Source: a virus. From it: a DNA stretch of 60,719 nt. Below the pieces are notes generated by a model. The model worked only from the letters and a program-made list of their open reading frames with translations, had not been told where the DNA came from and did not search any database. The translations under genes and the position numbers were made by a program. The stretch covers positions 1-60,719 of the IMG/VR virus record IMGVR_UViG_3300033143_005582; one strand, 5' to 3'. Numbering within the stretch: position 1 is the first letter of the stretch; each line of letters begins with the position of its first letter. This document shows, piece by piece, positions 1 through 60,719 of this stretch.

Positions 1-114
1 GAAAAGAAATAATTAATGATGATGACGAAAAAATATTAACAGAAAAAGAAAAAAGGTCAGGTATAAAATTAGTTCTCATAACTGGTTTACAAGATGATAC
101 TCAAAAATTTTATA
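1..114. repeat. Terminal direct repeat, left copy (circular overlap)
   Basis: These 114 bases are identical to the last 114 of the window. They lie in the middle of the tail assembly chaperone reading frame, which is continuous when the two copies are merged. This is what an assembler leaves when it closes a circular or circularly permuted genome. A true packaged terminal repeat is less likely, because it would fall inside a gene. Confidence 0.93.
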
Positions 115-284
115 AAACTTTTGAAACTTTATTATTAAGAAAAGGTATTTGTTATGCGGGAGAAAATGAATTTTCTGAAACAGATTTAGCAGTATTAGAT
201 TACAAAGATTTTAAAGAATTGATTGTAGAGTATATTGCAAATTTTTTTTATACTTGCTGGATGAAAGTTCTAAACGGGAATTAA
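1..284 (+). CDS. Tail assembly chaperone, C-terminal part (gpG-like); begins at 60398
   Basis: This is the 3' part of a gene whose start codon is at 60398; the frame runs through the circular join and ends at the TAA at 282-284. The joined product is about 163 residues. I assign it by position, not strong sequence similarity: it sits between the tail tube and tape measure genes, where lambda G/GT-type chaperones lie, and it carries a slippery sequence near its 3' end. In that family the short form and the frameshifted long form coat the tape measure protein and recruit tube subunits during assembly. No membrane segment or enzyme motif is visible. Confidence 0.8.
   Translation, partial: KEIINDDDEKILTEKEKRSGIKLVLITGLQDDTQKFYKTFETLLLRKGICYAGENEFSETDLAVLDYKDFKELIVEYIANFFYTCWMKVLNGN
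239..249 (+). promoter_or_regulatory. Programmed -1 ribosomal frameshift (slippery) site
   Basis: In the zero frame the codons read GCA AAT TTT TTT TAT. This gives two overlapping X XXY YYZ heptamers, A AAT TTT and T TTT TTT. Slipping back one base opens a second frame that stays open to 427. Position and architecture match the lambda G-GT frameshift. I see no obvious downstream pseudoknot by eye. Confidence 0.78.
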
Positions 285-427
285 AGTTAGTGTTCGGAAG
301 ATTAATGAGATTTTGGCAAGGAATGACTATAGAATATTTAGAAAATATACCAATTCCCGAAGTTTATAATTTAATTAATATAGCTGATATAGTAAATAAA
401 GAAGAGGTAAAAGCAAATGGCGGGTAA
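248..427 (+). CDS. Frameshift extension of tail assembly chaperone (gpT-like)
   Basis: This is the -1 frame entered at the slippery run near 239-249. It has no ATG of its own at its beginning and ends at the TAA at 425-427, overlapping the tape measure start at 417. It encodes about 60 residues, including a helical stretch around RELKLVFGRLMRF and an acidic/hydrophobic tail. In lambda-type systems the T domain of the long form recruits the tube protein while the G part binds the tape measure. Coding potential is supported by the absence of stops, the charged helix and the overlap with the next gene. Confidence 0.72.
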   Translation, partial: LYLLDESSKRELKLVFGRLMRFWQGMTIEYLENIPIPEVYNLINIADIVNKEEVKANGG

Positions 428-1775
428 TTTCAATATATCATACATCATACAAATTATAGATAAAATGAGTCCTACACTTACTAAAATTTCAAGTAAATTA
501 AAAAATTTTAGTAATCATATAAAAAACTCAAGTAAAAATTTAAAAAATTTTGGTTCTTTGATGACATCAGTTGGACAAAAAGCAACAAGACTTGGTAGAA
601 GTTTAGCTTTAAGAGTTTCTATTCCTATGACTCTTTTAGGAAGAAGTATTTTAAAAGCTGGTATGGAAATGGAAAATATAAATACAGCTTTTACTGCCAT
701 GCTTGGAAGTACTGAAAAAGCAAAAAAAATGATAGAAGAACTTTGGGAAATGTCAACAAAGACAACTTTGTCTTTTAACCAACTTTCAAGAAGTTCCAAA
801 CTTTTATTAAATTTTGGTGTTGAAGCTAAAAAAATTACACCACTTTTAAAAATGTTAGGGGATATTTCTGATGGAAATTCACAAAGATTTAATGTATTGT
901 CTTATAATTTAGCACAAGTTGCCTCTCTTGGTAGATTAACAGGTATAGATTTAAAATCACTTAGATTATCAGGATTTACACCATTAAAAATTATTGCAGA
1001 TGAAACTGGTAAAACAGTAGCAGAACTTGAAAAAATAATGTCTCAAGGTGGAATAACTTTTGAACATGTTGCAAAAGCAATGAAAATTGCAACATCAGAA
1101 GGAGGAAGGTTTTTTAATCGTATGGAAATAATGAGTAAAACTACAGAAGGAAGATTAAATGCACTAAAAAAAGAAATTTCCGCACTTGCAATCACATTTG
1201 GCGAAGAAGCACTCCCATCACTAAAATCTTTTATAGAAATTTTATTTAAATTGACAAAAAAAATGAAGGGTTTGTCTCCTAAAACTAAAAAAATTATTCT
1301 TTATATAATAGCTTTTGGTGTTGTAATTGCTCCATTATTAATAATTTTAGGAAGTTTATTATCAGTATTAGGATTTTTATTTACTTCTTTAGGGGTATTA
1401 ACGACAATTTTAGCATTAGTTGCAACTGCAATTGTTGCATTACCTGTTTCTTGGTTAGTAGGTGGATTAATAGCATTACTTTTACTTATTAAACCAATAA
1501 AAAAGTTTTTTAGTTGGATTTTTAAGAAACTTGGATTAATTAAACAAAAGTCTGCTGAGTCTATGACTAAATTTCCTAATATGAAATTAGAAGATATTAA
1601 TTCAAGTTACAGACAAACTCTTGATAAATCAATGAATTTAAATTCAAATTCAAAAGTTGATATAGGTGGAATGTTTACTTTTGCGAATGCTCCAAAAGGT
1701 TCAGATTTTCAAATGACACCAATGCCAAAAAATTCTAATGCCAATTTGGGCTATAATATGAGTTATGCGAGGTAA
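417..1775 (+). CDS. Tail tape measure protein
   Basis: This 452-residue protein sets tail length and is threaded through the tube. The N-terminal part is basic and helical. A region around residues 70-260 resembles the tape-measure core, with the typical 'MENINTAFTAMLGS' motif and alternating helices. Hydrophobic segments at roughly 290-360 are the membrane-active part expected to help DNA entry. It is short for the family: at about 1.5 angstrom per residue it predicts a tail of only about 65-70 nm. It overlaps the frameshifted chaperone and is followed after 2 nt by the gpN-like gene. Confidence 0.85.
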   Translation: MAGNFNISYIIQIIDKMSPTLTKISSKLKNFSNHIKNSSKNLKNFGSLMTSVGQKATRLGRSLALRVSIPMTLLGRSILKAGMEMENINTAFTAMLGSTEKAKKMIEELWEMSTKTTLSFNQLSRSSKLLLNFGVEAKKITPLLKMLGDISDGNSQRFNVLSYNLAQVASLGRLTGIDLKSLRLSGFTPLKIIADETGKTVAELEKIMSQGGITFEHVAKAMKIATSEGGRFFNRMEIMSKTTEGRLNALKKEISALAITFGEEALPSLKSFIEILFKLTKKMKGLSPKTKKIILYIIAFGVVIAPLLIILGSLLSVLGFLFTSLGVLTTILALVATAIVALPVSWLVGGLIALLLLIKPIKKFFSWIFKKLGLIKQKSAESMTKFPNMKLEDINSSYRQTLDKSMNLNSNSKVDIGGMFTFANAPKGSDFQMTPMPKNSNANLGYNMSYAR

Positions 1776-1777
1776 AA

Positions 1778-3001
1778 ATGGTTAGACAATCAAAATTATT
1801 TAATTTCGGTCAAGTAGTTCAAGGATCTTTTCGTGGTATAAAATTCTTTATTCAAAATGATAGTGGAAAAGATACGGGTAAAAATGTAGCTATACATAGA
1901 TATCCTAATTCAAGTAAAGTTTTTATTGAAGATTTAGGACAATTAAAAGACTCATTTTCTTTTGTTTGTTGGGTTAAAAATTTAAGGTCTTTTAATGATA
2001 GAGATGTGTTAGAAACAGCATTACTTAAAGAAGGAGCTGGAGAATTTATACATCCTTTTTGGGGTTCAAAAAATGTTATAGCTATTAGTCATAATATTAT
2101 AAATGAATATGGACGTTCTATTTTTACAATAGATTTTAAAGAAACTGATAATGCAGTACTTCCAATTCAAACTGATAAAAATAAGGGTTTTGTTAATTTT
2201 GTAAAAAATACTTTAAAATCTTTACAAGAAAGTAAATTTGGACAAGGATTACAAATTGTTAAAAAAGGTATAAATGTTTTTCAAAAAGAAGTTGAAAAAG
2301 TTAATGATGGATTAGATTTAATTCTAAGAAGTGCTAATAGTGTTGTTAATACAACAAACGAACTCGCTGATTTACAAAACGAAGTATTTGATGTTTTTAA
2401 TAATATAAATGTTTTAGTAAAAACTCCATCAGATTTAGCAACAAGATTTACAACAATATTTAATAATATGGAAGTTATAGGTGCAAGCAATGCGGATACC
2501 TATAATGCTTTAAAAGATTTATTTGGTTTTGGTAGTGATGATGAAGAATTAATTAATGAATCAACGAGTAATACAATAATTAATGAAAATAATAGAATAA
2601 CAAATAATTTAATTCGTGTTAATGCTTTATCTATTGCCTATACAACATCTTTAAATATTAAATACGAAAATAACGAACAATTAGAAAATGTGAGAAATAC
2701 TATTGAGAATGAATACCAAGATTTATTTGGACAACTTGACGAAGATACTTCAAATGAATTGAAATCATTACGAGCTAATGCTAATGCAGTTTTTGATGAT
2801 TTAGAACAAAATATTCCAAAAATATTCATTGAAAATTTTTTAAATCCTGAAAGTTTACATCAAATAGTTTATAATTATTATGGAAACTTTACTAATTCTG
2901 ATGATTTTGAAATACAATTTAATAAAATATTAAATTTAAATCCTCAAATAACTAACTATGAATTTGTAGAAGGGGAGGTGAAATTATTAACAAATGAATA
3001 A
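1778..3001 (+). CDS. Mu gpN-like tail/DNA circularisation protein
   Basis: This 407-residue baseplate-associated protein has an N-terminal domain (about residues 1-110) matching the DNA circularisation N-terminal family (Mu gpN). The pattern is QGSFRGIKFFI, then HRYPNSSKVFIEDLG, then a segment describing conformational change. The rest is a long helical, Asn-rich region without recognisable motifs. In Mu, gpN is a baseplate component next to the tape measure. Order tape measure-gpN-gpP-gp45 is the Mu order, which supports the call. Its stop overlaps the next gene's start. Confidence 0.8.
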   Translation: MVRQSKLFNFGQVVQGSFRGIKFFIQNDSGKDTGKNVAIHRYPNSSKVFIEDLGQLKDSFSFVCWVKNLRSFNDRDVLETALLKEGAGEFIHPFWGSKNVIAISHNIINEYGRSIFTIDFKETDNAVLPIQTDKNKGFVNFVKNTLKSLQESKFGQGLQIVKKGINVFQKEVEKVNDGLDLILRSANSVVNTTNELADLQNEVFDVFNNINVLVKTPSDLATRFTTIFNNMEVIGASNADTYNALKDLFGFGSDDEELINESTSNTIINENNRITNNLIRVNALSIAYTTSLNIKYENNEQLENVRNTIENEYQDLFGQLDEDTSNELKSLRANANAVFDDLEQNIPKIFIENFLNPESLHQIVYNYYGNFTNSDDFEIQFNKILNLNPQITNYEFVEGEVKLLTNE

Positions 3002-4079
3002 TATTATATCAATTTTAGTCAATGGTATTAAATATACTGGTTGGACAGCAAATACAATTTTTAAAAGTTTAGAAACATTGAGTAATAGTTTTAATATTTC
3101 TTTAACTCCAAAATTTAAAAGTGATGGTTTTATAGATAATATCCCTATAGATGTTAATGATGAAATACAAGTTCTTATTGACAATGAACTCGTTATAAAT
3201 GGATTTATTGATTCTCGCAAAACTTCTTATAGTCATAATAAACATTCTATAAATATAACAGGAAGAAGTAGAATCTGTGATTTAGTAGATAGTGATTTAG
3301 TAGGAAATTTAAATTTAAATAAAGGTTATAGAGTATCAACTTTAATTCAAAAAATATTAAATAATTTAGGATTAACAAATATAAAAATATTTTTTGTAAA
3401 TGTTAGTGATGATATTTATGATGAAGATTTTAATTGTGGACGTGGAGAAAATGCATGGAAAGTTCTAAATGATTATTTACAAAAAAAAAGTATTTATGCT
3501 ATGACAGATGGTAATAGTGATATACTTTTATATAGAGGAAGTTTTGGGAATACTAATAAATCATTATTTCATACTAAAAATAAACCTGAATTGAACAATA
3601 TTTTAAGTGGAGTAGAAAATAAAAATAATATTGATAGATTTTATTCAATAAAAGTGATAAGTCAATTAGAGGCTAATATTTCAAGTGATAACTTTGAAAA
3701 TCAAACGGGAACTGCTTTTGATAAAAATATAAGAACTACAAGAAAAAGAGAAATTTTATCAAGAAATAGTTTAACAAGTAAAGAATGTTTAGATTTGGCA
3801 AAATTTGAAACTAATATTAGAAAAGCAAAAGGTTTTAGTTATGATTATACTATTTATGGATATAGACAAAGTGAAAATGGTTTATTATGGTCTACAAATT
3901 ATTTAATTGGAGTTAAAGATGATTATTTTTTTATTGATGATTATTTTTTAATAGAATCAGTTGAATTTACAAAAGATTTAAATGGAGGAAGTATAACTAA
4001 TTTAACTCTTGTTGATAAAAACTCTTATACTATACTTGAACCAAAAATAGAAAAAAGTACTAACCAATTAATTTTTTAA
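2994..4079 (+). CDS. Mu gpP-like baseplate hub protein
   Basis: This 361-residue protein matches the Mu gpP / phage late control D type hub (T4 gp27-like fold). The opening beta region is a short hub motif on 'LVNGIKYTGWTANTIFKSLE', followed by an 'INITGRSRICDLVDSD' signature at about residues 84-100 that is diagnostic of gpP-like hubs. The hub forms the central ring to which the spike attaches. It overlaps gpN by 8 nt, with an SD-like GGGGAGG just upstream of the start, and is followed directly by the gp45 spike gene. Confidence 0.85.
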   Translation: MNNIISILVNGIKYTGWTANTIFKSLETLSNSFNISLTPKFKSDGFIDNIPIDVNDEIQVLIDNELVINGFIDSRKTSYSHNKHSINITGRSRICDLVDSDLVGNLNLNKGYRVSTLIQKILNNLGLTNIKIFFVNVSDDIYDEDFNCGRGENAWKVLNDYLQKKSIYAMTDGNSDILLYRGSFGNTNKSLFHTKNKPELNNILSGVENKNNIDRFYSIKVISQLEANISSDNFENQTGTAFDKNIRTTRKREILSRNSLTSKECLDLAKFETNIRKAKGFSYDYTIYGYRQSENGLLWSTNYLIGVKDDYFFIDDYFLIESVEFTKDLNGGSITNLTLVDKNSYTILEPKIEKSTNQLIF

Positions 4080-4080
4080 A

Positions 4081-4524
4081 ATGATTCTTACTGCATTATT
4101 AAAACTTATAACAAATTTTGGAAAAGTTTTTCAAGTTTCTTATAATGGAAAAACTAAAAATAATATTAGGAATTTAAATTCTTATGGATTTTGGAGTAGT
4201 CCACCAAAAGGAAGTAAAGTTGTTTTAATTAGAGATTTTCATAGAAATTACTATGGAATTGCTTATAAAAATGATAAAATTCCTGAATTAAAAGAAGGTG
4301 AAACAATAATAGGTAATTTTAGTTTAGAATCATTTATTAAATTTAGTAAAACTGGAAAAATAAATATTTCTAATGAAAATCAAGATTTATTAACTTCTTT
4401 AACAGAACTAAAAACAGTTTTAAAAACATCAACATTTTCAGATAATACAACACCAGTTTTTGGAACTACAACTCAAACAGCTTTAGAAACATTTTTAACT
4501 AATTTAGAAAAATTATTGGAGTAA
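4081..4524 (+). CDS. Mu gp45-like baseplate spike protein
   Basis: This 147-residue protein has the size and position of the Mu gp45 (gpV-like) spike. The motif YGFWSSPPKGSKVVLI at about 37-52 is the conserved OB-fold entry of that family ('G..s.Pp.G..v'). The C-terminal third is helical instead of the repetitive beta-helix seen in longer spikes, and no metal-binding HxH apex is visible. It would sit on the hub and puncture the outer membrane. Start codon abuts the hub stop. Confidence 0.8.
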   Translation: MILTALLKLITNFGKVFQVSYNGKTKNNIRNLNSYGFWSSPPKGSKVVLIRDFHRNYYGIAYKNDKIPELKEGETIIGNFSLESFIKFSKTGKINISNENQDLLTSLTELKTVLKTSTFSDNTTPVFGTTTQTALETFLTNLEKLLE

Positions 4525-4526
4525 AT

Positions 4527-4988
4527 ATGGCAAATTTAGCATTTAAAAAAATAGGTGATAATAAATATCTTGATATTTATGTAGAAAATAAAAGTTTAGC
4601 TATTACAAAAGGTTTATGGTCTCAAGTTTTAATGTCTTTATTAAATGATAAAAGAGCAACAAATAGTCAAATTGTTATAAAAAAAGCACAAAGAGGGTGG
4701 CTTGGAAATCAAATTATTGGTGATATTCCTAATTATGAAATTGGTTCATGGTTATGGTTAGAAATAGAACAAAATGCTATTACTGAAAATGGACTTAAAA
4801 ATATTGAGAGATACTCTAAAGATTGCTTAAAATGGTTAGTAGATGATGGTTATTTGCAAGAAACAAAAACAGAAGTTTCTTCTGATACAAATGGTATTGT
4901 GTATTTAGATATTATTTTAATAATTAATCAAAATAATATTATTAAAAAAAGATTTAATCTTTGGATTGCTACATTTGAAGATTTATAG
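4527..4988 (+). CDS. Mu gp46-like baseplate wedge protein
   Basis: This 153-residue protein resembles the Mu gp46 / T4 gp25-like wedge family. It has an early 'GLWSQVLMSLLNDKRA' pattern, an aromatic-rich middle (WLGNQI, GSWLWLEIEQ) and a terminal segment of beta strands, as in gp46. It links sheath and wedge at the baseplate. It lies 2 nt after the spike gene and is followed by the only sizeable gap in the baseplate operon (86 nt, with a small hairpin). Confidence 0.8.
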   Translation: MANLAFKKIGDNKYLDIYVENKSLAITKGLWSQVLMSLLNDKRATNSQIVIKKAQRGWLGNQIIGDIPNYEIGSWLWLEIEQNAITENGLKNIERYSKDCLKWLVDDGYLQETKTEVSSDTNGIVYLDIILIINQNNIIKKRFNLWIATFEDL

Positions 4989-5005
4989 TTTGGAATTATT
5001 CCAAA
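4989..5005 (+). other. Small perfect hairpin between gp46- and gp47-like genes
   Basis: Arms TTTGGAA and TTCCAAA flank the loop TTA. It starts immediately after the gp46-like stop. There is no T-tract after it, so it is not a standard terminator; it may stabilise the upstream mRNA 3' end. The remaining bases to 5074 are AT-rich with no further signal, and the next gene has no clear ribosome-binding site. Confidence 0.5.
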
Positions 5006-5074
5006 ATTAAATTTGTTTATTGTATTAAAAATAATTATTTATCAAAATATTATTATAAATAATTATATTGTATA

Positions 5075-6397
5075 ATGGATTTTACAATTCCTACATTAAA
5101 AGAAATACAAACAAGGAATATTACAGATTTTATTCTTGCGTATAATACTGGTCGTCCTAATGATGAAAAAATAGACCCATCAATAAGAAATAATCCCGAG
5201 GGAGCTTTAGTCTACACTGAAAGTCAACAAGCAAATAGTTTATATAAACTTATTAAATTTGCAGTTAAACAATTATTTTTGGACACCGCAACAGGTTCAT
5301 TTTTAGATAGATTGGCATCAGCAATTGGTATAACAAGAAATCCAGCGACTTCTTCAATTGGAAATATAACGACTATTGGTACAACAATAACTAATATTCC
5401 AATAAATACTAACTTTCTTCGTGGGAGTGGATTACAATATAAAACTATTGCAAATTCAACAATAGTTAATCTATCTTTTTCTGTTTCAAGTATAACAAGA
5501 AGTGGGACTATTGTTTCAGTTACAACATCAGGAAATCATGGGTTAAGTCCAACAATGCCATTTACAATTGCTGGTGCAAATGAAACTGATTATAATGGTT
5601 CTTGGGAAGTTGAAAGTGTTGTAAGTGATACAGAATTTACATATTTAATTACAACAACCCCAGCAACCCCAGCAACAGGTACTATTTTAATGGATTATGA
5701 TGGTGTTTTTATAGAACTTGAAAGCATTGATAAAGGTCAAGATGTAAATGCTTTAGGTGGAAGTGAATTAACTTTAGAAACACCAATATCAGGTGTAGAA
5801 ACTTCTTTTGTACAATTTTCTGAATTAACAGGCGGAACAGATGAAGAAAACGATGAAGATTTTAGAGCAAGAGCAATTTTTAGAAAACAAAATCCGAATG
5901 TTGCTTTCAATGTTGCCGAAATAATAAATCAAGCAAAATTAGTAGCTGGTGTTACTCGTGTTTGGGTAGAAGAAATAACACCAGATATAGGACAAGTTAC
6001 AGTTTATTTCACACGAGATAATGATGATGATCAAATACCTTCCTCAAGTGAAGTTTCTGCAGTAAAAACAAGTATTTTATTAAAAAAATATGCTGTTACT
6101 GATAGTGATGATGTAATTGTTTCAGCACCAACTCCAATTTCAGTTCCAATTACATTTTCAAATTTAAGTCCGAATACAACAGAAATGCAAACTGCTATAA
6201 GTTTAAGTTTGGATGATTTTTTTAAAACAAAAACTAATATTGGTGAAAATATTTTAAAAACACAAATTGAAAGTATTATTTATCAAACTATTGATGATAG
6301 TGGAAATAGTCCAATATTTATTTTAACTGCTCCAGCGGGAGATACAGCAATAAGTACTGGGGAATTAGGAATTTTAGGAACGATAACTTATCCATGA
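5075..6397 (+). CDS. Baseplate J-like protein (Mu gp47-like)
   Basis: This 440-residue wedge protein belongs to the baseplate J / Mu gp47 family. It shows 'LFLDTATGSFLDRLASAIGI' near residues 70-90, a 'GTDEENDEDFRARAI' signature at about 255-270 that is the family hallmark, and 'LVAGVTRVWVEE' after it. Residues about 140-210 form an extra beta-rich insert (AGANETDYNG ... PATGTI) whose pattern recurs in the 444-residue protein at 56544. Baseplate J-like proteins form the wedges around the hub and trigger sheath contraction. Followed by the gp48-like gene after 1 nt. Confidence 0.9.
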   Translation: MDFTIPTLKEIQTRNITDFILAYNTGRPNDEKIDPSIRNNPEGALVYTESQQANSLYKLIKFAVKQLFLDTATGSFLDRLASAIGITRNPATSSIGNITTIGTTITNIPINTNFLRGSGLQYKTIANSTIVNLSFSVSSITRSGTIVSVTTSGNHGLSPTMPFTIAGANETDYNGSWEVESVVSDTEFTYLITTTPATPATGTILMDYDGVFIELESIDKGQDVNALGGSELTLETPISGVETSFVQFSELTGGTDEENDEDFRARAIFRKQNPNVAFNVAEIINQAKLVAGVTRVWVEEITPDIGQVTVYFTRDNDDDQIPSSSEVSAVKTSILLKKYAVTDSDDVIVSAPTPISVPITFSNLSPNTTEMQTAISLSLDDFFKTKTNIGENILKTQIESIIYQTIDDSGNSPIFILTAPAGDTAISTGELGILGTITYP

Positions 6398-6398
6398 T

Positions 6399-7004
6399 AT
6401 GAGTTTTTTAAAAACAAGAACAGAAAACCAAATTTTAGATAGTATAACTCAAAGTTTACCGCGTGGAAAATTATTTTTTGCTAAAAATATTGAAGGTTCT
6501 AATTTAAGAGATTTATTAAAAGGGTTGATTTATGAAATAGCAAGAATTGAAAATAAAATAAGTAAGGAAGCTTATGAACAATATTTTATAAACGAGGGAA
6601 ATGGTGGAATGCTAACTGATTGGGAACGTGAGTATGGTATTCCCGATAATTGTTTTAAAGTAGATGGTGTTAGTGAAGAAAACAGAATTAATAATGTTAT
6701 TATTAAATCAGGTTTAAATGAAGTTGTTACTGAAGATGATTATATTGATTTAGGAAGTTTATTAGGAATAAATTTAAGATTAGAACATATGTCTAATTTT
6801 TTGTTTCCTCCTTATGATGTTCCATTTTTTCCAGTAAATGAAACAACTTCAAGATTTGTTTTAATAATTTATGGGGACGATATAGTTGGAGGTTTTCCTC
6901 CTTACGATGTCCCGTTTTTACCAGTTGGTTTTTTTTCTATTGTTGAATGCTTATTTAACAAAATTAAACCAGCTAATGCAAAATATTTATATTTAAATAA
7001 TTAA
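6399..7004 (+). CDS. Mu gp48-like tail protein (YmfQ/DUF2313 type)
   Basis: This 201-residue protein has the typical start of the YmfQ/DUF2313 family: 'SITQSLPRGKLFFAK' followed by a conserved helix (LKGLIYEIARIENKI) and the 'LTDWEREYGIP' motif at about 70-80. Family members connect the baseplate to the tail fibres. A repeated 'FPPYDVPF' motif occurs twice (about 138-145 and 164-171), an internal duplication. Start is taken at 6399, one base after the gp47-like stop; its position just before the fibre genes agrees with Mu. Confidence 0.85.
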   Translation: MSFLKTRTENQILDSITQSLPRGKLFFAKNIEGSNLRDLLKGLIYEIARIENKISKEAYEQYFINEGNGGMLTDWEREYGIPDNCFKVDGVSEENRINNVIIKSGLNEVVTEDDYIDLGSLLGINLRLEHMSNFLFPPYDVPFFPVNETTSRFVLIIYGDDIVGGFPPYDVPFLPVGFFSIVECLFNKIKPANAKYLYLNN

Positions 7005-7015
7005 AGGAAATAGTT

Positions 7016-7873
7016 ATGGCAGGAAAATCAAGTGTTTTTATAGACAACTCAGCTCCAGCGGTTGACGATGATTGGTTAAATCTTAGACAAAATGAGGTTA
7101 AAAATTTAATTGAAGCTGGTGGATTAACTTTGAATGATGGGGTATCTAATCAAGAAGTAATAGCAATTTCAAATATTATTTCAAATTTAACCTATTATAC
7201 CGATAGTGGAATTGCTGATGCATATGTTTTAAGTATTGTTTCTCCAAATGTTTCTCCTGATAGATTAAGAACAGGTATGGTTATTCGTTGGAGAACTTCA
7301 AATTCTAATACAGGAGCGAGTACAATAAATGTCGTAGGATTGGGTCTTAAAGATGTTAAAAGACAAGATGGAACAACAGACCCTTTTGTTGGAGAAATTT
7401 CAGATTCAAAAGAGAATAAAGCGGTTTATGATGGAACTGTATTTAGATTATTAAATACAAATGTTTATCCAGCATTTTTGGCTTCAATGAGTGGAGATCA
7501 AGTTCCAACCAGTACAGTTCTTACAACTGTAGAATTTGATACTGAAGCTTTTGATATCGGAGGATATTTTAATAATGGTACTTATATATTTACGCCATTG
7601 GTCGTAGGAAAATATTATGTTACGTGTAATTTACATTTTGTAAGTGATGCAGTATTCTCTGCGGATTTGAATATATCAAAAAATGGTACTGCAGTTAAAA
7701 GGATAAGTCAGGCATCGCTCCCTGCAGGACAAATTGGTTTTTCAATTAGTGCAATTTTAGAAATGAATGGAACTACAGATACGATAGAAATTGAAGCACA
7801 AATAACTTCTGGAGGAACGATTCGTTTTGAAGCTGATTTTAGTGAATTTTCAGCATTTAAATTATTAGAATAA
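7016..7873 (+). CDS. Tail fibre-associated protein with C1q-like C-terminus
   Basis: This 285-residue protein starts with 'SAPAVDDDWLNLRQNEVKNLI', a common beginning of phage tail fibre and tail collar proteins. The middle (about 55-145) has a fibre motif with 'RTSNSNTGASTINVVGLG'. The C-terminal ~125 residues read like a C1q/TNF-type jelly roll (FNNGTYIFTPLVVGKYYVT ... FSEFSAFKLLE), a trimeric receptor-binding or decoration fold. It has a good SD (AAGGAAATAG) and sits between the baseplate and the long fibre, so a fibre or host-recognition role is inferred. Confidence 0.65.
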   Translation: MAGKSSVFIDNSAPAVDDDWLNLRQNEVKNLIEAGGLTLNDGVSNQEVIAISNIISNLTYYTDSGIADAYVLSIVSPNVSPDRLRTGMVIRWRTSNSNTGASTINVVGLGLKDVKRQDGTTDPFVGEISDSKENKAVYDGTVFRLLNTNVYPAFLASMSGDQVPTSTVLTTVEFDTEAFDIGGYFNNGTYIFTPLVVGKYYVTCNLHFVSDAVFSADLNISKNGTAVKRISQASLPAGQIGFSISAILEMNGTTDTIEIEAQITSGGTIRFEADFSEFSAFKLLE

Positions 7874-7891
7874 TAAAAAAAAAGGAAAAAT

Positions 7892-8230
7892 ATGCCAAAT
7901 TATAAAGTAGAAAGATTAAAAAGAGCAATTGCAACAATAGCAATATCTACAACAAAAAGTAATGCTATTAATTGTTTAGGCAAAGTATTAGTTGGCTTAA
8001 TAATGCCATCAGCTTTTACAACATTATCACTTACATTTGAGGGTTCAATTAATGGAACTGATTTTTTCCCTCTTCGTAATTCATCAGGAAATCTTGTTAC
8101 TGTAACTCCAGTTGTAAGTACATTAATGGGATTAGCCTCCGCGGATTTTCAAATGTTTAGATATTTAAAAATTGTCGCCGCTTCTCAAGCGGCAGAAAGA
8201 GAAATAATTTGTATTTTGAGAGGAATGTAA
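7892..8230 (+). CDS. Small beta-rich virion protein
   Basis: This 112-residue protein has a pattern often seen in short phage structural proteins: 'VLVGLIMPSAFTTLSLTFEGSINGTDFFPL', then 'SADFQMFRYLKI' and a terminal strand. It looks like a single beta-sandwich domain. It is placed between two fibre genes and has a strong SD (AAAAAAGGAAAA). A role as a fibre adaptor or decoration protein is possible; the exact role is not shown by the sequence. Confidence 0.55.
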   Translation: MPNYKVERLKRAIATIAISTTKSNAINCLGKVLVGLIMPSAFTTLSLTFEGSINGTDFFPLRNSSGNLVTVTPVVSTLMGLASADFQMFRYLKIVAASQAAEREIICILRGM

Positions 8231-8246
8231 ATAATGGAATTAAATT

Positions 8247-11200
8247 ATGGATTTATTGCCGAGTTATTTAAGACAAGCAAAAACACAAGCTTTTGATCCT
8301 ACAATTAAAGGTGTTTTAAGTGCTATTTGGACTCAAGATGCAATAGATGAATTAACAGATTTAATAACAAATTTAGGAAACATAAATGTTAAACAAACTA
8401 TTTGGGAAGAAATCACGGCAAAAGGCATTGACAACACAGTCAACCAATTTCAAGGAAAAACGTCTGTTGACACAACGATATGGGATACTTCCCCGTACAA
8501 TTCTGAAGCTAAAAAAGTCAATGCGGGAGGATCTTATACTGGAGAAGACATTTTTACAGCGAGTGGCACGCATATTAAATCAATAATAGATGCCAACGGA
8601 GATTATTTATTATCAGGAATACCAAATCCTGCTCTTTATCCACGATATTCAATAGTTTATGTTAGAAAAGGTACAGCAAAAGAATTTGGAGAAGAAGGAA
8701 TCCCATCAAGTCAAATTTTAGAGACTATAGAAACATCGTCAATGGTTCGTGATGTAGAAAATGCAGAAGTAAGACCAAAAAATGTTGGTGATAATTTAAA
8801 CATGGAAACAGGGGGTTTTAAAGATTTCTTTGTTTCAATTGCGATAAAATTAGGAGAAGTTGGAGAAACCGCTTTTAATACAATCAAAAAATCAATTGTT
8901 GGGGCAGTTAATGAAAACAAACTTAAAAAAGAAGTGGCAATAGGAACTTGTCTTTTATGGGGTGGGGAATTAAGCATAAATGCAGGGGATAATACCAAAT
9001 TTGATATTGAGGCTGGTTCTGCTCAATTTGAAGATGATTATACTGACTCTGAAAATCCAACATCAACAATAATCAATTGGGAAAAGCAAATAGGAATTTC
9101 CGTTACAAATATATCTATACAGATAGCTACTAATATTTCAGTTAATAGTTCAGGGGTTTTTTTGCAAAATGCAAGCGGGGTTCCAATTGAAGATTTGAAA
9201 AAATTCCTCCCTCTTGGTACACTCATTCATGCAAATTTAACAAGCTTATCTGATGCCGTACCAGTTCCTATATGGGGTTCAAGTTTGATGCAGACAATAG
9301 GAAACATATACGGGTCGCTTGGTTTTTCCATTAATGAATTTGGAAATGAATACACTGCTAATGGTTCAAATTTAAATATTAATAAATCTGAGGGTATAAC
9401 GGGTTCTAATGGAATTAATTATGGAATTAATAAAGAAGATCCAAATAGGAAAATTTCTGATGACTTGGAAGCCCTTTACTTCTTTACTTTATATCCAAAT
9501 ACTCCTGTTCCTACATTGGCGTTTACAAATGCTGTACCTAATACACATTATGACCCAAACGGCGATGGAACTCTGGTAGAAATTCCAGAAGGTTTTTTTG
9601 CAACGCCTCGGTTTTATCACGAGCCAATATCGGGTATTACAGTAATGCAATATGCACAGTTTGTGTATGACTCGCTAAAAAAAGCGTCTACCTCTTGGGA
9701 GCAAGAAGTTTTTTTGAAGGATCCTTTAATAGAAAGATTGCCGTTAAGAACAGTATTGGCAATTCAAAAAAATTGTACAGAGTTAAATAATGCTGATTGT
9801 ACGAAGTTTATTCAATTAGGGATTCTGGGCGATAAAACTCTAAATATAGTTGATGGATTTTCAGATTTTGCTGAAAATATAGAAGACATAGACACTATGA
9901 CTTATCAGAGACAAGCAATCAGTTATTATGATTCTGGTGGTGTATTATATTCGGACATTGCAGCAGAATTTAATTTTGAAAGGGATGATATATCTTTTGT
10001 AAATGCTGATAGCTCTATTAATACAGCTGGTGGAGATTTTGATAATGATTCTATGATTGCAGGAGATAAAATTATTATCTCAGGTTCAACAAATAATAAT
10101 GGAATATTCACAATAGTTTCTGTTGCTACAGCAAAAATTATTGTAAGTGAAACAGTAATAGATGAAAGTGCTGGAGATGATATTAAAATTGAAACACCAG
10201 GAAAAGGAAATATAACTTTTGTAATTGGTCAAAGAGAATTTGTGTTAAATTGCAAAACTGGAATTGGAAGAAATGGAAGAGCAAGAATTACTTTAAATGA
10301 AGGAACTGATGAAAATCCACAAGAGAATTGGGGTTATGCAATAAGAAGTGGCAATGAGATGATTTTGCAACAGTCAGACTCAGAACAAACAAGCGGGTCT
10401 TTTTCTAATATGTTCTCGGCTTTAATTCCAAGTGTGGCTACCACGATTGCAAAAGGGTTTTACAATTCAAGAAGATGGACAGATACGAAAAATGTTGATG
10501 GAAAGGGTGTCATTTCAACTATATTATCTAAATTAAGAGACATAACACCATACAAATCTGGTTTAGGTGCGAATATCACAATTGACACCGGACCTTCTCC
10601 TGATAGTGTAGATTTTACAATTGAAGCTGGAATTGTAAGAGAAATTTATTTACAAAATATCACTGCAAAACAATTATCTATTGATGGAGCAATTATTGTT
10701 AATGATTTTGATGAAAAATATAGAGAAATTACAAATTTAAATGAAATAACTAAAGATTCAACTGGAGCTACTTTAAACAATAGATATTTTCAGATATTGT
10801 GTGGATTATCATTAAATGCTGATGGTTATCCTGATAGAATAGTAATTAAAGTTCCGAATGGAAGTTATGGAAATGCAGTAAATGCCTTTTATGATACAAA
10901 AGGTTTTATGGATACAAGTTTTCCAGCAGAATTCAAATCAGTTTATTTGGCTTTTGCAGGGGTATTCAAATTACAGGGTGGTACTCAAATTTCAAATGAA
11001 GCTCTTGCTTTTGGAGTAAATAATATTGATTTGAGAACAAGAGAACCCGGGGCTTCTTCAAGTGGAGCTGGAACCAGTGCAATTACTACTTTTTCTGATG
11101 GTGATTTTGCTTTATATAATAATGTAGATAGTACAAAAAGAATGGTTTGGGATTTGTCAAATGTTTCTACAGGACAAACAAGAACTATAACTATGACTGA

Positions 11201-12635
11201 TAGAAATTTGGATTTAGAAAACCCAAGTTTCGCAAGTTTAGAAGTTGGATTGACTGGTTCTCCAGTTCATAGCAACTTTCTTATAGGTTGCACGTCTTTA
11301 GGTAAAGCGTGGGATGGCGGAGCTTATTTCGGAGAGACCACAGGGGACAGAGTTGTTTTAGGTGAGTTTGAAGGAAATGCCACGATTGGAGGACACAACT
11401 CAACATTAAGCGGTTGGGTTGATTTATATCTCAACCCCTATGGAAATGTATTCACTTCAAATTTGAATGTAGCTTCTTTGACAGCATCTCAAATTGTAGA
11501 GACAGATGGTTCAAAATTATTAGTTAGCGTTGCAAAAAATTCTGCATATAATAAAGCTTTTGGTAGTGGCTCTGGTAATGTTGCTGAAGGTGATGCAGTA
11601 GTTTTTGATACAGGGAATCAAAGTATAGATGGAATTAAAACATTTACAAGTTTTCCTATTACTCCGTCATCCGCACCAACAACAGACTACCAAGTCGCAA
11701 ATAAAAAATATGTTGATGACAATACAGGAAATCCTTTTGACCAAGATTTAAATACAACAGATAGTCCAACTTTTAATGGTTTAACCGCATCTTCTGTTAA
11801 TATAGATGGTGGTACTATAGACGGATTATCTCATCTTGCTATTGGAACAAATTCCCCCGAAACCGCAATAGATATTGTCAACACTATTCCATATATAACA
11901 TTACACAATAACACTCACGAAGACGCAGACGGTGGGCGTGAAAGCAAATTAATTTTTAAGGGCGAGCAATCTGGCGGGGAAATAAGTACATTAGCGAGAA
12001 TAGAAGTATCTCACGATGGCACGGGCGATGATGAAAAAGGCAAGATGGTTTTTTATGTTAATGATGGAAACGATGGAAACACCCCTGTAGAAAGAATGCG
12101 AATAGATGATGCAGTAGTTATTGAAGCAAGTACATATTTTTATTCATTACAAACATATAATCACGGGGAAACAACACAAAAAGGAAGAGACGTTTATGTC
12201 CAATCAAGCGGACGATTTGTATATGATGCCTCTACAGAAGAGGCAAAAGATAATATCGTGCCAATTGAAAACTGGCAAAGAATTTATGATTTAGAACCAA
12301 AACAATATCAAGGAAGAAAAAGAATATCTGATATTAGAGAATTAGAAATTGGCGAGAAAGATGATTATACTGATGAGTGTTTTGATGGAATTGCTTTTGG
12401 AAATATCGCGGAAACAATTCATTTAATTTTTCCTGAATTAACATTAAATTATAGAGACCCAATTTTTGATGAAAATGGAAATGTTATTGATTTTAAAATA
12501 GTTGGATATGATGAAAAAGGTCTAATACACCCGACTATTTTGGCAGTGCAGGATCATAGAAAAATACTTAATGAGTATGATTTAAAATTCATAGATATTA
12601 AAAAAAGATTAGACAATTTAGAAAATGTTGCTTAG
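8247..12635 (+). CDS. Long tail fibre with C-terminal intramolecular chaperone domain
   Basis: This 1462-residue protein is the largest in the window and the likely receptor-binding fibre. Most of it is Gly/Asn/Ser/Thr-rich beta structure. Residues around 570-650 form an Ig-like module (ISGSTNNNGIFTIVSV). 'QVANKKYVDD' at about 1152 is a classic fibre repeat. The last ~110 residues (EEAKDNIVPIENWQRIYDLEPKQY ... LIHPTILAVQDHRKILNEYD) match the peptidase S74 / endosialidase chaperone type, which trimerises the fibre and then usually cleaves itself off. Base composition is less AT-rich in places (for example 8400-8580 and 11880-12200), suggesting recombination of fibre segments. Confidence 0.85.
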   Translation: MDLLPSYLRQAKTQAFDPTIKGVLSAIWTQDAIDELTDLITNLGNINVKQTIWEEITAKGIDNTVNQFQGKTSVDTTIWDTSPYNSEAKKVNAGGSYTGEDIFTASGTHIKSIIDANGDYLLSGIPNPALYPRYSIVYVRKGTAKEFGEEGIPSSQILETIETSSMVRDVENAEVRPKNVGDNLNMETGGFKDFFVSIAIKLGEVGETAFNTIKKSIVGAVNENKLKKEVAIGTCLLWGGELSINAGDNTKFDIEAGSAQFEDDYTDSENPTSTIINWEKQIGISVTNISIQIATNISVNSSGVFLQNASGVPIEDLKKFLPLGTLIHANLTSLSDAVPVPIWGSSLMQTIGNIYGSLGFSINEFGNEYTANGSNLNINKSEGITGSNGINYGINKEDPNRKISDDLEALYFFTLYPNTPVPTLAFTNAVPNTHYDPNGDGTLVEIPEGFFATPRFYHEPISGITVMQYAQFVYDSLKKASTSWEQEVFLKDPLIERLPLRTVLAIQKNCTELNNADCTKFIQLGILGDKTLNIVDGFSDFAENIEDIDTMTYQRQAISYYDSGGVLYSDIAAEFNFERDDISFVNADSSINTAGGDFDNDSMIAGDKIIISGSTNNNGIFTIVSVATAKIIVSETVIDESAGDDIKIETPGKGNITFVIGQREFVLNCKTGIGRNGRARITLNEGTDENPQENWGYAIRSGNEMILQQSDSEQTSGSFSNMFSALIPSVATTIAKGFYNSRRWTDTKNVDGKGVISTILSKLRDITPYKSGLGANITIDTGPSPDSVDFTIEAGIVREIYLQNITAKQLSIDGAIIVNDFDEKYREITNLNEITKDSTGATLNNRYFQILCGLSLNADGYPDRIVIKVPNGSYGNAVNAFYDTKGFMDTSFPAEFKSVYLAFAGVFKLQGGTQISNEALAFGVNNIDLRTREPGASSSGAGTSAITTFSDGDFALYNNVDSTKRMVWDLSNVSTGQTRTITMTDRNLDLENPSFASLEVGLTGSPVHSNFLIGCTSLGKAWDGGAYFGETTGDRVVLGEFEGNATIGGHNSTLSGWVDLYLNPYGNVFTSNLNVASLTASQIVETDGSKLLVSVAKNSAYNKAFGSGSGNVAEGDAVVFDTGNQSIDGIKTFTSFPITPSSAPTTDYQVANKKYVDDNTGNPFDQDLNTTDSPTFNGLTASSVNIDGGTIDGLSHLAIGTNSPETAIDIVNTIPYITLHNNTHEDADGGRESKLIFKGEQSGGEISTLARIEVSHDGTGDDEKGKMVFYVNDGNDGNTPVERMRIDDAVVIEASTYFYSLQTYNHGETTQKGRDVYVQSSGRFVYDASTEEAKDNIVPIENWQRIYDLEPKQYQGRKRISDIRELEIGEKDDYTDECFDGIAFGNIAETIHLIFPELTLNYRDPIFDENGNVIDFKIVGYDEKGLIHPTILAVQDHRKILNEYDLKFIDIKKRLDNLENVA

Positions 12636-12664
12636 TATTAAATTTATAAATTAAATAAAAATTT

Positions 12665-13105
12665 ATGTTTAAAAGTAAAAAAGAGAAAATAGAAATAACA
12701 TTACAAAAAATACAAGATTGTTATAATCATTTGATTCTTTTTGGTTCTCAAAATATTAGAGATGTTTATCTAAATTTTCATTTCGGAAAATTAATGCGAG
12801 ATGAAATAACACCTAATTACAAAAGTACAATAAAAGCATTAAAATCATTGCGTGATAAACATAATATTATAAAAATTGACAAAATAAAATTAAAAGGATT
12901 ACCTATAGACAGAGATAACTACTTAAAAGAAGAAGAGAAGTTTTTAAAAACAAAAGTTGAAATTAATCTCACAATGAAAATAAAATTGTCAACGATAAAA
13001 AAATTATTTAAAGATAATAAAGATTTTATATGTTCGCCAAACTTTTTTATAAATACCGAATGGCTAATTGATTTTGACGAAAAAGAAAAAAAAGAAAAAG
13101 AATAA
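12665..13105 (+). CDS. Hypothetical protein at fibre/lysis boundary
   Basis: This 146-residue basic protein has no motif I recognise. It contains a helical N-terminus (KSKKEKIEITLQKIQDCYNHLI), 'YKSTIKALKSLRDKHNI' and a very acidic/lysine-rich tail ending EKEKKEKE. The central part resembles a small winged-helix or fibre-assembly protein only in general composition. It lies between the long fibre and the lysis genes, where tail-fibre assembly chaperones often sit, but I see no direct evidence for that. Confidence 0.5.
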   Translation: MFKSKKEKIEITLQKIQDCYNHLILFGSQNIRDVYLNFHFGKLMRDEITPNYKSTIKALKSLRDKHNIIKIDKIKLKGLPIDRDNYLKEEEKFLKTKVEINLTMKIKLSTIKKLFKDNKDFICSPNFFINTEWLIDFDEKEKKEKE

Positions 13106-13107
13106 TT

Positions 13108-13236
13108 ATGAAAAAAATAAAGGAATTTGTTTTAACCAAAGATTTTATAATAAAATCATTATGTGGTATTACAGCATCATTATTTTTAATCTTATTGACT
13201 TTAGTTTTGTTTATAGTAAATAAAATTTTTAAATGA
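13108..13236 (+). CDS. Small single-span membrane protein, lysis cassette
   Basis: A 42-residue ORF begins 2 nt after the preceding stop region and its TGA overlaps the next ATG (ATGA). It has a lysine-rich start and one hydrophobic segment at about residues 14-38 (SLCGITASLFLILLTLVLFIV). The tight coupling to a two-span protein and to the spanins suggests a lysis role, such as a second holin or antiholin. Too short for certain identification. Confidence 0.55.
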   Translation: MKKIKEFVLTKDFIIKSLCGITASLFLILLTLVLFIVNKIFK

Positions 13237-13427
13237 AAAAAGACATATTCAGAGATAGAAATGGAAAACTTTCAAGTAAACGAATAATAGCTTATATTTA
13301 TTGTGCTACTTCAATTATATTAATACCTTTTTATATGTTTGGAATTATAGATATACAACTAATAGGAATATTTGCATTAGCTTCAACAGGGCAAGGTTTT
13401 GCTTGCAGTCTTGAAAAGAAAATTTAA
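13233..13427 (+). CDS. Putative holin (two membrane spans)
   Basis: This 64-residue protein begins 'DIFRDRNGKLSSKRIIAY', a beginning I recognise from small phage holin-like proteins. It has two hydrophobic segments at about 17-36 and 40-55, and a charged end (EKKI). Holins form inner-membrane holes that release or activate the endolysin. Its neighbours are a small membrane ORF, the spanin pair and an M15 peptidase. Function is inferred from topology and context. Confidence 0.6.
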   Translation: MKKDIFRDRNGKLSSKRIIAYIYCATSIILIPFYMFGIIDIQLIGIFALASTGQGFACSLEKKI

Positions 13428-13457
13428 TATTAAATTAGTTTAATAAACTTTCTGATT

Positions 13458-13682
13458 ATGGATTTATTATTAAGAATTTTAGGAGCTGGATTTCTTTATT
13501 TTATTATTAAAAATTTCTTTTCATATCTTTTAAATATTAACTCTGATAAAAAACTTGCGGAATTTAAAAGTGAAGCAACTGCAGAAAATATGAAAAATAT
13601 GATAGAATCAAATAAAAAATCAAATGAAACAGATGAAATTGTTAATAAGTCTCGTAAGTCTATTTTTGATAAGTTCTTGTAG
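13458..13682 (+). CDS. Putative i-spanin (Rz-like)
   Basis: This 74-residue protein has one N-terminal hydrophobic segment (about residues 3-27, LLRILGAGFLYFIIKNFF) followed by a charged, helical periplasmic part. This is the architecture of inner-membrane spanins, though it is very short. The o-spanin gene starts inside it in another frame, which is the classic Rz/Rz1 arrangement. It would span the periplasm and fuse inner and outer membranes at the last step of lysis. Confidence 0.7.
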   Translation: MDLLLRILGAGFLYFIIKNFFSYLLNINSDKKLAEFKSEATAENMKNMIESNKKSNETDEIVNKSRKSIFDKFL

Positions 13683-13917
13683 CCCTAAACAAAAACAACC
13701 CACAATAATTATTCTTACAAAGGATTGTAGATTTTATAGAATTGTAAAAAGTAAGGATTTACAAGGAAAATTTGAAGAATTAGAAAATATTAAAGCAAAT
13801 AATATTGATGCCTGTGAAAGATGTCCACAATTTAAAAATTCAATAGAATGTAAAAGAACTTTAAAATTAAGAGATTTAGAAAAAAAACGATTAGAAAATA
13901 AATTTTTAAACAAATAG
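13624..13917 (+). CDS. Putative o-spanin lipoprotein (Rz1-like)
   Basis: This 97-residue protein starts with a signal sequence and lipobox, 'LLISLVSLFLISSC', so the mature lipoprotein begins at Cys19 in the outer membrane. It overlaps the i-spanin gene by 59 bases in another frame. The mature part is unusually long for an o-spanin and carries four further cysteines (DCRFYR, DACERC, SIECK), suggesting disulfides. It is not proline-rich like lambda Rz1. The stop codon lies inside the stem of the following terminator. A second possible start is the Met at 13633. Confidence 0.72.
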   Translation: MKQMKLLISLVSLFLISSCSPKQKQPTIIILTKDCRFYRIVKSKDLQGKFEELENIKANNIDACERCPQFKNSIECKRTLKLRDLEKKRLENKFLNK

Positions 13918-13951
13918 TATCACGACCTTGATACTATTTTCTTTATTTTTA
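13913..13951 (+). terminator. Rho-independent terminator after spanins
   Basis: The arms AATAGTATCA (13913-13922) and TGATACTATT (13929-13938) form a perfect 10-bp stem with a 6-nt loop, followed by TTCTTTATTTTT. It overlaps the o-spanin stop codon. The stem is AT-rich, so termination may be partial, leaving some read-through to the endolysin. Confidence 0.7.
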
Positions 13952-14045
13952 AAATAATCACATAACCATCACATAAGATTTCATTGATTAATAAAGACTT
14001 TCAAGATATAATTAAATAAAACTTATTCAAAAAATCACATAAGAA

Positions 14046-14552
14046 ATGATTAAAAAATTATTTAAAATATTATACAATCTTCTTTTTCGCCAAAAACAGA
14101 CAGAAAAAGAGGTTATTTTAAAAGAGGCTTTTAAATCCAAAATAGCTCTTAAAAATGGTATTGATAATACCACAAATGATTTTGAAATATTAGAATGTAT
14201 TTATTATACAGATGAAATGTTTAAGGAAGTAGAGGAAATATTAATAACAAAATTAGGTATAAAAAAGGAAGATATTGAGAAAACAAGTTATTATCGTTGC
14301 AAAGAATTAAATAAATTAGTTAAAGGTTCTAAAACATCGGATCATATGAAAGGAAAAGCAATAGATTTTTATGTTAAAGGATTTACTCCTCAACAAGTTT
14401 GCAAAGCAATAAATGACGATTATTTACAATATAAACAGCTTATTATATATGAAACCAAAAAAATAACTCACATTTCTTTTGATGATTTTTATTTTAATTG
14501 TACAAGTGAGTTTTTAACAAAAACAAAAGATGGAGTTTATAAAAAGAATTGA
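14046..14552 (+). CDS. Endolysin, M15-family peptidase
   Basis: This 168-residue protein contains the M15 (D,D-carboxy/endopeptidase) zinc signature: 'SYYRCKELNKLVKGSK' then 'SDHMKGKAIDFYV' (zinc ligands His100 and Asp107) and a C-terminal 'THISF' with His142. It would cut peptide crosslinks of peptidoglycan. The first ~15 residues (FKILYNLLF) are hydrophobic and could be a weak membrane-targeting or signal-arrest segment. It is the last gene of the rightward virion/lysis unit and is followed by a terminator. Confidence 0.83.
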   Translation: MIKKLFKILYNLLFRQKQTEKEVILKEAFKSKIALKNGIDNTTNDFEILECIYYTDEMFKEVEEILITKLGIKKEDIEKTSYYRCKELNKLVKGSKTSDHMKGKAIDFYVKGFTPQQVCKAINDDYLQYKQLIIYETKKITHISFDDFYFNCTSEFLTKTKDGVYKKN

Positions 14553-14602
14553 CAATATTAAAACTTAATATAATTATTATATCGTAAACTTACATTCTTT
14601 AT

Positions 14603-14634
14603 AGCCCTGTTTTCTTCTCCTGCAGGGTTTTTTT
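14603..14634 (+). terminator. Rho-independent terminator closing the late operon
   Basis: The arms CCCTG (14605-14609) and CAGGG (14623-14627) are followed by seven T residues. It lies between the convergent endolysin and RHH genes and points rightward. The reverse strand lacks a T-tract after the stem, so it serves the late operon. Confidence 0.75.
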
Positions 14635-14860
14635 ATTTTACATAATTCTTTTTTATAATTTCCCAAAGAACATCTTGTCTATATCTCAATTTACAATCCT
14701 TAAGTATATATTTTTCATAAAAACTTTTAGGTAGAAGAATACTTACTCTAATCATTTCTTCTTTATAGGATTTTTTTCCTAAAGCTCTACCTATTTTTAG
14801 ATTACTTTTATTGTTATTGTATTGATTTAAGCTTTCTTTTAAAATTTTATTTTTACTCAT
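14633..14860 (-). CDS. Ribbon-helix-helix protein, probable ParB-type centromere binder
   Basis: This 75-residue protein has a flexible basic N-terminus and a C-terminal RHH pattern: a beta strand 'EEMIRVSILLPKSFYEKY' followed by two helices ending in WEIIKKNY. It overlaps the end of parA by 4 nt (ATGA-type coupling). Small RHH proteins directly downstream of a short ParA are the hallmark of type Ib partition loci (ParG/omega-like). There they bind the centromere, repress the par promoter and stimulate ParA ATPase through a basic N-terminal residue. The N-terminal 'IGRALGKK' could provide that residue. Function is inferred from fold pattern and neighbour. Confidence 0.72.
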   Translation of the reverse strand: MSKNKILKESLNQYNNNKSNLKIGRALGKKSYKEEMIRVSILLPKSFYEKYILKDCKLRYRQDVLWEIIKKNYVK

Positions 14861-15636
14861 ATAATCTCCATTATTTCTTTTGATAAATTTAAATAGTCTT
14901 TAGCACCATGACATTTTGGACAATATTCAAAAATACTCTTGCCATAGTCTGGTGCTTCCTTTAATTTTACATTTTGTCTAATGTAAGTATCAAATACTTT
15001 GATATTATGTTCTTTGTTCTCATTTTTAGTAAAGACTTCTATTAATGCTCTTAAACAATCTTTAGCTTTATTGTTTCCATCGTGAAACGTCCCTAATATA
15101 CCTAAAATTTTCAAGTTTGGATTTAAGCCATTTTGTATTAAAGAAATTGAGTCTAATATACTGGCTGTTCCATCAAGTCCAAAGGGGGACAATTCAACAG
15201 GAATTAAAACATAATTTGAATATGCAAGAGAACTTGCTGATAAAATATTATCCGCAGGAGCATTATCTATAAAAATATAATCATATTTCCATTTCTCTAA
15301 ATCTTTTAATTTTCTTTTTAAAATTAATTCTCGTTGCTGTTCTGTAGAAACTAAAATATCAAAGTTTTTTAAATCTTGATGAGATGGGATAATTTCTAAG
15401 TTATTTTCTCTTAAAAAGATACATTCTTTTAAATAGCATTTATCAAATAAAAAAGCATTTATATTAAATTTGTCGTTATTTGCTCCCAAACTCGTTGACA
15501 AATTACATTGCGGATCTAAATCTATAATCAAAACTTTTTTATGTGCATTAGCAATAGCCTTTGCGAGGTTAAGAGTAGTGGTTGTTTTTCCAACTCCTCC
15601 TTTTAAGTTTAATACTGATATTATTTTTGTTTTCAT
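14857..15636 (-). CDS. parA: ParA-type partition ATPase
   Basis: This 259-residue ParA/MinD-superfamily ATPase moves plasmid copies over the nucleoid. The deviant Walker A is 'NLKGGVGKTTTT' near the N-terminus. The A' motif is 'VLIIDLDPQCNLSTSLG', and Walker B is 'YDYIFIDNAP'. There is no N-terminal DNA-binding domain, so it is the short type Ib form. An ORF reading starts at 15648, but the ATG at 15636 is preceded by GGGGAG at proper spacing, so I use that. Its presence, with no integrase in the genome, argues for an extrachromosomal plasmid-like prophage. Confidence 0.92.
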   Translation of the reverse strand: MKTKIISVLNLKGGVGKTTTTLNLAKAIANAHKKVLIIDLDPQCNLSTSLGANNDKFNINAFLFDKCYLKECIFLRENNLEIIPSHQDLKNFDILVSTEQQRELILKRKLKDLEKWKYDYIFIDNAPADNILSASSLAYSNYVLIPVELSPFGLDGTASILDSISLIQNGLNPNLKILGILGTFHDGNNKAKDCLRALIEVFTKNENKEHNIKVFDTYIRQNVKLKEAPDYGKSIFEYCPKCHGAKDYLNLSKEIMEII

Positions 15637-15938
15637 TTTACTCCCCATATTTTTGTTAATTTTTCTTTACTATAAGTTTTTAATAAATAATTCAAGCATT
15701 TTTGAGCGTTTTCTTTTGTGTTAAAATATACTTGATTAAATGAATTTCCTACACCTAATTCAACACCATTTAAAATTTCAAAAATATTATAACTATATAC
15801 TATATTATGACAGAAAATATTATCATTATCCCTCCAATCATTATCCTTTCTACTTTCACGTGCCATTTTCTTCATAATATAATCAACTTCTCTTCTATCT
15901 CTTTCAAGTTTTGACTTTTCTTTTATTTTTTTACTCAT
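15633..15938 (-). CDS. Hypothetical protein, first gene of the par operon
   Basis: This 101-residue protein is highly charged at its N-terminus (KKIKEKSKLERDRREVDYIMKKMARESRKDNDWRD) and has an aromatic middle part. Its end 'TKENAQKCLNYLLKTYSKEKLTKIWGVK' looks like a small alpha/beta domain. It starts about 30 nt after the predicted start site of a consensus promoter and its stop overlaps the parA start region, so the three genes form one operon. I do not recognise the family. Confidence 0.6.
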   Translation of the reverse strand: MSKKIKEKSKLERDRREVDYIMKKMARESRKDNDWRDNDNIFCHNIVYSYNIFEILNGVELGVGNSFNQVYFNTKENAQKCLNYLLKTYSKEKLTKIWGVK

Positions 15939-15949
15939 TTTATTTTTTT

Positions 15950-16080
15950 ACATAATTAAATAAATAACATAATAAATTATTATACACTTTATATTTTTAT
16001 GTGTCAAATATTTTATTACACAATTAAATAAATAGCACAATAAAATATATTGTGTTATTTATTTTAATACACTTTATATT
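15950..16080. repeat. Repeats around the par promoter (operator/centromere candidate)
   Basis: A 27-nt element begins at 15950 (ACATAATTAAATAAATAACA...) and again at 16018 (ACACAATTAAATAAATAGCA...), 68 bp apart. The second copy forms an inverted repeat with 16048-16062: arms 16028-16042 and 16048-16062 match at 14 of 15 positions. The element ATACACTTTATAT also occurs twice (15982 and 16067). Three copies of a TATTRTGYTATTTATTT core therefore surround the promoter. The stretch 15939-16171 has no gene otherwise. This fits an RHH operator or parS. Confidence 0.65.
15979..16007 (-). promoter_or_regulatory. Consensus sigma70 promoter of the par operon
   Basis: On the minus strand TTGACA (16002-16007) and TATAAT (15979-15984) are separated by exactly 17 nt, a perfect consensus. 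The predicted start is near 15972. Two copies of a 27-nt repeat flank it, one over the start site and one upstream of the -35, so repression by the RHH protein is likely. Confidence 0.85.
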
Positions 16081-16171
16081 ATTTGACTTATTTAATTATT
16101 GATTTATTCTTGAATAGAGGCAATTTAGTCTCTGTTTCTAAAAATTGTAAGGATTTTTTAAATAAATTGTC

Positions 16172-16450
16172 TCAACCTTTGTTTTGATATTTTAATTTTA
16201 TATCTACAAACTCAAATAAATTCCCAGTTATTGCCTCACGTTTAACTTTTTTTGATTTTTTTATTAATATTGAATTTTTAGAAAGTTTAAATCCATTGAT
16301 TTGAACATGTGTTATTTCTCTTCCTTTGCAATATTTGATAATTTCATTATAGAAGTTGCTTTTTTCAAGAGTTAATTTTTTAATAGATATTTTATCATTA
16401 AAAAACTCAACTTCTTTTTCTATTAATATTTTTTGTTTCTTTTTTGACAT
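16172..16450 (-). CDS. Hypothetical early protein
   Basis: This 92-residue lysine-rich protein is of unknown family. It has an alternating beta/alpha look (KISIKKLTLEKSNFYNEIIKYC, then THVQINGFKLSKNSILI). It starts one base before the stop of the nuclease-like gene upstream, so it is translationally linked to it. It is the last gene of the leftward recombination unit before the par control region. Confidence 0.5.
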   Translation of the reverse strand: MSKKKQKILIEKEVEFFNDKISIKKLTLEKSNFYNEIIKYCKGREITHVQINGFKLSKNSILIKKSKKVKREAITGNLFEFVDIKLKYQNKG

Positions 16451-16451
16451 A

Positions 16452-16970
16452 TTAACTGCTTTTAACTTCTCTAATTTTTTTATTCATATCACCAATTAAA
16501 CCAGCTTTATAAATTGCCTCATTATTTTTACTGCATAATCTTTTATTTAAAAATTTCAAAGCGTCATTTACAATTTTTGGATTTTCTAAATAATTATTTA
16601 TTCTTTCATTTTTTATTCTTATTGTAAAGATATTACGATGTTTTAAAATATATATTGCTTTTTTTAAGTCTCTAATTTTTTGTTCCTTTTGTGTTGAATG
16701 TTGCGGTCCATCAATTTCAAAAGAAATAAGATGATATTTAGTTTTAACAAGAATATCTATATAGAAATGATTAAACTCTGGAGCATTGATTTTATACTCA
16801 ATAACAAAAGGCAATCCTATCTCAATAATTAAATTGCAAATAAATCGTTGTTCTTTAGTTAAAAAACAGCCGTCTCTTATTATGGAGTTGTCAAAAGGAT
16901 ATTTATCATACAAAAGAATTAAATTCTTGTTTTTGAATGCTTTTTGGCATTTTTTGAGAAATTTATTCAT
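16452..16970 (-). CDS. Putative DUF559/PD-(D/E)XK-like endonuclease
   Basis: This 172-residue protein has a central 'YHLISFEIDGPQHSTQKEQKIRDLKKA' followed by 'HRNIFTIRIKNERI'. That is the core of the DUF559/very-short-patch-repair-like PD-(D/E)XK fold, where the FEIDG..H strand carries acidic metal ligands and the later strand carries a conserved Arg. It begins 'KCQKAFKNKNLILLYD'. Possible roles are DNA repair, host DNA breakdown or replication-fork processing. Its start overlaps the stop of a 40-residue ORF upstream. The nuclease call is by motif only. Confidence 0.55.
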   Translation of the reverse strand: MNKFLKKCQKAFKNKNLILLYDKYPFDNSIIRDGCFLTKEQRFICNLIIEIGLPFVIEYKINAPEFNHFYIDILVKTKYHLISFEIDGPQHSTQKEQKIRDLKKAIYILKHRNIFTIRIKNERINNYLENPKIVNDALKFLNKRLCSKNNEAIYKAGLIGDMNKKIREVKSS

Positions 16971-17089
16971 ATTTTTAGTTTTGAGTGGGAGTAGCTATAG
17001 TAAATAGCATCAGTTTTTTTAAATTGCAACATTAATATTCCGATAACCCGTATTAGCTTACGAGTTGACAACATTGTCTTTACTCCCAT
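16967..17089 (-). CDS. Possible 40-residue peptide
   Basis: A 40-residue ORF fills the gap between the SSB-like gene and the nuclease gene. It starts 3 nt after the SSB-like stop and its TGA overlaps the nuclease ATG. It has a basic N-terminus, a short hydrophobic centre (IRVIGILMLQF) and a Ser/Tyr-rich end. There is no clear SD. Tight packing on both sides is the main support; it could also be an unused gap. Confidence 0.4.
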   Translation of the reverse strand: MGVKTMLSTRKLIRVIGILMLQFKKTDAIYYSYSHSKLKI

Positions 17090-17092
17090 TTT

Positions 17093-17719
17093 TTAAAATG
17101 GTATTTCGTCATCTATATTTTCATCAATAAATTCATCTTTATTTGAATTTTGTGAATAATCAACATTATCTTTATAAGTTTTGTCTCTTTTTTCAAAACT
17201 ATTCTGCCAATTTCTTTTTATCCAATAAATTTTACTAATACAAAAATCAATAAAATCTCTTAAAATATCTAATTCACTTGTATTTATTATTAAATCATTT
17301 TTTGTTTGTTGTGTTTTTCCATTTTCATCTGTATAACTTTTGACAAAACGAGTCAAATTTAAAGACATTTTCATTTCTTCTTTAGTAGGTTTGTCTTTGT
17401 CCTTCCATTTTAGTTTTTTTTCTTCATTTAAGATTTTATGTGCTATATAACAATTTTTTTCAAGTTGTGATGGATTTTGTCTTGGAATTAAATATTTAAC
17501 AAGAGTTTTTAAATAACATAAATCATCAATTTTGTTTAAACTTAATGATTGATTTTTATATTGCTCTCCTTCGGGTTTGTCTTTACCTAAGAAAACTTTA
17601 TGTTCAAGTTGATATTTAAACCAAGGTTTTCCGTCTTTACCTTCAGACAACCAAGCACTTAATTTATAATTTGTCCAATAAAATACATTTTTACATTCGC
17701 TTTTCTTTTCATCTGCCAT
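17093..17719 (-). CDS. SSB-like single-stranded DNA-binding protein
   Basis: This 208-residue protein ends in an acidic tail closing with 'DENIDDEIPF', the SSB C-terminal tip that recruits host and phage DNA-processing enzymes. The N-terminal part has beta-strand patterns with aromatic residues (NVFYWTNYKLSAWLSEG, KPWFKYQLEHKVFLG) consistent with an OB-like fold, although the sequence is far from host SSB. The neighbours RNase H and RecT support a recombination/replication role. It starts 2 nt before the RNase H stop. Confidence 0.72.
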   Translation of the reverse strand: MADEKKSECKNVFYWTNYKLSAWLSEGKDGKPWFKYQLEHKVFLGKDKPEGEQYKNQSLSLNKIDDLCYLKTLVKYLIPRQNPSQLEKNCYIAHKILNEEKKLKWKDKDKPTKEEMKMSLNLTRFVKSYTDENGKTQQTKNDLIINTSELDILRDFIDFCISKIYWIKRNWQNSFEKRDKTYKDNVDYSQNSNKDEFIDENIDDEIPF

Positions 17720-17720
17720 T

Positions 17721-18482
17721 TTATTTACCTTTTTTATTATTAAAATTTTTATTATTTAAACATACTTTTAATTGAACTGTATTATGTTCTAAATTATTAA
17801 GTATTTTTTGCAAACTTTCAAGATTATCTTTTGTAATGTCATTAACAATAATCTCTTTTGTATTCATATCTAAAAGTTTAATATCTTTTTGTATTTTGCC
17901 AATTAAATCGTTTTTAAAATTTTCTGTATTATCTAAAATAATTTCACTATCATCATCAAGAAGTATAACTTGATTTTTTAATTTGTTTTTTTTGGAAAAA
18001 TCCTCATTTCCTTTATACAAAATCGCATTAGTTGCCAATTCATCAGCTATTTCATTATATTTATTTCCATTATGGGCTTTTACCCATTGGAATTTAACAT
18101 TATGAACTTGTCTATGATAATCTAAATCTTCCCATAATTCCTTATTTTTAACAGGTTTTCTGTTAGATGTTTTCCAGCCGTTTAATTTCCAGTTTTTAAT
18201 CCATTTAGTAATACCATTTTTAACATATTGACTATCGGTATATATTAAAATATCTTTTTTAATTCGTTGAGTATTATTTATAAATTGTAAAGCTTTAATA
18301 ACTGCCGTTAATTCCATTTTGTTATTAGTGCTTTCTTTTTCATAACCGCTTAAATGATAGTCATCTGATTTTTTTTGTGTTTGTGTATCATTGTAAATAA
18401 TTATAGCTCCCCAACCGCCTTCCCCGGGGTTTGGGTTACAACCTCCATCTGTGTATATTTCTATGTCTATTTCTTTATTCAT
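17721..18482 (-). CDS. rnhA: Ribonuclease H (type 1) with C-terminal extension
   Basis: This 253-residue protein has a full RNase HI domain in the first ~155 residues, with the acidic residues Asp12 (IYTDGG), Glu57 (KMELTA), Asp83 (IYTDSQYV) and Asp147 (ADELA), plus His137 (KAHNGN). It also has the Trp/Lys-rich handle (WIKNWKLNGWKTSNRKP). It would degrade RNA primers or R-loops at the replication origin. The last ~95 residues are an extra acidic helical region of unknown purpose. It overlaps recT by 8 nt. Confidence 0.93.
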   Translation of the reverse strand: MNKEIDIEIYTDGGCNPNPGEGGWGAIIIYNDTQTQKKSDDYHLSGYEKESTNNKMELTAVIKALQFINNTQRIKKDILIYTDSQYVKNGITKWIKNWKLNGWKTSNRKPVKNKELWEDLDYHRQVHNVKFQWVKAHNGNKYNEIADELATNAILYKGNEDFSKKNKLKNQVILLDDDSEIILDNTENFKNDLIGKIQKDIKLLDMNTKEIIVNDITKDNLESLQKILNNLEHNTVQLKVCLNNKNFNNKKGK

Positions 18483-19320
18483 TTTCAGTTTGATTGTTTA
18501 ATTCTTCTAATCCTGCGGTTTTGTTTAGTTTTTTGTTTAAATTAAAAAATTGATTATCAAAATCATCTAATTTTTTTGTTATACTCGCAAAATTTATTTT
18601 GCATATATTTCTTATAATTGTTTTTTTCATCATTTCAAATGGCCATTGTTTCCAAGTATAATCTTTCATTGTAGAAATATTTTTTGATTTATTTATTTTT
18701 TCAATAGACATAAAATTAGTTTGTTCACAAACTCTTTTTCCTTTTGTATAAGAAATTGTGCAATATGCTCCAATAATTGTATTTATTGTATTATTAAATA
18801 TATTTACTGGTTTATGACTTATATTTCTCATTCCGTTTACTAATTCTGTACTAAATTCATCTTCTTTTCTAACGAAACCTATATTATCAATATTAAAATC
18901 GGGATATTGTTGAGATACTTTATAAACATAACCACGCCAACCAATTTGAAGAGTTGCAGAATAACCCCCTATTTTATGTGTTCTTTTGCCATCTTTTTTT
19001 AAATACCAAGGTCTTGGAACCAAATAAGCATGTTCTCTTTTATCAATTGTTAAACCTAAATTTAAACAATCAACTACACTTTGTAATATTTGATTTTTTT
19101 TGCATTTTTGTAAATCTTTGCTTTTATAATATGCAGTTGAAACATCTTGAATTATTTTTTGAAATTCTTTACCGCTTTTAAAATATGGATTAAAAAATTT
19201 TCTAACATTAACTTTATTAAAATATTGCTTTACTGTATCATTTTCTTCCCAAGTTATTAATTGAACTTTTGTAGGTTCAATTGGTTTTTTTGGTGTCTTA
19301 ACCTTTAATTTTTCAGCCAT
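18475..19320 (-). CDS. recT: RecT-family single-strand annealing protein
   Basis: This 281-residue protein matches the RecT/Redbeta-type annealing family. 'CKKNQILQSVVDCLNLGLTIDKREHAYLVPRPW' at about 78-110 and 'SATLQIGWRGYVYKV' at about 125-140 are family signatures. It pairs complementary single strands after exonuclease resection. The matching exonuclease is encoded about 3.7 kb upstream instead of adjacent. A 55-residue RHH-like gene overlaps its start. Confidence 0.9.
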   Translation of the reverse strand: MAEKLKVKTPKKPIEPTKVQLITWEENDTVKQYFNKVNVRKFFNPYFKSGKEFQKIIQDVSTAYYKSKDLQKCKKNQILQSVVDCLNLGLTIDKREHAYLVPRPWYLKKDGKRTHKIGGYSATLQIGWRGYVYKVSQQYPDFNIDNIGFVRKEDEFSTELVNGMRNISHKPVNIFNNTINTIIGAYCTISYTKGKRVCEQTNFMSIEKINKSKNISTMKDYTWKQWPFEMMKKTIIRNICKINFASITKKLDDFDNQFFNLNKKLNKTAGLEELNNQTENE

Positions 19321-19480
19321 TTTTATTATCCTTTTTGTTTTTAATATAATCCATAACTATTTTTCTAACTAAATCAGACATTTTAACGAAATCAGATTTT
19401 TCTAAATCATTATTTAAAAAATCTTTAGCATTTTTAGTTACTCGTGTATTTAATTGTTCTGTTAATTTTTCTTTTTTCAT
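19313..19480 (-). CDS. Small ribbon-helix-helix-like protein overlapping recT
   Basis: A 55-residue ORF starts at the ATG at 19480 and its TGA lies 5 bases inside recT in another frame. The sequence LNTRVTKNAKDFLNNDLEKS ... MSDLVRKIVMDYI has the strand-helix-helix rhythm of CopG/Arc-type repressors. It is too short for automated ORF cut-offs. It could regulate the early operon or couple translation to recT. Confidence 0.6.
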   Translation of the reverse strand: MKKEKLTEQLNTRVTKNAKDFLNNDLEKSDFVKMSDLVRKIVMDYIKNKKDNKNG

Positions 19481-19533
19481 AAGTTTATTATATAATATAT
19501 GTTTAATTTGTCAACAAAATAAACAAAAAATAA

Positions 19534-19887
19534 CTAATTATTAAACCTCAACACCACTTCTTGCACGATTTCCACATTGAATTTAAAATCTTGATTTTCT
19601 AAAAACTTTATTGCATTTTTAAACAAAAAATAATCTTTTGAAAATATTTCTTTATTTAAGATAGGAAGTCCATTGCGACAATGCTTGCAATTGGTTTTTT
19701 TTAATATATTTACATTGCAATAACAACAAATATCTTTATTTTTTAAAGATATTTTATAAATATTGCTTATGTTAAAATAAGTATATCCTTTCTTTTCCTC
19801 AGATGTAGCAAAATTAATTGCTTTTAGATTAAAAAGGTTTTTCATATCCTTTTTTGAGAGTTTTAATATTCTATATTTTTTTGTCAT
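19534..19887 (-). CDS. Zinc-ribbon hypothetical protein
   Basis: This 117-residue protein carries a four-cysteine cluster, 'DICCYCNVNILKKTNCKHC', near its middle, a probable zinc ribbon. The flanks are lysine-rich with no other motif. It overlaps the next upstream gene by 17 nt and is part of the leftward early operon. Nucleic-acid or protein binding is likely from the ribbon alone. Confidence 0.55.
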   Translation of the reverse strand: MTKKYRILKLSKKDMKNLFNLKAINFATSEEKKGYTYFNISNIYKISLKNKDICCYCNVNILKKTNCKHCRNGLPILNKEIFSKDYFLFKNAIKFLENQDFKFNVEIVQEVVLRFNN

Positions 19888-20092
19888 TTTTAATTTTGTT
19901 TTTTATAACTTTTAAATCTCTTAACATAACTGGTTCTGCGATATATCTTTTTTGTTCTTGATATACTTTTTTATTTTTATTTTCTACTTTAAAATTAATA
20001 TAAGCTAAATCATCTATAATATCCTCTATTATTCCGATTTCTTTTGTTAAAGTATAATAAACCTTGTCTCCAACTTTAAAATTTGTTTTCAT
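19871..20092 (-). CDS. Small KOW/SH3-like protein
   Basis: This 73-residue protein begins 'FKVGDKVYYTLTKEIGIIEDIIDDLAYINFK', the pattern of a small SH3/KOW-like barrel ('vGdkVyy...G.I..I....a.V.f'). Such proteins are common in phage early operons, with no assigned function. It overlaps both neighbours by a few bases. Confidence 0.5.
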   Translation of the reverse strand: MKTNFKVGDKVYYTLTKEIGIIEDIIDDLAYINFKVENKNKKVYQEQKRYIAEPVMLRDLKVIKNKIKNDKKI

Positions 20093-20415
20093 AATTTATT
20101 TAATTTGTTTTTGTGATAAAGTTTTCTTTTTTGTCTATTTATTTTTTGTCTATTTTTTTTACGAAAATTTTTGTCATATTCAGGATTTTCTTTTTTCCAA
20201 TTTTTGGAATATTCAGGATTTTTTTCTCTCCAAACCTTTCCTGCTCTTAAATTAACTTCTTTCCCATTAGGGGTTTTAGAATATTCTTTAGCGTCTGTTC
20301 TGCAACAATCTTTACATTTACTACGATAATTATTTGAGTCATTACGCCAATAAAAATTACTAAAAGGCTGTGATTTCCCTTTGTGAATACATTTTGGATT
20401 ATTGCATTTTTTCAT
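20089..20415 (-). CDS. Zinc-finger protein of HNH-endonuclease type, no HNH core seen
   Basis: This 108-residue protein starts with 'KCNNPKCIHKGKSQPFSNFYW' and 'YRSKCKDC', the N-terminal zinc module of many phage HNH homing endonucleases. The rest is strongly basic with repeated 'WREKNPEYSKNWKKENPEYDKN' units and ends in a poly-basic tail. The catalytic His-Asn-His part normally following this module is missing, so it is a truncated homing enzyme or a DNA-binding remnant. Confidence 0.6.
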   Translation of the reverse strand: MKKCNNPKCIHKGKSQPFSNFYWRNDSNNYRSKCKDCCRTDAKEYSKTPNGKEVNLRAGKVWREKNPEYSKNWKKENPEYDKNFRKKNRQKINRQKRKLYHKNKLNKL

Positions 20416-20705
20416 AACTTCAAAAATTCCTCTAAATTAATTTCTTTGCCATCTATTACACGAATTTTATCAGTATTATATTTTTGTGGAGGATTTTGAG
20501 AAGAAGAAATAGAATTAAATTTTTTATAAATAAATGGCTCTCCTCTTCTTTTAAGCTTTTCGGATGTATATTTTTTTAAATAAAATTCATATCCATTAAT
20601 TATATCCAAACTACAATAAAATTTAATACCCCAACCTTCTATTTTATTTTTGATTTTGTTAAAATCTTCTTGAGATAAAGGAATATCAACTTTTAAATAT
20701 TTCAT
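20412..20705 (-). CDS. Hypothetical early protein
   Basis: This 97-residue protein overlaps both neighbours by 4 nt. It has an alpha/beta beginning (LKVDIPLSQEDFNKIKNKIEGWGIKFYCSLD) and a charged end. No family is recognised. The operon position among small replication/recombination accessory genes is the only context. Confidence 0.5.
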   Translation of the reverse strand: MKYLKVDIPLSQEDFNKIKNKIEGWGIKFYCSLDIINGYEFYLKKYTSEKLKRRGEPFIYKKFNSISSSQNPPQKYNTDKIRVIDGKEINLEEFLKL

Positions 20706-20899
20706 ACTTTATCCCAATCATTTTTTATACAGAACCAATCAACAATATCAACTTCAAAACTTTCCATAGTTTCATAATTATGTTCTATATCTTTAATACA
20801 GCCATTAGGCACCCATTTTATAACTTCAAATTCTTTAACTTCAAATTTTAATAACTTTGCTTTTAAAGTTTTTTTAATTAATTGTGCTTGTATAATCAT
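20702..20899 (-). CDS. Hypothetical early protein
   Basis: This 65-residue protein has a strand-rich beginning (AQLIKKTLKAKLLKFEVKEFEVIKWVPNG) and an acidic, tryptophan-containing end (VDIVDWFCIKNDWDKV). It may be a small beta domain. It overlaps the neighbouring genes by 4 nt on each side. No function is assigned. Confidence 0.5.
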   Translation of the reverse strand: MIIQAQLIKKTLKAKLLKFEVKEFEVIKWVPNGCIKDIEHNYETMESFEVDIVDWFCIKNDWDKV

Positions 20900-21477
20900 T
20901 TTTTTAACATTCCATATTTTTTCATATCTTTTATAACATCATTTGCCATTTTATTTTCTGAATTAGCTATGCTTCTTACAGAATTATCTGGGTTCATAAT
21001 AACAGTACATTTTAATATCTTACTATTTATTTTTATTTCCTTATTTTTTGCCCAATTTATCATATTTGGGAAAGGTTCGTGAATAGTAAAATCATATCCA
21101 CAATTTAAAATTCCTTTTATTAAATCTGTAAAATAACCCCTTCTAATCTTTTTTGACTCAATTAACAAAATTAATATATTATTTTTTAATAAAACTAATA
21201 ATGATATATTTTTATTAAATTTTTTAGAAGTATATCCTATTTTTTTTGCAAATTCACTATCAATATTTATTTTTTTTAAATCTTTATGAGATAATAAATA
21301 ATTAAAAGATAGCATAAAAGGTCTATCTTTTATTAATTCTTTTATATTCAGGGATAATTTTTTCCCTTTGTATTTTTTAATTACTGTATTGTATTCCTTT
21401 TTTCCTTTATCAGAATTAATCCAGTCTGATACTATACGAAAATTTTTCCATTCAGATTGTTTAAATTTGCTTTTCAT
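20896..21477 (-). CDS. Hypothetical early protein
   Basis: This 193-residue, lysine-rich protein has no motif I recognise. A hydrophobic stretch 'NISLLVLLKNNILILLI' (about 93-110) may be a buried strand-strand unit instead of a membrane span. The end 'ENKMANDVIKDMKKYGMLKK' is helical. It sits 11 nt downstream of the coiled-coil protein gene. Confidence 0.5.
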   Translation of the reverse strand: MKSKFKQSEWKNFRIVSDWINSDKGKKEYNTVIKKYKGKKLSLNIKELIKDRPFMLSFNYLLSHKDLKKINIDSEFAKKIGYTSKKFNKNISLLVLLKNNILILLIESKKIRRGYFTDLIKGILNCGYDFTIHEPFPNMINWAKNKEIKINSKILKCTVIMNPDNSVRSIANSENKMANDVIKDMKKYGMLKK

Positions 21478-21488
21478 TTTAATTTTAA

Positions 21489-22742
21489 TTAATACTTAAT
21501 TGATAAATGTCTAATTTGTTTTTTTGCAATGGCTTTAACAATTTCCTTAAGCATTTTTTTGTTTAAAGTTTTTTCACAATCTTTTATCCATTTTTCACAA
21601 TCTTTTTTATTTTTTAAATCAGAAGGTAAAGGTAATACTTCTTCAAGTAAAAGTCCTACACCATTAATTTTGATTAAATCCTCCAAAATCTCATTATTAA
21701 TCTTAGCTTGATGCTTTGTATTAGCCTCTCTTTTTTTTGCGTCTTCATCTATCTTTTTATTTTCTATATCAACTCGTTCTCTTTCTTTTTTTAATAATTC
21801 CTCTCTTTCTTTTTTAAACTTCTCTTCGGATTCACGGATAATTCTTTCTTTATCAATTTTAGCTTGTTTTTCAGTCTCTTTTCTCAAATGTTCTTGTTCT
21901 TTGGCTTTATTTTCTGCCTCCTCTTTTTCTTTTTTAACTTTTTCCTCTCGTTTTTTAGCCTCCTCTTCCTTTATTTCAGCCTCTTTTTTTATTGCCTCTT
22001 CTCTTTCTTTTGCTTCAATTTCCGCTTGTTTTTTTTCTTCTTCAACTCGTTGTTTTTCTTTTAAAGCTTTTTCTTCCGCCTCTTGTTTGGCTTTTTCTTC
22101 TGCTTCCTTTGCGATTTTTTCTTCACGTTCTTTAATTTCTCTTTCCTCTTTATCTTTTCTTAATTTTTCAAGTTCTAATCTTTCTTTTTCAGCTTTTAAA
22201 GTATTCTCTTTTTCTGATTTTAAAAATTCAACAACTTCTTTTGCTGTTGTTTCAGCTTTAGTTTTAAATTCTTCCCATTCATATTTTAATAATTTGTCAA
22301 CTTCTTTTATAAAATTTTCAATTATTTCTGAAGAAAAATTACTATTTATATTTTTCAATCTTTCAATTTCTTGAATTCTTAAATTACAATTATCAATTCT
22401 TTCTTTTTCCTTATTTTCCCAATCTGTTAATGGTTTTCTAACTTCCTCCTTAAGAGCATCTAATTCTTCTTTTACTTTTCTCCTTTCTATGTTTACAAGA
22501 CTTGTTTTTTCTCTCCATTCATCAGTTAAACTTTTTCCAGCCTTATCAAGCATAGTTTTTGCTTTAGTAATCTTATAAGCAAACGAGGCAATTTCCTCTC
22601 TTCCTTTTTTTGTTGTCATATCAGCAACAAAGTTTTTTGCTCTTTCTTTTATTTCTTCAATTATTTTATCAACTCCATTTGGAGCAAATATTTCTGTTAT
22701 AGTCATTTTTTTATCGTTTATTACGATTATTTCATTTGGCAT
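21489..22742 (-). CDS. Long coiled-coil early protein
   Basis: This 417-residue protein has a helical N-terminal part (about 1-125; ITEIFAPNGVDKIIEEIKERAK, then 'KAKTMLDKAGKSLTDEWREKT'). Residues ~175-345 form a near-continuous Glu/Lys/Arg coiled coil. A small C-terminal domain contains 'LIKINGVGLLLEEVLP'. Similar coiled proteins occur beside RecT and YqaJ-type exonuclease genes in other phages, sometimes called DUF1351-like, so a DNA-end or recombination role is plausible but unproven. The strong codon bias makes long mirror ORFs on the other strand, which are shadows. Confidence 0.6.
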   Translation of the reverse strand: MPNEIIVINDKKMTITEIFAPNGVDKIIEEIKERAKNFVADMTTKKGREEIASFAYKITKAKTMLDKAGKSLTDEWREKTSLVNIERRKVKEELDALKEEVRKPLTDWENKEKERIDNCNLRIQEIERLKNINSNFSSEIIENFIKEVDKLLKYEWEEFKTKAETTAKEVVEFLKSEKENTLKAEKERLELEKLRKDKEEREIKEREEKIAKEAEEKAKQEAEEKALKEKQRVEEEKKQAEIEAKEREEAIKKEAEIKEEEAKKREEKVKKEKEEAENKAKEQEHLRKETEKQAKIDKERIIRESEEKFKKEREELLKKERERVDIENKKIDEDAKKREANTKHQAKINNEILEDLIKINGVGLLLEEVLPLPSDLKNKKDCEKWIKDCEKTLNKKMLKEIVKAIAKKQIRHLSIKY

Positions 22743-23034
22743 CTTGATTTCCTTTTTGTTTAATAAAATTTTTAAAATATTTTACAGGCAATTTATTACC
22801 TATTTCTAATAGCATTTTCCTATCCTCAACTCCGTTGATTATTTCAGTAAGTCCATAATAAACTTGTATTTCTTTTGAAAAAATATCTTCTACTATTAAA
22901 ATTCCACTGGTTATTTTACTTCCAGTTAGTAATATCTGATGATTTTTTATAGCATTATATTGGTTTGGTGTATTTGATGACCAAAATTCATCTAAAATCT
23001 TTTTATTATTTATAATTTTTCCTATATATTGCAT
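22732..23034 (-). CDS. Hypothetical early protein
   Basis: This 100-residue protein lies between the exonuclease and coiled-coil genes. It has an alpha/beta character (QILLTGSKITSGILIVEDIF, EIQVYYGLTEIINGVEDRKML) without a recognised family. It overlaps the downstream coiled-coil gene by 11 nt. By position it could be an exonuclease partner. Confidence 0.5.
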   Translation of the reverse strand: MQYIGKIINNKKILDEFWSSNTPNQYNAIKNHQILLTGSKITSGILIVEDIFSKEIQVYYGLTEIINGVEDRKMLLEIGNKLPVKYFKNFIKQKGNQDAK

Positions 23035-23057
23035 TTTTCCTTTTTAATAATTAATAA

Positions 23058-24320
23058 TTAAACAAACATACTAACATCATAATCAATATCTTTGCTTATT
23101 TTCGCTTTGCCTCTTGTAGTCTCGTTTGTAGTTTTAAAGTTATTCATAAATCTCAAACCTTTTCCGTGTCTTTTCACGTGTGCAGTAAAATTATCAAAAT
23201 TATAACCAAAAATCCTTTCTTTAAAGAATATATCAATAAACTTAGCTTCGTTCTTTTTAATAGCTTTTTCTGCGTGTAATTTATCTTCTCTATTTTGTTT
23301 ATCAATTTTTAACTCATCGCTTAAATTTGGATACTTTTGTTGTAGTTCGGGTGTCATTTCAATAATACCTTTGTTTTCAATACCAAACTTTTTTTGACAT
23401 TCAATTAAAAATTCTTCCATGTGTTGCGACATTTTTTGTTTGTTTAATTTTGTATCTTTATCATTCTCATAGTTAGGTTTTGGTTCGCTACAATTTTGTA
23501 GCCTTTCTTCCCAACGATTTAAAGAACTTATGAAAAGTGTCTTTAAAGTTTCAAAAATAGGATAAATCCAAAGTTTAATATCATACCAACCACAAAGTTT
23601 TTCAAAGTTCTTTTGTGTTAAATTTTGGCATAATTCAACAGCACGACCTTTGTAGAAATCATTATCAAAATCTTTTTCATACGGAACTGCACAACCTATT
23701 ATTCCGTATTTGAAAGAATTATCTATTTTATTTTGTATTACATTTTGATATTGATTTTGATTTATGTATTTAAACATAACTTCTTGATTTTCTTCATCAA
23801 CTCCCCAATTATTTTGTTTAAATTTGAAAAGATTAGTAGTTTTTGCCTCACAAACTGATTGCTCGTCCTTTTTTGCAAAAATTGGATTACCGAGTCTTTT
23901 AATTAAAGTTTCAGAGTTAAATTCATAATCTTTTTTAAGTTTAATAAAAATATCAGGTGTATAACTTGCCAATTTATGAAATTCAGGACATTTTATTAAT
24001 TCTTGCGGTTGGCAAGTTGCCTCTAAATAATCGCCACATTTAAAATTAATATATTTAGCAACAAACTTTTCCATTTCGTGTCCGAACAAACTTAAACTTT
24101 CGGGAAATTTTGAAGGTAGTGCCTTTCCTTTTTTATAATTATAAAGTCCAAAAGGACTCATAAATAATTTATCTTTTATAAATTCATCAGCCGAACCACT
24201 CATTGCTTGTCTTATTTCTTCTTCGGTGCATTCGGATTTAATAACTGTTGATATTTCACTTGCACCAACATATTTTAAGCGTTCTTTCAGCCACCTTTCT
24301 TTTTGTTCTTCATTTTGCAT
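23058..24320 (-). CDS. YqaJ-type (lambda exonuclease-like) recombination exonuclease
   Basis: This 420-residue nuclease resects double-stranded ends for RecT. The start 'ERLKYVGASEISTVI' is the YqaJ hallmark. 'LFGHEMEKFVAKYI' holds the conserved Glu, and the active site is 'SYTPDIFI' (Asp) and 'QSVCEAKTT' (E-x-K), then 'YINQNQYQNVIQNKI'. It is longer than lambda Exo, with ~150 extra C-terminal residues. The ORF can be read from 24371, but the ATG at 24320 has a GAGGG SD and only a short overlap with the upstream gene, so I use it. Confidence 0.85.
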   Translation of the reverse strand: MQNEEQKERWLKERLKYVGASEISTVIKSECTEEEIRQAMSGSADEFIKDKLFMSPFGLYNYKKGKALPSKFPESLSLFGHEMEKFVAKYINFKCGDYLEATCQPQELIKCPEFHKLASYTPDIFIKLKKDYEFNSETLIKRLGNPIFAKKDEQSVCEAKTTNLFKFKQNNWGVDEENQEVMFKYINQNQYQNVIQNKIDNSFKYGIIGCAVPYEKDFDNDFYKGRAVELCQNLTQKNFEKLCGWYDIKLWIYPIFETLKTLFISSLNRWEERLQNCSEPKPNYENDKDTKLNKQKMSQHMEEFLIECQKKFGIENKGIIEMTPELQQKYPNLSDELKIDKQNREDKLHAEKAIKKNEAKFIDIFFKERIFGYNFDNFTAHVKRHGKGLRFMNNFKTTNETTRGKAKISKDIDYDVSMFV

Positions 24321-24483
24321 TTTTATATCCCTCTTTTTTATTTCTAAATAATCTTTCAACAAAGTAAACATTGTTTTTTTTCTTTTCTTCTCTTTCTTCG
24401 TTGAATTTTTTTAACCCCTTTTCTTTTCTTTCTAATTCTTCTTTAAGATAATTAGAAAAAATTTCTATTTTTAGTTTTCCCAT
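24310..24483 (-). CDS. Hypothetical coiled early protein
   Basis: This 57-residue, very charged helical protein (LKEELERKEKGLKKFNEER) has no known family. An upstream ATG at 24552 is in frame, but the ATG at 24483 is preceded by AAAGGGAAAACG, a good SD, and avoids overlap with the preceding gene, so I chose it. It overlaps the exonuclease start by 11 nt. Confidence 0.5.
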   Translation of the reverse strand: MGKLKIEIFSNYLKEELERKEKGLKKFNEEREEKKKNNVYFVERLFRNKKEGYKNAK

Positions 24484-24517
24484 CGTTTTCCCTTTAGTTA
24501 TTAATAAATTTATAAAT

Positions 24518-24790
24518 TTAATTATTTTTAATATTGGTACAATCAAATACAATATTTGAATTTTTTTTATTTTCGTTTACAGTTTTATTAAATTGGTTTA
24601 AAAGTTTTTTTCTTGCATAATTATCATCTTTTCCATAAATAATTGAAAAAGTTTTTATAGATACATCAAATAAACCACTTGTTAAAGATAATAAAGTTGA
24701 TAAAAATTCTTCATCTTTTGGTATAGAGTCTATAATTTCTTTAGTTTTTTTTATTATCATTTCTGCTTTTATTTTAATTTTTTTATCCAT
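24518..24790 (-). CDS. Hypothetical early protein
   Basis: This 90-residue helical protein starts 'KKIKIKAEMIIKKTKEIIDSIP' and has a hydrophobic centre (LSTLLSLTSGLFDVSIKTF). No recognised family. The start has an AAAAGGA SD. Confidence 0.5.
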   Translation of the reverse strand: MDKKIKIKAEMIIKKTKEIIDSIPKDEEFLSTLLSLTSGLFDVSIKTFSIIYGKDDNYARKKLLNQFNKTVNENKKNSNIVFDCTNIKNN

Positions 24791-24820
24791 TTTTCCTTTT
24801 AGTTATTAATAAATTATAAA

Positions 24821-25105
24821 TTATTCAAAAGCTTCATCACTACCCGAATGAATGCTGTCGTGATATTCGTCTATACTACAATCATCGCCATAATCTCCGT
24901 TTTTACCAAAATTTTCTCTAATACGATTATTTCTTTCTACATTATCTTTATTCCAAGTTGGTTTGTTTTTTTCTCTTAATTTAGCCCCGCAACTTTTATC
25001 ACAACATAATCCCCAACCTCTTTTTAAATTTCTATTGTCTGCAAAATATTCTTTGCCACAATTATTACAATTTCTTTTAGTAAATCCTTTTTTTTCAGTT
25101 TCCAT
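24821..25105 (-). CDS. Zinc-ribbon hypothetical protein
   Basis: This 94-residue protein contains two CxxC-type knuckles, 'KRNCNNCGKEYFADNRN' and 'WGLCCDKSCGAKLRE', forming a probable zinc ribbon, then an acidic tail. I use the ATG at 25105 because it is preceded by GAGGT; a longer reading begins at 25117. It overlaps the upstream gene's end. Nucleic-acid binding is possible. Confidence 0.55.
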   Translation of the reverse strand: METEKKGFTKRNCNNCGKEYFADNRNLKRGWGLCCDKSCGAKLREKNKPTWNKDNVERNNRIRENFGKNGDYGDDCSIDEYHDSIHSGSDEAFE

Positions 25106-25325
25106 TTTCAACCTCATTAATTTTTATACTCTCAATTTCTTTTAACCTTGATTGCATTAGTTCAAGGTCTTTTTTGTCTTGCCAATAACCTTCACTAAGC
25201 CTGCTTTTTTTAAAATCTATTTCTTTCTCAATTTCAGAAATGAAGTCTTTTTTAAATTCATTAGGATTTTGTAAAGACCATTTAAAATTATCGTAATTTT
25301 TATAAATATCATTTCTGTCTAACAT
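25095..25325 (-). CDS. Hypothetical early protein
   Basis: This 76-residue charged protein has an N-terminal helix with aromatic residues (DRNDIYKNYDNFKWSLQN) and a C-terminal helical pair (KKDLELMQSRLKEIESI). It resembles small protein-protein adaptor domains only in general form. It overlaps both neighbours. Confidence 0.45.
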   Translation of the reverse strand: MLDRNDIYKNYDNFKWSLQNPNEFKKDFISEIEKEIDFKKSRLSEGYWQDKKDLELMQSRLKEIESIKINEVENGN

Positions 25326-25504
25326 TTTTGTACCTCATTAATTTTTTTTAATACAAAATTAGGATAAAGACGTATTAAGTTAAGAAATTTTTCTTTAGCT
25401 TTATTTTTATTCAAAGCTAATATTTCAAATGTAGTTTCTTTTAAATGTTTATTTTTTTGTAATAAATCTTTACATTTAAATAAATAAATTTTTTTAACTG
25501 ACAT
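25319..25504 (-). CDS. Hypothetical early protein
   Basis: This 61-residue basic protein reads 'KKIYLFKCKDLLQKNKHLKETTFEILA', then 'NKAKEKFLNLIRLYPNF'. The strand-then-helix pattern resembles a small ferredoxin-like or RRM-like fragment, but no family can be named. It overlaps both neighbours by 7-11 nt. Confidence 0.45.
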   Translation of the reverse strand: MSVKKIYLFKCKDLLQKNKHLKETTFEILALNKNKAKEKFLNLIRLYPNFVLKKINEVQKC

Positions 25505-25910
25505 AAGTCCCTATTTTATTAATAAAATCTAAAAATTCTTGTGCTATTTTTTCGGTTGGTAATTCTTTTTCTATCAAAATATTATCTTTTGATTTATCTT
25601 TTCCCCAAAGATGCAACCAAAATTGATAATCTGAATAATCATCTAAGCAACCCATATATGAAATGCGAGGATAATCTAAACTTATAATATTAAATCTATG
25701 ATTTTCCCCTATTATTTTTTCGTGTCCACGTCCTTTTTTTACAAAGAATTTTTTTGTTTTTGGATTATATTCTTTATGAATACTTAAAGCCTCTTTTAAA
25801 GTTGGGATTGAAAACTCTGTGTTTGGAATTTTACCTTGTAAGGTTTTACCCGTTCTTATTATTGTATGTGTAAATTTTTTTATCATATTTTTAAAATGTT
25901 CGTTTTGCAT
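25494..25910 (-). CDS. Hypothetical first gene of the distal early operon
   Basis: This 138-residue alpha/beta protein of unknown family contains 'FFVKKGRGHEKIIGENHRFNIISLDYPRISYMG' and 'SDYQFWLHLWGKDKSKD'. Its ATG at 25910 is only a few bases from the -10 of a near-consensus promoter, so its mRNA would be leaderless or nearly so. The alternative is the Met at 25886. It heads the unit that runs to the par region. Confidence 0.55.
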   Translation of the reverse strand: MQNEHFKNMIKKFTHTIIRTGKTLQGKIPNTEFSIPTLKEALSIHKEYNPKTKKFFVKKGRGHEKIIGENHRFNIISLDYPRISYMGCLDDYSDYQFWLHLWGKDKSKDNILIEKELPTEKIAQEFLDFINKIGTYVS

Positions 25911-25915
25911 TTATA

Positions 25916-25944
25916 ATATTAAAACAATAAAAATAAGATGTCAA
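25916..25944 (-). promoter_or_regulatory. Strong sigma70 promoter for the distal early operon
   Basis: On the minus strand TTGACA (25939-25944) and TAATAT (25916-25921) are separated by 17 nt. The expected start is about 25909-25910, at the ATG of the next gene. The promoter begins directly after the T-tract of the DnaB terminator. Confidence 0.75.
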
Positions 25945-25945
25945 C

Positions 25946-26004
25946 AAAAAAAGCCCCCAACTTGCAAAACGACCACTTTTTAGGGTGAGCATTAGTTGGG
26001 AGCT
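25946..26004 (-). terminator. Terminator downstream of dnaB
   Basis: Read on the minus strand, arms AGCTCCCAACT (26004-25994) and AGTTGGGGGCT (25962-25952) pair with one mismatch around a 31-nt loop. Seven U residues follow. It separates the DnaB transcript from the promoter that drives the distal early genes. Confidence 0.72.
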
Positions 26005-26061
26005 ATGTACTTCATAATACATTTTCATTATATCAAATGGTTTTAAAAAATCAATTATCAT

Positions 26062-27513
26062 TTAATCTCCACCTCTAAAATGGTCGTCATATTGTTGATT
26101 TGTTATATTATTGACTAAAGAGTATTCGGGTTCATAATTGAGTATACAATCCCCAGTTCTACCTCTTCTGTTTTTTCTAACCAATAATTCTATTTTATTT
26201 TTACAAACATTGTATTTACTTTTCGCAATTTCATAACTTGTTATTTCTTTTCTGTCTTTACTATTTTTATTAAATCTTTTCAAATCATTTTCTAAATAAT
26301 AAGCTTCTCTAAAGCAAAAGATAATCATATTTGCTATTTGTTCTATTTCTCCACTATCTCTAATATCCATTAAAAATGGGCGTTTATTTTCTCTATTTTC
26401 AACACCTCTGTTTAATTGTGATAAAATCAAAATAGGTATATTAAATTCCTTTGCTATTGTTTTTAAGTTATTCATAATTGAACCTAATTCTCGATTTGCA
26501 TTTTGTTTGTTTTTGCGAAACATTATTTGTAAATAATCAATTACAATAAAATCAATTGTTTTTTCATCTCTTTTGAATTTTTTTAAAGAATTTTTAATAC
26601 AATTACAATCAATATTTGGTTTATCATTTATTAACAAAAATTTGTTATTAAGAGTTTGTTCGTAAGAAGTAATTATTTTTTCAAAAGTTTCATTATTAAT
26701 ATTTCCTTGTTCTATATCCTCTGAATTTATACGACTACAATTTGCTAATAATTTTGTTGATATTTCACTTGAAGACATTTCAAGACTGAAAAACAAAGTG
26801 TTATAATCTTTAATTATTATATTTTTGATTATATTTATTGCTAAAGTAGATTTCCCCATTGCGGGACGACCAGCTAACAAAATTAATTCTCCTCGTTTAA
26901 AACCTTTAAATTTTTTATCAAAATCATAAAATCCAGTTTTTATATATCTTTTTGTTTTGTATGTGATATCTTTCATAGAAATTTCTAAATCGTTAATTTC
27001 TTTTATGATAAAATTAACTATATGTTGAGTTTTAATCTCAATTCCATTTTCATTTTCAAGTTCAAAAAGTTTTTCATTAGCTATTTTTAACTGCTCTCGT
27101 GCGGATACTTTTGTACTTTTTTTGTAAGCGTCTGTGACAATTTCCTCACCAATAAAAACTAATTTTCTTTTTAAAGCTAAATCTTGTATCATCTTTGCAT
27201 AGTCAACAATATCAACAATTCCTGCACCCATACTCAAAAGAATGGATAAATATTTACTTCCGCCGATTGTTTTTAAAAGGTCATCATGATCAAAAAAAGT
27301 TTTTAAAGTAATACTATCGGCAACTAAATTCGCTCTTTGTGTGGTATGAATTATATGTTCAAAAATAACTTGATGTGCAGGTTCATAAAAATATTCTTTT
27401 TTCAAAATTTCAATGACTTTTCCTAAATATTCATTATTGATTATAATTGTGCCTAATACAATTTGCTCTGCTTCTACATTGAACAGATTAGGTTTTTCAA
27501 TTTCACTTTCCAT
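26062..27513 (-). CDS. dnaB: Replicative DNA helicase, DnaB type
   Basis: This 483-residue hexameric 5'-3' helicase opens the replication fork. The N-terminal helical domain (about 8-120) holds 'FNVEAEQIVLGTII'. The RecA-like domain begins near 190 with 'IKTGFYDFDKKFKGFKRGELILLAGRPAMGKST' (Walker A ~215-223), followed by 'LFFSLEMSSSEI', Walker B 'IDFIVIDYLQIM', 'LSQLNRGVENRENKRP' and the C-terminal 'RKNRRGRTGDC'. Length is normal. It overlaps the upstream initiator gene by one base. No phage polymerase or primase was found, so host replication proteins must do the rest. Confidence 0.96.
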   Translation of the reverse strand: MESEIEKPNLFNVEAEQIVLGTIIINNEYLGKVIEILKKEYFYEPAHQVIFEHIIHTTQRANLVADSITLKTFFDHDDLLKTIGGSKYLSILLSMGAGIVDIVDYAKMIQDLALKRKLVFIGEEIVTDAYKKSTKVSAREQLKIANEKLFELENENGIEIKTQHIVNFIIKEINDLEISMKDITYKTKRYIKTGFYDFDKKFKGFKRGELILLAGRPAMGKSTLAINIIKNIIIKDYNTLFFSLEMSSSEISTKLLANCSRINSEDIEQGNINNETFEKIITSYEQTLNNKFLLINDKPNIDCNCIKNSLKKFKRDEKTIDFIVIDYLQIMFRKNKQNANRELGSIMNNLKTIAKEFNIPILILSQLNRGVENRENKRPFLMDIRDSGEIEQIANMIIFCFREAYYLENDLKRFNKNSKDRKEITSYEIAKSKYNVCKNKIELLVRKNRRGRTGDCILNYEPEYSLVNNITNQQYDDHFRGGD

Positions 27514-28322
27514 TAATTATTACCTCCATATTTTTTTATTAATTTTTCTTTTTCGGTTAGTTTTTTAGGATTTTTATCATTATAAGCTTTTTGTCGTGCT
27601 AAAAACTCGTTTTTCTTTTCAATCCAATCTTTCAAATATTTTGCTGGTTGGTTAATCCAAACTTCAAAATCAGCTTTTGCCCTATAATTTTCAATTAAAA
27701 TATAATTTAAATAGTTTTCTATTTGTTTTTCCATTTCTTCTTCTGAACCTAAAGTTTTTAAACATTTCTTAAATTTAGCTTTTAAAGAAGGATATAGCTT
27801 TTCTATCGTTTCATCTTTTATTTTTTGAGTTTCTTTATACCTTTTAATTATTTTTTTAAAAAAAAGAAAATCCTCTCTTTCTTTTTTAATAGAAGAATTT
27901 ATTTTAATAGAAGAATTAGTTTGGTCTCGCTTTTCGTCCATACGGGGGTCTTTATTTTCGTCCATACGGGGGTCTCGCTTTTCGTCCATACCCCTATTTG
28001 ATACCAAAACACCCATTTTATCAGTAAGTCGGACGTATGAAAATGAACCTTTCTTATTTTTAATACAAACTCTTTCAATAAAATCTTTTTTTTCTAATTT
28101 CTTTATTCTTTTAAATAAAGAAGCTTTATTTTTAGTAGGTAATATAGGTATATTTTTTAATAAAGAATTATAGCTTATCCAACCATATTCTTTTTTATTA
28201 ACAATTTCTTTCGTCATTGATGAATAAAAATCAGTTATATATCTAAGTATTAATAAATCAGTTAAATCTAACTTATGTTTAATAGCATTTTTTTGTGAAA
28301 ATCCAAATATTGTGTATTTCAT
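27513..28322 (-). CDS. Putative replication initiator/helicase loader with repeat linker
   Basis: This 269-residue protein sits directly upstream of dnaB. Residues ~15-105 look like a winged helix (DLTDLLILRYITDFYSSMT, 'LLKNIPILPTKNKASLFKRIKKLEKKDFIERV'). A linker at ~108-145 contains three copies of an RMDEKRDP-type unit followed by two NSSIK units. The C-terminal part is helical with 'QIENYLNYILIENYRAKADFEVWINQPAKYLKDWI'. The layout, DNA-binding head, repetitive linker and helicase-contacting tail, is that of lambda O/DnaD-like initiators. It probably binds the origin and recruits DnaB. No Walker motif is present, so it is not a DnaC-type ATPase. Confidence 0.7.
   Translation of the reverse strand: MKYTIFGFSQKNAIKHKLDLTDLLILRYITDFYSSMTKEIVNKKEYGWISYNSLLKNIPILPTKNKASLFKRIKKLEKKDFIERVCIKNKKGSFSYVRLTDKMGVLVSNRGMDEKRDPRMDENKDPRMDEKRDQTNSSIKINSSIKKEREDFLFFKKIIKRYKETQKIKDETIEKLYPSLKAKFKKCLKTLGSEEEMEKQIENYLNYILIENYRAKADFEVWINQPAKYLKDWIEKKNEFLARQKAYNDKNPKKLTEKEKLIKKYGGNN
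27884..27993. repeat. Iteron-like repeats inside the initiator gene (origin candidate)
   Basis: Three copies of a 24-nt, unusually GC-rich unit (GGTCTCGCTTTTCGTCCATA) begin at 27923, 27947 and 27971. Next to them an 18-nt unit with core TTTTAATAGAAGAATT occurs at 27884 and 27902, beside an A/T run at about 27850-27880. This resembles the lambda origin: iterons in the linker of the initiator gene beside an AT-rich unwinding region. The repeats are in frame, so they could also be only a protein repeat. Confidence 0.6.
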
Positions 28323-28612
28323 TTTGAAACCTCCGTATTTAAAGTTCTATTATGTGGAAGTTCATAATCTTGAGTTATCCAACCAAGTCTTATAAGTTCA
28401 CCAAAACAATTATTAATTACATTTGTTTTAATATTTAAGTCTTGCCTTATATTTTCATAAGTCTTTTTTTTCTCATCTTTTTTTGATAAAAGATAAATAT
28501 AAAAGCTTTTTGATGTTAGTGAAACTCTATTGTCATTGATTAATTTGTTAGGAATTGTAGTAAAACCGCTTTTTTGTTTAGTTATACTTGACTTTTTGTT
28601 TTTTTCTGTCAT
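28319..28612 (-). CDS. Winged-helix DNA-binding protein
   Basis: This 97-residue protein contains 'GFTTIPNKLINDNRVSLTSKSFYIYLLSKKDEKKKTYENIRQDLNIKTNVINNCFGELIRLGWI', a helix-turn-helix pattern common in phage replication and regulatory proteins (HTH_36-like: f..ip..ll.d..ls..a..ly..l). It overlaps the initiator gene by 4 nt and is the first full gene after the divergent promoter region. It may regulate the early promoter or take part in initiation. Confidence 0.65.
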   Translation of the reverse strand: MTEKNKKSSITKQKSGFTTIPNKLINDNRVSLTSKSFYIYLLSKKDEKKKTYENIRQDLNIKTNVINNCFGELIRLGWITQDYELPHNRTLNTEVSK

Positions 28613-28648
28613 AATTACATTACTGAAATTTTTAGTTAAAAGTTAAAC

Positions 28649-28677
28649 ACCCGACACCCATCGGGTTCTCTTTTTTA
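28649..28677. terminator. Hairpin in the leader of the leftward early operon
   Basis: Arms ACCCGA (28649-28654) and TCGGGT (28661-28666) flank a 6-nt loop, followed on the plus strand by TCTCTTTTTTATT. No plus-strand gene lies upstream, so it may block antisense transcription. On the minus strand it is a leader hairpin preceding the first early gene, which could act in attenuation. Confidence 0.45.
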
Positions 28678-28694
28678 TTACTCCCCATTATTTC

Positions 28695-28772
28695 TCAAGG
28701 ATTAAAATAACAATAATAATAATTTTCGTTTAAATCTGTTTGTTTTTTTGATTGTTTTTGTTTTATAGGCAT
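28695..28772 (-). CDS. Possible 25-residue leader peptide
   Basis: A 25-codon ORF lies in the 5' leader of the leftward early transcript, starting at the ATG at 28772. It is lysine/glutamine-rich, then ends 'NENYYYCYFNP', a cluster of aromatic codons. A hairpin follows downstream, before the first structural gene. This looks like an attenuator leader peptide, but there is no clear SD and chance cannot be excluded. Confidence 0.3.
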   Translation of the reverse strand: MPIKQKQSKKQTDLNENYYYCYFNP

Positions 28773-28819
28773 TTTAATTTAATTCTATTTTATAAAATAT
28801 TAACTCTACAGCAAATTAA

Positions 28820-28847
28820 TTATTAAATATTCTTTTTAAAAAGTCAA
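28820..28847 (-). promoter_or_regulatory. Candidate leftward early promoter
   Basis: On the minus strand TTGACT (28842-28847) and TAATAA (28820-28825) are separated by 16 nt. The -35 is the left arm of an inverted repeat whose right arm is the -35 of the divergent promoter. A second possibility nearby is TTGCTG-N16-TAAAAT, read leftward from about 28815. Confidence 0.5.
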
Positions 28848-28860
28848 ATAAAATTGACTT
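28841..28860. other. Inverted repeat shared by divergent -35 elements
   Basis: AAGTCAA and TTGACTT are perfect inverted arms separated by about 6 nt. Each arm contains a TTGACT -35 hexamer, one per strand. A dimeric regulator bound here would act on both early transcripts at once. Confidence 0.5.
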
Positions 28861-28881
28861 ATTAAAAAAAATATCTATAAT
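28854..28881 (+). promoter_or_regulatory. Rightward early promoter
   Basis: TTGACT (28854-28859) and TATAAT (28876-28881) are separated by 16 nt. The expected start lies near 28888, inside a 9-bp inverted repeat (arms ATTAATATC at 28886-28894 and GATATTAAT at 28904-28912), a candidate operator. It would drive the 28998 and GNAT genes. Confidence 0.7.
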
Positions 28882-28955
28882 AATGATTAATATCACTCAA
28901 AAAGATATTAATTAAGATAATTCTACTCTATAGCAAGAAAAGAATTAAAATAAAC

Positions 28956-28976
28956 TCCCTCTGTTCGCAGAGGGTT
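28956..28976 (+). other. Hairpin with TTCG loop in 5' leader
   Basis: CCCTCTG and CAGAGGG form a perfect 7-bp stem around TTCG, just upstream of the 28998 start. It lacks a T-tract, so it is more likely an RNA stabiliser or weak attenuator than a terminator. The element ACTCTAYAGCAA also occurs twice in this leader region (about 28803 and 28923). The remainder of 28613-28997 shows no other gene. Confidence 0.5.
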
Positions 28977-28997
28977 AAATTATAAAACATTATTTAT

Positions 28998-29285
28998 ATG
29001 ATTAAAAAAATTTTAAAAAAAATAAAATCTTTTTTCATAAGTCTTTTTAAAGGATTAAAAATAAAATCTTTTTATAAAAAAATAAAACCAAAATCAAAAA
29101 TATTAAAAGATATAAAAAGATTACAGGAAAATAAAATCAAAAAAGAAAAAGAAATCAAAGAATTACGAGTCTTTTTAAGAAAAGATAAGACTAATAATTG
29201 GCAAAACTTTTTAAAGACAAGAAAAAACTTAAATTTGAAAAGAAAATATATTCATACAAAATTCAATACTTATTTTATAGTATGA
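28998..29285 (+). CDS. Lysine-rich hypothetical protein
   Basis: This 95-residue, extremely basic protein starts with an amphipathic helix (IKKILKKIKSFFISLFKGLKIKSF), followed by a coiled segment (LQENKIKKEKEIKELRVFL). The start may associate with membrane or nucleic acid. It is the first gene behind the rightward early promoter. Unknown family. Confidence 0.5.
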   Translation: MIKKILKKIKSFFISLFKGLKIKSFYKKIKPKSKILKDIKRLQENKIKKEKEIKELRVFLRKDKTNNWQNFLKTRKNLNLKRKYIHTKFNTYFIV

Positions 29286-29344
29286 ATAAATTAAAAGAAA
29301 TTTCCATATGTTCACATAGGTTTTTAATAAATAAAGGGTTTAAA

Positions 29345-29998
29345 ATGGAAATAAATAATCAAAATATAGGTAAAATAAAATTAATTTCTCTAAAAAAGAC
29401 TAAAAAAGACTTTTTGTTTTTTAAAGAAATATTTGGTAATAAAGATATAATGAAAACTATATCATTATATGATCGCAAGGTTTCAAAGAAAAATTTTAGA
29501 AAAGATTTTGATTTAAGAAATTGTACTCATAAAAAGTATAATTTAGGGAGTTATAAAATAACTAATGATAAAAATGATATTATAGGTATAACCTCCTTAC
29601 TTTTGTTAAAAACAAATAAACAAAATCAACCAACAATTTTAGAATTTGAATATTTTATAAGTCCAAAATTTCAATCAAAAAGAATAGGGAGTGATACGGC
29701 AAAATTCCTTATAGACTATGCTTTTAAAAATTTCCTCAAAGTGAAAAGGATATATGCAACAGCTTTAACTGACAATTTTCCATCTCAAATCATCATGCAC
29801 AGATTAGGTTTTAAATATATTGGAAAAAAACAAAGAAAAGATGGTGGACTAGTTAATTTAAGATATATTACAAAATTTAGATTTTATTTAAACAAAATCA
29901 AACCTTTCAAAAGAAAAACCAATTATTATATTAAATTGATTAAAAAACTAAATAAAAAGAAATCAAAAATAAACTTATATAATACTCAAGATTTATAG
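29345..29998 (+). CDS. GNAT-family N-acetyltransferase (RimJ/RimL-like)
   Basis: This 217-residue protein has the GNAT layout of RimJ/RimL-type enzymes: 'KIKLISLKKTKKDFLFFKEIF' at the start, 'LGSYKITNDKNDIIGITSLLLL' (beta4 acceptor strand), 'FEYFISPKFQSKRIGSDTAKFLIDYAF' (acetyl-CoA loop, here Q-x-x-R-I-G) and 'VKRIYATALTDNFPSQIIMHRLGFKYIG' (C-terminal signature N-x-x-S...GF). It would acetylate a host or phage protein or small molecule. In-frame codons extend upstream to 29198, but the ATG at 29345 has AAGGG upstream. It converges with, and overlaps by 13 bp, the LysR gene. Confidence 0.8.
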   Translation: MEINNQNIGKIKLISLKKTKKDFLFFKEIFGNKDIMKTISLYDRKVSKKNFRKDFDLRNCTHKKYNLGSYKITNDKNDIIGITSLLLLKTNKQNQPTILEFEYFISPKFQSKRIGSDTAKFLIDYAFKNFLKVKRIYATALTDNFPSQIIMHRLGFKYIGKKQRKDGGLVNLRYITKFRFYLNKIKPFKRKTNYYIKLIKKLNKKKSKINLYNTQDL

Positions 29999-30918
29999 TT
30001 TTTGATTAAATTAATTAAAAAATCAAGGTTTTCATCTATATATTTGCCTTTTTTAACCAAAATCGCATAATTAAATTCAGAAAAAAGTTCAGGACAATAT
30101 TTATAAATCAATTCTTTTTTATCAATTTCATTTATAAAAAAATCGCCAACAGAAGACAAACAAGTATTGGTTTTTACTATTTTTTTTGCTATATCCCAAT
30201 TTCCTTTGTCTAAATTGATATTAATTTTATTGTTATGCGTATTGATAAAGCTTTTGTACATATCTGATACCATGTAGTTGCTTATATGAAAAAATTTGAA
30301 GTCTTTTATTTCATTTATTGATATTGTATTTTTTTCAATTTCATTCAACTTATGTTTTTTATTTGCAATTATAACTAATTTGAATTTAAAAATTGGTATA
30401 AAGTTAAATTCAGGTATAATTTCTTCATTTTCTTTAAAAGGATAAATAAGAATGTCTAAATTATCATTTTGAAGTTTTTTTAAAGCTTCTATTTTTGGTA
30501 AATTGTAAATATTTATTTTTGTTTTTTGATATTTATCAGAGTGTAATTTTAAAAGATTAGGCAGTATATTTGAAATTGCTGTATAATGAACCCCAATATT
30601 TATATTTTGTAATTTTATATTTTTTACTTTTGTTAAAAATTCCTCAAAAATTCCGTCGGCATCTTGAATTAAACGAATTGCTTTATCATATAAAGCCTTT
30701 CCTTTATCATTTACTATTAATTTTTTACCCTTTCTTTTAAATAATTGCATTCCTAAATCAATCTCAAGCGACTTAATTTGTACTGAAATAGTTGATTGGT
30801 CTAAACCCATTCTTTCGGAAGCTTTTTTTGTTGTCCCTTCTTGAATTGTATAACAAAAGCCTTTTAACTGCTGTAATCGGCTTTTTTTGTAATAAAATTG
30901 TTTTAAATTACACTGCAT
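29986..30918 (-). CDS. LysR-type transcriptional regulator
   Basis: This 310-residue regulator has an N-terminal winged HTH, 'LQQLKGFCYTIQEGTTKKASERMGLDQSTISVQIKSLEIDLGMQLF' and 'RKGKKLIVNDKGKALYDKA'. An effector-binding domain follows, starting 'LQNINIGVHYTAISNILPNLLKLH'. The closest type by pattern is CysB-like. LysR regulators are rare in phages and usually sense a small metabolite. The ORF can be read from 30963, but that ATG lies upstream of the predicted transcription start; the ATG at 30918 fits. Its promoter is covered by palindromes, suggesting autoregulation. Confidence 0.88.
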   Translation of the reverse strand: MQCNLKQFYYKKSRLQQLKGFCYTIQEGTTKKASERMGLDQSTISVQIKSLEIDLGMQLFKRKGKKLIVNDKGKALYDKAIRLIQDADGIFEEFLTKVKNIKLQNINIGVHYTAISNILPNLLKLHSDKYQKTKINIYNLPKIEALKKLQNDNLDILIYPFKENEEIIPEFNFIPIFKFKLVIIANKKHKLNEIEKNTISINEIKDFKFFHISNYMVSDMYKSFINTHNNKININLDKGNWDIAKKIVKTNTCLSSVGDFFINEIDKKELIYKYCPELFSEFNYAILVKKGKYIDENLDFLINLIKNYKS

Positions 30919-30951
30919 ATTAATTTTATTAATTAATAAATTATTATTATT

Positions 30952-30979
30952 AATATAACTCACTTTACTTAATTGTCAA
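30952..30979 (-). promoter_or_regulatory. Promoter of the LysR gene
   Basis: On the minus strand TTGACA (30974-30979) and TATATT (30952-30957) are separated by 16 nt. The expected start is near 30945, about 27 nt before the chosen ATG. This placement excludes the upstream ATG at 30963 as the start of the main protein. Confidence 0.75.
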
Positions 30980-30998
30980 TTAAATTAATATATTAATT
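30969..30998. promoter_or_regulatory. Two palindromes over and next to the LysR promoter (operator candidates)
   Basis: TTAATTGTCAATTAA (30969-30983, perfect 7-1-7) covers the -35. AATTAATATATTAATT (30983-30998, perfect 16-bp palindrome) abuts it and fits the LysR consensus T-N11-A. The rest of the gap to 31281 shows a TATAAT-like hexamer near 31130 without a good -35, and nothing else I can support. Confidence 0.6.
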
Positions 30999-31281
30999 AA
31001 CAAATGAATAAATTTCATTTTGTTATTTTAAATTGTGAATTATTATAAAGGATTTTGATTTTACTGATAAATTACCAAGATTTTTTCAAAGTACACTCAT
31101 ATTGAATGAGTTTTTGAGGAAAAAACAAGTATAATTCGGTACAATACATAATATACCTTATGAAGTCCTTTGTAATTTATTACTTGCTTTAAAGCAATGT
31201 ACGGGACAATTTATAATTGGAGTTGATATGGTAGGAGTTAATAGGAAATTATAAAATTTATTAACAATAAAAAATATAATT

Positions 31282-31794
31282 ATGAAGATTAAAACATCTG
31301 AATTAAAAAAAGATAAAAAATTAACAGAAATAAATAATACCATGTTAGAATCAATTAATTTTTTTAATGTAAAAGAAAAGAAAAAAGATATTATAGAAAA
31401 AAAATTTGATCCTATAGTTAAACCAAAAATAGCATTACAAAGTAAAAAAATAGAATTAGAAAATGAACTTGAAAAATTGAAAAAAGAAGTAAAAAGATTA
31501 AAAAAAGAAAAAAACAAACGAAAAAAGAAAATAAAAGAGTTGGATTATGATTTGAAGTTAAAAAAAGATAAATCAAAAAATTTAAGAAATAAAAAAATAT
31601 TATCTCATTATAGACCTCATAGTTTTAAAATCAAAAGAGAAGATTATAATTCATTATGTAAAAAAGTTGATATTATAGAAAAAAAAGAATTATCAAAAAA
31701 AGGAAATTGGCATAAATTTTTAAATAAAGTTGATTTTTTAGGATTTTTTAAGTGTTGTGATGCTCCTAATAATATAGATATAAAAATCTTATAA
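31282..31794 (+). CDS. Coiled-coil hypothetical protein
   Basis: This 170-residue protein has a long lysine/glutamate coiled coil at about 50-105 (SKKIELENELEKLKKEVKRL, then IKELDYDLKLKKDK). The C-terminal part is 'SHYRPHSFKIKREDYNSLCKKVD' with a final 'LGFFKCCDAPNNID'. No family is known. It is the first rightward gene after the LysR control region and so a candidate LysR target. Confidence 0.55.
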   Translation: MKIKTSELKKDKKLTEINNTMLESINFFNVKEKKKDIIEKKFDPIVKPKIALQSKKIELENELEKLKKEVKRLKKEKNKRKKKIKELDYDLKLKKDKSKNLRNKKILSHYRPHSFKIKREDYNSLCKKVDIIEKKELSKKGNWHKFLNKVDFLGFFKCCDAPNNIDIKIL

Positions 31795-31876
31795 TTTTAA
31801 AACCGAATAACAAAACTAAAAGCAACGAAAAGTGAATATTTAACAACACTATGGTTTAAAATAAAAAAGGATTTTT

Positions 31877-32071
31877 ATGGAAACAAAAAAATTAATTTTA
31901 AACTTTGAAAAAGAACTTTCTAATTTAGTAGAAAAATCTAAATCAGAAATTAAAACAATCAAAACTAAAAATCAAAAAGAAAAAGAGGACATTCGTAATA
32001 AATTATCTATTCAATGGGAAAGATTAATTGCTTCTGTTGAAATCATCAGACTAAAAATAGGCGAGTTATGA
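31877..32071 (+). CDS. Hypothetical helical protein
   Basis: This 64-residue protein is almost wholly alpha-helical (KLILNFEKELSNLVEKSKSEIK ... IQWERLIASVEIIRLKIGEL). It has a good SD (AAAAAGGATT) and its stop overlaps the next start (ATGA). No function is known. Confidence 0.5.
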   Translation: METKKLILNFEKELSNLVEKSKSEIKTIKTKNQKEKEDIRNKLSIQWERLIASVEIIRLKIGEL

Positions 32072-32286
32072 AAAAATTGACCTTTCAAGAATATGACTCA
32101 TTAATTCAAGCGATTAAATATAATAATGGGAAAATCTTTTTGTCATGTGTTAATGAAAATATTGTAAATTCATTATGTGATAAAGGCTTTGTTAATATCA
32201 ATAAAGATATTGCAATTGCAACAAAAAATGTTATAACATTATTTGAAATTGAAGGCGAGAAAGGATTTGAAAAATTATTGAAATAA
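32068..32286 (+). CDS. Hypothetical protein
   Basis: This 72-residue protein has an alpha/beta pattern (KLTFQEYDSLIQAIKYNNGKIFLSCVNENIVNSLCDKGFVN). It resembles a small helix-turn-helix or ferredoxin-like domain but no family can be named. It is translationally coupled to the upstream gene. Confidence 0.5.
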   Translation: MKKLTFQEYDSLIQAIKYNNGKIFLSCVNENIVNSLCDKGFVNINKDIAIATKNVITLFEIEGEKGFEKLLK

Positions 32287-32334
32287 TATTATTATATAAT
32301 AAATTATTAAATTATTAATTAAATAAAGAAAATG

Positions 32335-32745
32335 ATGGAAGATAGATTTAAGTTTAAAGTTTGGGATAAAGAAAATAAATGTTTTTTAATAGAAAGAAAA
32401 CAAGAATTTAACAAACAATTTTTTGCTGTTTATGAACTTGATGATAAAAGTGCTTTTAGTAGTTTGGGTTGGTGTTTAGAAAAAAAAGAATTTAAAGTAA
32501 TACAATCCATAGGCATAAGAGACTTAAACAAAAAATTAATATATGACGGTTTTATCTTAAAAGATATTAATTTTCCTCAATTTTTATATAAAGTAATTTG
32601 GGACAAAGATAAATGTAAGTTTAAATTTCAAATAGCTAATAAAACTAATATTGATTATAATTTAATAAAAGTTGATAAAGAATATAGCGAAAAGTATTTA
32701 GAAGTTATCGGAAATATTTATGAGAATAAAGATTTATTAAAATAA
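32335..32745 (+). CDS. YopX family protein
   Basis: This 136-residue protein has the YopX layout: 'DRFKFKVWDKENKCFLI' at the start, 'VIQSIGIRDLNKKLIYDGFIL' in the middle (the 'q.TGl.D.nGkeIyegDi' motif) and 'EKYLEVIGNIYENKDLLK' at the end. YopX proteins are common in accessory regions of phages, with unproven function. The start codon is doubled (ATGATG at 32332 and 32335); I use the second, though either is possible. Confidence 0.85.
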   Translation: MEDRFKFKVWDKENKCFLIERKQEFNKQFFAVYELDDKSAFSSLGWCLEKKEFKVIQSIGIRDLNKKLIYDGFILKDINFPQFLYKVIWDKDKCKFKFQIANKTNIDYNLIKVDKEYSEKYLEVIGNIYENKDLLK

Positions 32746-32866
32746 TATATTATGGAATAATTTTAAAACTCAATATTTATAAGGGTTTTAATTATTAAAT
32801 TATAACAAAAACAAGTGTAAAGTTGCATAATTAATGTTATGGAATAATTAAAAAAAAGGAAAGGAT

Positions 32867-33112
32867 ATGATTTTAGATGTTAACAAAGTTCAAGAAAAAA
32901 TATATAAGAAGACTGTTCTAGTAGAAAAAGAAGGAATGACACCAAAACAATTTGAAGAAAAAATGAAAGAGATTTATAAACCTGATGAAGAAGGTTATGA
33001 TAAAGAAGGTTGTCATATAGAAGCAGATACTTTAATGCAAAATATATTGAAGAATTTAGGTTATAAAAAAGGAGTAGAAATCTTTGAAAAAGCCGACAAA
33101 TGGTATACTTAG
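32867..33112 (+). CDS. Hypothetical acidic protein
   Basis: This 81-residue protein is helical and acidic (GMTPKQFEEKMKEIYKPDEEGYDKEGCHIEADTLMQNILKNLGYKKGVEIFEKADKWY). Similar small acidic proteins accompany homing endonucleases or MTases in phage accessory regions. SD AAAGGAAAGG is strong. No function assigned. Confidence 0.55.
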   Translation: MILDVNKVQEKIYKKTVLVEKEGMTPKQFEEKMKEIYKPDEEGYDKEGCHIEADTLMQNILKNLGYKKGVEIFEKADKWYT

Positions 33113-33128
33113 CAATTAAAATATAATT

Positions 33129-33740
33129 ATGAAAAATAAAGCTTTTGAAAATTTATCACTACAAGATATAAAAGGCGAAATTTGGAAGGATATAAAAGAT
33201 TTTGAAGGATATTATCAAATCAGTAATTTTGGTAGAGTTAAGAGATTAGAAAGAGAAATATTGAAACAAGGACGTTATATAAAACTTCCATTAATGATAA
33301 GAAAATCTTATAGAAATTACAGAGGGAAGAACCAAACTACTACTCTTATTCTTATAATTTCTTTTGATAAAGTAAATTATCGTTATCGTACTAAAAAATT
33401 AGTAATAGACGCTTTCGGAAATAAGAAATGTAAAAGTAAAAAAAAATGGATTTTTCATAAAGATATGGATTACACCAATAATCATATTAATAATTTATAT
33501 TATGGTAATGAAGATGATATATCAAATATTGTTAATAAAAGAAAAAGAGAAAAAGGTAAATTAAGTAAATATAAAGGAGTTAGCAAACAATCAAATGGAA
33601 TATATCAAATGTCAATTAATATTAAAGGAAAAGTGATAAGAAAAGCATTTAAAAAAGAAATAGACGCAATGAAAAAATACGATTTTTATATTAAAAAATA
33701 TAATTTAAAAAGAGAAGGCAATTTTATTAACAAAAATTGA
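33129..33740 (+). CDS. HNH homing endonuclease with NUMOD4 and AP2 domains
   Basis: This 203-residue protein has three modules. NUMOD4 'IWKDIKDFEGYYQISNFGRVKRL' is at about 12-40. The HNH part is 'WIFHKDMDYTNNHINNLYYGN' at about 114-135, with the H-x-D, NN and NL residues intact. The AP2-like DNA-binding end is 'SKYKGVSKQSNGIYQMSINIKGK'. Such enzymes nick DNA and spread as selfish genes. It stands free between genes, so it may be inserted without interrupting anything. Confidence 0.85.
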   Translation: MKNKAFENLSLQDIKGEIWKDIKDFEGYYQISNFGRVKRLEREILKQGRYIKLPLMIRKSYRNYRGKNQTTTLILIISFDKVNYRYRTKKLVIDAFGNKKCKSKKKWIFHKDMDYTNNHINNLYYGNEDDISNIVNKRKREKGKLSKYKGVSKQSNGIYQMSINIKGKVIRKAFKKEIDAMKKYDFYIKKYNLKREGNFINKN

Positions 33741-33745
33741 AATAA

Positions 33746-34072
33746 ATGCCAATTTATAAAGATAATAGCAAAGTAAACAGGTTTGATGTAGGTATTTACG
33801 CAACAACAAATAAAATATGGTGGACAAAGGGAAAAGAATTAAAAACAATAGAAATTAACAAAGTTTATAAAATTGTTGACTTTAGAGATACCAAAGAATT
33901 CAATGATTTTGATAAAATTTCTCTTTATGTAAAAAAACCTATGAAATCTGAAATTCACTTGTTTAATACTTGGAAAAATACTAAAATTGGGAAAGCAAGA
34001 AATGAAATTGAGTTAAAAAAATTAATTTTAAACTACCGATTTAAATATGACAAAAGAAAAAACAAAAGTTAA
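33746..34072 (+). CDS. Hypothetical protein
   Basis: This 108-residue basic protein has a beta-rich pattern (RFDVGIYATTNKIWWTKGKELKTIEINKVYKIVDF). Its C-terminus ends YDKRKNKS and overlaps the start of the ParB-methyltransferase gene by 26 nt. It may be the partner or regulator of the methyltransferase. No family recognised. Confidence 0.5.
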   Translation: MPIYKDNSKVNRFDVGIYATTNKIWWTKGKELKTIEINKVYKIVDFRDTKEFNDFDKISLYVKKPMKSEIHLFNTWKNTKIGKARNEIELKKLILNYRFKYDKRKNKS

Positions 34073-35336
34073 AACTATATTATCATCTTTATTAAAGATG
34101 AAAAAAGAAAAAACAAAAGTTAAAACAATATTATTATCCTCATTAAAGCCAAACCCAAAAAATCCTCGTTCAATTACTGACGAAAATCTTGAAAAACTTT
34201 GTAAGTCTATTAAGAATTTTAATAGAATGCTAACATTAAGACCGATGATTGTTGACGAAAACAATATCGTACTTGGTGGTAATATGCGTTTGCAAGCATT
34301 AAAAAAGCTTGGTTATAAAGAAATTCCTGAAAATTGGGTTAAAAAAACTTTGGATTTAACCGAAGAAGAAAAAAGACAATTTTTAATAAAAGATAATATT
34401 GAGTACGGCGATTGGGAAGAGAAAATTTTAAAAGATAACTATGATATTTTTGAGTTAAAAGAATTTAATATTGATATAGATATTGAAATGGATTTTGGTG
34501 GTGATGACAATGAAGAAGAACCAAAAGAAGATGAATGCCCAGCGTTAAAAAAAGAAAGTATTGTTAAAATGGGTGATTTGTGGTTGTTGGGAAAACATCG
34601 CCTTCGTTGTGGTGATTCTACAATTATTTCACATATTGATGATTTAATAAATAACGAGAAAATCAATTTAGTTTTTTGTGATCCTCCGTATGGAATAAAT
34701 TATAGTGGTGGAAGAACTCAAGTTGTTAATAAAAAAGAATATGGAAAATTAAAAAACGATAATTTAAAAGGAAAAGAATTGGCAAATTTGATTTGTAATA
34801 TTTTTAATTTTGGTCAAAAAGAAACTTATATATGTGTATCTCCAATTAAAATAAAACCATTTTTAGATTTTATATATGATAATAAAAAAGAAGTTAATTC
34901 AGTTATTGTTTGGGATAAAGGAAATGCTGGATTAGGTTATATGCCTTATAGACGTCAATGTGAATTTATATTATATGTTAGAGATAAGCCATTTACTAAA
35001 AAAGACAAAAGCGATTTTGATTTATGGCAAATTAATCGGGATAATTCAAAAGATTATGTTCACGGAACACAAAAACCAGTTGGAGTCCCAGCAAGAGCTA
35101 TAAAAAATTCTTCTAAAAAGAATGATATAGTTTTGGATTTGTTTGGAGGTTCGGGTTCAACACTTATAGCATGCGAACAATTAAATCGTAAATGTTATAT
35201 GATGGAGTTGGACGAGATATATTGCCAAGTAATTTTGGATAGATACCTTAATTTCAAACAAAACAAAGGCAAAGATGTATTTTTATTAAAAGATGGGAAA
35301 AAGATACTTTATAAAGAAATTGTAAAAAAAATATAA
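34047..35336 (+). CDS. ParB-like nuclease/DNA methyltransferase fusion
   Basis: This 429-residue fusion has a ParB/sulfiredoxin-like domain at ~23-125 ('LKPNPKNPRSI', 'IVLGGNMRLQALKKLGY', a G-x-x-R-x-x-A core). A beta-class N6-adenine/N4-cytosine methyltransferase follows: catalytic 'FCDPPYGINY' (Asp212-Tyr215) and the SAM-binding 'VLDLFGGSGST' near the end. It would methylate phage DNA, probably for protection from restriction. The first 17 residues are tandemly duplicated (see repeat at 34047), giving two possible starts, 34047 and 34098. Confidence 0.88.
   Translation: MTKEKTKVKTILSSLLKMKKEKTKVKTILLSSLKPNPKNPRSITDENLEKLCKSIKNFNRMLTLRPMIVDENNIVLGGNMRLQALKKLGYKEIPENWVKKTLDLTEEEKRQFLIKDNIEYGDWEEKILKDNYDIFELKEFNIDIDIEMDFGGDDNEEEPKEDECPALKKESIVKMGDLWLLGKHRLRCGDSTIISHIDDLINNEKINLVFCDPPYGINYSGGRTQVVNKKEYGKLKNDNLKGKELANLICNIFNFGQKETYICVSPIKIKPFLDFIYDNKKEVNSVIVWDKGNAGLGYMPYRRQCEFILYVRDKPFTKKDKSDFDLWQINRDNSKDYVHGTQKPVGVPARAIKNSSKKNDIVLDLFGGSGSTLIACEQLNRKCYMMELDEIYCQVILDRYLNFKQNKGKDVFLLKDGKKILYKEIVKKI
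34050..34145 (+). repeat. 51-nt tandem duplication at the 5' end of the methyltransferase gene
   Basis: Residues KEKTKVKTI occur at 3-11 and 20-28, in a 17-residue (51-nt) tandem repeat with substitutions in the later third. The duplication copies the start codon, so translation can begin at either Met. It looks like a slippage or recombination event. Confidence 0.75.
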
Positions 35337-35358
35337 GAAATATTCCCAAAATATTCCT

Positions 35359-35512
35359 ACTTGACAAATGCTTGACAAAATATAAAGATTTTTATTGCAA
35401 AAATCCCGAACTCCGCATTAATTCCTAATCTCTGTGCTTGACGGGTACTTGATTTCTACTTGATGAGTACTTGCTAATTACTTGCTAATTACTTGCTAAT
35501 TACTTGCTGTTT
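35359..35512. repeat. 11-bp direct-repeat array (centromere or origin candidate)
   Basis: Seven tandem units start at 35436, 35447, 35458, 35469, 35480, 35491 and 35502, all exactly 11 bp apart, with consensus RCTTGNNNNNN; the middle three are identical (ACTTGCTAATT). Two more units at 35359 and 35370 (ACTTGACAAAT, GCTTGACAAAA) lie in the same phase. The phase of one unit per helical turn means all sites face one side of DNA. Such arrays bind RHH-type partition proteins (11-bp repeats of plasmid R1 parC) or initiators. Confidence 0.65.
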
Positions 35513-35522
35513 ACATAATTTG

Positions 35523-35588
35523 AAAAAAACACCAGTTGAAAACACTGATAAACATTGAGTTTTATTAAAAAGCAACTGGTGTTTTTTT
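35523..35588. terminator. Bidirectional terminator-like hairpin plus a third arm copy
   Basis: Arms AAAAAAACACCAGTTG (35523-35538) and CAACTGGTGTTTTTTT (35573-35588) are perfect complements, with A-run and T-run on both sides, so it could terminate transcripts from either strand. The left arm occurs again at 35609-35625 in the same orientation, giving two partners for one arm. Confidence 0.65.
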
Positions 35589-35650
35589 TAAATAATATCA
35601 GTTAAAAGAAAAAAAACACCAGTTGATTCTTATTTGATAAATTGGCGACT

Positions 35651-35743
35651 GACATCAATGTCATTTGCAAAATACCCTTTATTAATCAATGTTTCTTTAT
35701 TTGATGGTTATTTGATTTTGTGAGGGACATTGATGTCCCTCAC
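35651..35743. promoter_or_regulatory. Two GACAT-NN-ATGTC palindromes 75 bp apart
   Basis: GACATCAATGTC at 35651-35662 and GACATTGATGTC at 35726-35737 are reverse complements of each other; both have identical arms and a TG/CA centre. The second lies inside a perfect 24-bp palindrome (35720-35743, arms GTGAGGGACAT and ATGTCCCTCAC). These look like dimer-binding sites, not terminators. Confidence 0.6.
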
Positions 35744-35918
35744 TAAATTTTACTTGCTAATTTACTTGCAAACGCTAATGCAAGTTAAAATTAAATCCAT
35801 ATTTTAAGCGGGTTTTGGGCAGTTTAACTTGCTTTTCATCTCTTTTTATGTGTTTTATGAGTATCTAAATGTTTTGTATGTGTTAGACGAGTAGCATATA
35901 GCAAAATCAACTTTATAA

Positions 35919-35938
35919 TATGCTAATTTTTTAGCATA
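35919..35938. promoter_or_regulatory. Operator-like inverted repeat upstream of the HTH gene
   Basis: TATGCTAA (35919-35926) and TTAGCATA (35931-35938) are perfect arms around TTTT. Half-sites recur nearby (GTAGCATATAGC at about 35891, AATATGC at about 35948). They lie just upstream of the promoter for the HTH protein, so autoregulation is likely. Confidence 0.55.
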
Positions 35939-35961
35939 AAGTAGACAATATGCAAAAAAAC

Positions 35962-35989
35962 TTGACAATTAAATAAAAACTAATATTAT
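35962..35989 (+). promoter_or_regulatory. Promoter of the HTH-gene operon
   Basis: TTGACA (35962-35967) and TATTAT (35984-35989) are separated by 16 nt. Start is expected near 35996, about 34 nt before the ATG at 36030. Confidence 0.7.
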
Positions 35990-36029
35990 ATTTATATAAA
36001 ACGTGGTATACAATAATATTATATTAGTT

Positions 36030-36212
36030 ATGAAAGGAAAAGAATTTAAAGAAATACGATTAAGATTAGGTTTATCAATGCCAAAACTCGGTAAGGAAAT
36101 AGGTAAATCATCTAATCAGATATTTCTATATGAAAAAGATAAAGCTAAAATCCCATTATCAATTGAAAGATTAATGAGAAATTTTGATATTAATAATGTT
36201 AAAAAGAAATGA
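36030..36212 (+). CDS. XRE-type helix-turn-helix regulator
   Basis: This 60-residue protein is a minimal Cro/CI-type HTH: 'KEFKEIRLRLGLSMPKLGKEIGKSSNQIFLYEKDKAKIPLSIERLM' has the typical 'lk.lR..lglsq..lA..lg.s...is..E.g...' pattern. A longer in-frame reading begins with GTG at 36003, but the ATG at 36030 starts at the normal point for the family. It may repress its own promoter. It could be a lysogeny/lysis regulator of the phage. Confidence 0.78.
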   Translation: MKGKEFKEIRLRLGLSMPKLGKEIGKSSNQIFLYEKDKAKIPLSIERLMRNFDINNVKKK

Positions 36213-36766
36213 ACGAATATAGAAAAATCTTTAGAGAAATACAAGGATACAAACTATTTCCATCTTTTGAAAAAAAAGATAGTGAAAAAGCTATAAAATT
36301 AATAGAAAAATATTCTTGGGCTGTTCCTAATAAAAAAGCTATAAAAGAAATATGTAAATTTGGTGCTATTATTGAAATTGGAGCAGGTGGAGGATATTGG
36401 GCAAGTTTAATCAAAAAAGCTGGTGGTAATATTATTGCTTATGATAATTTATCAACTCATCAATTAAAAAATACAAAATATTGGTTTAAAGTAAAATATG
36501 GAAGTTTTGAGAAAATAAAACAACATAAAAATAGAATATTATTTTTATGTTTTCCTCCATGCAAAAGCAATATGGCTTTTGATTGTTTAAATAATTATAC
36601 AGGAGAATATTTTTTATATATTGGAGAGGAATTAGAAGGATGTAAAGGAAATGAAAGTTTTTTTAATGAAATTTTTGAAAATTGGAATTTAATAAAAACT
36701 ATTGATATACCTTCTTATGGTGGAGTTTTTGATAGTTTATTTATTTATAAAAGAAAAGTTAAATAG
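36209..36766 (+). CDS. SAM-dependent methyltransferase-like protein
   Basis: This 185-residue protein carries a SAM-binding loop 'FGAIIEIGAGGGYWASLIKKAGGNIIAYD' at about 51-80 (motif I E-x-G-x-G-x-G and motif II acidic D). A cysteine-rich 'ILFLCFPPCKSN' follows near 111-122. Similar short proteins in phages are annotated as methyltransferases of unknown substrate. The start overlaps the HTH gene by 4 nt. Confidence 0.65.
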   Translation: MNEYRKIFREIQGYKLFPSFEKKDSEKAIKLIEKYSWAVPNKKAIKEICKFGAIIEIGAGGGYWASLIKKAGGNIIAYDNLSTHQLKNTKYWFKVKYGSFEKIKQHKNRILFLCFPPCKSNMAFDCLNNYTGEYFLYIGEELEGCKGNESFFNEIFENWNLIKTIDIPSYGGVFDSLFIYKRKVK

Positions 36767-36768
36767 AA

Positions 36769-36978
36769 ATGTACCAAAAACAAACTGACAAATTAAAATC
36801 TTTTTATACTCACCACTGGGTATTTTTTGACAAAAAAGGGCAAATCATAGAAAAATGTCCATGCACCATAAAAGAAAAAAACTCAAGTGCTGAAAGTTAT
36901 AAAAATGAAATATGTGCAGATAGTTTTGAAAAAGTAAAGAATACTCTTGAAAAAGGGATGCAAGTGGGTTTTTCTTAA
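36769..36978 (+). CDS. Hypothetical protein
   Basis: This 69-residue protein starts 'YQKQTDKLKSFYTHHWVFFDKKGQIIEKCPCTIKEKNSSAE', with a CPC motif and paired His residues, possibly metal-binding. It follows the methyltransferase-like gene after 2 nt. No family recognised. Confidence 0.45.
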   Translation: MYQKQTDKLKSFYTHHWVFFDKKGQIIEKCPCTIKEKNSSAESYKNEICADSFEKVKNTLEKGMQVGFS

Positions 36979-37027
36979 TGTCGGGAAAAATCCTAATTAT
37001 TAAATATTAATTAAATGAAAGGACGAT

Positions 37028-37450
37028 ATGAAGAAAAAGACATTAGATGAATTTTTAAAAGAAATTAATAGAGAAGAAAGCGAAATTAAAACAATATACT
37101 CTTATGAAGAGTGTAAATTAGCAGTTCAACAAGACGGCTATATTTTGAGATATGTCAAAGAACAAACAGAAGAAATTTGTAAATTAGCAGTTCAACAAAA
37201 CGGCGATAGTTTGAGATATGTCAAAGAACAAACAGAAGAAATTTGTAAATTAGCAGTTCAACAAAACGGCGATAGTTTGCAATATGTCAAAGAACAAACA
37301 GAAGAAATTTGTAAATTAGCTGTTCAACAAGACGGCGATAGTTTGAGATATGTCAATAAAAATATTTTTGTTAAATATGGTTCTTGCGAGAAACAAAAGC
37401 GAATTAAAGAATTAGAGAAAGAATTGAAAGAACTAAAACAATCTAAATAA
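37028..37450 (+). CDS. DUF4116-like repeat protein
   Basis: This 140-residue protein has about four tandem repeats of 22 residues: EICKLAVQQNGDSLRYVKEQ repeated with small changes, starting at about residue 28. The pattern is that of DUF4116 helical repeats found in phages, amoeba and giant viruses. The repeats are nearly identical at DNA level (66 nt), so they arose recently or are kept uniform. N- and C-terminal ends are charged helices. Its stop codon lies in the first of the intercistronic hairpins. Confidence 0.75.
   Translation: MKKKTLDEFLKEINREESEIKTIYSYEECKLAVQQDGYILRYVKEQTEEICKLAVQQNGDSLRYVKEQTEEICKLAVQQNGDSLQYVKEQTEEICKLAVQQDGDSLRYVNKNIFVKYGSCEKQKRIKELEKELKELKQSK
37152..37355 (+). 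repeat. 66-nt tandem repeats within the DUF4116-like gene
   Basis: Three units of 66 nt with only a few changes encode EICKLAVQQNGDSL-type repeats. A diverged fourth unit precedes them (37112-37151). High identity suggests recent expansion by recombination or slippage and likely length variation between related phages. Confidence 0.75.
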
Positions 37451-37465
37451 CATTTAGTTATTTAG
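37443..37465 (+). other. Intercistronic hairpin 1
   Basis: Arms CTAAATAAC and GTTATTTAG form a 9-bp stem around the loop ATTTA. The DUF4116-like stop codon is in the 5' arm. It is the first of five related elements spaced along 37.4-38.4 kb. Confidence 0.75.
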
Positions 37466-37491
37466 AGATAATAATTAAAAAGAAAAGTGAT

Positions 37492-37707
37492 ATGATAGAT
37501 ATAAACACTTATGATTATGATATAATTAAGTTGACCCTCTTAAATCCCAAAAAAGTAAAAGATGAGTTGATGAAAAAATTAGAAGATGAAAAAGACCCAT
37601 TTTACAATGAAGGATGCGAGGAAAATAGTGAAGAAGCAGAAAAAAAGAAAAAGGCTTATGCTGATATAGAAACAAAATTACAAGAATTAGAATTTATTAA
37701 TGTTTAA
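37492..37707 (+). CDS. Hypothetical acidic protein
   Basis: This 71-residue acidic helical protein (NPKKVKDELMKKLEDEKDPFYNEG ... KKKAYADIETKLQELEF) lies between hairpins 1 and 2. No family known. It belongs to a chain of tiny genes each flanked by related hairpins. Confidence 0.5.
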   Translation: MIDINTYDYDIIKLTLLNPKKVKDELMKKLEDEKDPFYNEGCEENSEEAEKKKKAYADIETKLQELEFINV

Positions 37708-37713
37708 GAAAAT

Positions 37714-37736
37714 CTAAATAGAATTTATTTATTTAG
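37714..37736 (+). other. Intercistronic hairpin 2
   Basis: Arms CTAAATAGA and TTTATTTAG pair with one G-U and one A-U in place of the A-U and C-G pairs of hairpin 1; the loop ATTTA is identical. The paired changes keep the stem. Confidence 0.7.
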
Positions 37737-37765
37737 AATAAATAATAATTAAATATAAGGTAAAA

Positions 37766-38056
37766 ATGTTAAAAATTGAAGAATTATTAAATGAATTAGA
37801 GAATAGTTATAGGATAAATAGAGAAATTATTGTTGTTAATAAAGAAATAGATACATTAAAAATAAAAAAAGAAAGTATAAAAAAGGCAATGGAAATTACA
37901 GATAGTAAAAAAGAACGAATGAGAAAAGATATTCTTGTTGTTGAGGGAGTAATAAAAGATAGAGAAGAAAATATAATAAATAAGTTAACTTTTTATGAAG
38001 ATGAGAAATTAGAAGAAATAAGAACTAAAATTATAAAGCTAAAACAATCTAAATAA
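37766..38056 (+). CDS. Coiled-coil hypothetical protein
   Basis: This 96-residue protein is nearly all coiled coil (IEELLNELENSYRINREIIVVN, then IKKAMEITDSKKERMRKDILV). It has an AAGGT SD and its stop codon lies in the 5' arm of hairpin 3. No function recognised. Confidence 0.5.
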   Translation: MLKIEELLNELENSYRINREIIVVNKEIDTLKIKKESIKKAMEITDSKKERMRKDILVVEGVIKDREENIINKLTFYEDEKLEEIRTKIIKLKQSK

Positions 38057-38072
38057 CAATTAAGTTATTTAG
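38049..38072 (+). other. Intercistronic hairpin 3
   Basis: Arms CTAAATAAC and GTTATTTAG around the loop AATTAA. The stop codon of the upstream gene is in the 5' arm, and an SD (AAAGGGAAA) with ATG follows about 20 nt later. Confidence 0.72.
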
Positions 38073-38091
38073 AGAGTAATAAAGGGAAACA

Positions 38092-38280
38092 ATGGAACAA
38101 AAAACAAATACCATAAAAAAACTTTTCTTTAATTACTTCTGCTTCAAAAAAGATAAAATTGAAGAAGAAAATATGGAAGAGCTCTTAAGAGAAGGGGAGA
38201 AAAGACGAGAAGCTTTTGTACAAAGCTTAATAAAAAAAGAATTTGAACAAAAAGATTTTCAAACCCTAAATAACAATTAA
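38092..38280 (+). CDS. Hypothetical protein
   Basis: This 62-residue protein is charged and helical (TIKKLFFNYFCFKKDKIEEEN, then LLREGEKRREAFVQSLIKKEF). It lies between hairpins 3 and 4, with its stop codon at the loop of hairpin 4. No family recognised. Confidence 0.45.
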   Translation: MEQKTNTIKKLFFNYFCFKKDKIEEENMEELLREGEKRREAFVQSLIKKEFEQKDFQTLNNN

Positions 38281-38289
38281 GTTGTTTAG
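38266..38289 (+). other. Intercistronic hairpin 4
   Basis: Arms CTAAATAAC and GTTGTTTAG pair with one U-G wobble around the loop AATTAA, almost identical to hairpin 3. The wobble retains the stem. Confidence 0.7.
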
Positions 38290-38310
38290 AGAATAAATAA
38301 AGAGAATTAA

Positions 38311-38367
38311 ATGTTAGGAGATGCTTTAGATAAAAAAAATAAAGGAACTTATAAAAGAATTAAATAA
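38311..38367 (+). CDS. Possible 18-residue peptide between hairpins 4 and 5
   Basis: An 18-codon ORF (starting MLGDALDKKNKGTYKRIK) starts about 20 nt after hairpin 4, like the larger genes of the array, and ends just before hairpin 5. The regular spacing suggests it is a real gene, though very short. Confidence 0.4.
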   Translation: MLGDALDKKNKGTYKRIK

Positions 38368-38372
38368 ACAAT

Positions 38373-38397
38373 CTAAATAGGAACTTATCCTATTTAG
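38373..38397 (+). other. Intercistronic hairpin 5
   Basis: Arms CTAAATAGGA and TCCTATTTAG form a 10-bp stem around ACTTA. Compared with hairpin 1, inner pairs changed on both sides (AAC/GTT to AGGA/TCCT), so the structure is kept by compensation. It is followed by an SD and the 38425 gene. Confidence 0.75.
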
Positions 38398-38424
38398 AAT
38401 ATTAACAAACAATAAAGGGAAATG

Positions 38425-38676
38425 ATGAGTATAAAAACATTTGAAGAGTTAGAGAAAAAATTAGAAATATACGGATTTAGACATAATGATAGTTTACAAA
38501 ACCCAGCTTGTGTTGATGACAGCGGATTAAATTTAATTGAAAAAGGAAACGGCGAAGCTACTTTAAGATTGCATACAGACTTTGGTAAATTTTGGAGTTT
38601 CCCTAAGGCGAAGTATCATTTAATTTTTAATCTCATAAACTCAATTAAAGCATTAAAGGAGTGTGAAGATGAATGA
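38425..38676 (+). CDS. Hypothetical protein
   Basis: This ~83-residue protein has a beta-rich pattern (FRHNDSLQNPACVDDSGLNLIEKGNGEATLRLHTDFGKFWSF). The start is doubled (ATGATG at 38422/38425) after a strong SD. It resembles small phage proteins of unknown role. Its stop overlaps the next membrane protein start. Confidence 0.5.
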   Translation: MSIKTFEELEKKLEIYGFRHNDSLQNPACVDDSGLNLIEKGNGEATLRLHTDFGKFWSFPKAKYHLIFNLINSIKALKECEDE

Positions 38677-38824
38677 AGAAGTATGTTTTTTAGCACAAAG
38701 TATTTTATTAAATTTGTATACATTTACATTATTATTAATTGCAATAAATTTATGTTTATGGATTTTTATAAAACAAATCAAAATAGCAAGGAAATTATTA
38801 AACAAACCAAAAGAGGATAAATAA
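38669..38824 (+). CDS. Small membrane protein
   Basis: A 51-residue ORF overlaps the preceding gene by 8 nt. It has an acidic start, one hydrophobic segment at ~12-32 (LLNLYTFTLLLIAINLCLWIF) and a basic end, so it is predicted as a single-span inner-membrane protein with the C-terminus inside. It begins a run of small membrane proteins. Confidence 0.55.
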   Translation: MNEEVCFLAQSILLNLYTFTLLLIAINLCLWIFIKQIKIARKLLNKPKEDK

Positions 38825-38825
38825 T

Positions 38826-39221
38826 ATGACAATGTATACAAGCTTAAATTTGAACAAGGCTTTAAAAGAGGCTGGGTGTGAGTTAGAGAGTGAGATGAAA
38901 TGGGTTGGAAATAAATTAAAAAATGCTGATGTTGACGGATATAGGAATAATTGGGCAGATGATATTTACCCAGCTTACGATATTCTATGGGATATATGTG
39001 TAAGGTTTCCAATTGAATTTTTTGGACAAAAATATATTCTTGAAACAATCAACACAATAAATTCTTTTAATAATTTACCAACACAATTAAAGACAATAGC
39101 GTATGAATATTATCCTGAAAGGATTTTAAGAATGCTACAACAAAACAAACCACAGAAAGAAATTGAGGACTATATTCGGGAGAACACAATTTTTAATAAA
39201 AAAAATAAAAAGGGAAAATGA
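38826..39221 (+). CDS. Hypothetical protein
   Basis: This 131-residue soluble protein contains 'EAGCELESEMKWVGNKLKNADVDGYRNNWADDIYPAYDILWDICVRFPIEFFG'. It looks like an alpha-helical phage protein of unknown family; similar length and composition occur in other phage accessory regions. It lies among small membrane proteins. Coupled by overlap to the next start. Confidence 0.5.
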   Translation: MTMYTSLNLNKALKEAGCELESEMKWVGNKLKNADVDGYRNNWADDIYPAYDILWDICVRFPIEFFGQKYILETINTINSFNNLPTQLKTIAYEYYPERILRMLQQNKPQKEIEDYIRENTIFNKKNKKGK

Positions 39222-39400
39222 GAAAAGAAGACAAAGAATTTACAAAAAAATTCCAAAAGGAAAGTAAAGACTATTTAGAAAATTTACACAAAGAACCAAA
39301 AGAGAAAGATGGAAGCTTTTTTGCAATTGTAATTATAGGGTTATCGCTTATAGTAATATTATTTTTTGGGTTTTATCAAAATATTAAAATTAAATTATGA
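39218..39400 (+). CDS. Small membrane protein
   Basis: This 60-residue protein has a charged N-terminal half (KKFQKESKDYLENLHKEPKEKDG) and one C-terminal hydrophobic segment (FFAIVIIGLSLIVILFFGFY). Predicted single-span, N-in. ATGA coupling on both sides. Confidence 0.5.
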   Translation: MRKEDKEFTKKFQKESKDYLENLHKEPKEKDGSFFAIVIIGLSLIVILFFGFYQNIKIKL

Positions 39401-39582
39401 ACGCAAAAAAGAAAATAAGAATATCTTTAATATTAAAAACTTATAAACAATCAATATTTGATTTATTGATAACACCAATATTACAATTATTAGTGTTTAT
39501 TCCTCATACACTTTTTGTGATTTATGCCCTAATTTTAGTAGCAATTGGAAAAAATAATTATATAAAAAAAGATGTTGAGTAA
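39397..39582 (+). CDS. Small membrane protein
   Basis: This 61-residue protein has a basic start and one long hydrophobic segment (SIFDLLITPILQLLVFIPHTLFVIYALILVAIG) that may form one or two spans. Coupled to the preceding gene. Function unknown. Confidence 0.5.
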   Translation: MNAKKKIRISLILKTYKQSIFDLLITPILQLLVFIPHTLFVIYALILVAIGKNNYIKKDVE

Positions 39583-39745
39583 TTTAATGGTTTGTGTTAT
39601 AATAACAGTATGTATTATATGTGGTTTTCTTATTTACAATGACAAAGTTTATGATGATAAATCTGACCGTAATTTCAATAAAATATTTGGAAGTATTTTG
39701 ATTGGAGCAGGGAATTTGATAATATTATATTTTATTAATAATTGA
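39572..39745 (+). CDS. Small two-span membrane protein
   Basis: A 57-residue ORF overlaps the preceding gene by 11 nt. Two hydrophobic segments lie at ~4-21 (NLMVCVIITVCIICGFLI) and ~41-55 (SILIGAGNLIILYF) around a polar loop. Function unknown. Confidence 0.5.
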   Translation: MLSNLMVCVIITVCIICGFLIYNDKVYDDKSDRNFNKIFGSILIGAGNLIILYFINN

Positions 39746-39752
39746 AAAAAAA

Positions 39753-39953
39753 ATGAAAGAGAAAAGAAAAGAAGTTTTAATCAAAAAATTAAAAATTATT
39801 TCTGTGAAAGCTTCAATGATTATTGTATTATTATTTATTTTTTCAAGTTTTCATAAACTTGAAGGATATTCTTTAGCAATGGGTATAGTAATCGGTTATG
39901 CCATAGAACAAACCGAAGATTTAATGGAAAAATATTTAAATAAAGAAATATGA
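39753..39953 (+). CDS. Small membrane protein
   Basis: This 66-residue protein has a basic N-terminus and two hydrophobic segments (VKASMIIVLLFIFSSFHKL and GYSLAMGIVIGYAIEQ). Coupled by overlap to the next gene. Function unknown. Confidence 0.5.
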   Translation: MKEKRKEVLIKKLKIISVKASMIIVLLFIFSSFHKLEGYSLAMGIVIGYAIEQTEDLMEKYLNKEI

Positions 39954-40195
39954 AAAAACTATCAAAAATTTATTTAAAAAATTTAGAATCTCCAATAACA
40001 AACTTTTTATGTGGAATATTAGGTTTAATAATACTATCTTTTGCTCTTACTGCATTAGTATTATTCTTTGCTTTTTTAGAAAAATACCCTCGGCAAAGCT
40101 GTTTATATTTCTTCGGCGGTTGGGGTCTTTTAATATTAATAATTATTTTAATAAAGATTTTTATAGACTCTTATAAAGAATATAAAGAACAATAA
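39950..40195 (+). CDS. Two-span membrane protein
   Basis: This 81-residue protein has hydrophobic segments at ~18-41 and ~52-68 (FLCGILGLIILSFALTALVL, YFFGGWGLLILIIILIKIF). It starts in the stop codon of the upstream gene. It shares a 'K.YLKNL' start and a 'DSYKEYKEQ' end with the next gene, suggesting duplication. Confidence 0.55.
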   Translation: MKKLSKIYLKNLESPITNFLCGILGLIILSFALTALVLFFAFLEKYPRQSCLYFFGGWGLLILIIILIKIFIDSYKEYKEQ

Positions 40196-40202
40196 GGAAA
40201 AA

Positions 40203-40577
40203 ATGAAAAAATATTTAAAAATGTACTTTAAAAACTTATATAATGCTTTAAAATTAATTATTAAACATATTCCACAATTTTTATTAATAATATTTTTATT
40301 ACTACCAGCTATAACACCATTAATTTTAATTGAAAGAATAGCATATAAAAATAAAGAACTTATATCTTTAAAATGTATGATGTTATGGTTGTTATGGTGT
40401 TTAGTATATGGATTTTTAATAGTTAGTGCTTTAAATACTTATGAAGAATGGAAATCAATAAAAGAAAATAATAAAAGAAAAAACAATTCTTCTAAAGGCA
40501 AAGATTTAGCAAATGATAAAAATAGAGAATTAAAAAAAAGAAAGAATAGATATAGAAAAATAAAACAAAAAAAATGA
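40203..40577 (+). CDS. Two-span membrane protein with basic tail
   Basis: This 124-residue protein has two hydrophobic segments (~21-41 and ~58-76: FLLIIFLLLPAITPLILIE, WLLWCLVYGFLIVSA) and a ~40-residue lysine/arginine-rich tail that may face the cytoplasm. Its start MKKYLKMYFKNL resembles that of the preceding gene. Confidence 0.55.
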   Translation: MKKYLKMYFKNLYNALKLIIKHIPQFLLIIFLLLPAITPLILIERIAYKNKELISLKCMMLWLLWCLVYGFLIVSALNTYEEWKSIKENNKRKNNSSKGKDLANDKNRELKKRKNRYRKIKQKK

Positions 40578-40811
40578 AAAGTAAAAAGTTAAAAGTTAAA
40601 TAGACACGAAAGAAGAAAAGCAGAAAAACACTTAGGAAAATGTAAATTAATTTTTAAACATAAACAAACAAAGAAAAAAATAATTGTTAACTATACATTT
40701 AAAACAAAGCCAACAATTAATGAGATGTTAAGAGCAATAAAAATTGACAAAAAGCCAGTTGATAAGGCGGATTATGATTATAAGATTGTACCGATAAGGG
40801 GGTGTAAATGA
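40574..40811 (+). pseudogene. Frameshifted small ORF (RHERRK-type phage protein)
   Basis: An ATG at 40574 begins MKSKKLKVK then hits TAG at 40601. In the +1 frame, from 40599, an open stretch reads RHERRKAEKHLGKCKLIFKH ... DYKIVPIRGCK and stops at 40809-40811, overlapping the next ATG. The joined product starts MKSKKLKVNRHERRK, typical of short phage proteins. A one-base error or real frameshift in the A-rich run is likely. Other frames are noncoding here. Confidence 0.55.
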
Positions 40812-40987
40812 AAAAATCTATTGCAAATAGAATTACCACAAAGAATAAAGGGATTACTACAAAGAAATTTTATGATAATAAAGGAAATTGGTTAAAGACA
40901 ACGCATACTTTTATTTATCAAAGAACTATTTGTGAAAAGATTTATAAATATTTAAAATCAAATCTCGTCCATTTTAGATTAAGTTAA
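40808..40987 (+). CDS. Hypothetical basic protein
   Basis: A 59-residue ORF starts in the stop codon of the frameshifted gene. It is basic (KKSIANRITTKNKGITTKKFYDNKGNWLKTTHTFIYQRTICEKIYKYL), with a possible small beta domain. No function assigned. Confidence 0.45.
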   Translation: MKKSIANRITTKNKGITTKKFYDNKGNWLKTTHTFIYQRTICEKIYKYLKSNLVHFRLS

Positions 40988-41052
40988 AAAAACAATAGAC
41001 TTTTAAATCAATATATGAAATAAATAAACTATAATTAATAATTTGTTTGTTT

Positions 41053-41550
41053 ATGGCTAATGAGAAGAATTTAAAACCTCCTTTTTCAAAAGATAGCCCC
41101 GAGTGTAGCCCCGAGATTGCAAGAATAAATGGAAGAAAAGGAGGATTAAAATCAAGTAAAGTAAAAAAACAAAAAAAAGAAGAACAAAAAGAAAAGCAAA
41201 AATTCGCTGATATTTTTAATATAATATTAGAAACTGAAACAAAAGATGAAGAATTAAAAAAGAAAATTAAAGAAATATACCCTGATTTAAAACCGAACAA
41301 TAAGAATTTAGTTGTAATTGAGCATTTTACGAGAATGTTTAAAAAATCAAAAGAAAAGACTACAAAAGGAAAAGATGGCGAGATAATTATTACTAAAACC
41401 AAAGGAATAAGCGATAAAGACTTTTTAAATTTTGAAGAATTTTTGAGAGACTCCGTTGGTGAAAAACCTAAAGACGATTTTAACTTCAATCCTAATATCA
41501 ATATAATCGTTGATTCTAAAAAGAAAAAAGAGTTAATGGATAAAATTTAA
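41053..41550 (+). CDS. Hypothetical protein, possible DUF5681/terminase-associated type
   Basis: This 165-residue protein begins 'PPFSKDSPECSPEIARINGRKGGLKSS', reminiscent of the glycine/lysine-rich N-terminal motif of DUF5681 or small terminase-like proteins ('..p...G.kGG..s'). The rest is helical and charged, with 'RDSVGEKPKDDFNFNPNI' near the end. It could be a small terminase subunit located away from the large one, but this rests on a weak pattern. TTG at 41047 is an alternative start. Confidence 0.4.
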   Translation: MANEKNLKPPFSKDSPECSPEIARINGRKGGLKSSKVKKQKKEEQKEKQKFADIFNIILETETKDEELKKKIKEIYPDLKPNNKNLVVIEHFTRMFKKSKEKTTKGKDGEIIITKTKGISDKDFLNFEEFLRDSVGEKPKDDFNFNPNINIIVDSKKKKELMDKI

Positions 41551-41559
41551 TAAAAAATC

Positions 41560-41588
41560 TTGACAAATAACAAAATATTTTGTATATT
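41560..41588 (+). promoter_or_regulatory. Promoter upstream of the 41.6-46.7 kb genes
   Basis: TTGACA (41560-41565) and TATATT (41583-41588) are separated by 17 nt. The expected start is near 41595. It lies immediately after the preceding gene and would drive the small-membrane, GroES and J-domain genes. Confidence 0.75.
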
Positions 41589-41627
41589 CTCTACTATAGA
41601 TGTCAAGTATCAAAAAAACGTATTTTA

Positions 41628-41810
41628 ATGCTAAAAAATAAAGAAATTAGAGAACTTTTAAGACAAAATAGAGGAGACTTTGTTAAGTTTCAAAAATTCT
41701 TAAAAGTAGAAAGTCGTCAAGCTTTAGAATATCGTTTGAAGGATAATAAAATTAAAAACAATCTTGACGGAGTTTATAAAGAGTTTTTAATTAATCAAAA
41801 AGGAATATAA
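41628..41810 (+). CDS. Hypothetical small protein
   Basis: This 60-residue protein reads 'NKEIRELLRQNRGDFVKFQKFLKVESRQALEYRLKDNKIKNNLDGVYKEFL', a compact helix bundle with a possible HTH. A longer reading from TTG at 41580 begins before the promoter's start point, so I use the ATG at 41628. First gene behind the promoter. Confidence 0.5.
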   Translation: MLKNKEIRELLRQNRGDFVKFQKFLKVESRQALEYRLKDNKIKNNLDGVYKEFLINQKGI

Positions 41811-41811
41811 A

Positions 41812-42102
41812 ATGCTAAATATTATGAACAAATACGAGTTTATATCATTATTATTATTTATACCATTTGCAATATATTTTTTAAATATATTATCAAAATT
41901 TATTTATAGGAAATCAATAAATCCTACTTTGAAAAAATTATATAGAGCAAAAGCAATGTATGAAAATATAGAAAAATTTGACTCAAGTATAATAAGAATG
42001 GTTTTAGATTGTGATTTATATTGTTATTATATCAAAAAGGATAAGGATTTATTGGATTTTGTGAATAAGGTTTTAGTTAAGGTTGGGAGAAAGAAAATAT
42101 GA
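41812..42102 (+). CDS. Small membrane protein
   Basis: This 96-residue protein has one N-terminal hydrophobic segment (FISLLLFIPFAIYFLNILSKF) and a soluble helical part. Similar in layout to the 42099 and 44446 genes, which may be distant relatives. Coupled to the next gene. Confidence 0.55.
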   Translation: MLNIMNKYEFISLLLFIPFAIYFLNILSKFIYRKSINPTLKKLYRAKAMYENIEKFDSSIIRMVLDCDLYCYYIKKDKDLLDFVNKVLVKVGRKKI

Positions 42103-42527
42103 AAACAGATTTAAAAATATGGGAATATATATTTATAGGTATAATAATGCTTCCAATAGGTTTTTATTGTACATTGCAATTCACGATGTGGTTTTATTGG
42201 TTTATTAATATTTTTGATAAAACAATGAAAAAAGTTAATTTTTTAAAAAAATATTTAGAAATTGATTTTAATAAAATAAATAAAATAACTTATAAGAAAA
42301 TACAAAAAAAATTTGAAGAAATTGGAATAATAATAGACTGTTTTTCTATTTATGATAAAAAATATGCATCAATTTGCCTTTTTATAATAGAAAAAAATAG
42401 TAATAATTTAACTTCTTGTTTAAAAGAAGATTTTTATAGTGATATATGGCAAAATACAAAATTTATAGATGCTAAATATAAATTAAAAGAATTAGAAAAA
42501 ATAACTATTGAGGATTTTTTAAAATGA
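42099..42527 (+). CDS. Membrane protein
   Basis: This 142-residue protein has an N-terminal hydrophobic segment (YIFIGIIMLPIGFYCTLQFTMWFYWFIN) and a cytoplasmic alpha/beta tail. Its stop overlaps the next start. Function unknown. Confidence 0.55.
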   Translation: MKTDLKIWEYIFIGIIMLPIGFYCTLQFTMWFYWFINIFDKTMKKVNFLKKYLEIDFNKINKITYKKIQKKFEEIGIIIDCFSIYDKKYASICLFIIEKNSNNLTSCLKEDFYSDIWQNTKFIDAKYKLKELEKITIEDFLK

Positions 42528-42727
42528 AACAAGTTAATTTTATAGAAGCAATTAAATATGCTAACCAAGGTAAAAAAGTTTATTCAGCAGGCTTTACTAA
42601 AAAATTTTATTTAGTAATTGAAATAAACAATAAAACTGATGTAGAAGTTTTTATTAAAGATGAAGAAGGAAACTCTTTTATTAACATAGAGTTTTACTTA
42701 AACAAATGGAGTGTTGAAAATGAGTAA
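42524..42727 (+). CDS. DUF2829-like small protein (possible Tad2-type anti-Thoeris)
   Basis: This 67-residue protein starts 'VNFIEAIKYANQGKKVYSAGF' and ends 'EFYLNKWSVENE'. The pattern 'mnF.eAi..a..GkkV.r.gw' with a final tryptophan resembles DUF2829, a family that includes the Thoeris anti-defence protein Tad2. It is shorter than typical Tad2 and several other phage families start in the same way. A role in counter-defence is only a hypothesis. Confidence 0.4.
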   Translation: MKQVNFIEAIKYANQGKKVYSAGFTKKFYLVIEINNKTDVEVFIKDEEGNSFINIEFYLNKWSVENE

Positions 42728-42890
42728 AAATAGAATGGATATGATACCGCTTAATGAAGAATTTACAATTGATAATTTAAAAAGCATTTGCAAACAATAT
42801 AAAATTAATGTTTTTATCTTAACAGAATTAGGTTCGGTCAATTATTTTGTTAAAACAGAAAAACAAAAATCAAAAGTTATTAAATTATGA
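42720..42890 (+). CDS. Hypothetical small protein
   Basis: A 56-residue ORF overlaps the preceding gene by 8 nt and is followed by an overlapping ATG. It has an alpha/beta pattern (FTIDNLKSICKQYKINVFILTEL). Function unknown. Confidence 0.45.
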   Translation: MSKNRMDMIPLNEEFTIDNLKSICKQYKINVFILTELGSVNYFVKTEKQKSKVIKL

Positions 42891-43063
42891 CTCTTTTAGA
42901 GGCTATTAAAGGTTCTTTTGAAAATATTAAAAAACATAATATAGATATATCTAATTTAAAAACTGATGGAATTTCAATAACTATATTGAAATCAATTGAT
43001 ACAAAAGTTGATGATAGAGTAATTATTGATTTAAAATTACAAAAAAAATTAAAAAATGAGTAA
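42887..43063 (+). CDS. Hypothetical small protein
   Basis: A 58-residue ORF starts in the stop of the preceding gene. Pattern: helix (LLEAIKGSFENIKKHNIDI), then strand (GISITILKSI), then a basic end. Its stop overlaps the next start. Function unknown. Confidence 0.45.
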   Translation: MTLLEAIKGSFENIKKHNIDISNLKTDGISITILKSIDTKVDDRVIIDLKLQKKLKNE

Positions 43064-43283
43064 AAAAATTAAACCACAAATAATAAGTATAGATACAGCG
43101 GTTAAACCAAACAAAAGAACAAAAACAAAAAGACCAATACCTCCGCCACCTCCGCCACCTCCGCCACCTCCGCCACCTCCGCCACCTCCGCCACCTGATA
43201 AAGGAGATGGAATAAATTTTAAAATTATGTTGTTATTGATAGTAGCAATGATTACTTTTATAATAATGAGTATAATGAATTGA
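43056..43283 (+). CDS. Polyproline membrane protein
   Basis: This 75-residue protein has a basic N-terminal part, a run of 19 consecutive prolines (residues ~29-47) and a C-terminal hydrophobic segment (FKIMLLLIVAMITFIIMSI). Predicted as a tail-anchored membrane protein with a rigid proline rod. Translation of this run needs EF-P. It is encoded by GC-rich CTCCGCCAC repeats, very unlike the rest of this AT-rich genome. It could act as a periplasm- or cytoplasm-spanning spacer. The opposite strand shows a polyglycine shadow ORF. Confidence 0.7.
   Translation: MSKKIKPQIISIDTAVKPNKRTKTKRPIPPPPPPPPPPPPPPPPPPPDKGDGINFKIMLLLIVAMITFIIMSIMN
43141..43196 (+). repeat. CTCCGCCAC nonamer tandem array
   Basis: Six copies of a 9-nt unit (CTCCGCCAC) in frame encode the 19-proline run. 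GC content is far above the background. Tandem repeats of nine change length without frameshift, so copy number may vary among strains. Confidence 0.9.
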
Positions 43284-43293
43284 ATGAGTTTAA

Positions 43294-43575
43294 ATGTCAG
43301 TATTAAAAGCAATAAAAAATCTAAAGGTAATAGAGAAAGTTCAAAGAATTAGTCTTGATTTTCTTGAAGAGAAGAATAGGGATTTAACTTTATTTTGTGC
43401 CGATAAACAAAATGTTAAAAAATGTTTTAAATGTATAATTGAGTTTTATAAAAAAATTGGTGTAGTAATGATATTTAAAAAAAATGACTTCACTATAATG
43501 AATGAACATAATAAAACTTTAAGTATTATTGATAAAAATGAAATTATTGATTTAGGAGAAATATGTTTAAACTAA
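43294..43575 (+). CDS. Hypothetical protein
   Basis: This 93-residue protein has a mixed alpha/beta pattern with 'NLKVIEKVQRISLDFLEEKNRDLTLFCADKQNVKKCFKCIIEFY' and two Cys pairs. Overlaps the next small membrane gene. Function unknown. Confidence 0.5.
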   Translation: MSVLKAIKNLKVIEKVQRISLDFLEEKNRDLTLFCADKQNVKKCFKCIIEFYKKIGVVMIFKKNDFTIMNEHNKTLSIIDKNEIIDLGEICLN

Positions 43576-43742
43576 TAAAATACATATTAATTCTAATACC
43601 GACTTATCCAATAATCTTTATTATGAGTATTCTTCAATTAATTTTATTGATTATGAAAGGTACGGCAAAGAGTGAGTTTAGTAAAGTTTCTTTTGGGTTA
43701 AGGTATCCGATAAGATTGTTTAATGTAATAGTAAAAAATTAG
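43563..43742 (+). CDS. Small membrane protein
   Basis: A 59-residue ORF overlaps the preceding gene by 13 nt. It has one long hydrophobic segment (~6-32, YILILIPTYPIIFIMSILQLILLI) and a basic end. Function unknown. Confidence 0.5.
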   Translation: MFKLIKYILILIPTYPIIFIMSILQLILLIMKGTAKSEFSKVSFGLRYPIRLFNVIVKN

Positions 43743-43751
43743 GGGAAAATT

Positions 43752-44012
43752 ATGCAAAAGAACGAAAAAAAAATAGAGAAACTTAAAGAACAGATAAAGG
43801 TTTTAGAAGAAAAAAAACCAAGAACTGATAGACAAATATTAGAGTCTATTGAAAATCTTTTAGAAAAAATATTGTATAGAATACCAATTAAACCTATCAA
43901 AAGTGAAGAAGAAATTTTAAGAGAAAGTTTACCTTTTGGAACTATTTTACAAAGTGATATAAACAAAAAACCATTAAATACAGAGCGTATTGGCTATGCA
44001 TTAGGGATATAA
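43752..44012 (+). CDS. Coiled-coil hypothetical protein
   Basis: This 86-residue protein begins with a coiled coil (QKNEKKIEKLKEQIKVLEEKKPRT), then 'RIPIKPIKSEEEILRESLPFGTILQSD'. SD AGGGG lies upstream. It precedes groES and may be part of that unit. Function unknown. Confidence 0.5.
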   Translation: MQKNEKKIEKLKEQIKVLEEKKPRTDRQILESIENLLEKILYRIPIKPIKSEEEILRESLPFGTILQSDINKKPLNTERIGYALGI

Positions 44013-44046
44013 GAAGACCAGTTTATTAAAAATAAAAAAATAAAAT

Positions 44047-44337
44047 ATGAACATAAAACCACTAAATGAAAGAGTTTTAATTGAACTTAAACCAAAAGAA
44101 GAAATAATCAAAGGAGGAATTATTTTGACAAATCCAAGGAAAAAAGATTATAGAGAAGGTATTGTTAGAGCCATAGGAAAAGGTTATAGACTTAAAGATG
44201 GTACAATCAGACCTTTAGAGGTTAAAAAAGGCGATAAAGTCGTATTTGGCAAATTTGATGGATCAGAGGTTGTTTTAAAAGGAAAATCAACGGTTATTGT
44301 AAGTGAAAGGCATATTTTGGGGGTAATTGATGAGTGA
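44047..44337 (+). CDS. groES: GroES-like co-chaperonin (Cpn10)
   Basis: This 96-residue protein is a full-length Cpn10: 'NIKPLNERVLIELKPKE' at the start, a mobile loop with 'IKGGIILTNP' (the GroEL-binding G-G-I-x-L part), 'GIVRAIGKGY', 'VKKGDKVVFGKFDGSEVVLKGKSTVIVSERHILGVI' at the end. It would cap the host GroEL cage and fold phage proteins, as T4 gp31 does for its capsid protein. It lies about 2.9 kb before the terminase and 7.8 kb before the capsid gene, in the same direction. Confidence 0.92.
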   Translation: MNIKPLNERVLIELKPKEEIIKGGIILTNPRKKDYREGIVRAIGKGYRLKDGTIRPLEVKKGDKVVFGKFDGSEVVLKGKSTVIVSERHILGVIDE

Positions 44338-44458
44338 AATTAAAAATATAAATGATTTTAGAGAAAAAGATAATGAAATTGATGAGTTGAGAAAAATTAT
44401 ATATTTTTCTTTAAAAGAAAGAATTAAAAGATTTTTTAATAAATTATGGAGAAAATAA
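44330..44458 (+). CDS. Hypothetical small protein
   Basis: A 42-residue ORF overlaps the end of groES by 8 nt and its stop overlaps the next start. It is charged, with a helical end (LRKIIYFSLKERIKRFFNKLW) that may be amphipathic. Function unknown. Confidence 0.4.
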   Translation: MSEIKNINDFREKDNEIDELRKIIYFSLKERIKRFFNKLWRK

Positions 44459-44871
44459 TAAATATAGAAATAATAGAAAATATATTTTATATAATTTGTT
44501 TTATTTTAGGAAGTATTATATTTATTTATATTGGTTATAATAAATATAAAGAGCTTAAAAGCTCTAATAAAATAATTAAAACAAATTTACTCTTTTCTTT
44601 AAAAAGACAATATGAAAATAAAAGTGAAATTAAAAGATTTGGGGATAAAGATTTGATTATAAAAAATATTTTAAAATATAGTAAATATGCTTATTTATCA
44701 AGATGTCAAGGATTGATAGATTTTGTTGAAAAAATTAAAAACAAAGAAGATGATATATTATTTTCAGGGAAAGAATGCAGAAAATTAAAAAAAGGTGAAA
44801 AAAATGGATTTACATGTTCTTCTTTTAAGATAGACAAACTTTTTAAAAAACTTTTTAAAAATGTTAGATAA
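44446..44871 (+). CDS. Membrane protein
   Basis: This 141-residue protein has one hydrophobic segment near the N-terminus (NIFYIICFILGSIIFIYIGYN) and a basic, helical cytoplasmic part. Layout like the 41812 and 42099 genes. Its stop overlaps the next start. Confidence 0.55.
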   Translation: MEKIINIEIIENIFYIICFILGSIIFIYIGYNKYKELKSSNKIIKTNLLFSLKRQYENKSEIKRFGDKDLIIKNILKYSKYAYLSRCQGLIDFVEKIKNKEDDILFSGKECRKLKKGEKNGFTCSSFKIDKLFKKLFKNVR

Positions 44872-45067
44872 AGACAAATTTATTCGTAAAAAAATGGAAC
44901 AGATTTGTTTAAAGAATGGCATAACTTTAGAAAAGGCGACTTTATCTGTTAGTTTTTGGATTGGAACTTATGCTAAAGTAGGAAAAATATCAGATGAAAA
45001 ACAAATTGAAATTGGCGATTTATTGAATAAGGGTTATCAAAGGGGATTGTTTGGGGAGGAATTGTGA
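44861..45067 (+). CDS. Hypothetical small protein
   Basis: This 68-residue protein reads 'KDKFIRKKMEQICLKNGITLEKATLSVSFWIGTYAKVG', a possible helical bundle. It overlaps both neighbours. Function unknown. Confidence 0.5.
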   Translation: MLDKDKFIRKKMEQICLKNGITLEKATLSVSFWIGTYAKVGKISDEKQIEIGDLLNKGYQRGLFGEEL

Positions 45068-45417
45068 AGAAAAAAACCATAACAACATTTAGAAAAGCTT
45101 GTTTACAAAGCAATCCTTTTCTTTTTATAGACCCAGAAGGCAACAAAGAAGTTTATAGAATAAAGCACGGAGAATTAGAACAATTTAGTATAGAAGATGG
45201 AAATGTTTGGTTAGGGACTTTTATTCCTTGCACTCAATGGCTTATGGGAGTTTGTGTCAAAAAAGTTGAAATTTTTGATAAAGATGAGTGTGTTTTATGC
45301 AAAATATACAATAAACCTAATAAAGAAACTTTACAAGCTTTAAGAGACTCAAGAAGTGGAAAAAACCTTATTGAATGTAAAAGTATTAAAGAATTATTTA
45401 AAGAATGTTGGAAATGA
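45064..45417 (+). CDS. Hypothetical protein, GTG start
   Basis: This 117-residue protein has a beta-rich pattern with five cysteines (ACLQSNPFLFIDPEGNKEVYRIKHGELEQFSIEDGNVWLGTFIPC). A very strong SD (GGGGAGGA) precedes the GTG at 45064 and decides the start. Function unknown; it lies before the DNA methyltransferase gene. Confidence 0.55.
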   Translation: MKKKTITTFRKACLQSNPFLFIDPEGNKEVYRIKHGELEQFSIEDGNVWLGTFIPCTQWLMGVCVKKVEIFDKDECVLCKIYNKPNKETLQALRDSRSGKNLIECKSIKELFKECWK

Positions 45418-45433
45418 ATGATATGAGGATAAA

Positions 45434-46060
45434 ATGAAACAATATAAAAAATTTGAGGAAGAATTTAATTATAGTCAACAAGTTTATTTTATTAAAGAAC
45501 AAATTTTAATGGCTCAAAACGAAATTAAAAAATATAATGGAAAAACTGAATTTGTAAAAGGTAAACAAGGTCATAAAAACGACAATGTGCAAACGCCAGT
45601 ACATATTGCCAAGAAAATAATAGATATATTCTATGTAGAACTTTATAGAAATTTTCATAATAGCGAACTTAAAGTTCTTGACCCGTTTAAAGGATTAGGA
45701 GCTTTTTATAATAATTTTCCTATACATACTAATAATTTATGGTGCGAAATAAAAGAAGGCAAAGATTTCTTTGATTTTCACGAAAAAGTAGACTGGATTA
45801 TATCCAATCCTCCTTATAGTATTTTTGATAAGGTTTTGGATCATTCTTTTGAAATTGCTGACAATGTTGTTTATTTAGTGCCTTTAAGTAAAGTAGTTTC
45901 AAGTATGGGAAGAATAAGAAAGATTGCAAAATATGGTGGAGTACCTTTTATTTGGATTATTGGAGCGAGTAAATGCGGTTTTCCTTTTGGATTTCCTGCT
46001 TGTGCAATACATTTCCAAAGAGGATATAAAGGTGAAACTGAAATAAAGATTGATAAATGA
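45434..46060 (+). CDS. Putative DNA N6-adenine methyltransferase
   Basis: This 208-residue protein carries 'VQTPVHIAKKIIDIF', a SAM-binding 'LKVLDPFKGLGAFYNNF' (motif I) and the catalytic 'DWIISNPPYSIFDKVL' (NPPY). The order is that of phage DNA adenine methyltransferases or related enzymes. It would modify adenines in phage or host DNA. It overlaps the J-domain gene by 4 nt. It is the second methyltransferase in the genome, different from the ParB fusion at 34047. Confidence 0.8.
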   Translation: MKQYKKFEEEFNYSQQVYFIKEQILMAQNEIKKYNGKTEFVKGKQGHKNDNVQTPVHIAKKIIDIFYVELYRNFHNSELKVLDPFKGLGAFYNNFPIHTNNLWCEIKEGKDFFDFHEKVDWIISNPPYSIFDKVLDHSFEIADNVVYLVPLSKVVSSMGRIRKIAKYGGVPFIWIIGASKCGFPFGFPACAIHFQRGYKGETEIKIDK

Positions 46061-46683
46061 TAAATCTATACAAAATATTAGGAATTAAAAAAAGCGACAA
46101 CAAAACAACCATCAAAAAAGCTTATCATAAACTTTCTAAAATTCATCACCCTGACACGGGAGGAGATGCTGAAAAGTTTAAAATGATTGATAAAGCTTAT
46201 AAAATCTTAATAGACGATGATAAAAGAAAAAGATATGATAAAGGGGAAAATGTTGATAGTATTTTAAGAAGTAAAAATGATAACAATGAAGAAATTAAAA
46301 TAATAAATGATATTTTTTTTCAACTTATGGAAAAACAAAATTCCGAAAATGTCAATATAATAGAACAAATTGATGAAAGTATTGATTTAAATATCTCAAA
46401 TGTTAGTAAAACTATTTTAGAATTAAGTACGAGTATAGGAAATTATAAGACTTTTTTAAAGAAATTAAAACATAAAAATAAAAAAAATAATTTAATGATA
46501 CAAATTTCAAATGGACATATTATTATTAAAAATAAAAAATTAGAAATTTTTAAAAATAAAAAGAATAATCTTGAAAAAGCTAAAAAATTAATAAAAGATT
46601 ATGATTATGATATAGTTGAAGAAATAAAATTTATTGTTAATAGTTTTTCATCAGCAATTACGGGAGGAGATTTTATTATTTAA
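46057..46683 (+). CDS. J-domain (DnaJ-like) protein
   Basis: This 208-residue protein has an N-terminal J domain in the first ~65 residues: 'NLYKILGIKKSDNKTTIKKAYHKLSKIHHPDTGGDAEKFKMIDKAYKIL' with the catalytic HPD at 31-33, then 'RKRYDKG'. The remaining ~140 residues are helical and unlike DnaJ (no zinc centre, no G/F region), so it is a class C J-protein. It would bind and activate host DnaK and direct it to phage substrates. It sits just before the terminase/capsid genes. Confidence 0.9.
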   Translation: MINLYKILGIKKSDNKTTIKKAYHKLSKIHHPDTGGDAEKFKMIDKAYKILIDDDKRKRYDKGENVDSILRSKNDNNEEIKIINDIFFQLMEKQNSENVNIIEQIDESIDLNISNVSKTILELSTSIGNYKTFLKKLKHKNKKNNLMIQISNGHIIIKNKKLEIFKNKKNNLEKAKKLIKDYDYDIVEEIKFIVNSFSSAITGGDFII

Positions 46684-46726
46684 TATAATTTGTTATAACT
46701 CTTCCCACCTTATAAATTAATTAATT

Positions 46727-46966
46727 ATGCCAAGAAAAAAAATAATAAAAAATAAAATAAAATCATCTGCAGTAATGATCGCTGAGTTTTTTTTAAAAAA
46801 TAATATCTCAAAAGATGAATCAATAAATATAATAGCTTTTATTTTATGGGGAATGGAACAAAGTAAAGCTTTAAACATAAATAGAAAAGAAATTTTTGAT
46901 AAATTAAAATCTAATATTGAAGCTGTTGATAAAATAAATAAAACAAAAAAGAATGGAAAGTCTTAA
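46727..46966 (+). CDS. Hypothetical protein, possible small terminase
   Basis: This 79-residue protein precedes the large terminase and overlaps it by 14 nt. It is helical: 'SSAVMIAEFFLKNNISKDESINIIAFILWGMEQ', then a basic end. Small terminase subunits usually occupy this place, but they are typically larger with an HTH; only the location supports the idea. Confidence 0.45.
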   Translation: MPRKKIIKNKIKSSAVMIAEFFLKNNISKDESINIIAFILWGMEQSKALNINRKEIFDKLKSNIEAVDKINKTKKNGKS

Positions 46967-48125
46967 TATAAAACTTCTTTTATCAAGTGTATGGGAACGA
47001 AATGCACAAGCTTATATAGATTTATATAGATATATTGTAAATAAAGGCGGGACTTCCTCAACAAAAACTTTTTCAATACTTGAATTACTCGTAGAAATAG
47101 CACGCAAACACCCATTAAAAATAGATATAGTAGGACAAACCACACTTCATTTAAAAACAGGTGTTTTAACTGATATGATACACGTATGCAAACAATTTGG
47201 TATAAATTTTGATAATCATTACCAAAAAAGTGCAAAAATATTTAAATGGGGAAAAGGAACTATAAATTTCTTATCATTTGATAAAATAGGAAAAGCACAT
47301 GGTGGAAGAAGAGATATTTTATTTTTAAATGAAGCAAATCATATACCTTATAATATCGTTGAGCAATTAATGATAAGAACAAGAAAGACAATATTTATTG
47401 ATTTTAACCCGACAGGTAAGTTTTGGGTTAAAGATATAATAAAAAGAGAACCTGAAAAATGTTATATTATTAAATCAACTTATAAAGATAACCCATGGTT
47501 AGAACAATCAATTATTGATTCTATAGAAAGAAGAAAAGGAGATAATAATTTTTGGCGTGTTTATGGTTTGGGTGAAGATGGTATTGCCGAAGGTCTCGTA
47601 TTTGATAACTTTAAAGAACTTGAATTTGATAAGAATAGATTTGCAAAATATTATCATGGTCTTGATTGGGGATTTTCTAACGATCCATTTGCTTTTGTTA
47701 GATTTGCTATAGAACAGAATAATTTATATGTATGTCAAGAGATTTATCAAAAAGGATTGTTAAATAGCGACTCTGCACCTTTAGTTAAAGAAATAGTTGG
47801 TAGAGACTCTGTTATTTGCGATTGTGCTGAACCAAAATCAATAAAAGAATTTAGAAAGGTTTATAAAATAAATGCTATCGCTTGCAAAAAAGGAGATGGA
47901 AGTATTCAAAGAGGAATTAAAAAATTACAAGAGTTTGATAATATTTATATTCATCCTGATTGTCCTTGTACTTTGGAAGAGTTCCAAAATTATGAATGGT
48001 TAAAAAATAGAAACGAAATACAACAAAAAAAGCCTATAGACGCTTGGAATCATATAATGGATGGTTTGAGATATGGTAATGAAAAAAGAACAAATAAAAG
48101 AAAGTTAAGAGTGCGCTCGGCTTGA
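46953..48125 (+). CDS. Terminase large subunit
   Basis: This 390-residue packaging motor has an ATPase domain with a Walker A 'NKGGTSSTKTFS', a Walker B 'ILFLNEAN' and motif 'FIDFNPTGKFW'. The nuclease domain has 'GLDWGFSNDP', 'VICDCAEPKS' and the C-terminal 'DAWNHIMDGLRYG' with the metal-binding acids. The Walker A loop lacks the usual Gly before Lys (STK instead of SGK). Length is at the short end. It would cut and translocate DNA into proheads through the portal encoded next. Packaging type (cos or pac) cannot be told. Confidence 0.92.
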   Translation: MESLNIKLLLSSVWERNAQAYIDLYRYIVNKGGTSSTKTFSILELLVEIARKHPLKIDIVGQTTLHLKTGVLTDMIHVCKQFGINFDNHYQKSAKIFKWGKGTINFLSFDKIGKAHGGRRDILFLNEANHIPYNIVEQLMIRTRKTIFIDFNPTGKFWVKDIIKREPEKCYIIKSTYKDNPWLEQSIIDSIERRKGDNNFWRVYGLGEDGIAEGLVFDNFKELEFDKNRFAKYYHGLDWGFSNDPFAFVRFAIEQNNLYVCQEIYQKGLLNSDSAPLVKEIVGRDSVICDCAEPKSIKEFRKVYKINAIACKKGDGSIQRGIKKLQEFDNIYIHPDCPCTLEEFQNYEWLKNRNEIQQKKPIDAWNHIMDGLRYGNEKRTNKRKLRVRSA

Positions 48126-48156
48126 CAAATATTTATATTAATTCAATAATTTTCTT

Positions 48157-48342
48157 ATGAAAACAAATAAAGAAATCATTAAATATATTGGTAATAATGT
48201 AAGTACTATTCTTGAAATTATTTTTGTTATTTCAGTAATATATTGTATATGGGAACTTCCTTATTGTTTTAAAATATTAGGTACTATAGCAACATTGCTT
48301 ATATGCTATCTTTTTGCTTATTGGCTTAAAATAAAAAAATAA
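48157..48342 (+). CDS. Small two-span membrane protein
   Basis: This 61-residue protein lies between terminase and portal. Hydrophobic segments at ~13-30 and ~36-57 (VSTILEIIFVISVIYCI, FKILGTIATLLICYLFAYW). A membrane protein at this point of the packaging cluster is unusual and may be a moron or a holin-like protein. Its stop codon abuts the portal start. Confidence 0.5.
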   Translation: MKTNKEIIKYIGNNVSTILEIIFVISVIYCIWELPYCFKILGTIATLLICYLFAYWLKIKK

Positions 48343-49731
48343 ATGCTAACAAAAGTATTAGATAATTTACAAAAAAAATCTACAATAGATAGTGGCGTTT
48401 TTTCTTCAAGAATATTAGGATATGGATTTTCACAAAATAGTCTTTGGAGTTGGCTTACTCCTTATATTGCTTGGAGGTATTATAATAAAGTTTCGCCTGT
48501 TGCCGATGCTTGTAATATGATAGCAAAAGAATTTGCTAATATTCCAATAGTTTTACAAAATATAAAATCAAAAGAATTTATAAAAGAAGTAGATCCTAAT
48601 ATTCCAGTGAGTAAAGTTTTAGAATTATTAGAAAATCCTAATAATGATTTAACTGGATCTGATTTAAAAAAACAAATTGCACTATCTTTTATTGTGACTG
48701 GAAATAATTATCTTATTGTAAATGCAAGAGATAAATTAAGTGAACCATTAGAATTATTATGGTTGCAACCTCAATCAGCTACTATAAGCAGAAGTAATTT
48801 TACAAAACATATTTATACCACAGAAGATGAATTAATAATAAATTTTAGCAATACTGCGTTAGATTATAGATTATATAACAATGTAGGAACTTTTGAAATT
48901 TGGCATACAAGAAACTTTAATTCTGATTATAGTGTAAATAATCCTTATGGTAGAAGTCCTTTAGATCCAATATACTATGAAATAGAGCAATTTTTAAATG
49001 GAAATATTCACAACAATAGTTTATTAAAAAATGGCGCAAGACCAAGTGGTGTATTAATTCCTGAGGTAGAAAGCAGTTTTGATTTATTTGATGATGTTAA
49101 TTATGAAAAAATAAAAAAAGAAATAAGAGATTATTACACAGGTTCAAATAATGCTGGAAATGTTTTAATTTTAGATGGTGCAAAAGATTTTAAAGAATTA
49201 TCCATAAATAATAAAGATATGGATTTTGAAAAGTTAAAAACTCAAGTTTCTCAACAAATTTATGCTAATTTAGATATTCCAAAGCCTCTTATAAGTGAAA
49301 GAACAATGACTTATAGTAATTTTAAAGAAGCTTTATACATGCTTTATTATTTAAATATTATTCCATTGACAAATTATTTATTACAACAATTAACTATGTT
49401 TTTAATGCATAGATATAAAAATGGTGAACAATATAAATTAACTTTTGACCCACGAGATATTCCAGCATTACAAGTTGTTCAAGATGTTCAACTTGAAAGA
49501 TTACATAAATTAGGAATAATTAATTTAAATGAGGCAAGATTATTAGCTGATTATGACGAAATAGGAACGGATGGCAATAAATATTATGTTAGTAAATCAG
49601 TAGTGCCTATAGATTCACCTGAAGTTAAAAAAGAAGAAAGCAAAGATTATTTTTTTAAAGAAATGGAGACTAAAGGATATAAAAAAGAAGAAATAAAAAA
49701 AATGTGGAGTCGCTATGGAAATATTATTTAA
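48343..49731 (+). CDS. Portal protein (HK97 type)
   Basis: This 462-residue protein has the HK97-like portal pattern: 'YYNKVSPVADACNMIAKEFANIPIVL' (~44-70), 'LLENPNNDLTGSDLKKQIALSFIVTGNNYLIV', 'HTRNFNSDYSVNNPYGRSPLDP', and a C-terminal 'LQVVQDVQLERLHKLGIINLNEAR'. It forms the dodecameric DNA gate. The final helical part overlaps the next gene by 17 nt. It follows the terminase with a small membrane gene between. Confidence 0.92.
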   Translation: MLTKVLDNLQKKSTIDSGVFSSRILGYGFSQNSLWSWLTPYIAWRYYNKVSPVADACNMIAKEFANIPIVLQNIKSKEFIKEVDPNIPVSKVLELLENPNNDLTGSDLKKQIALSFIVTGNNYLIVNARDKLSEPLELLWLQPQSATISRSNFTKHIYTTEDELIINFSNTALDYRLYNNVGTFEIWHTRNFNSDYSVNNPYGRSPLDPIYYEIEQFLNGNIHNNSLLKNGARPSGVLIPEVESSFDLFDDVNYEKIKKEIRDYYTGSNNAGNVLILDGAKDFKELSINNKDMDFEKLKTQVSQQIYANLDIPKPLISERTMTYSNFKEALYMLYYLNIIPLTNYLLQQLTMFLMHRYKNGEQYKLTFDPRDIPALQVVQDVQLERLHKLGIINLNEARLLADYDEIGTDGNKYYVSKSVVPIDSPEVKKEESKDYFFKEMETKGYKKEEIKKMWSRYGNII

Positions 49732-50566
49732 TAGTTATTCTAAAAAAGAAACTGTTGAAAAGAAAATAGCACTTGAAAGTATTTTTGCTCCCGAAATTGC
49801 AAGATATCTAAATAAAATTAAAAATGATTTTAAAAAGGTTTATACGGCTACAGGATTACTTATTAATCCTGATGAGTATATAGATAGTACAACAGAATTA
49901 TTAAAAAAACATTATACAAGAGTTGCAAAAGTTTTTGATAAAAACTTGCGTGACAATATGACAGAAACAAAACAATTTGAAGAAGCAAAAGACAAAGAAT
50001 TAAAAAAAGTTGATAAAATAATAAGTGCATCTTTAATAATTTTTATACTTCAACAATCAAAAAAAAGAGCAAGATTTTTAATTAAAACAACAACAAAAGA
50101 AATAAGAGAAAAATTAAGAGATGTAAAACAAATTCTTTTTAAGGATAATGTTATAAATCCAACTAATAAACAAATTGCTGATGAAACAAGTAAATTATTA
50201 GACAAATCTTTTAAAGGTAGAAAAGAGACGATTGCTATTTCTGAAACTGAATTTATGGCAGAAAGTACAAAAACTATTGAATCTAATACTTTACAAGACA
50301 AACAACCATTCAAAGGTTTTACAATTCCTTTAGTTTTAAGTTTTTTCAATAAAACTGGGACAAAAGAATGGCGTGCTGTTTTAGATAGTAAAACTCGTCC
50401 TGCCCATGTAGTCGCTGATGGACAAGTTAAAAAAATTAATGAACCTTTTGAAGTTGATAATGAATTACTTATGTATCCTTCCGACTCGTCTCTTGGGGCA
50501 AGTATAGAAAATACTATTAATTGTCGTTGCGGACAAGATATTAAATTAAAATGGAGTAAAAAATGA
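49715..50566 (+). CDS. MuF-type minor head protein
   Basis: This 283-residue protein matches the Mu F / SPP1 gp7 minor head family: a helical N-terminal region and the C-terminal signature 'EWRAVLDSKTRPAHVVADGQV' followed by 'NCRCGQDIKL'. Such proteins are a few copies per head, associated with the portal, and are sometimes ejected with DNA. Overlaps portal and protease genes by a few bases. Confidence 0.87.
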   Translation: MEILFNSYSKKETVEKKIALESIFAPEIARYLNKIKNDFKKVYTATGLLINPDEYIDSTTELLKKHYTRVAKVFDKNLRDNMTETKQFEEAKDKELKKVDKIISASLIIFILQQSKKRARFLIKTTTKEIREKLRDVKQILFKDNVINPTNKQIADETSKLLDKSFKGRKETIAISETEFMAESTKTIESNTLQDKQPFKGFTIPLVLSFFNKTGTKEWRAVLDSKTRPAHVVADGQVKKINEPFEVDNELLMYPSDSSLGASIENTINCRCGQDIKLKWSKK

Positions 50567-51879
50567 AAAATAAAGAAAATAAATTTTTAAAGTTAGATGA
50601 TACAGATTTTTATTGGAATTCAATTATGATGTTTAATGAATTTAATAAAGATAGTAGTTTTGGAGTTTTTGCAAATATAATAAAAGCTTATAAAGATAAT
50701 GATAAAGATATAAATTTATTTATTAACTCTTATGGTGGAGTTGTTGATGATTTATTAGTAATGATTGATGCGATGAATCTTGTTAAAAACGATATTGCTA
50801 CGATAGGTTTGGGTTGTTGTGCAAGTTGCGGAGCCGTTCTTTTGGCAAGTGGTACTAAAGGAAAACGTTTTATGACTGAGAACGCAAGAGTTATGATACA
50901 TCAAGTATCTGCATGGGCTATTGGAAAAAATAGTGATATACAAATAAGAGCTAAAGAAGTTGACAGAATTAATAAACAAATAGCATCTATTTTAGCAAAA
51001 GCAACTGGAAAATCTAAAAAACAAATACTTGAAGATTTTAAAGAAGATAAATGGTTTACTGCAAAAGAGGCTCTTGAATATGGTTTAATTGATAAAATTA
51101 TTACTCCAAAAGATATTAAATCTCCTGAATTAGAAAAAAAGGATTTAAATAAAAATACAGATTCTAATTTTGTTTTTAATTATGAATTAAAATCTTTTGA
51201 AGAAGATGATGAATATTATAGATTAAAAGGTATTGCTTCAACTCCTGAAAAAGACTTATGTTATGATATAGTAAAACAAGAAGCTTTAATTGATTCTGTT
51301 GAAAAATACGGATTACCAAGTTTTCTACATTTACATAATCAATTAGAAGCTCCTTTAGGTAATATAGATGAAGTTTATTTAGAAAATGGTAAAACTGTTA
51401 TTGAAGCAAAAATGCCAAAAGGTGTTAAAGATAATGATGAAATTGCTATTTTAATTAAAGACGGAGCTTATAAAGGGCTTTCAATTGGTTATTCTGTTTT
51501 AAAATATCATCACGAAAATGATATAAGGGTTATAACTGAAATTATGTGGCACGAAACAAGTTTAGTATCTGTTCCTTGTAATCCTAATGCAAAATTACAA
51601 GAATTTAAAAATAAAGATTTAAAAAAGAAATCTGAAAATGTTAAATTTATTAAAAATATTAAATCTTTAAAAGAATTAGAAGAAGTATTAAAAAGTTATG
51701 GTTTAACAAATAGAGAAATTTTGGCTTGCATTTATAAAATTAAAGAGTTAGCTTTAAATAAAGATACTGCTCCGACAAGTGATTTGTCAGAAAATCCCCT
51801 GCCTGTAAGTGATTTACAAGCTCTAAACGAAAAAGCTAAAATTTTACAAAACACAATTAATAATATTATAGGTAAATAA
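50563..51879 (+). CDS. ClpP-like and HK97-type prohead protease, fused in one protein
   Basis: This 438-residue protein joins two protease folds. Residues ~1-190 are a ClpP (S14)-like head protease: 'NLFINSYGGVVDDLLVMIDAM', 'GLGCCASCGAVLLASG' (Ser88), 'NARVMIHQ' (His113) and 'KEDKWFTAKEALEYGLID' (Asp162). Residues ~210-345 match the HK97 prohead protease (S78/U35): 'RLKGIASTPEKDL', 'LPSFLHLHN' (His258), 'YKGLSIGYSV' (Ser307) and 'WHETSLVSVPCNPNA'. The C-terminal ~95 residues are helical and could be a scaffold. It would cleave the capsid delta domain and itself. Most phages use only one of these enzymes. Confidence 0.85.
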   Translation: MKNKENKFLKLDDTDFYWNSIMMFNEFNKDSSFGVFANIIKAYKDNDKDINLFINSYGGVVDDLLVMIDAMNLVKNDIATIGLGCCASCGAVLLASGTKGKRFMTENARVMIHQVSAWAIGKNSDIQIRAKEVDRINKQIASILAKATGKSKKQILEDFKEDKWFTAKEALEYGLIDKIITPKDIKSPELEKKDLNKNTDSNFVFNYELKSFEEDDEYYRLKGIASTPEKDLCYDIVKQEALIDSVEKYGLPSFLHLHNQLEAPLGNIDEVYLENGKTVIEAKMPKGVKDNDEIAILIKDGAYKGLSIGYSVLKYHHENDIRVITEIMWHETSLVSVPCNPNAKLQEFKNKDLKKKSENVKFIKNIKSLKELEEVLKSYGLTNREILACIYKIKELALNKDTAPTSDLSENPLPVSDLQALNEKAKILQNTINNIIGK

Positions 51880-51880
51880 A

Positions 51881-53215
51881 ATGGAAGAATTAAAAAATAC
51901 TATTGATGGATTGAACAAGTCTATTGCTGATATCCAAACAAAACATAAAGAAGAAATAAAAAGAAGTGAAGAAACAAACAAAATGGCTATTGATACAGCT
52001 ATTAGTGGTGCTAAAACAGAAGTTTCAGCAGAACATAAAATTACTATTGATAAAATGGTTAAAGATTTTGATGTAAAATTGACAAATCTTGAAAAAATCA
52101 ATAATAAAAGAAATGCTAATACTAATTTTGCTAAAGATTCTAAAAAACTTTTAGAATATAATAAAAAATATTTTAAGAGTGTACAAGAATATTCTAAGAA
52201 TAAAAAAGGTCTTGATGAACTTATCGCGTCTCCCGAAATGCAAGATACTTTAGTAACATCTTTAAAAAAATATATAACAGCACCAAACGAAATTGCATTA
52301 AATGGAAGTTTAACTCCTGAAGAGAAAAAAGCTTTTAATACTGTAATTTCTCCTGAAGGTGGTTATTTTGTTCACCCAGCATTTTTAACATCAGTTATTC
52401 AAAAAGAATTTGATGCACATCAAATTTTACAAGCAATAGAAAGTATAACAGTTGGTTCTGCTGAAATTTCCGAAGTTGCTGATTGGAATGAATACGATGA
52501 TGCACAAAATGTTAATGAACTTGCTAATGACGATACAGAAACAACTGATGATGATTATGAGAAAGTTTCTTGGCATGTAAAAGAAGTTTTATATCCAAAA
52601 AGATTTACTCGTAACTCATTAGAAGACTCTTTTTTGGATGTAGAAAGTTATGTTATACAGAAATTAAGAGAGGGTATGGCTCGTAAAGAAGCAGCTCAAA
52701 TAATTGCTGGTAATGGTGTAGATAAACCAAAAGGTTTTTTACAATATGCTAATGGAACGACAAGAACTACAATTGAACAAGTAACTTCTGAATCAGTTGG
52801 AGTTATTACTTGGGACGATGTTTTAAGTAATTTGCCTTCTGCTTTAAGAAGTGGTTATCATGGTAACGCATCTTTCGCTATGAAAAGACAAACATTTTTT
52901 GATTTATTAAAAGATGTTGATGGTGTTGGTAAATATCAAATTGGAAATCAAATTCAATTTTTATCAAGAGAAAGAGTTACGATGGCTATTCTTGGTTATC
53001 CAATTCTTTGGGAAGGATATTTAGAATCTGTAGCAACTTCAGGAAAATCTGTTTTATTTGGCGATTTCAAAAAAGCTTATAGAATGGTTAGAAAAGCTGG
53101 TGTTTCTTTAATTAGAGATGCTACAAGTGCTCGTTCAATAAAACTCACTTTAAGAGAAAGAAAGGACGGAAAATTAAAAGACGGTGAAGCCGTTAAAATG
53201 TTAGTTATTCAATAA
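51881..53215 (+). CDS. Major capsid protein (HK97 fold)
   Basis: This 444-residue protein has a coiled N-terminal ~110-residue delta/scaffold domain (TIDGLNKSIADIQTKHKEEIKR...), removed by the protease. The HK97 body follows: 'ISPEGGYFVHPAFLTSVIQ', 'ITVGSAEISEVADWN', 'RKEAAQIIAGNGVDKPKGFL' and a C-terminal 'FGDFKKAYRMVRKAGVSLIRD'. The cleavage site cannot be fixed by eye; the region near residue 120-140 (EIALNGSLTPEEKKAF) is a reasonable place. Followed after 18 nt by a beta-rich protein. Confidence 0.95.
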   Translation: MEELKNTIDGLNKSIADIQTKHKEEIKRSEETNKMAIDTAISGAKTEVSAEHKITIDKMVKDFDVKLTNLEKINNKRNANTNFAKDSKKLLEYNKKYFKSVQEYSKNKKGLDELIASPEMQDTLVTSLKKYITAPNEIALNGSLTPEEKKAFNTVISPEGGYFVHPAFLTSVIQKEFDAHQILQAIESITVGSAEISEVADWNEYDDAQNVNELANDDTETTDDDYEKVSWHVKEVLYPKRFTRNSLEDSFLDVESYVIQKLREGMARKEAAQIIAGNGVDKPKGFLQYANGTTRTTIEQVTSESVGVITWDDVLSNLPSALRSGYHGNASFAMKRQTFFDLLKDVDGVGKYQIGNQIQFLSRERVTMAILGYPILWEGYLESVATSGKSVLFGDFKKAYRMVRKAGVSLIRDATSARSIKLTLRERKDGKLKDGEAVKMLVIQ

Positions 53216-53233
53216 TAAAAAAAGGTAAAAAAT

Positions 53234-53629
53234 ATGCAAAAAGATTTAGTTAATAATAGTGAAAGTAAACTTGCTCTTGCTCCTATAGTTCTTAATAGTG
53301 ATGCTGATACAGAATTAGCCATTATTGATATATTAAATTATAGTAGTGGTAAAGTTGTTTTAAAAACTGGTGTAGTTACTACTGGTGATGTTATAATTAA
53401 AGAAATTCAAGAATCAGATGATTCAGGAATGTCAGGAGAAACTCCAATACCTATCGCAAGATTAATAGGCTCTTTAACACTTCTTGATGGAAGTGGAGAA
53501 ATTACAGAGTTAGGATTTATTACTACAAAAAGATATATAAGAGTAGTTATAACAACCGCAAATTCTGCGAATTTGCTTGCTGATTGTAATGTTGAGTTAG
53601 CAAATCCTGACCAAGCACCTACTAAATAA
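53234..53629 (+). CDS. Head decoration-like protein
   Basis: This 131-residue beta-rich protein follows the capsid gene. The pattern 'GVVTTGDVIIKEIQESDDSG' and 'TELGFITTKRYIRVVITT' is seen in small phage capsid-associated proteins. It would bind the outside of the capsid. It has a good SD and is closed by a hairpin. Exact family is uncertain. Confidence 0.6.
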   Translation: MQKDLVNNSESKLALAPIVLNSDADTELAIIDILNYSSGKVVLKTGVVTTGDVIIKEIQESDDSGMSGETPIPIARLIGSLTLLDGSGEITELGFITTKRYIRVVITTANSANLLADCNVELANPDQAPTK

Positions 53630-53635
53630 TTTTTC

Positions 53636-53652
53636 GGGGGATTTAATCCCCC
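53636..53652 (+). other. GC-rich mRNA hairpin after capsid genes
   Basis: GGGGGA (53636-53641) and TCCCCC (53647-53652) form a stem around TTTAA. No T-tract follows on the plus strand, so it is not a clean terminator. It could protect the 3' end of the mRNA for the two most abundant head proteins or slow transcription. Confidence 0.6.
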
Positions 53653-53675
53653 CTTAATAATAATGGAGATATACC

Positions 53676-54110
53676 ATGAATAAAATAAAAGAAAATATAG
53701 TTAAAGAACATATGAATAAAGTTAAAATTCTAATAGATTGTAAAGCTTATGTTTCTTTAGGAGTTTTGAAAGAATTTAAAAAAGGTGAAGTTTGCGAAGT
53801 AAATGATTTTATTTTTGAAAGTTTTACACAAAAATCTGCAAGAGCTAAATCTTATAAAGAAGAAATTGGAACAGAAGAAACAGAAGAAGAAACTTTAGAT
53901 CCTATTGAAGATGAAGAAACAGAAGAAGAAAATACACCTCCAACTAATACTGAAGGTGATGAAAATACAAAAATAGATTTAAATAAATTAAATAAAGTAA
54001 AACTCGTTGAATATGCTAAAGAAAAGTTAAATTTTGAATTAGACGAAACTTTAACTAAAAAATTAATGATTAAAAAAGTAATGGAGGTAGCAAATGAGAG
54101 TATTGAATAA
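53676..54110 (+). CDS. Head protein with acidic linker and SAP/HeH-like end
   Basis: This 144-residue protein has a beta-like N-terminal part (KVKILIDCKAYVSLGVLKEFKKGEV), a Glu/Thr-rich linker (TEETEEETLDPIEDEETEE) and a C-terminal 'NKVKLVEYAKEKLNFELDETLTKKLMIKKV', which resembles the small SAP/HeH helix-extended-loop-helix fold. Similar proteins lie after capsid genes as connector or decoration accessories. It overlaps the next gene by 17 nt. Confidence 0.55.
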   Translation: MNKIKENIVKEHMNKVKILIDCKAYVSLGVLKEFKKGEVCEVNDFIFESFTQKSARAKSYKEEIGTEETEEETLDPIEDEETEEENTPPTNTEGDENTKIDLNKLNKVKLVEYAKEKLNFELDETLTKKLMIKKVMEVANESIE

Positions 54111-54882
54111 TATACGTAGACCAACCGCTCTTGGAGATAATGTTTATGATTTAGAGGGAACTGTTCTTATTAAAGGAACTTTCAAAGCCATTGGAGGGTC
54201 TTTTGTAGGTGAAAGAAATAGTGATGCTTATGGATATATATGGAATTTTTCTGGTGATATGTCAGGAGGTGCAGCACAAAAAACCTATTTACTTAATTTA
54301 GATGGGGAAAGAGTGGTTGGCGATGTCGCAAGTGGAGACTCTAACGACTCAATCATTAAATCATCTTATAATAACTATGCTCCAAATGACGCTAATTTTA
54401 TAATTAGAGGAATAAACTCTGTTGTAAATAACCGAAGTGGTGGAGAGTTAGGAATTTTAGAAGGTGGACAAATTGGTGCTCAAAATAAATCGGGTGGAGT
54501 TGCTTTAACTATTCGTGGTTTATCTGTTATACCTGAAAATTATGGAACTAATGCAGATGAATTTGGCGGTCTTGATGTTGTGCTTAAAAATGAATCTAAT
54601 GCGGCAACATTAACTTATGGTGCAAGAATAAGAAATATTGATGCTTCAGCACAATCAGCAATTCAAAGTGCTTTATTGATTAATAGTACAGCTACAAATG
54701 GATTTGATAATATTATGACAATTGGTGGAAAAGCTGATACTTTTGCTGATTTTGATGATGCAACTGGTGAAGTTTGTACTGAATCAGGTTCGGCGGCAAC
54801 AGGGTGGTCTGGTAGAATTAAAATAGTTACACCTGATGGTAATGATGCTTGGATTAATGTATACGATACTTCAAATGCTTAA
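54094..54882 (+). CDS. Glycine-rich putative capsid fibre/decoration protein
   Basis: This 262-residue protein is rich in Gly/Asn/Ser/Ala with repeated beta strands (GTVLIKGTFKAIGGSFVGERNSDAYGY, GAQNKSGGVALTIRGLSVIPENYG). It ends 'DGNDAWINVYDTSNA', typical of phage head-surface proteins. The start has a strong SD (GGAGGTAGC). Position between connector genes and capsid suggests a head fibre or decoration protein. Confidence 0.6.
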   Translation: MRVLNNIRRPTALGDNVYDLEGTVLIKGTFKAIGGSFVGERNSDAYGYIWNFSGDMSGGAAQKTYLLNLDGERVVGDVASGDSNDSIIKSSYNNYAPNDANFIIRGINSVVNNRSGGELGILEGGQIGAQNKSGGVALTIRGLSVIPENYGTNADEFGGLDVVLKNESNAATLTYGARIRNIDASAQSAIQSALLINSTATNGFDNIMTIGGKADTFADFDDATGEVCTESGSAATGWSGRIKIVTPDGNDAWINVYDTSNA

Positions 54883-54898
54883 TTAATTATATATTTAT

Positions 54899-55090
54899 AT
54901 GCAGATAGACAAAAAATATTTACAAGATACTATAAAAAAATTAGAATTACAAAAAAATAAACATATGTCAGATATGGATGCTGTTTGTGGAGGAATACAA
55001 GTTTGTAAGGCTTTTCTTTTAGAATTAAATAAAAAAGAAGATAAAAAAACAGAAAAGGAAGAAAAAAAGGAAGAAAAAAAAGATAAGTAA
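54899..55090 (+). CDS. Hypothetical small coiled protein
   Basis: This 63-residue protein is helical, with a Lys/Glu end (KEDKKTEKEEKKEEKKDK). It shows 'YLQDTIKKLELQKNKHMSDMDAVCGGIQVCKAFLLEL'. It could be a small head-assembly accessory. No family. Confidence 0.5.
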   Translation: MQIDKKYLQDTIKKLELQKNKHMSDMDAVCGGIQVCKAFLLELNKKEDKKTEKEEKKEEKKDK

Positions 55091-55095
55091 TAAAT

Positions 55096-55707
55096 ATGAT
55101 TTTAAGTGAATATGAAAGATTTGGAAATTTTCCTTATGAGATTACAGCCGAAGTTGATGCTTTAGCTGTTTCTCTTGTAAATGCAAAATTACAATTAAGA
55201 ATAACAGATTCAAACCAAGATGCTTTTATAACAGCTCTTATAAAAACAGCATCTTTATTTTTTGAATCCTTTACAAAAAAAACTCTCATTACAAAAACTT
55301 ATAAAACTTATAGAAATATTTGGGATTTTTATTCTTTAAGAAGATGTCCTTTACAATCTATAAGTAGTATAAAATATACTGATGAAGATGATGATTCTCA
55401 AACTGTTGATAGTGGGGATTATTATATTATAAAAGATAATGCATTTAGCCGTATTGGTTTTGTTGATGATTTTGATACTCCTTCTATAAGAAATAGACCT
55501 CAACAAATAGAAATAATTTTTAAAGCTGGTTTTGGCGATGCCGATATAGATATTCCTTTAGATATCCAACAAGGATTATTGGAACACATTACTTATATGT
55601 ATGAAAATAGGGGTGATTGTGTTGATGATAATTGTTCTAATATTGCAATTCCTAATTCAACTAAAATGGCTTATAGAAAATATAAAATTCAAGAAGTGGG
55701 GGTGTAA
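55096..55707 (+). CDS. Head-tail connector (HK97 gp6-like)
   Basis: This 203-residue protein begins with 'LVNAKLQLRITDSNQDAFITALIKTASLFFESFTKKTLITKTY', the gp6-like adaptor pattern, followed by 'PLQSISSIKYTDEDDD' and a helical end 'LDIQQGLLEHITYMYENRGD'. It forms the ring below the portal. Overlaps the next gene by one base. Confidence 0.88.
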   Translation: MILSEYERFGNFPYEITAEVDALAVSLVNAKLQLRITDSNQDAFITALIKTASLFFESFTKKTLITKTYKTYRNIWDFYSLRRCPLQSISSIKYTDEDDDSQTVDSGDYYIIKDNAFSRIGFVDDFDTPSIRNRPQQIEIIFKAGFGDADIDIPLDIQQGLLEHITYMYENRGDCVDDNCSNIAIPNSTKMAYRKYKIQEVGV

Positions 55708-56096
55708 TGGGAAAATGTAAATATTTAAAAGCACCTAATTATAAAATTTGTATAGGATCTTTAAAACATTCTTGTGAATTTTCAACAAGAAATGAAGTTT
55801 TTCAAAAAGATGAAGATATAGGAAGTGATGAGGAATTTACAATCATTTCAACTCAATATGTTGCTATTTCAACTACAAAAGGTATTGATATTTTTGATGG
55901 TGTTAATGTTATAGGAAATGCAAGTCATATTATAACAAGTCGGTATTTATCTATAATAAAAGAAATTAGATGGTTAAAAGTAAATGGAGAATATTATAAA
56001 GTTTTAAATGTTGTAAATAGTGGACAACAAAATAAATTTTTACAATTTTTCTGTTCTAAAAGAGGAATTACTACAAATAAAGCAAATAAAAGATGA
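55707..56096 (+). CDS. Head-tail joining/head completion protein
   Basis: This 129-residue beta protein has the joining-family motif near its end: 'IIKEIRWLKVNGEYYKVLNVVN' ('v..i.WL...g..y.I..v'). It forms the stopper ring between connector and tail in SPP1 gp16/HK97 gp7-type systems. Overlaps both neighbours. Confidence 0.78.
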   Translation: MGKCKYLKAPNYKICIGSLKHSCEFSTRNEVFQKDEDIGSDEEFTIISTQYVAISTTKGIDIFDGVNVIGNASHIITSRYLSIIKEIRWLKVNGEYYKVLNVVNSGQQNKFLQFFCSKRGITTNKANKR

Positions 56097-56542
56097 TGAT
56101 AGGTATATACCCTACACATTCTACACAAAAAGTTTTAATAAAAATACATAATTTAAAAAATGTTCCCAAAAGAGCTACAAGAAGAGCTTTATATGAATAT
56201 GGTAGTATATTGAGAAAAAAATTAAAAAATGCTATAAAGAAAAAAGGTAGAACTGGAAGAACTTATAATATTTATAGAAGAGGACGAAAAACAAAACATA
56301 TCGCATCAGCTCCTTTTGAAACTCCAGCAAATATAACTGGAAAATTAAAAAAATCAGTAGATTTTAAAGTTGAAGGTGATTATAAAATGAAATTTGGTTA
56401 TGATGATAGTGTTGATTATGGTAAACACCTTGAAAAAGGAACTAAAAAAATGAAACCAAGAACAGGTTTAAAAAATATAATTGACAAAACACAAAAACAA
56501 GGTAGAGATAAAATAAGAGAAGAAATAAATAAAAGGTTATAA
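56093..56542 (+). CDS. HK97 gp10-like tail completion protein
   Basis: This 149-residue basic protein has the gp10-family layout: N-terminal helix 'NLKNVPKRATRRALYEYGSILRKKLKN', a variable loop with Arg/Lys/Gly (RTGRTYNIYRRGRKTKH) and the C-terminal 'YGKHLEKGTKKMKPRTGLKNII'. It joins head and tail or ends the tube. Confidence 0.82.
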   Translation: MMIGIYPTHSTQKVLIKIHNLKNVPKRATRRALYEYGSILRKKLKNAIKKKGRTGRTYNIYRRGRKTKHIASAPFETPANITGKLKKSVDFKVEGDYKMKFGYDDSVDYGKHLEKGTKKMKPRTGLKNIIDKTQKQGRDKIREEINKRL

Positions 56543-56543
56543 T

Positions 56544-57878
56544 ATGAAAGCAAGCGATATAATAAATCAATTAAGAGCAGTATTACCAAAACATAGTACT
56601 AAATTTTCAACTTTTAAAAATGTTGTTAGTTTGAGTTCAAGTGGAACTTTAGCAAGTGCAAATGTTGTTGGACATGGTCTTTCTACTGGGGAAAATGCTT
56701 TAATTATTGGTGCAAAAATTCCATATTTAATTGATGATTTAACAAGAGTTGGTGAACAAGCAACTTGTATAACTGATACTATAAATGATATAACTTTTTT
56801 TAATCGTGATGATATTTTACAAGAAGTTGAAATTATAGGAGCTAATGAATCTGATTATAATGGAACAAAAACCTTAATAGTACCAAAAGTATTAAATATT
56901 TCAAGTTTAACAAAAGTTGGTGATGTTATTACTGCAATTACCACAGAGGAACATGGATTTGTTGTTAATTCAAATTTTAAAATAAGAATATGGAATGTAA
57001 ATCAAGGAATTTATAATCAAGAAGAAATAGAGGTTGTGAGTGTTCTATCTTCAACTTCATTTACTTATGAGGTGAAAGGGGAAACAACAAGCCCCGCAAC
57101 AACAAATTCTATTATTCAATGCCAAGCTTTATATAATAAATATACATTTTTCTTTGAAGTTAAAAACTCTCCAACGACCCCCGCGACAGGCACAATTTAT
57201 CAATTATTATATAAGAATGCTGGTTATAATGGTTTTAAAGAAATAACAAAAGTTGATGCTAATAATTTTACTTATGTTTTAGATAATGCTTTAAATTCTC
57301 CTGCACAAGGAACTATAACTTGTGATGTAGCAAGAAGAATTGATGGAGGAATAAGTATAGATACAATAGAAAAAGCTTATACAAAACAAAGTGAAAATAA
57401 TTATAATTTATATTTATTGATCAATGATACTTTATCATCAAAACAAAGAGCTGAATTAACTGACATAACTTATGTTTATAAGAAAGGTGCTACATATAGA
57501 CAAGATTTATATTATAATTTTGATTTAATAGCTTTTATACCTACTAAAAATGAATTGACGGCTATTAAAGTAATGGACGATATTGAAGATATTAGAAAAG
57601 CAATATTTAGAAGTATTTTAGGTGTTTTTTTTAATAGTGAACTTAATGAAGAAGATACGAATAAATTTGATGGTGTTGTTTTTGTTAGTGATGGTTTTGA
57701 AGATTACAATGGTTCTTTTTATGAACATAGGTTTTCATTTCAAGTAGCAGGTGAAATATTAACACCTGATATTGTTGATGAAAATGATAGTTCTGCATTC
57801 AATGAAATTATAGAAACTTATAAAGACAAAGATGATTCTATTGGTTCAGTTATTGGCAATCCATTATTAAGAGATTGA
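56544..57878 (+). CDS. Tail terminator-position protein with Ig-like inserts
   Basis: This 444-residue protein lies where tail terminator genes lie, just before the sheath. Its ends may form the terminator fold: helical start 'SDIINQLRAVLPKHSTKF' and a C-terminal beta part with 'FDLIAFIPTKNELTAIKVMDDIEDIRKAIFRSI'. The middle (~30-270) is built of Ig-like units (GANESDYNG ... FTYEV, SPATT; AGYNGFKEITKVDANNFTYVLDN, SPAQGTI), similar to the insert of the baseplate J-like protein. Its 3' end is overlapped by the reverse-strand gene. Confidence 0.65.
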   Translation: MKASDIINQLRAVLPKHSTKFSTFKNVVSLSSSGTLASANVVGHGLSTGENALIIGAKIPYLIDDLTRVGEQATCITDTINDITFFNRDDILQEVEIIGANESDYNGTKTLIVPKVLNISSLTKVGDVITAITTEEHGFVVNSNFKIRIWNVNQGIYNQEEIEVVSVLSSTSFTYEVKGETTSPATTNSIIQCQALYNKYTFFFEVKNSPTTPATGTIYQLLYKNAGYNGFKEITKVDANNFTYVLDNALNSPAQGTITCDVARRIDGGISIDTIEKAYTKQSENNYNLYLLINDTLSSKQRAELTDITYVYKKGATYRQDLYYNFDLIAFIPTKNELTAIKVMDDIEDIRKAIFRSILGVFFNSELNEEDTNKFDGVVFVSDGFEDYNGSFYEHRFSFQVAGEILTPDIVDENDSSAFNEIIETYKDKDDSIGSVIGNPLLRD

Positions 57879-58204
57879 TTTTTTAATTTTAAATTTTTAA
57901 TTAATTTTATTTGTTTTTTTATAACATTGCGAAATTTTTTAACTTCAATATTTTTTTGTTTATTTGAAGACCTTATTTTCTTAATTATTTGAAAAAAATA
58001 TATTTCTCTTTTTAAAGAATCATATTTATAGTAATCATTATCCTTACATAATTTATATAATTTAGATATAGAACATTTACATTCTTTTGATGCTTTATCT
58101 AAAATAGTATAAAAAGATTGTTTTTTCTTATTTTTGTCTGCGTAAATTTCAATAATTAAATTTTTTAATATTTCATTATTTTTCATAATTTGGAGGTTTT
58201 CCAA
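57818..58204 (-). CDS. Reverse-strand accessory gene (moron) with possible HTH
   Basis: This 128-residue lysine-rich protein is encoded on the opposite strand inside the virion operon. It contains 'SFYTILDKASKECKCSISKLYKLCKDNDYYKYD', which could hold a helix-turn-helix, then coiled, basic helices. Its 3' end overlaps the tail terminator-like gene by 61 bp antisense. It has its own promoter and a palindrome covering its start, features of a phage moron expressed independently of the late genes. A second Met at 58186 is an alternative start. I do not recognise the family. Confidence 0.65.
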   Translation of the reverse strand: MENLQIMKNNEILKNLIIEIYADKNKKKQSFYTILDKASKECKCSISKLYKLCKDNDYYKYDSLKREIYFFQIIKKIRSSNKQKNIEVKKFRNVIKKQIKLIKNLKLKNQSLNNGLPITEPIESSLSL

Positions 58205-58205
58205 A
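58189..58205. promoter_or_regulatory. Palindrome at the start of the reverse-strand gene
   Basis: TTTGGA and TCCAAA are perfect arms around GGTTT. It lies immediately downstream of the gene's promoter, over the start codon, and could be an operator for autoregulation or an mRNA hairpin. Confidence 0.5.
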
Positions 58206-58216
58206 ATTAATACTTT

Positions 58217-58245
58217 ATTATTTTAAAATAAAATATATATGTCAA
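58217..58245 (-). promoter_or_regulatory. Promoter of the reverse-strand gene
   Basis: On the minus strand TTGACA (58240-58245) and AATAAT (58217-58222, one change from TATAAT) are 17 nt apart. Expected start near 58210. This gives the gene expression independent of the late operon. Confidence 0.7.
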
Positions 58246-58277
58246 TATTGCAATAGATAATTTAATTTAAATTAATT

Positions 58278-58487
58278 ATGAAAAAAGAAACTTCCAAAAC
58301 TATTAAAATAAAAGTCTTAAAGTCTATAATATATAAAAATAAAAATTTAAAAAACAAAACTATAAATATTAAGGTTGATTGCAATAAAATTCCTTTAGAA
58401 AAATTTTGGAGAGATATATTTAAAGATAGTAAAATGGATAATTCTATTAAAATTTTAATAAAACCCGAGGTACAAAATGGCGAATAA
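58278..58487 (+). CDS. Small tail protein, DUF2635-like position
   Basis: This 69-residue protein lies directly before the sheath gene and overlaps it by 11 nt. 'VDCNKIPLEKFWRDIFKDSKMD' resembles the 'vP.s.yW.Rrl.dgdv' motif of DUF2635, the small protein found at this place in Mu-like phages. Basic N-terminus. Role in tail assembly inferred from position. Confidence 0.55.
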   Translation: MKKETSKTIKIKVLKSIIYKNKNLKNKTINIKVDCNKIPLEKFWRDIFKDSKMDNSIKILIKPEVQNGE

Positions 58488-59997
58488 AAATCCAATAATT
58501 GATGCTTTTATTGTAAACGCAAGAATTCCTGCAGTTTTACCACAGAGAAAAGCTTTAATAATAGGTCAATCAAATGATGCCGATATTACATCAGGAGTTT
58601 TATATACAGAAATCTTAAATGACAAAGTTGTTATAAAAGCTCAATTTGGTGGAAATGAAAATTTAACAAAATCAATTTTAGCTTTTAGAGAAAATAACCC
58701 AGTAAATAGATTAGATGTAATTCCTTTAAATGATAATGGTGTTAATTATGCTGGTGGTTTAGTTGTATTTACAGGAAGCGCCGCAGAAGAAAATGGAACA
58801 TTAAAAATATCAATTGGAAGTTCGTATTTTAATAAATATGAGGTTTCAGTTTCAAAAGATGATACTCCTACAGAAATAGGCGATGCATTGGAAGCTTTAA
58901 TAACTGCTGATGATTTAGCTTGGGTTTCAGGTGTAAATACTGCTGGTTCAGTTGCTTTGACTGCGAATAATGCAGGAACAGTCGGTAATGATATAGGAAT
59001 ACGAGTTGAAGGGGAAATTGCAGGAATCACTTCAACAATTACAGCTATGACAGCAGGTTCTACCGACCCAGTTTTAACAAGTTTATTTGATGTTATAGCA
59101 AAAGAAAGATATGATGTTATAATTGCTCCATTATATGTACAATCAGTATTAGCAACAGAATTAGATTCAAGATTTAATCCTTCTAACACAATTTTAGATG
59201 GTATAGGTTATTTTTGTGAAATGGAAACAGCAACAAATCAAGGTACTTCTTTAGATGCAATTGCAACAAGAAATATAAACTATGAATGTAATAAAAAAAT
59301 AAATGATGCAGATTTAAAAGGTGGTGCTATTTTAGAGCAACCAACAGTCATTGCAGCAAGAAAGGGTGCTTTTAGAATTTTAAAAAGAACTCAAGATGCA
59401 AACATAGCTCGTTATATGCAAAATGGTTTAACAAGTGGTGGAGTTCCTTTAAATTCAATTCCATATTTCAATACAGAAATTGCAGAACTTCCAGTAATTC
59501 CAACAGGAAAAGAATATAGTGATTTAGAAATTGCAACACTTGAAGGAAAAGGTGGTAGTGTTATGACAAATAATGATACTAAAACAAAAATAATTATGAA
59601 TAAAGAATTTGTTGTTGATGTTTCTATAACTCCAAATAACAGAGTTCAAAGAGAAGATTTAATAAGAGAAGTTAGAGAAACAAGGTTTTTTAGAAATAAA
59701 TTAAGATATGTACAAAGCCGTTTAGTTTCTGACGGGCAAGAAAAAGATGGACAACCTGATGTAAGTCCTTCAAGTTATAAAGCTGATGCCTTAGGTGATT
59801 GGAAATTTTTTGTTAAACAATCTTTGGTAAGAACTAAATTAGAAAATGGAGAATCTGCAAAACAATTATTTATAGATACTATAGAAAGTTCATTTACAAT
59901 AAATTATTCAACAGGAACAATTACAAACGATTTCTTAGTAAGCGAAGTTGTAGCTTTAGACAAAATTATAGAAAGAATTATTCCTGATTTTCAATAA
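58477..59997 (+). CDS. Contractile tail sheath protein (Mu gpL-like)
   Basis: This 506-residue protein matches the Mu-type sheath: 'AFIVNARIPAVLPQRKALIIGQ' at the start, 'ILAFRENNPVNRLDVIPL', a middle domain 'VSVSKDDTPTEIGDALEALI' to 'NNAGTVGNDIGIRVEG', 'IAKERYDVIIAPL', and a C-terminal arm 'SFTINYSTGTITNDFLVSEVVALDKI'. It forms the contractile outer tube. SD GAGG upstream. Followed by the tail tube gene after 14 nt. Confidence 0.92.
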   Translation: MANKNPIIDAFIVNARIPAVLPQRKALIIGQSNDADITSGVLYTEILNDKVVIKAQFGGNENLTKSILAFRENNPVNRLDVIPLNDNGVNYAGGLVVFTGSAAEENGTLKISIGSSYFNKYEVSVSKDDTPTEIGDALEALITADDLAWVSGVNTAGSVALTANNAGTVGNDIGIRVEGEIAGITSTITAMTAGSTDPVLTSLFDVIAKERYDVIIAPLYVQSVLATELDSRFNPSNTILDGIGYFCEMETATNQGTSLDAIATRNINYECNKKINDADLKGGAILEQPTVIAARKGAFRILKRTQDANIARYMQNGLTSGGVPLNSIPYFNTEIAELPVIPTGKEYSDLEIATLEGKGGSVMTNNDTKTKIIMNKEFVVDVSITPNNRVQREDLIREVRETRFFRNKLRYVQSRLVSDGQEKDGQPDVSPSSYKADALGDWKFFVKQSLVRTKLENGESAKQLFIDTIESSFTINYSTGTITNDFLVSEVVALDKIIERIIPDFQ

Positions 59998-60011
59998 ATA
60001 AAAGGTAAAAA

Positions 60012-60380
60012 ATGGCAAATAAAGACCCAGTTTTAAAAATAAACAAGAAAAAAGTAGATTATGAACCAAATTCTTTATGGTATCAAAAAGGAAATTCAAC
60101 AAGAAAATATTTTCCTACAACTGGTGGAGATGTTATTCAAACAGAGGATCTTTCAGAAGCAATTGGAAAAGTTGGTTTTAAATTAAGAACCATTGATAAA
60201 AGTGAAAAATTATTTAATGAATTTATAGATTTAGGTAGTTTAAATGTTATTACTATAAATACAGGGGATTTAAATAAAATTTATGATGGTATGAGTATTT
60301 CTAATTCAAATGAAAAAATTGAAAGAGGTTCAGATAGTACTTTTCCAGTTGAATTTGGTGGTGATCCAGCAAGTGAATAA
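60012..60380 (+). CDS. Tail tube protein (Mu gpM-like)
   Basis: This 122-residue protein follows the sheath gene, as in Mu. The pattern 'LWYQKGNSTRKYFPTTGGDVIQTEDLSEAIGKVGFKLRTIDKSEKLF' and 'LNVITINTGDLNKIYDGMSISN' agrees with small contractile-phage tube proteins. It forms the inner tube through which DNA passes. SD AAAGG. Confidence 0.8.
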   Translation: MANKDPVLKINKKKVDYEPNSLWYQKGNSTRKYFPTTGGDVIQTEDLSEAIGKVGFKLRTIDKSEKLFNEFIDLGSLNVITINTGDLNKIYDGMSISNSNEKIERGSDSTFPVEFGGDPASE

Positions 60381-60397
60381 TAATAAATAAAAAAATT

Positions 60398-60719
60398 ATG
60401 AAAGAAAAAAAAATAGAGTTTATTTTTAAATTAACAAAATCTTTTAAAGTTCAATCAGAAAAAACTGGAGGGGGTTTTGAAATTAAAGAGTGTAAAGAAT
60501 TAAGATTAGTTGCTCCATCTAAAAAAAATCAATATATAATTGGTGATAGATTACAAGGAATATATTCTGTAGCAATGATAAGAATGTCAAAAGAGGCTTC
60601 TACAGGAAAAGAAATAATTAATGATGATGACGAAAAAATATTAACAGAAAAAGAAAAAAGGTCAGGTATAAAATTAGTTCTCATAACTGGTTTACAAGAT
60701 GATACTCAAAAATTTTATA
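60398..60719 (+). CDS. Tail assembly chaperone, N-terminal part (continues at 1)
   Basis: An ATG at 60398, 17 nt after the tube gene, opens a frame to the window end with no stop. Across the circular join it continues at 115 (bases 60606-60719 equal 1-114) and ends at 284, or at 427 after a -1 frameshift. The product starts 'KEKKIEFIFKLTKSFKVQSE', with a beta-rich start typical of tail assembly chaperones. The gene is split only by the linear cut of the contig. Confidence 0.8.
   Translation, partial: MKEKKIEFIFKLTKSFKVQSEKTGGGFEIKECKELRLVAPSKKNQYIIGDRLQGIYSVAMIRMSKEASTGKEIINDDDEKILTEKEKRSGIKLVLITGLQDDTQKFY
60606..60719. repeat. Terminal direct repeat, right copy (circular overlap)
   Basis: Identical to 1-114. 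Removing one copy gives a 60,605-bp circle and restores the tail assembly chaperone frame. Confidence 0.93.

Follow-up and report, generated by a model that had tools for sequence, protein, structure and literature searches.

Five related hairpins in consecutive gene gaps of an AT-rich tailed phage, likely acting as RNA

Comparison with described phage repeats

The closest known kind of element to the one described here is the start-associated inverted repeat of actinobacterial phages, as in cluster EG of the Microbacterium phages and the ESAS of cluster K. Cluster EG phages carry an 18-bp inverted repeat in 8-10 copies located 14-22 bp ahead of starts (PMC7302621). For the ESAS of the cluster K mycobacteriophages, the authors reported little evidence that the repeats pair in the mRNA and favoured DNA-binding proteins (PMC3203893). 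Here we analysed a complete IMG/VR virus entry of 60,719 bases, the whole of which is the window. The genome has a GC content of ~25% and carries terminase, portal, tail and replication genes, indicating a tailed phage that is unclassified and very AT-rich. It contains five hairpins (n = 5) of 9-11 bp whose outer arms read (T)CTAAATA/TATTTAG(A). They span 37442-38398 and lie one per gap in five consecutive gaps separating small genes on the + strand.

As in cluster EG, several intergenic copies of one inverted repeat precede start codons, here at 18-28 nt, which is a slightly longer range, while the EG sequence differs (GATCAACCNNGGTTGATC), has a fixed 2-nt spacer and lacks the inner-pair change and the spacer variation seen in this phage (PMC7302621). 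Like the present set, the cluster K SAS/ESAS are imperfect inverted repeats just 5' of ribosome-binding sites, and they accompany a limited number of non-structural genes whose upstream gaps are unusually long. The ESAS spacer is variable (4-13 bp) and its arms, unlike those here, are 17 bp long, and the conserved 13-bp SAS at the ribosome-binding site, GGGATAGGAGCCC, was not found after our hairpins (PMC3203893). The 17-bp dyad of the cluster O mycobacteriophages also recurs within one phage genome as a short palindrome whose arms are invariant, but it differs in having >30 copies, about one-third of which are inside genes, a loose tie to starts and a fixed 3-bp spacer (PMC4351075). The present element has an EG/ESAS-like layout, is set apart from these repeats by its paired variation and variable spacing, and was previously unlisted. 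The sequence-only reading knew of no described family with this sequence; this stands at the sequence level, where the Rfam 15 covariance models gave zero matches in 36800-39000 at E up to 1, and does not extend to the kind of element: inverted repeats that recur shortly ahead of small non-structural genes are known from the EG and cluster K phages (PMC7302621, PMC3203893).

We also compared the hairpins with the PeSLs of T4-type phages (named in PMC4503421), each of which consists of an early promoter plus a stem-loop terminator. Both are stem-loops repeated between the small genes of a variable region, and the PeSLs have been proposed to aid module shuffling. In contrast to the PeSLs, our hairpins show neither a promoter excess nor a U run, and, judged from the genes seen, this is not a T4-type phage. 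We counted 42 promoter-like sites in 35300-41000, compared with 41.9 in shuffles, and none of these was consistently beside the hairpins, in agreement with the first reading, which had seen no promoter with them. Because no promoter exceeds chance, the hairpins are not PeSLs by definition. None of the five (0/5) was called a terminator on the + strand, where the downstream bases are A-rich, and the lack of a U run after the stems on the coding strand led us to reject intrinsic terminators as well. The attC sites of integrons have the core boxes R' (GTTRRRY) and R'' (RYYYAAC), both of which are broken by the arms AAATAAC and GTTATTT, and a wide, REP-like dispersal was rejected for an element confined to this 1 kb in one orientation.

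Hairpin positions and neighbouring genes

The common stem is TCTAAATA/TATTTAGA, whose inner 2-3 pairs differ among the copies, and the loops (ATTTA, AATTAA or ACTTA) are 5 or 6 nt long; on re-check, all five positions, arms, inner pairs and loops were as first described. Hairpin 1 (37442-37466, + strand, TCTAAATAAC-ATTTA-GTTATTTAGA, 10 bp) contains the stop TAA (37448-37450) of the + strand ORF 37028-37450, whose 140-aa product has DUF4116 repeats (PF13475, E 3.6e-26) and the C-terminus KELKQSK. The next ATG (37492) is 25 nt downstream and opens a 71-aa ORF (37492-37707, +) with no function assigned. The stop of this ORF is 5 nt 5' of the stem of hairpin 2 (37713-37737, +, TCTAAATAGA-ATTTA-TTTATTTAGA, 10 bp with one G-U), and ATG 37766 follows 28 nt downstream as the start of a 96-aa ORF (37766-38056, +) that ends in KLKQSK and has no function assigned. 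Its stop TAA (38054-38056) is inside hairpin 3 (38048-38073, +, TCTAAATAAC-AATTAA-GTTATTTAGA, 10 bp), which is followed after 18 nt by ATG 38092 of a 62-aa ORF (38092-38280, +), also with no function assigned. In hairpin 4 (38266-38289, +, CTAAATAAC-AATTAA-GTTGTTTAG, 9 bp with one U-G), the outermost pair of the common stem is absent and the loop contains the stop TAA (38278-38280) of that ORF; 21 nt downstream, ATG 38311 begins an 18-codon ORF (38311-38367, +) that is doubtful as a gene. Hairpin 5 (38372-38398, +, TCTAAATAGGA-ACTTA-TCCTATTTAGA, 11 bp) begins 4 nt past the stop of this short ORF, and ATG 38422/38425 lies 23-26 nt downstream, where an 84-aa ORF with no function assigned begins (38422-38676, +).

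These positions refine what had been read from the letters. Several hairpins were said to hold the upstream stop codon, and it is indeed inside copies 1, 3 and 4, and 4-5 nt ahead of copies 2 and 5. A start codon does follow each hairpin, at 18-28 nt rather than at the 20-25 nt first given, while the SD claimed for every copy is not clear ahead of the gene after hairpin 1, and the link of the tiny-gene chain between hairpins 4 and 5 amounts to the 18-codon ORF. AAACAA precedes hairpins 1, 3 and 5, so that the left arm doubles as the Ser-Lys-stop codons ending two of the genes (KQSK). At copy 5 the same ending (KELIKELNKQSK) lies one frame off the 18-codon ORF, and eight consecutive A separate the two frames; the other frame in this region (38311-38380) reads IKKIKELIKELNKQSK before a stop, ending as in two neighbours. 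This A run may reflect slippage or decay, or else an error in sequencing the homopolymer. The DUF4116 gene contains 66-nt tandem units (37112-37356) that are 94-96% identical, a sign of recent expansion.

The genes at ~36-48 kb are small, on the + strand and mostly overlapping or nearly touching, as are those from the ORF 38422-38676 onward. The hairpin-bearing gaps measure 41, 58, 35, 30 and 54 nt, compared with ≤18 nt at most same-strand junctions, and the other long junctions of the phage are mostly without unusual folding. The gene chain is headed by a well-matched sigma-70-like site (TTGACA-16-TATTAT, 35962-35989), upstream of which we found a terminator-like hairpin (35720-35743). This promoter-like site after a terminator-like hairpin makes one long transcript plausible. 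The junction preceding the array also has a hairpin (36966-36993), which contains the stop of the ORF 36769-36978; its stem, GGGTTTTTCTT/GGGAAAAATCC with three G-U, is unrelated and its pair probability in context is 0.19-0.42, and we rejected it as a sixth member. The longest perfect hairpin in the window, 17 bp with one G-U at 16026-16064, is in a 233-nt gap between - strand genes.

The presence of the set exceeds chance, and the set is real. The pattern CTAAATA..TATTTAG was observed 5 times in the window versus 0.05 expected by chance, in a count that misses hairpin 4 with its TGTTTAG arm; four of the matches are the short-loop hairpins and the remaining one is an intragenic match at 24023 whose spacer is long. 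The short-loop version of the arms has no further occurrence in the 60.7 kb record, being limited to ~1 kb and a single orientation. Within a span of ≤1.5 kb there are four hairpins with an exactly complementary common 7-nt arm, or five including the U-G copy, whereas the maximum was three in 60 dinucleotide shuffles of the window and two in 129 other viral/genome loci (1.1 Mb). A covariance model from the five copies, proposed along with the first reading, found exactly five in this phage at 45-58 bits, scores that follow by construction because the model was built from these five; the next + strand match in the 60.7 kb record scored 21.6 bits.

Pairing evidence and the readings as RNA or DNA

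Across the five copies, 49/50 pair cells are kept (98%). Six of the 10 pairs are invariant, both bases change in pair 9 (A-U/G-C/G-U) and in pair 10 (C-G/A-U/G-C), and a third pair varies by one U-G. With 2/10 pairs covarying and the covariation score reached by 14/500 shuffles, the covariation among these five related copies is real but modest. The original statement that compensatory change shows selection on RNA structure was too strong on both of these counts, and also because the symmetry of a palindrome can come from DNA template switching. The structure itself is supported by the strand sense of the G-U pairs, the two double-changed pairs, the variable spacing and the stop/start positions. 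Each of the two wobbles (copies 2 and 4) pairs as G-U on the + strand and reads as A-C on the - strand, so these two stems are much weaker there (-6.0 on + versus -3.6 kcal/mol on - for copy 2, and -6.8 versus -3.1 kcal/mol for copy 4). Hairpins 1, 3 and 5 fold equally well on the - strand.

All five hairpins are predicted to be stable in local folding of the + strand, with pair probabilities of 0.75-0.99. Folding with flanks gave -9.2 kcal/mol for hairpin 1 (z -2.8; mean pair probability 0.94-0.96), -11.2 kcal/mol for hairpin 3 (z -5.0), -8.3 kcal/mol for hairpin 4 (z -2.9; pair probability 0.89-0.91 on + and 0.72-0.74 on -) and -12.7 kcal/mol for hairpin 5 (z -4.5), and the weakest copy was hairpin 2 (-6.8 kcal/mol, z -1.7; 0.75-0.89 on + and 0.32-0.35 on -).

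The distances between the conserved arms, 9, 9, 10, 10 and 11 nt, suit RNA better than a rigid dimer site. The repeats might instead be DNA operators, bound as palindromes by a phage repressor or silencer that acts as a dimer, which may also be the case in clusters K, EG and O; perfect 8-bp arms do make a dyad, and the cluster K authors prefer DNA-binding proteins for their repeats (PMC3203893). We regard this reading as distinctly unlikely, as the arm spacing takes three lengths where the EG and O palindromes have fixed spacers (PMC7302621, PMC4351075), the inner bases change in a paired manner that includes G-U, and all copies are at stop/start junctions of one operon with no promoter association beyond chance.

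Hairpin 5, alone among the five, has a terminator-like score on the - strand, and hairpins elsewhere that are AT-rich and carry these arms resemble terminators: one locus (L041) has two of them, at 3919 and 6028, bidirectional and flanked by A and T runs. The copies might be weak antisense terminators of - strand transcription, or roleless palindromes kept symmetric by template-switch repair. This appears extremely improbable to us, given that the coding strand is without a U run, that there are no convincing - strand genes nearby and that both imperfections preserve pairing on the + strand. From the pairing pattern and the predicted folds, the hairpins likely act as RNA in the mRNA.

Origin of the copies and proposed role

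By their inner pairs and following bases, the copies fall into two sub-types: copies 1, 3 and 4 have AAC/GTT and then GAGA, and copies 2 and 5 have G as the first inner base and then GAATA. These sub-types, together with the common preceding sequence, suggest that the set spread by duplication, which would have carried the hairpins along with small genes. Direct repeats of 42-64 nt with 72-81% identity extend past the stem, and the genome has a RecT-like gene (18475-19320). These repeats, the shared AAACAA, the two sub-types and the RecT-like gene would all fit cassette linkers, whose main purpose or source would be recombination, aided by a RecT-like annealing protein, in which small genes are duplicated, swapped and deleted. 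On the other hand, paralogy is not evident among the five ORFs, the sequences upstream of the stem are no more alike than other gene ends are, except perhaps for copies 1 and 3, and no relative and no shuffling were found, leaving linkers a very improbable account, though such an origin can be compatible with an RNA function. A related idea, which we find quite improbable, is that phage-specific, start-proximal hairpins mark tiny-gene cassettes and act as recombination linkers for gaining genes; if true, a gene inserted between two hairpins would automatically become an independently processed cistron.

We found no near relative with this region, whether we searched by the element, by DNA similarity or by protein (terminase, portal, capsid and two local ones). 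Relatives were recovered by terminase only, at 48-55% identity and 38-44% GC, and the element was absent from these records, which are partial. Genome matches to the element pattern (L129-L133) are single copies and do not look related. The IMG/VR arm matches, among the matches listed, are mostly single and without inner pairing, and, since the same pattern had served to pick them, their E-values under the model are biased. Thirteen IMG/VR contigs each have one start-proximal palindrome whose outer arms are those of the hairpins (consensus GATCTAAATATTCCTAGAACTATTTAGA). It stands 7 or 18 nt ahead of the start of one family of ~327-aa proteins and often follows (A)ATAAATA, a sequence like that of a T4-type late promoter. 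The arms common to this palindrome and the phage hairpins may be a coincidence. Elsewhere in the phage genome, 29986-30963 (-) encodes a full LysR-type regulator with HTH and substrate domains, which is unusual for a phage, and the adjoining ORF 29198-29998 is GNAT-like as judged by eye.

We give about an even chance to the proposal that the hairpins are duplicated intercistronic mRNA elements that separate tiny cistrons via processing or stability. Here we infer that the hairpins are transcribed and act as RNA. One polycistronic phage mRNA would contain five copies of one duplicated intercistronic hairpin, each stem folding at the stop of one tiny gene; the 18-28 nt left ahead of the next start would form a leader that is rich in AU and mostly unpaired. 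The leader sequences read AAAGGGAAA or AATTAAA... The stem would protect the 3' end of the upstream cistron, and host endonucleases would cleave in the AU-rich leader to leave a new 5' end with its own ribosome-binding site. Each tiny gene may thus become an independent message unit, replacing the stop-start overlaps found in the rest of the operon. T7 early mRNA, in which several intercistronic RNase III processing hairpins separate the early cistrons, similarly has several such hairpins in one transcript, but the T7 stems are much longer than those here. With 9-11 pairs, most of them A-U, the present stems would be short substrates for RNase III and only a moderate obstacle to exonucleases.

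Single hairpin operators occur in other phages, and the outer arms identical in all copies (six invariant pairs), the short loops and the position of every copy 18-28 nt ahead of a start codon could also point to RNA operators, at which a phage or host protein would bind the hairpins and coordinate translation of the five downstream genes. We consider this possible but unlikely: the loops differ in sequence, the start codons lie outside the hairpins and their predicted access is not reduced by them, and no RNA-binding regulator was identified. When the stems were forbidden in the fold, the start region was no more open, and the ribosome-binding sites are not covered; an SD-sequestering thermoswitch or riboswitch was rejected on the same result.

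Start-associated inverted repeats are known in several actinobacterial phages without an assigned function, and the objection to an RNA role in cluster K was that pairing support was lacking. Stems with paired variation inside one genome offer a clean test case for such a role, be it in cistron separation or in stability, and the present set extends the phenomenon to an unrelated AT-rich phage.
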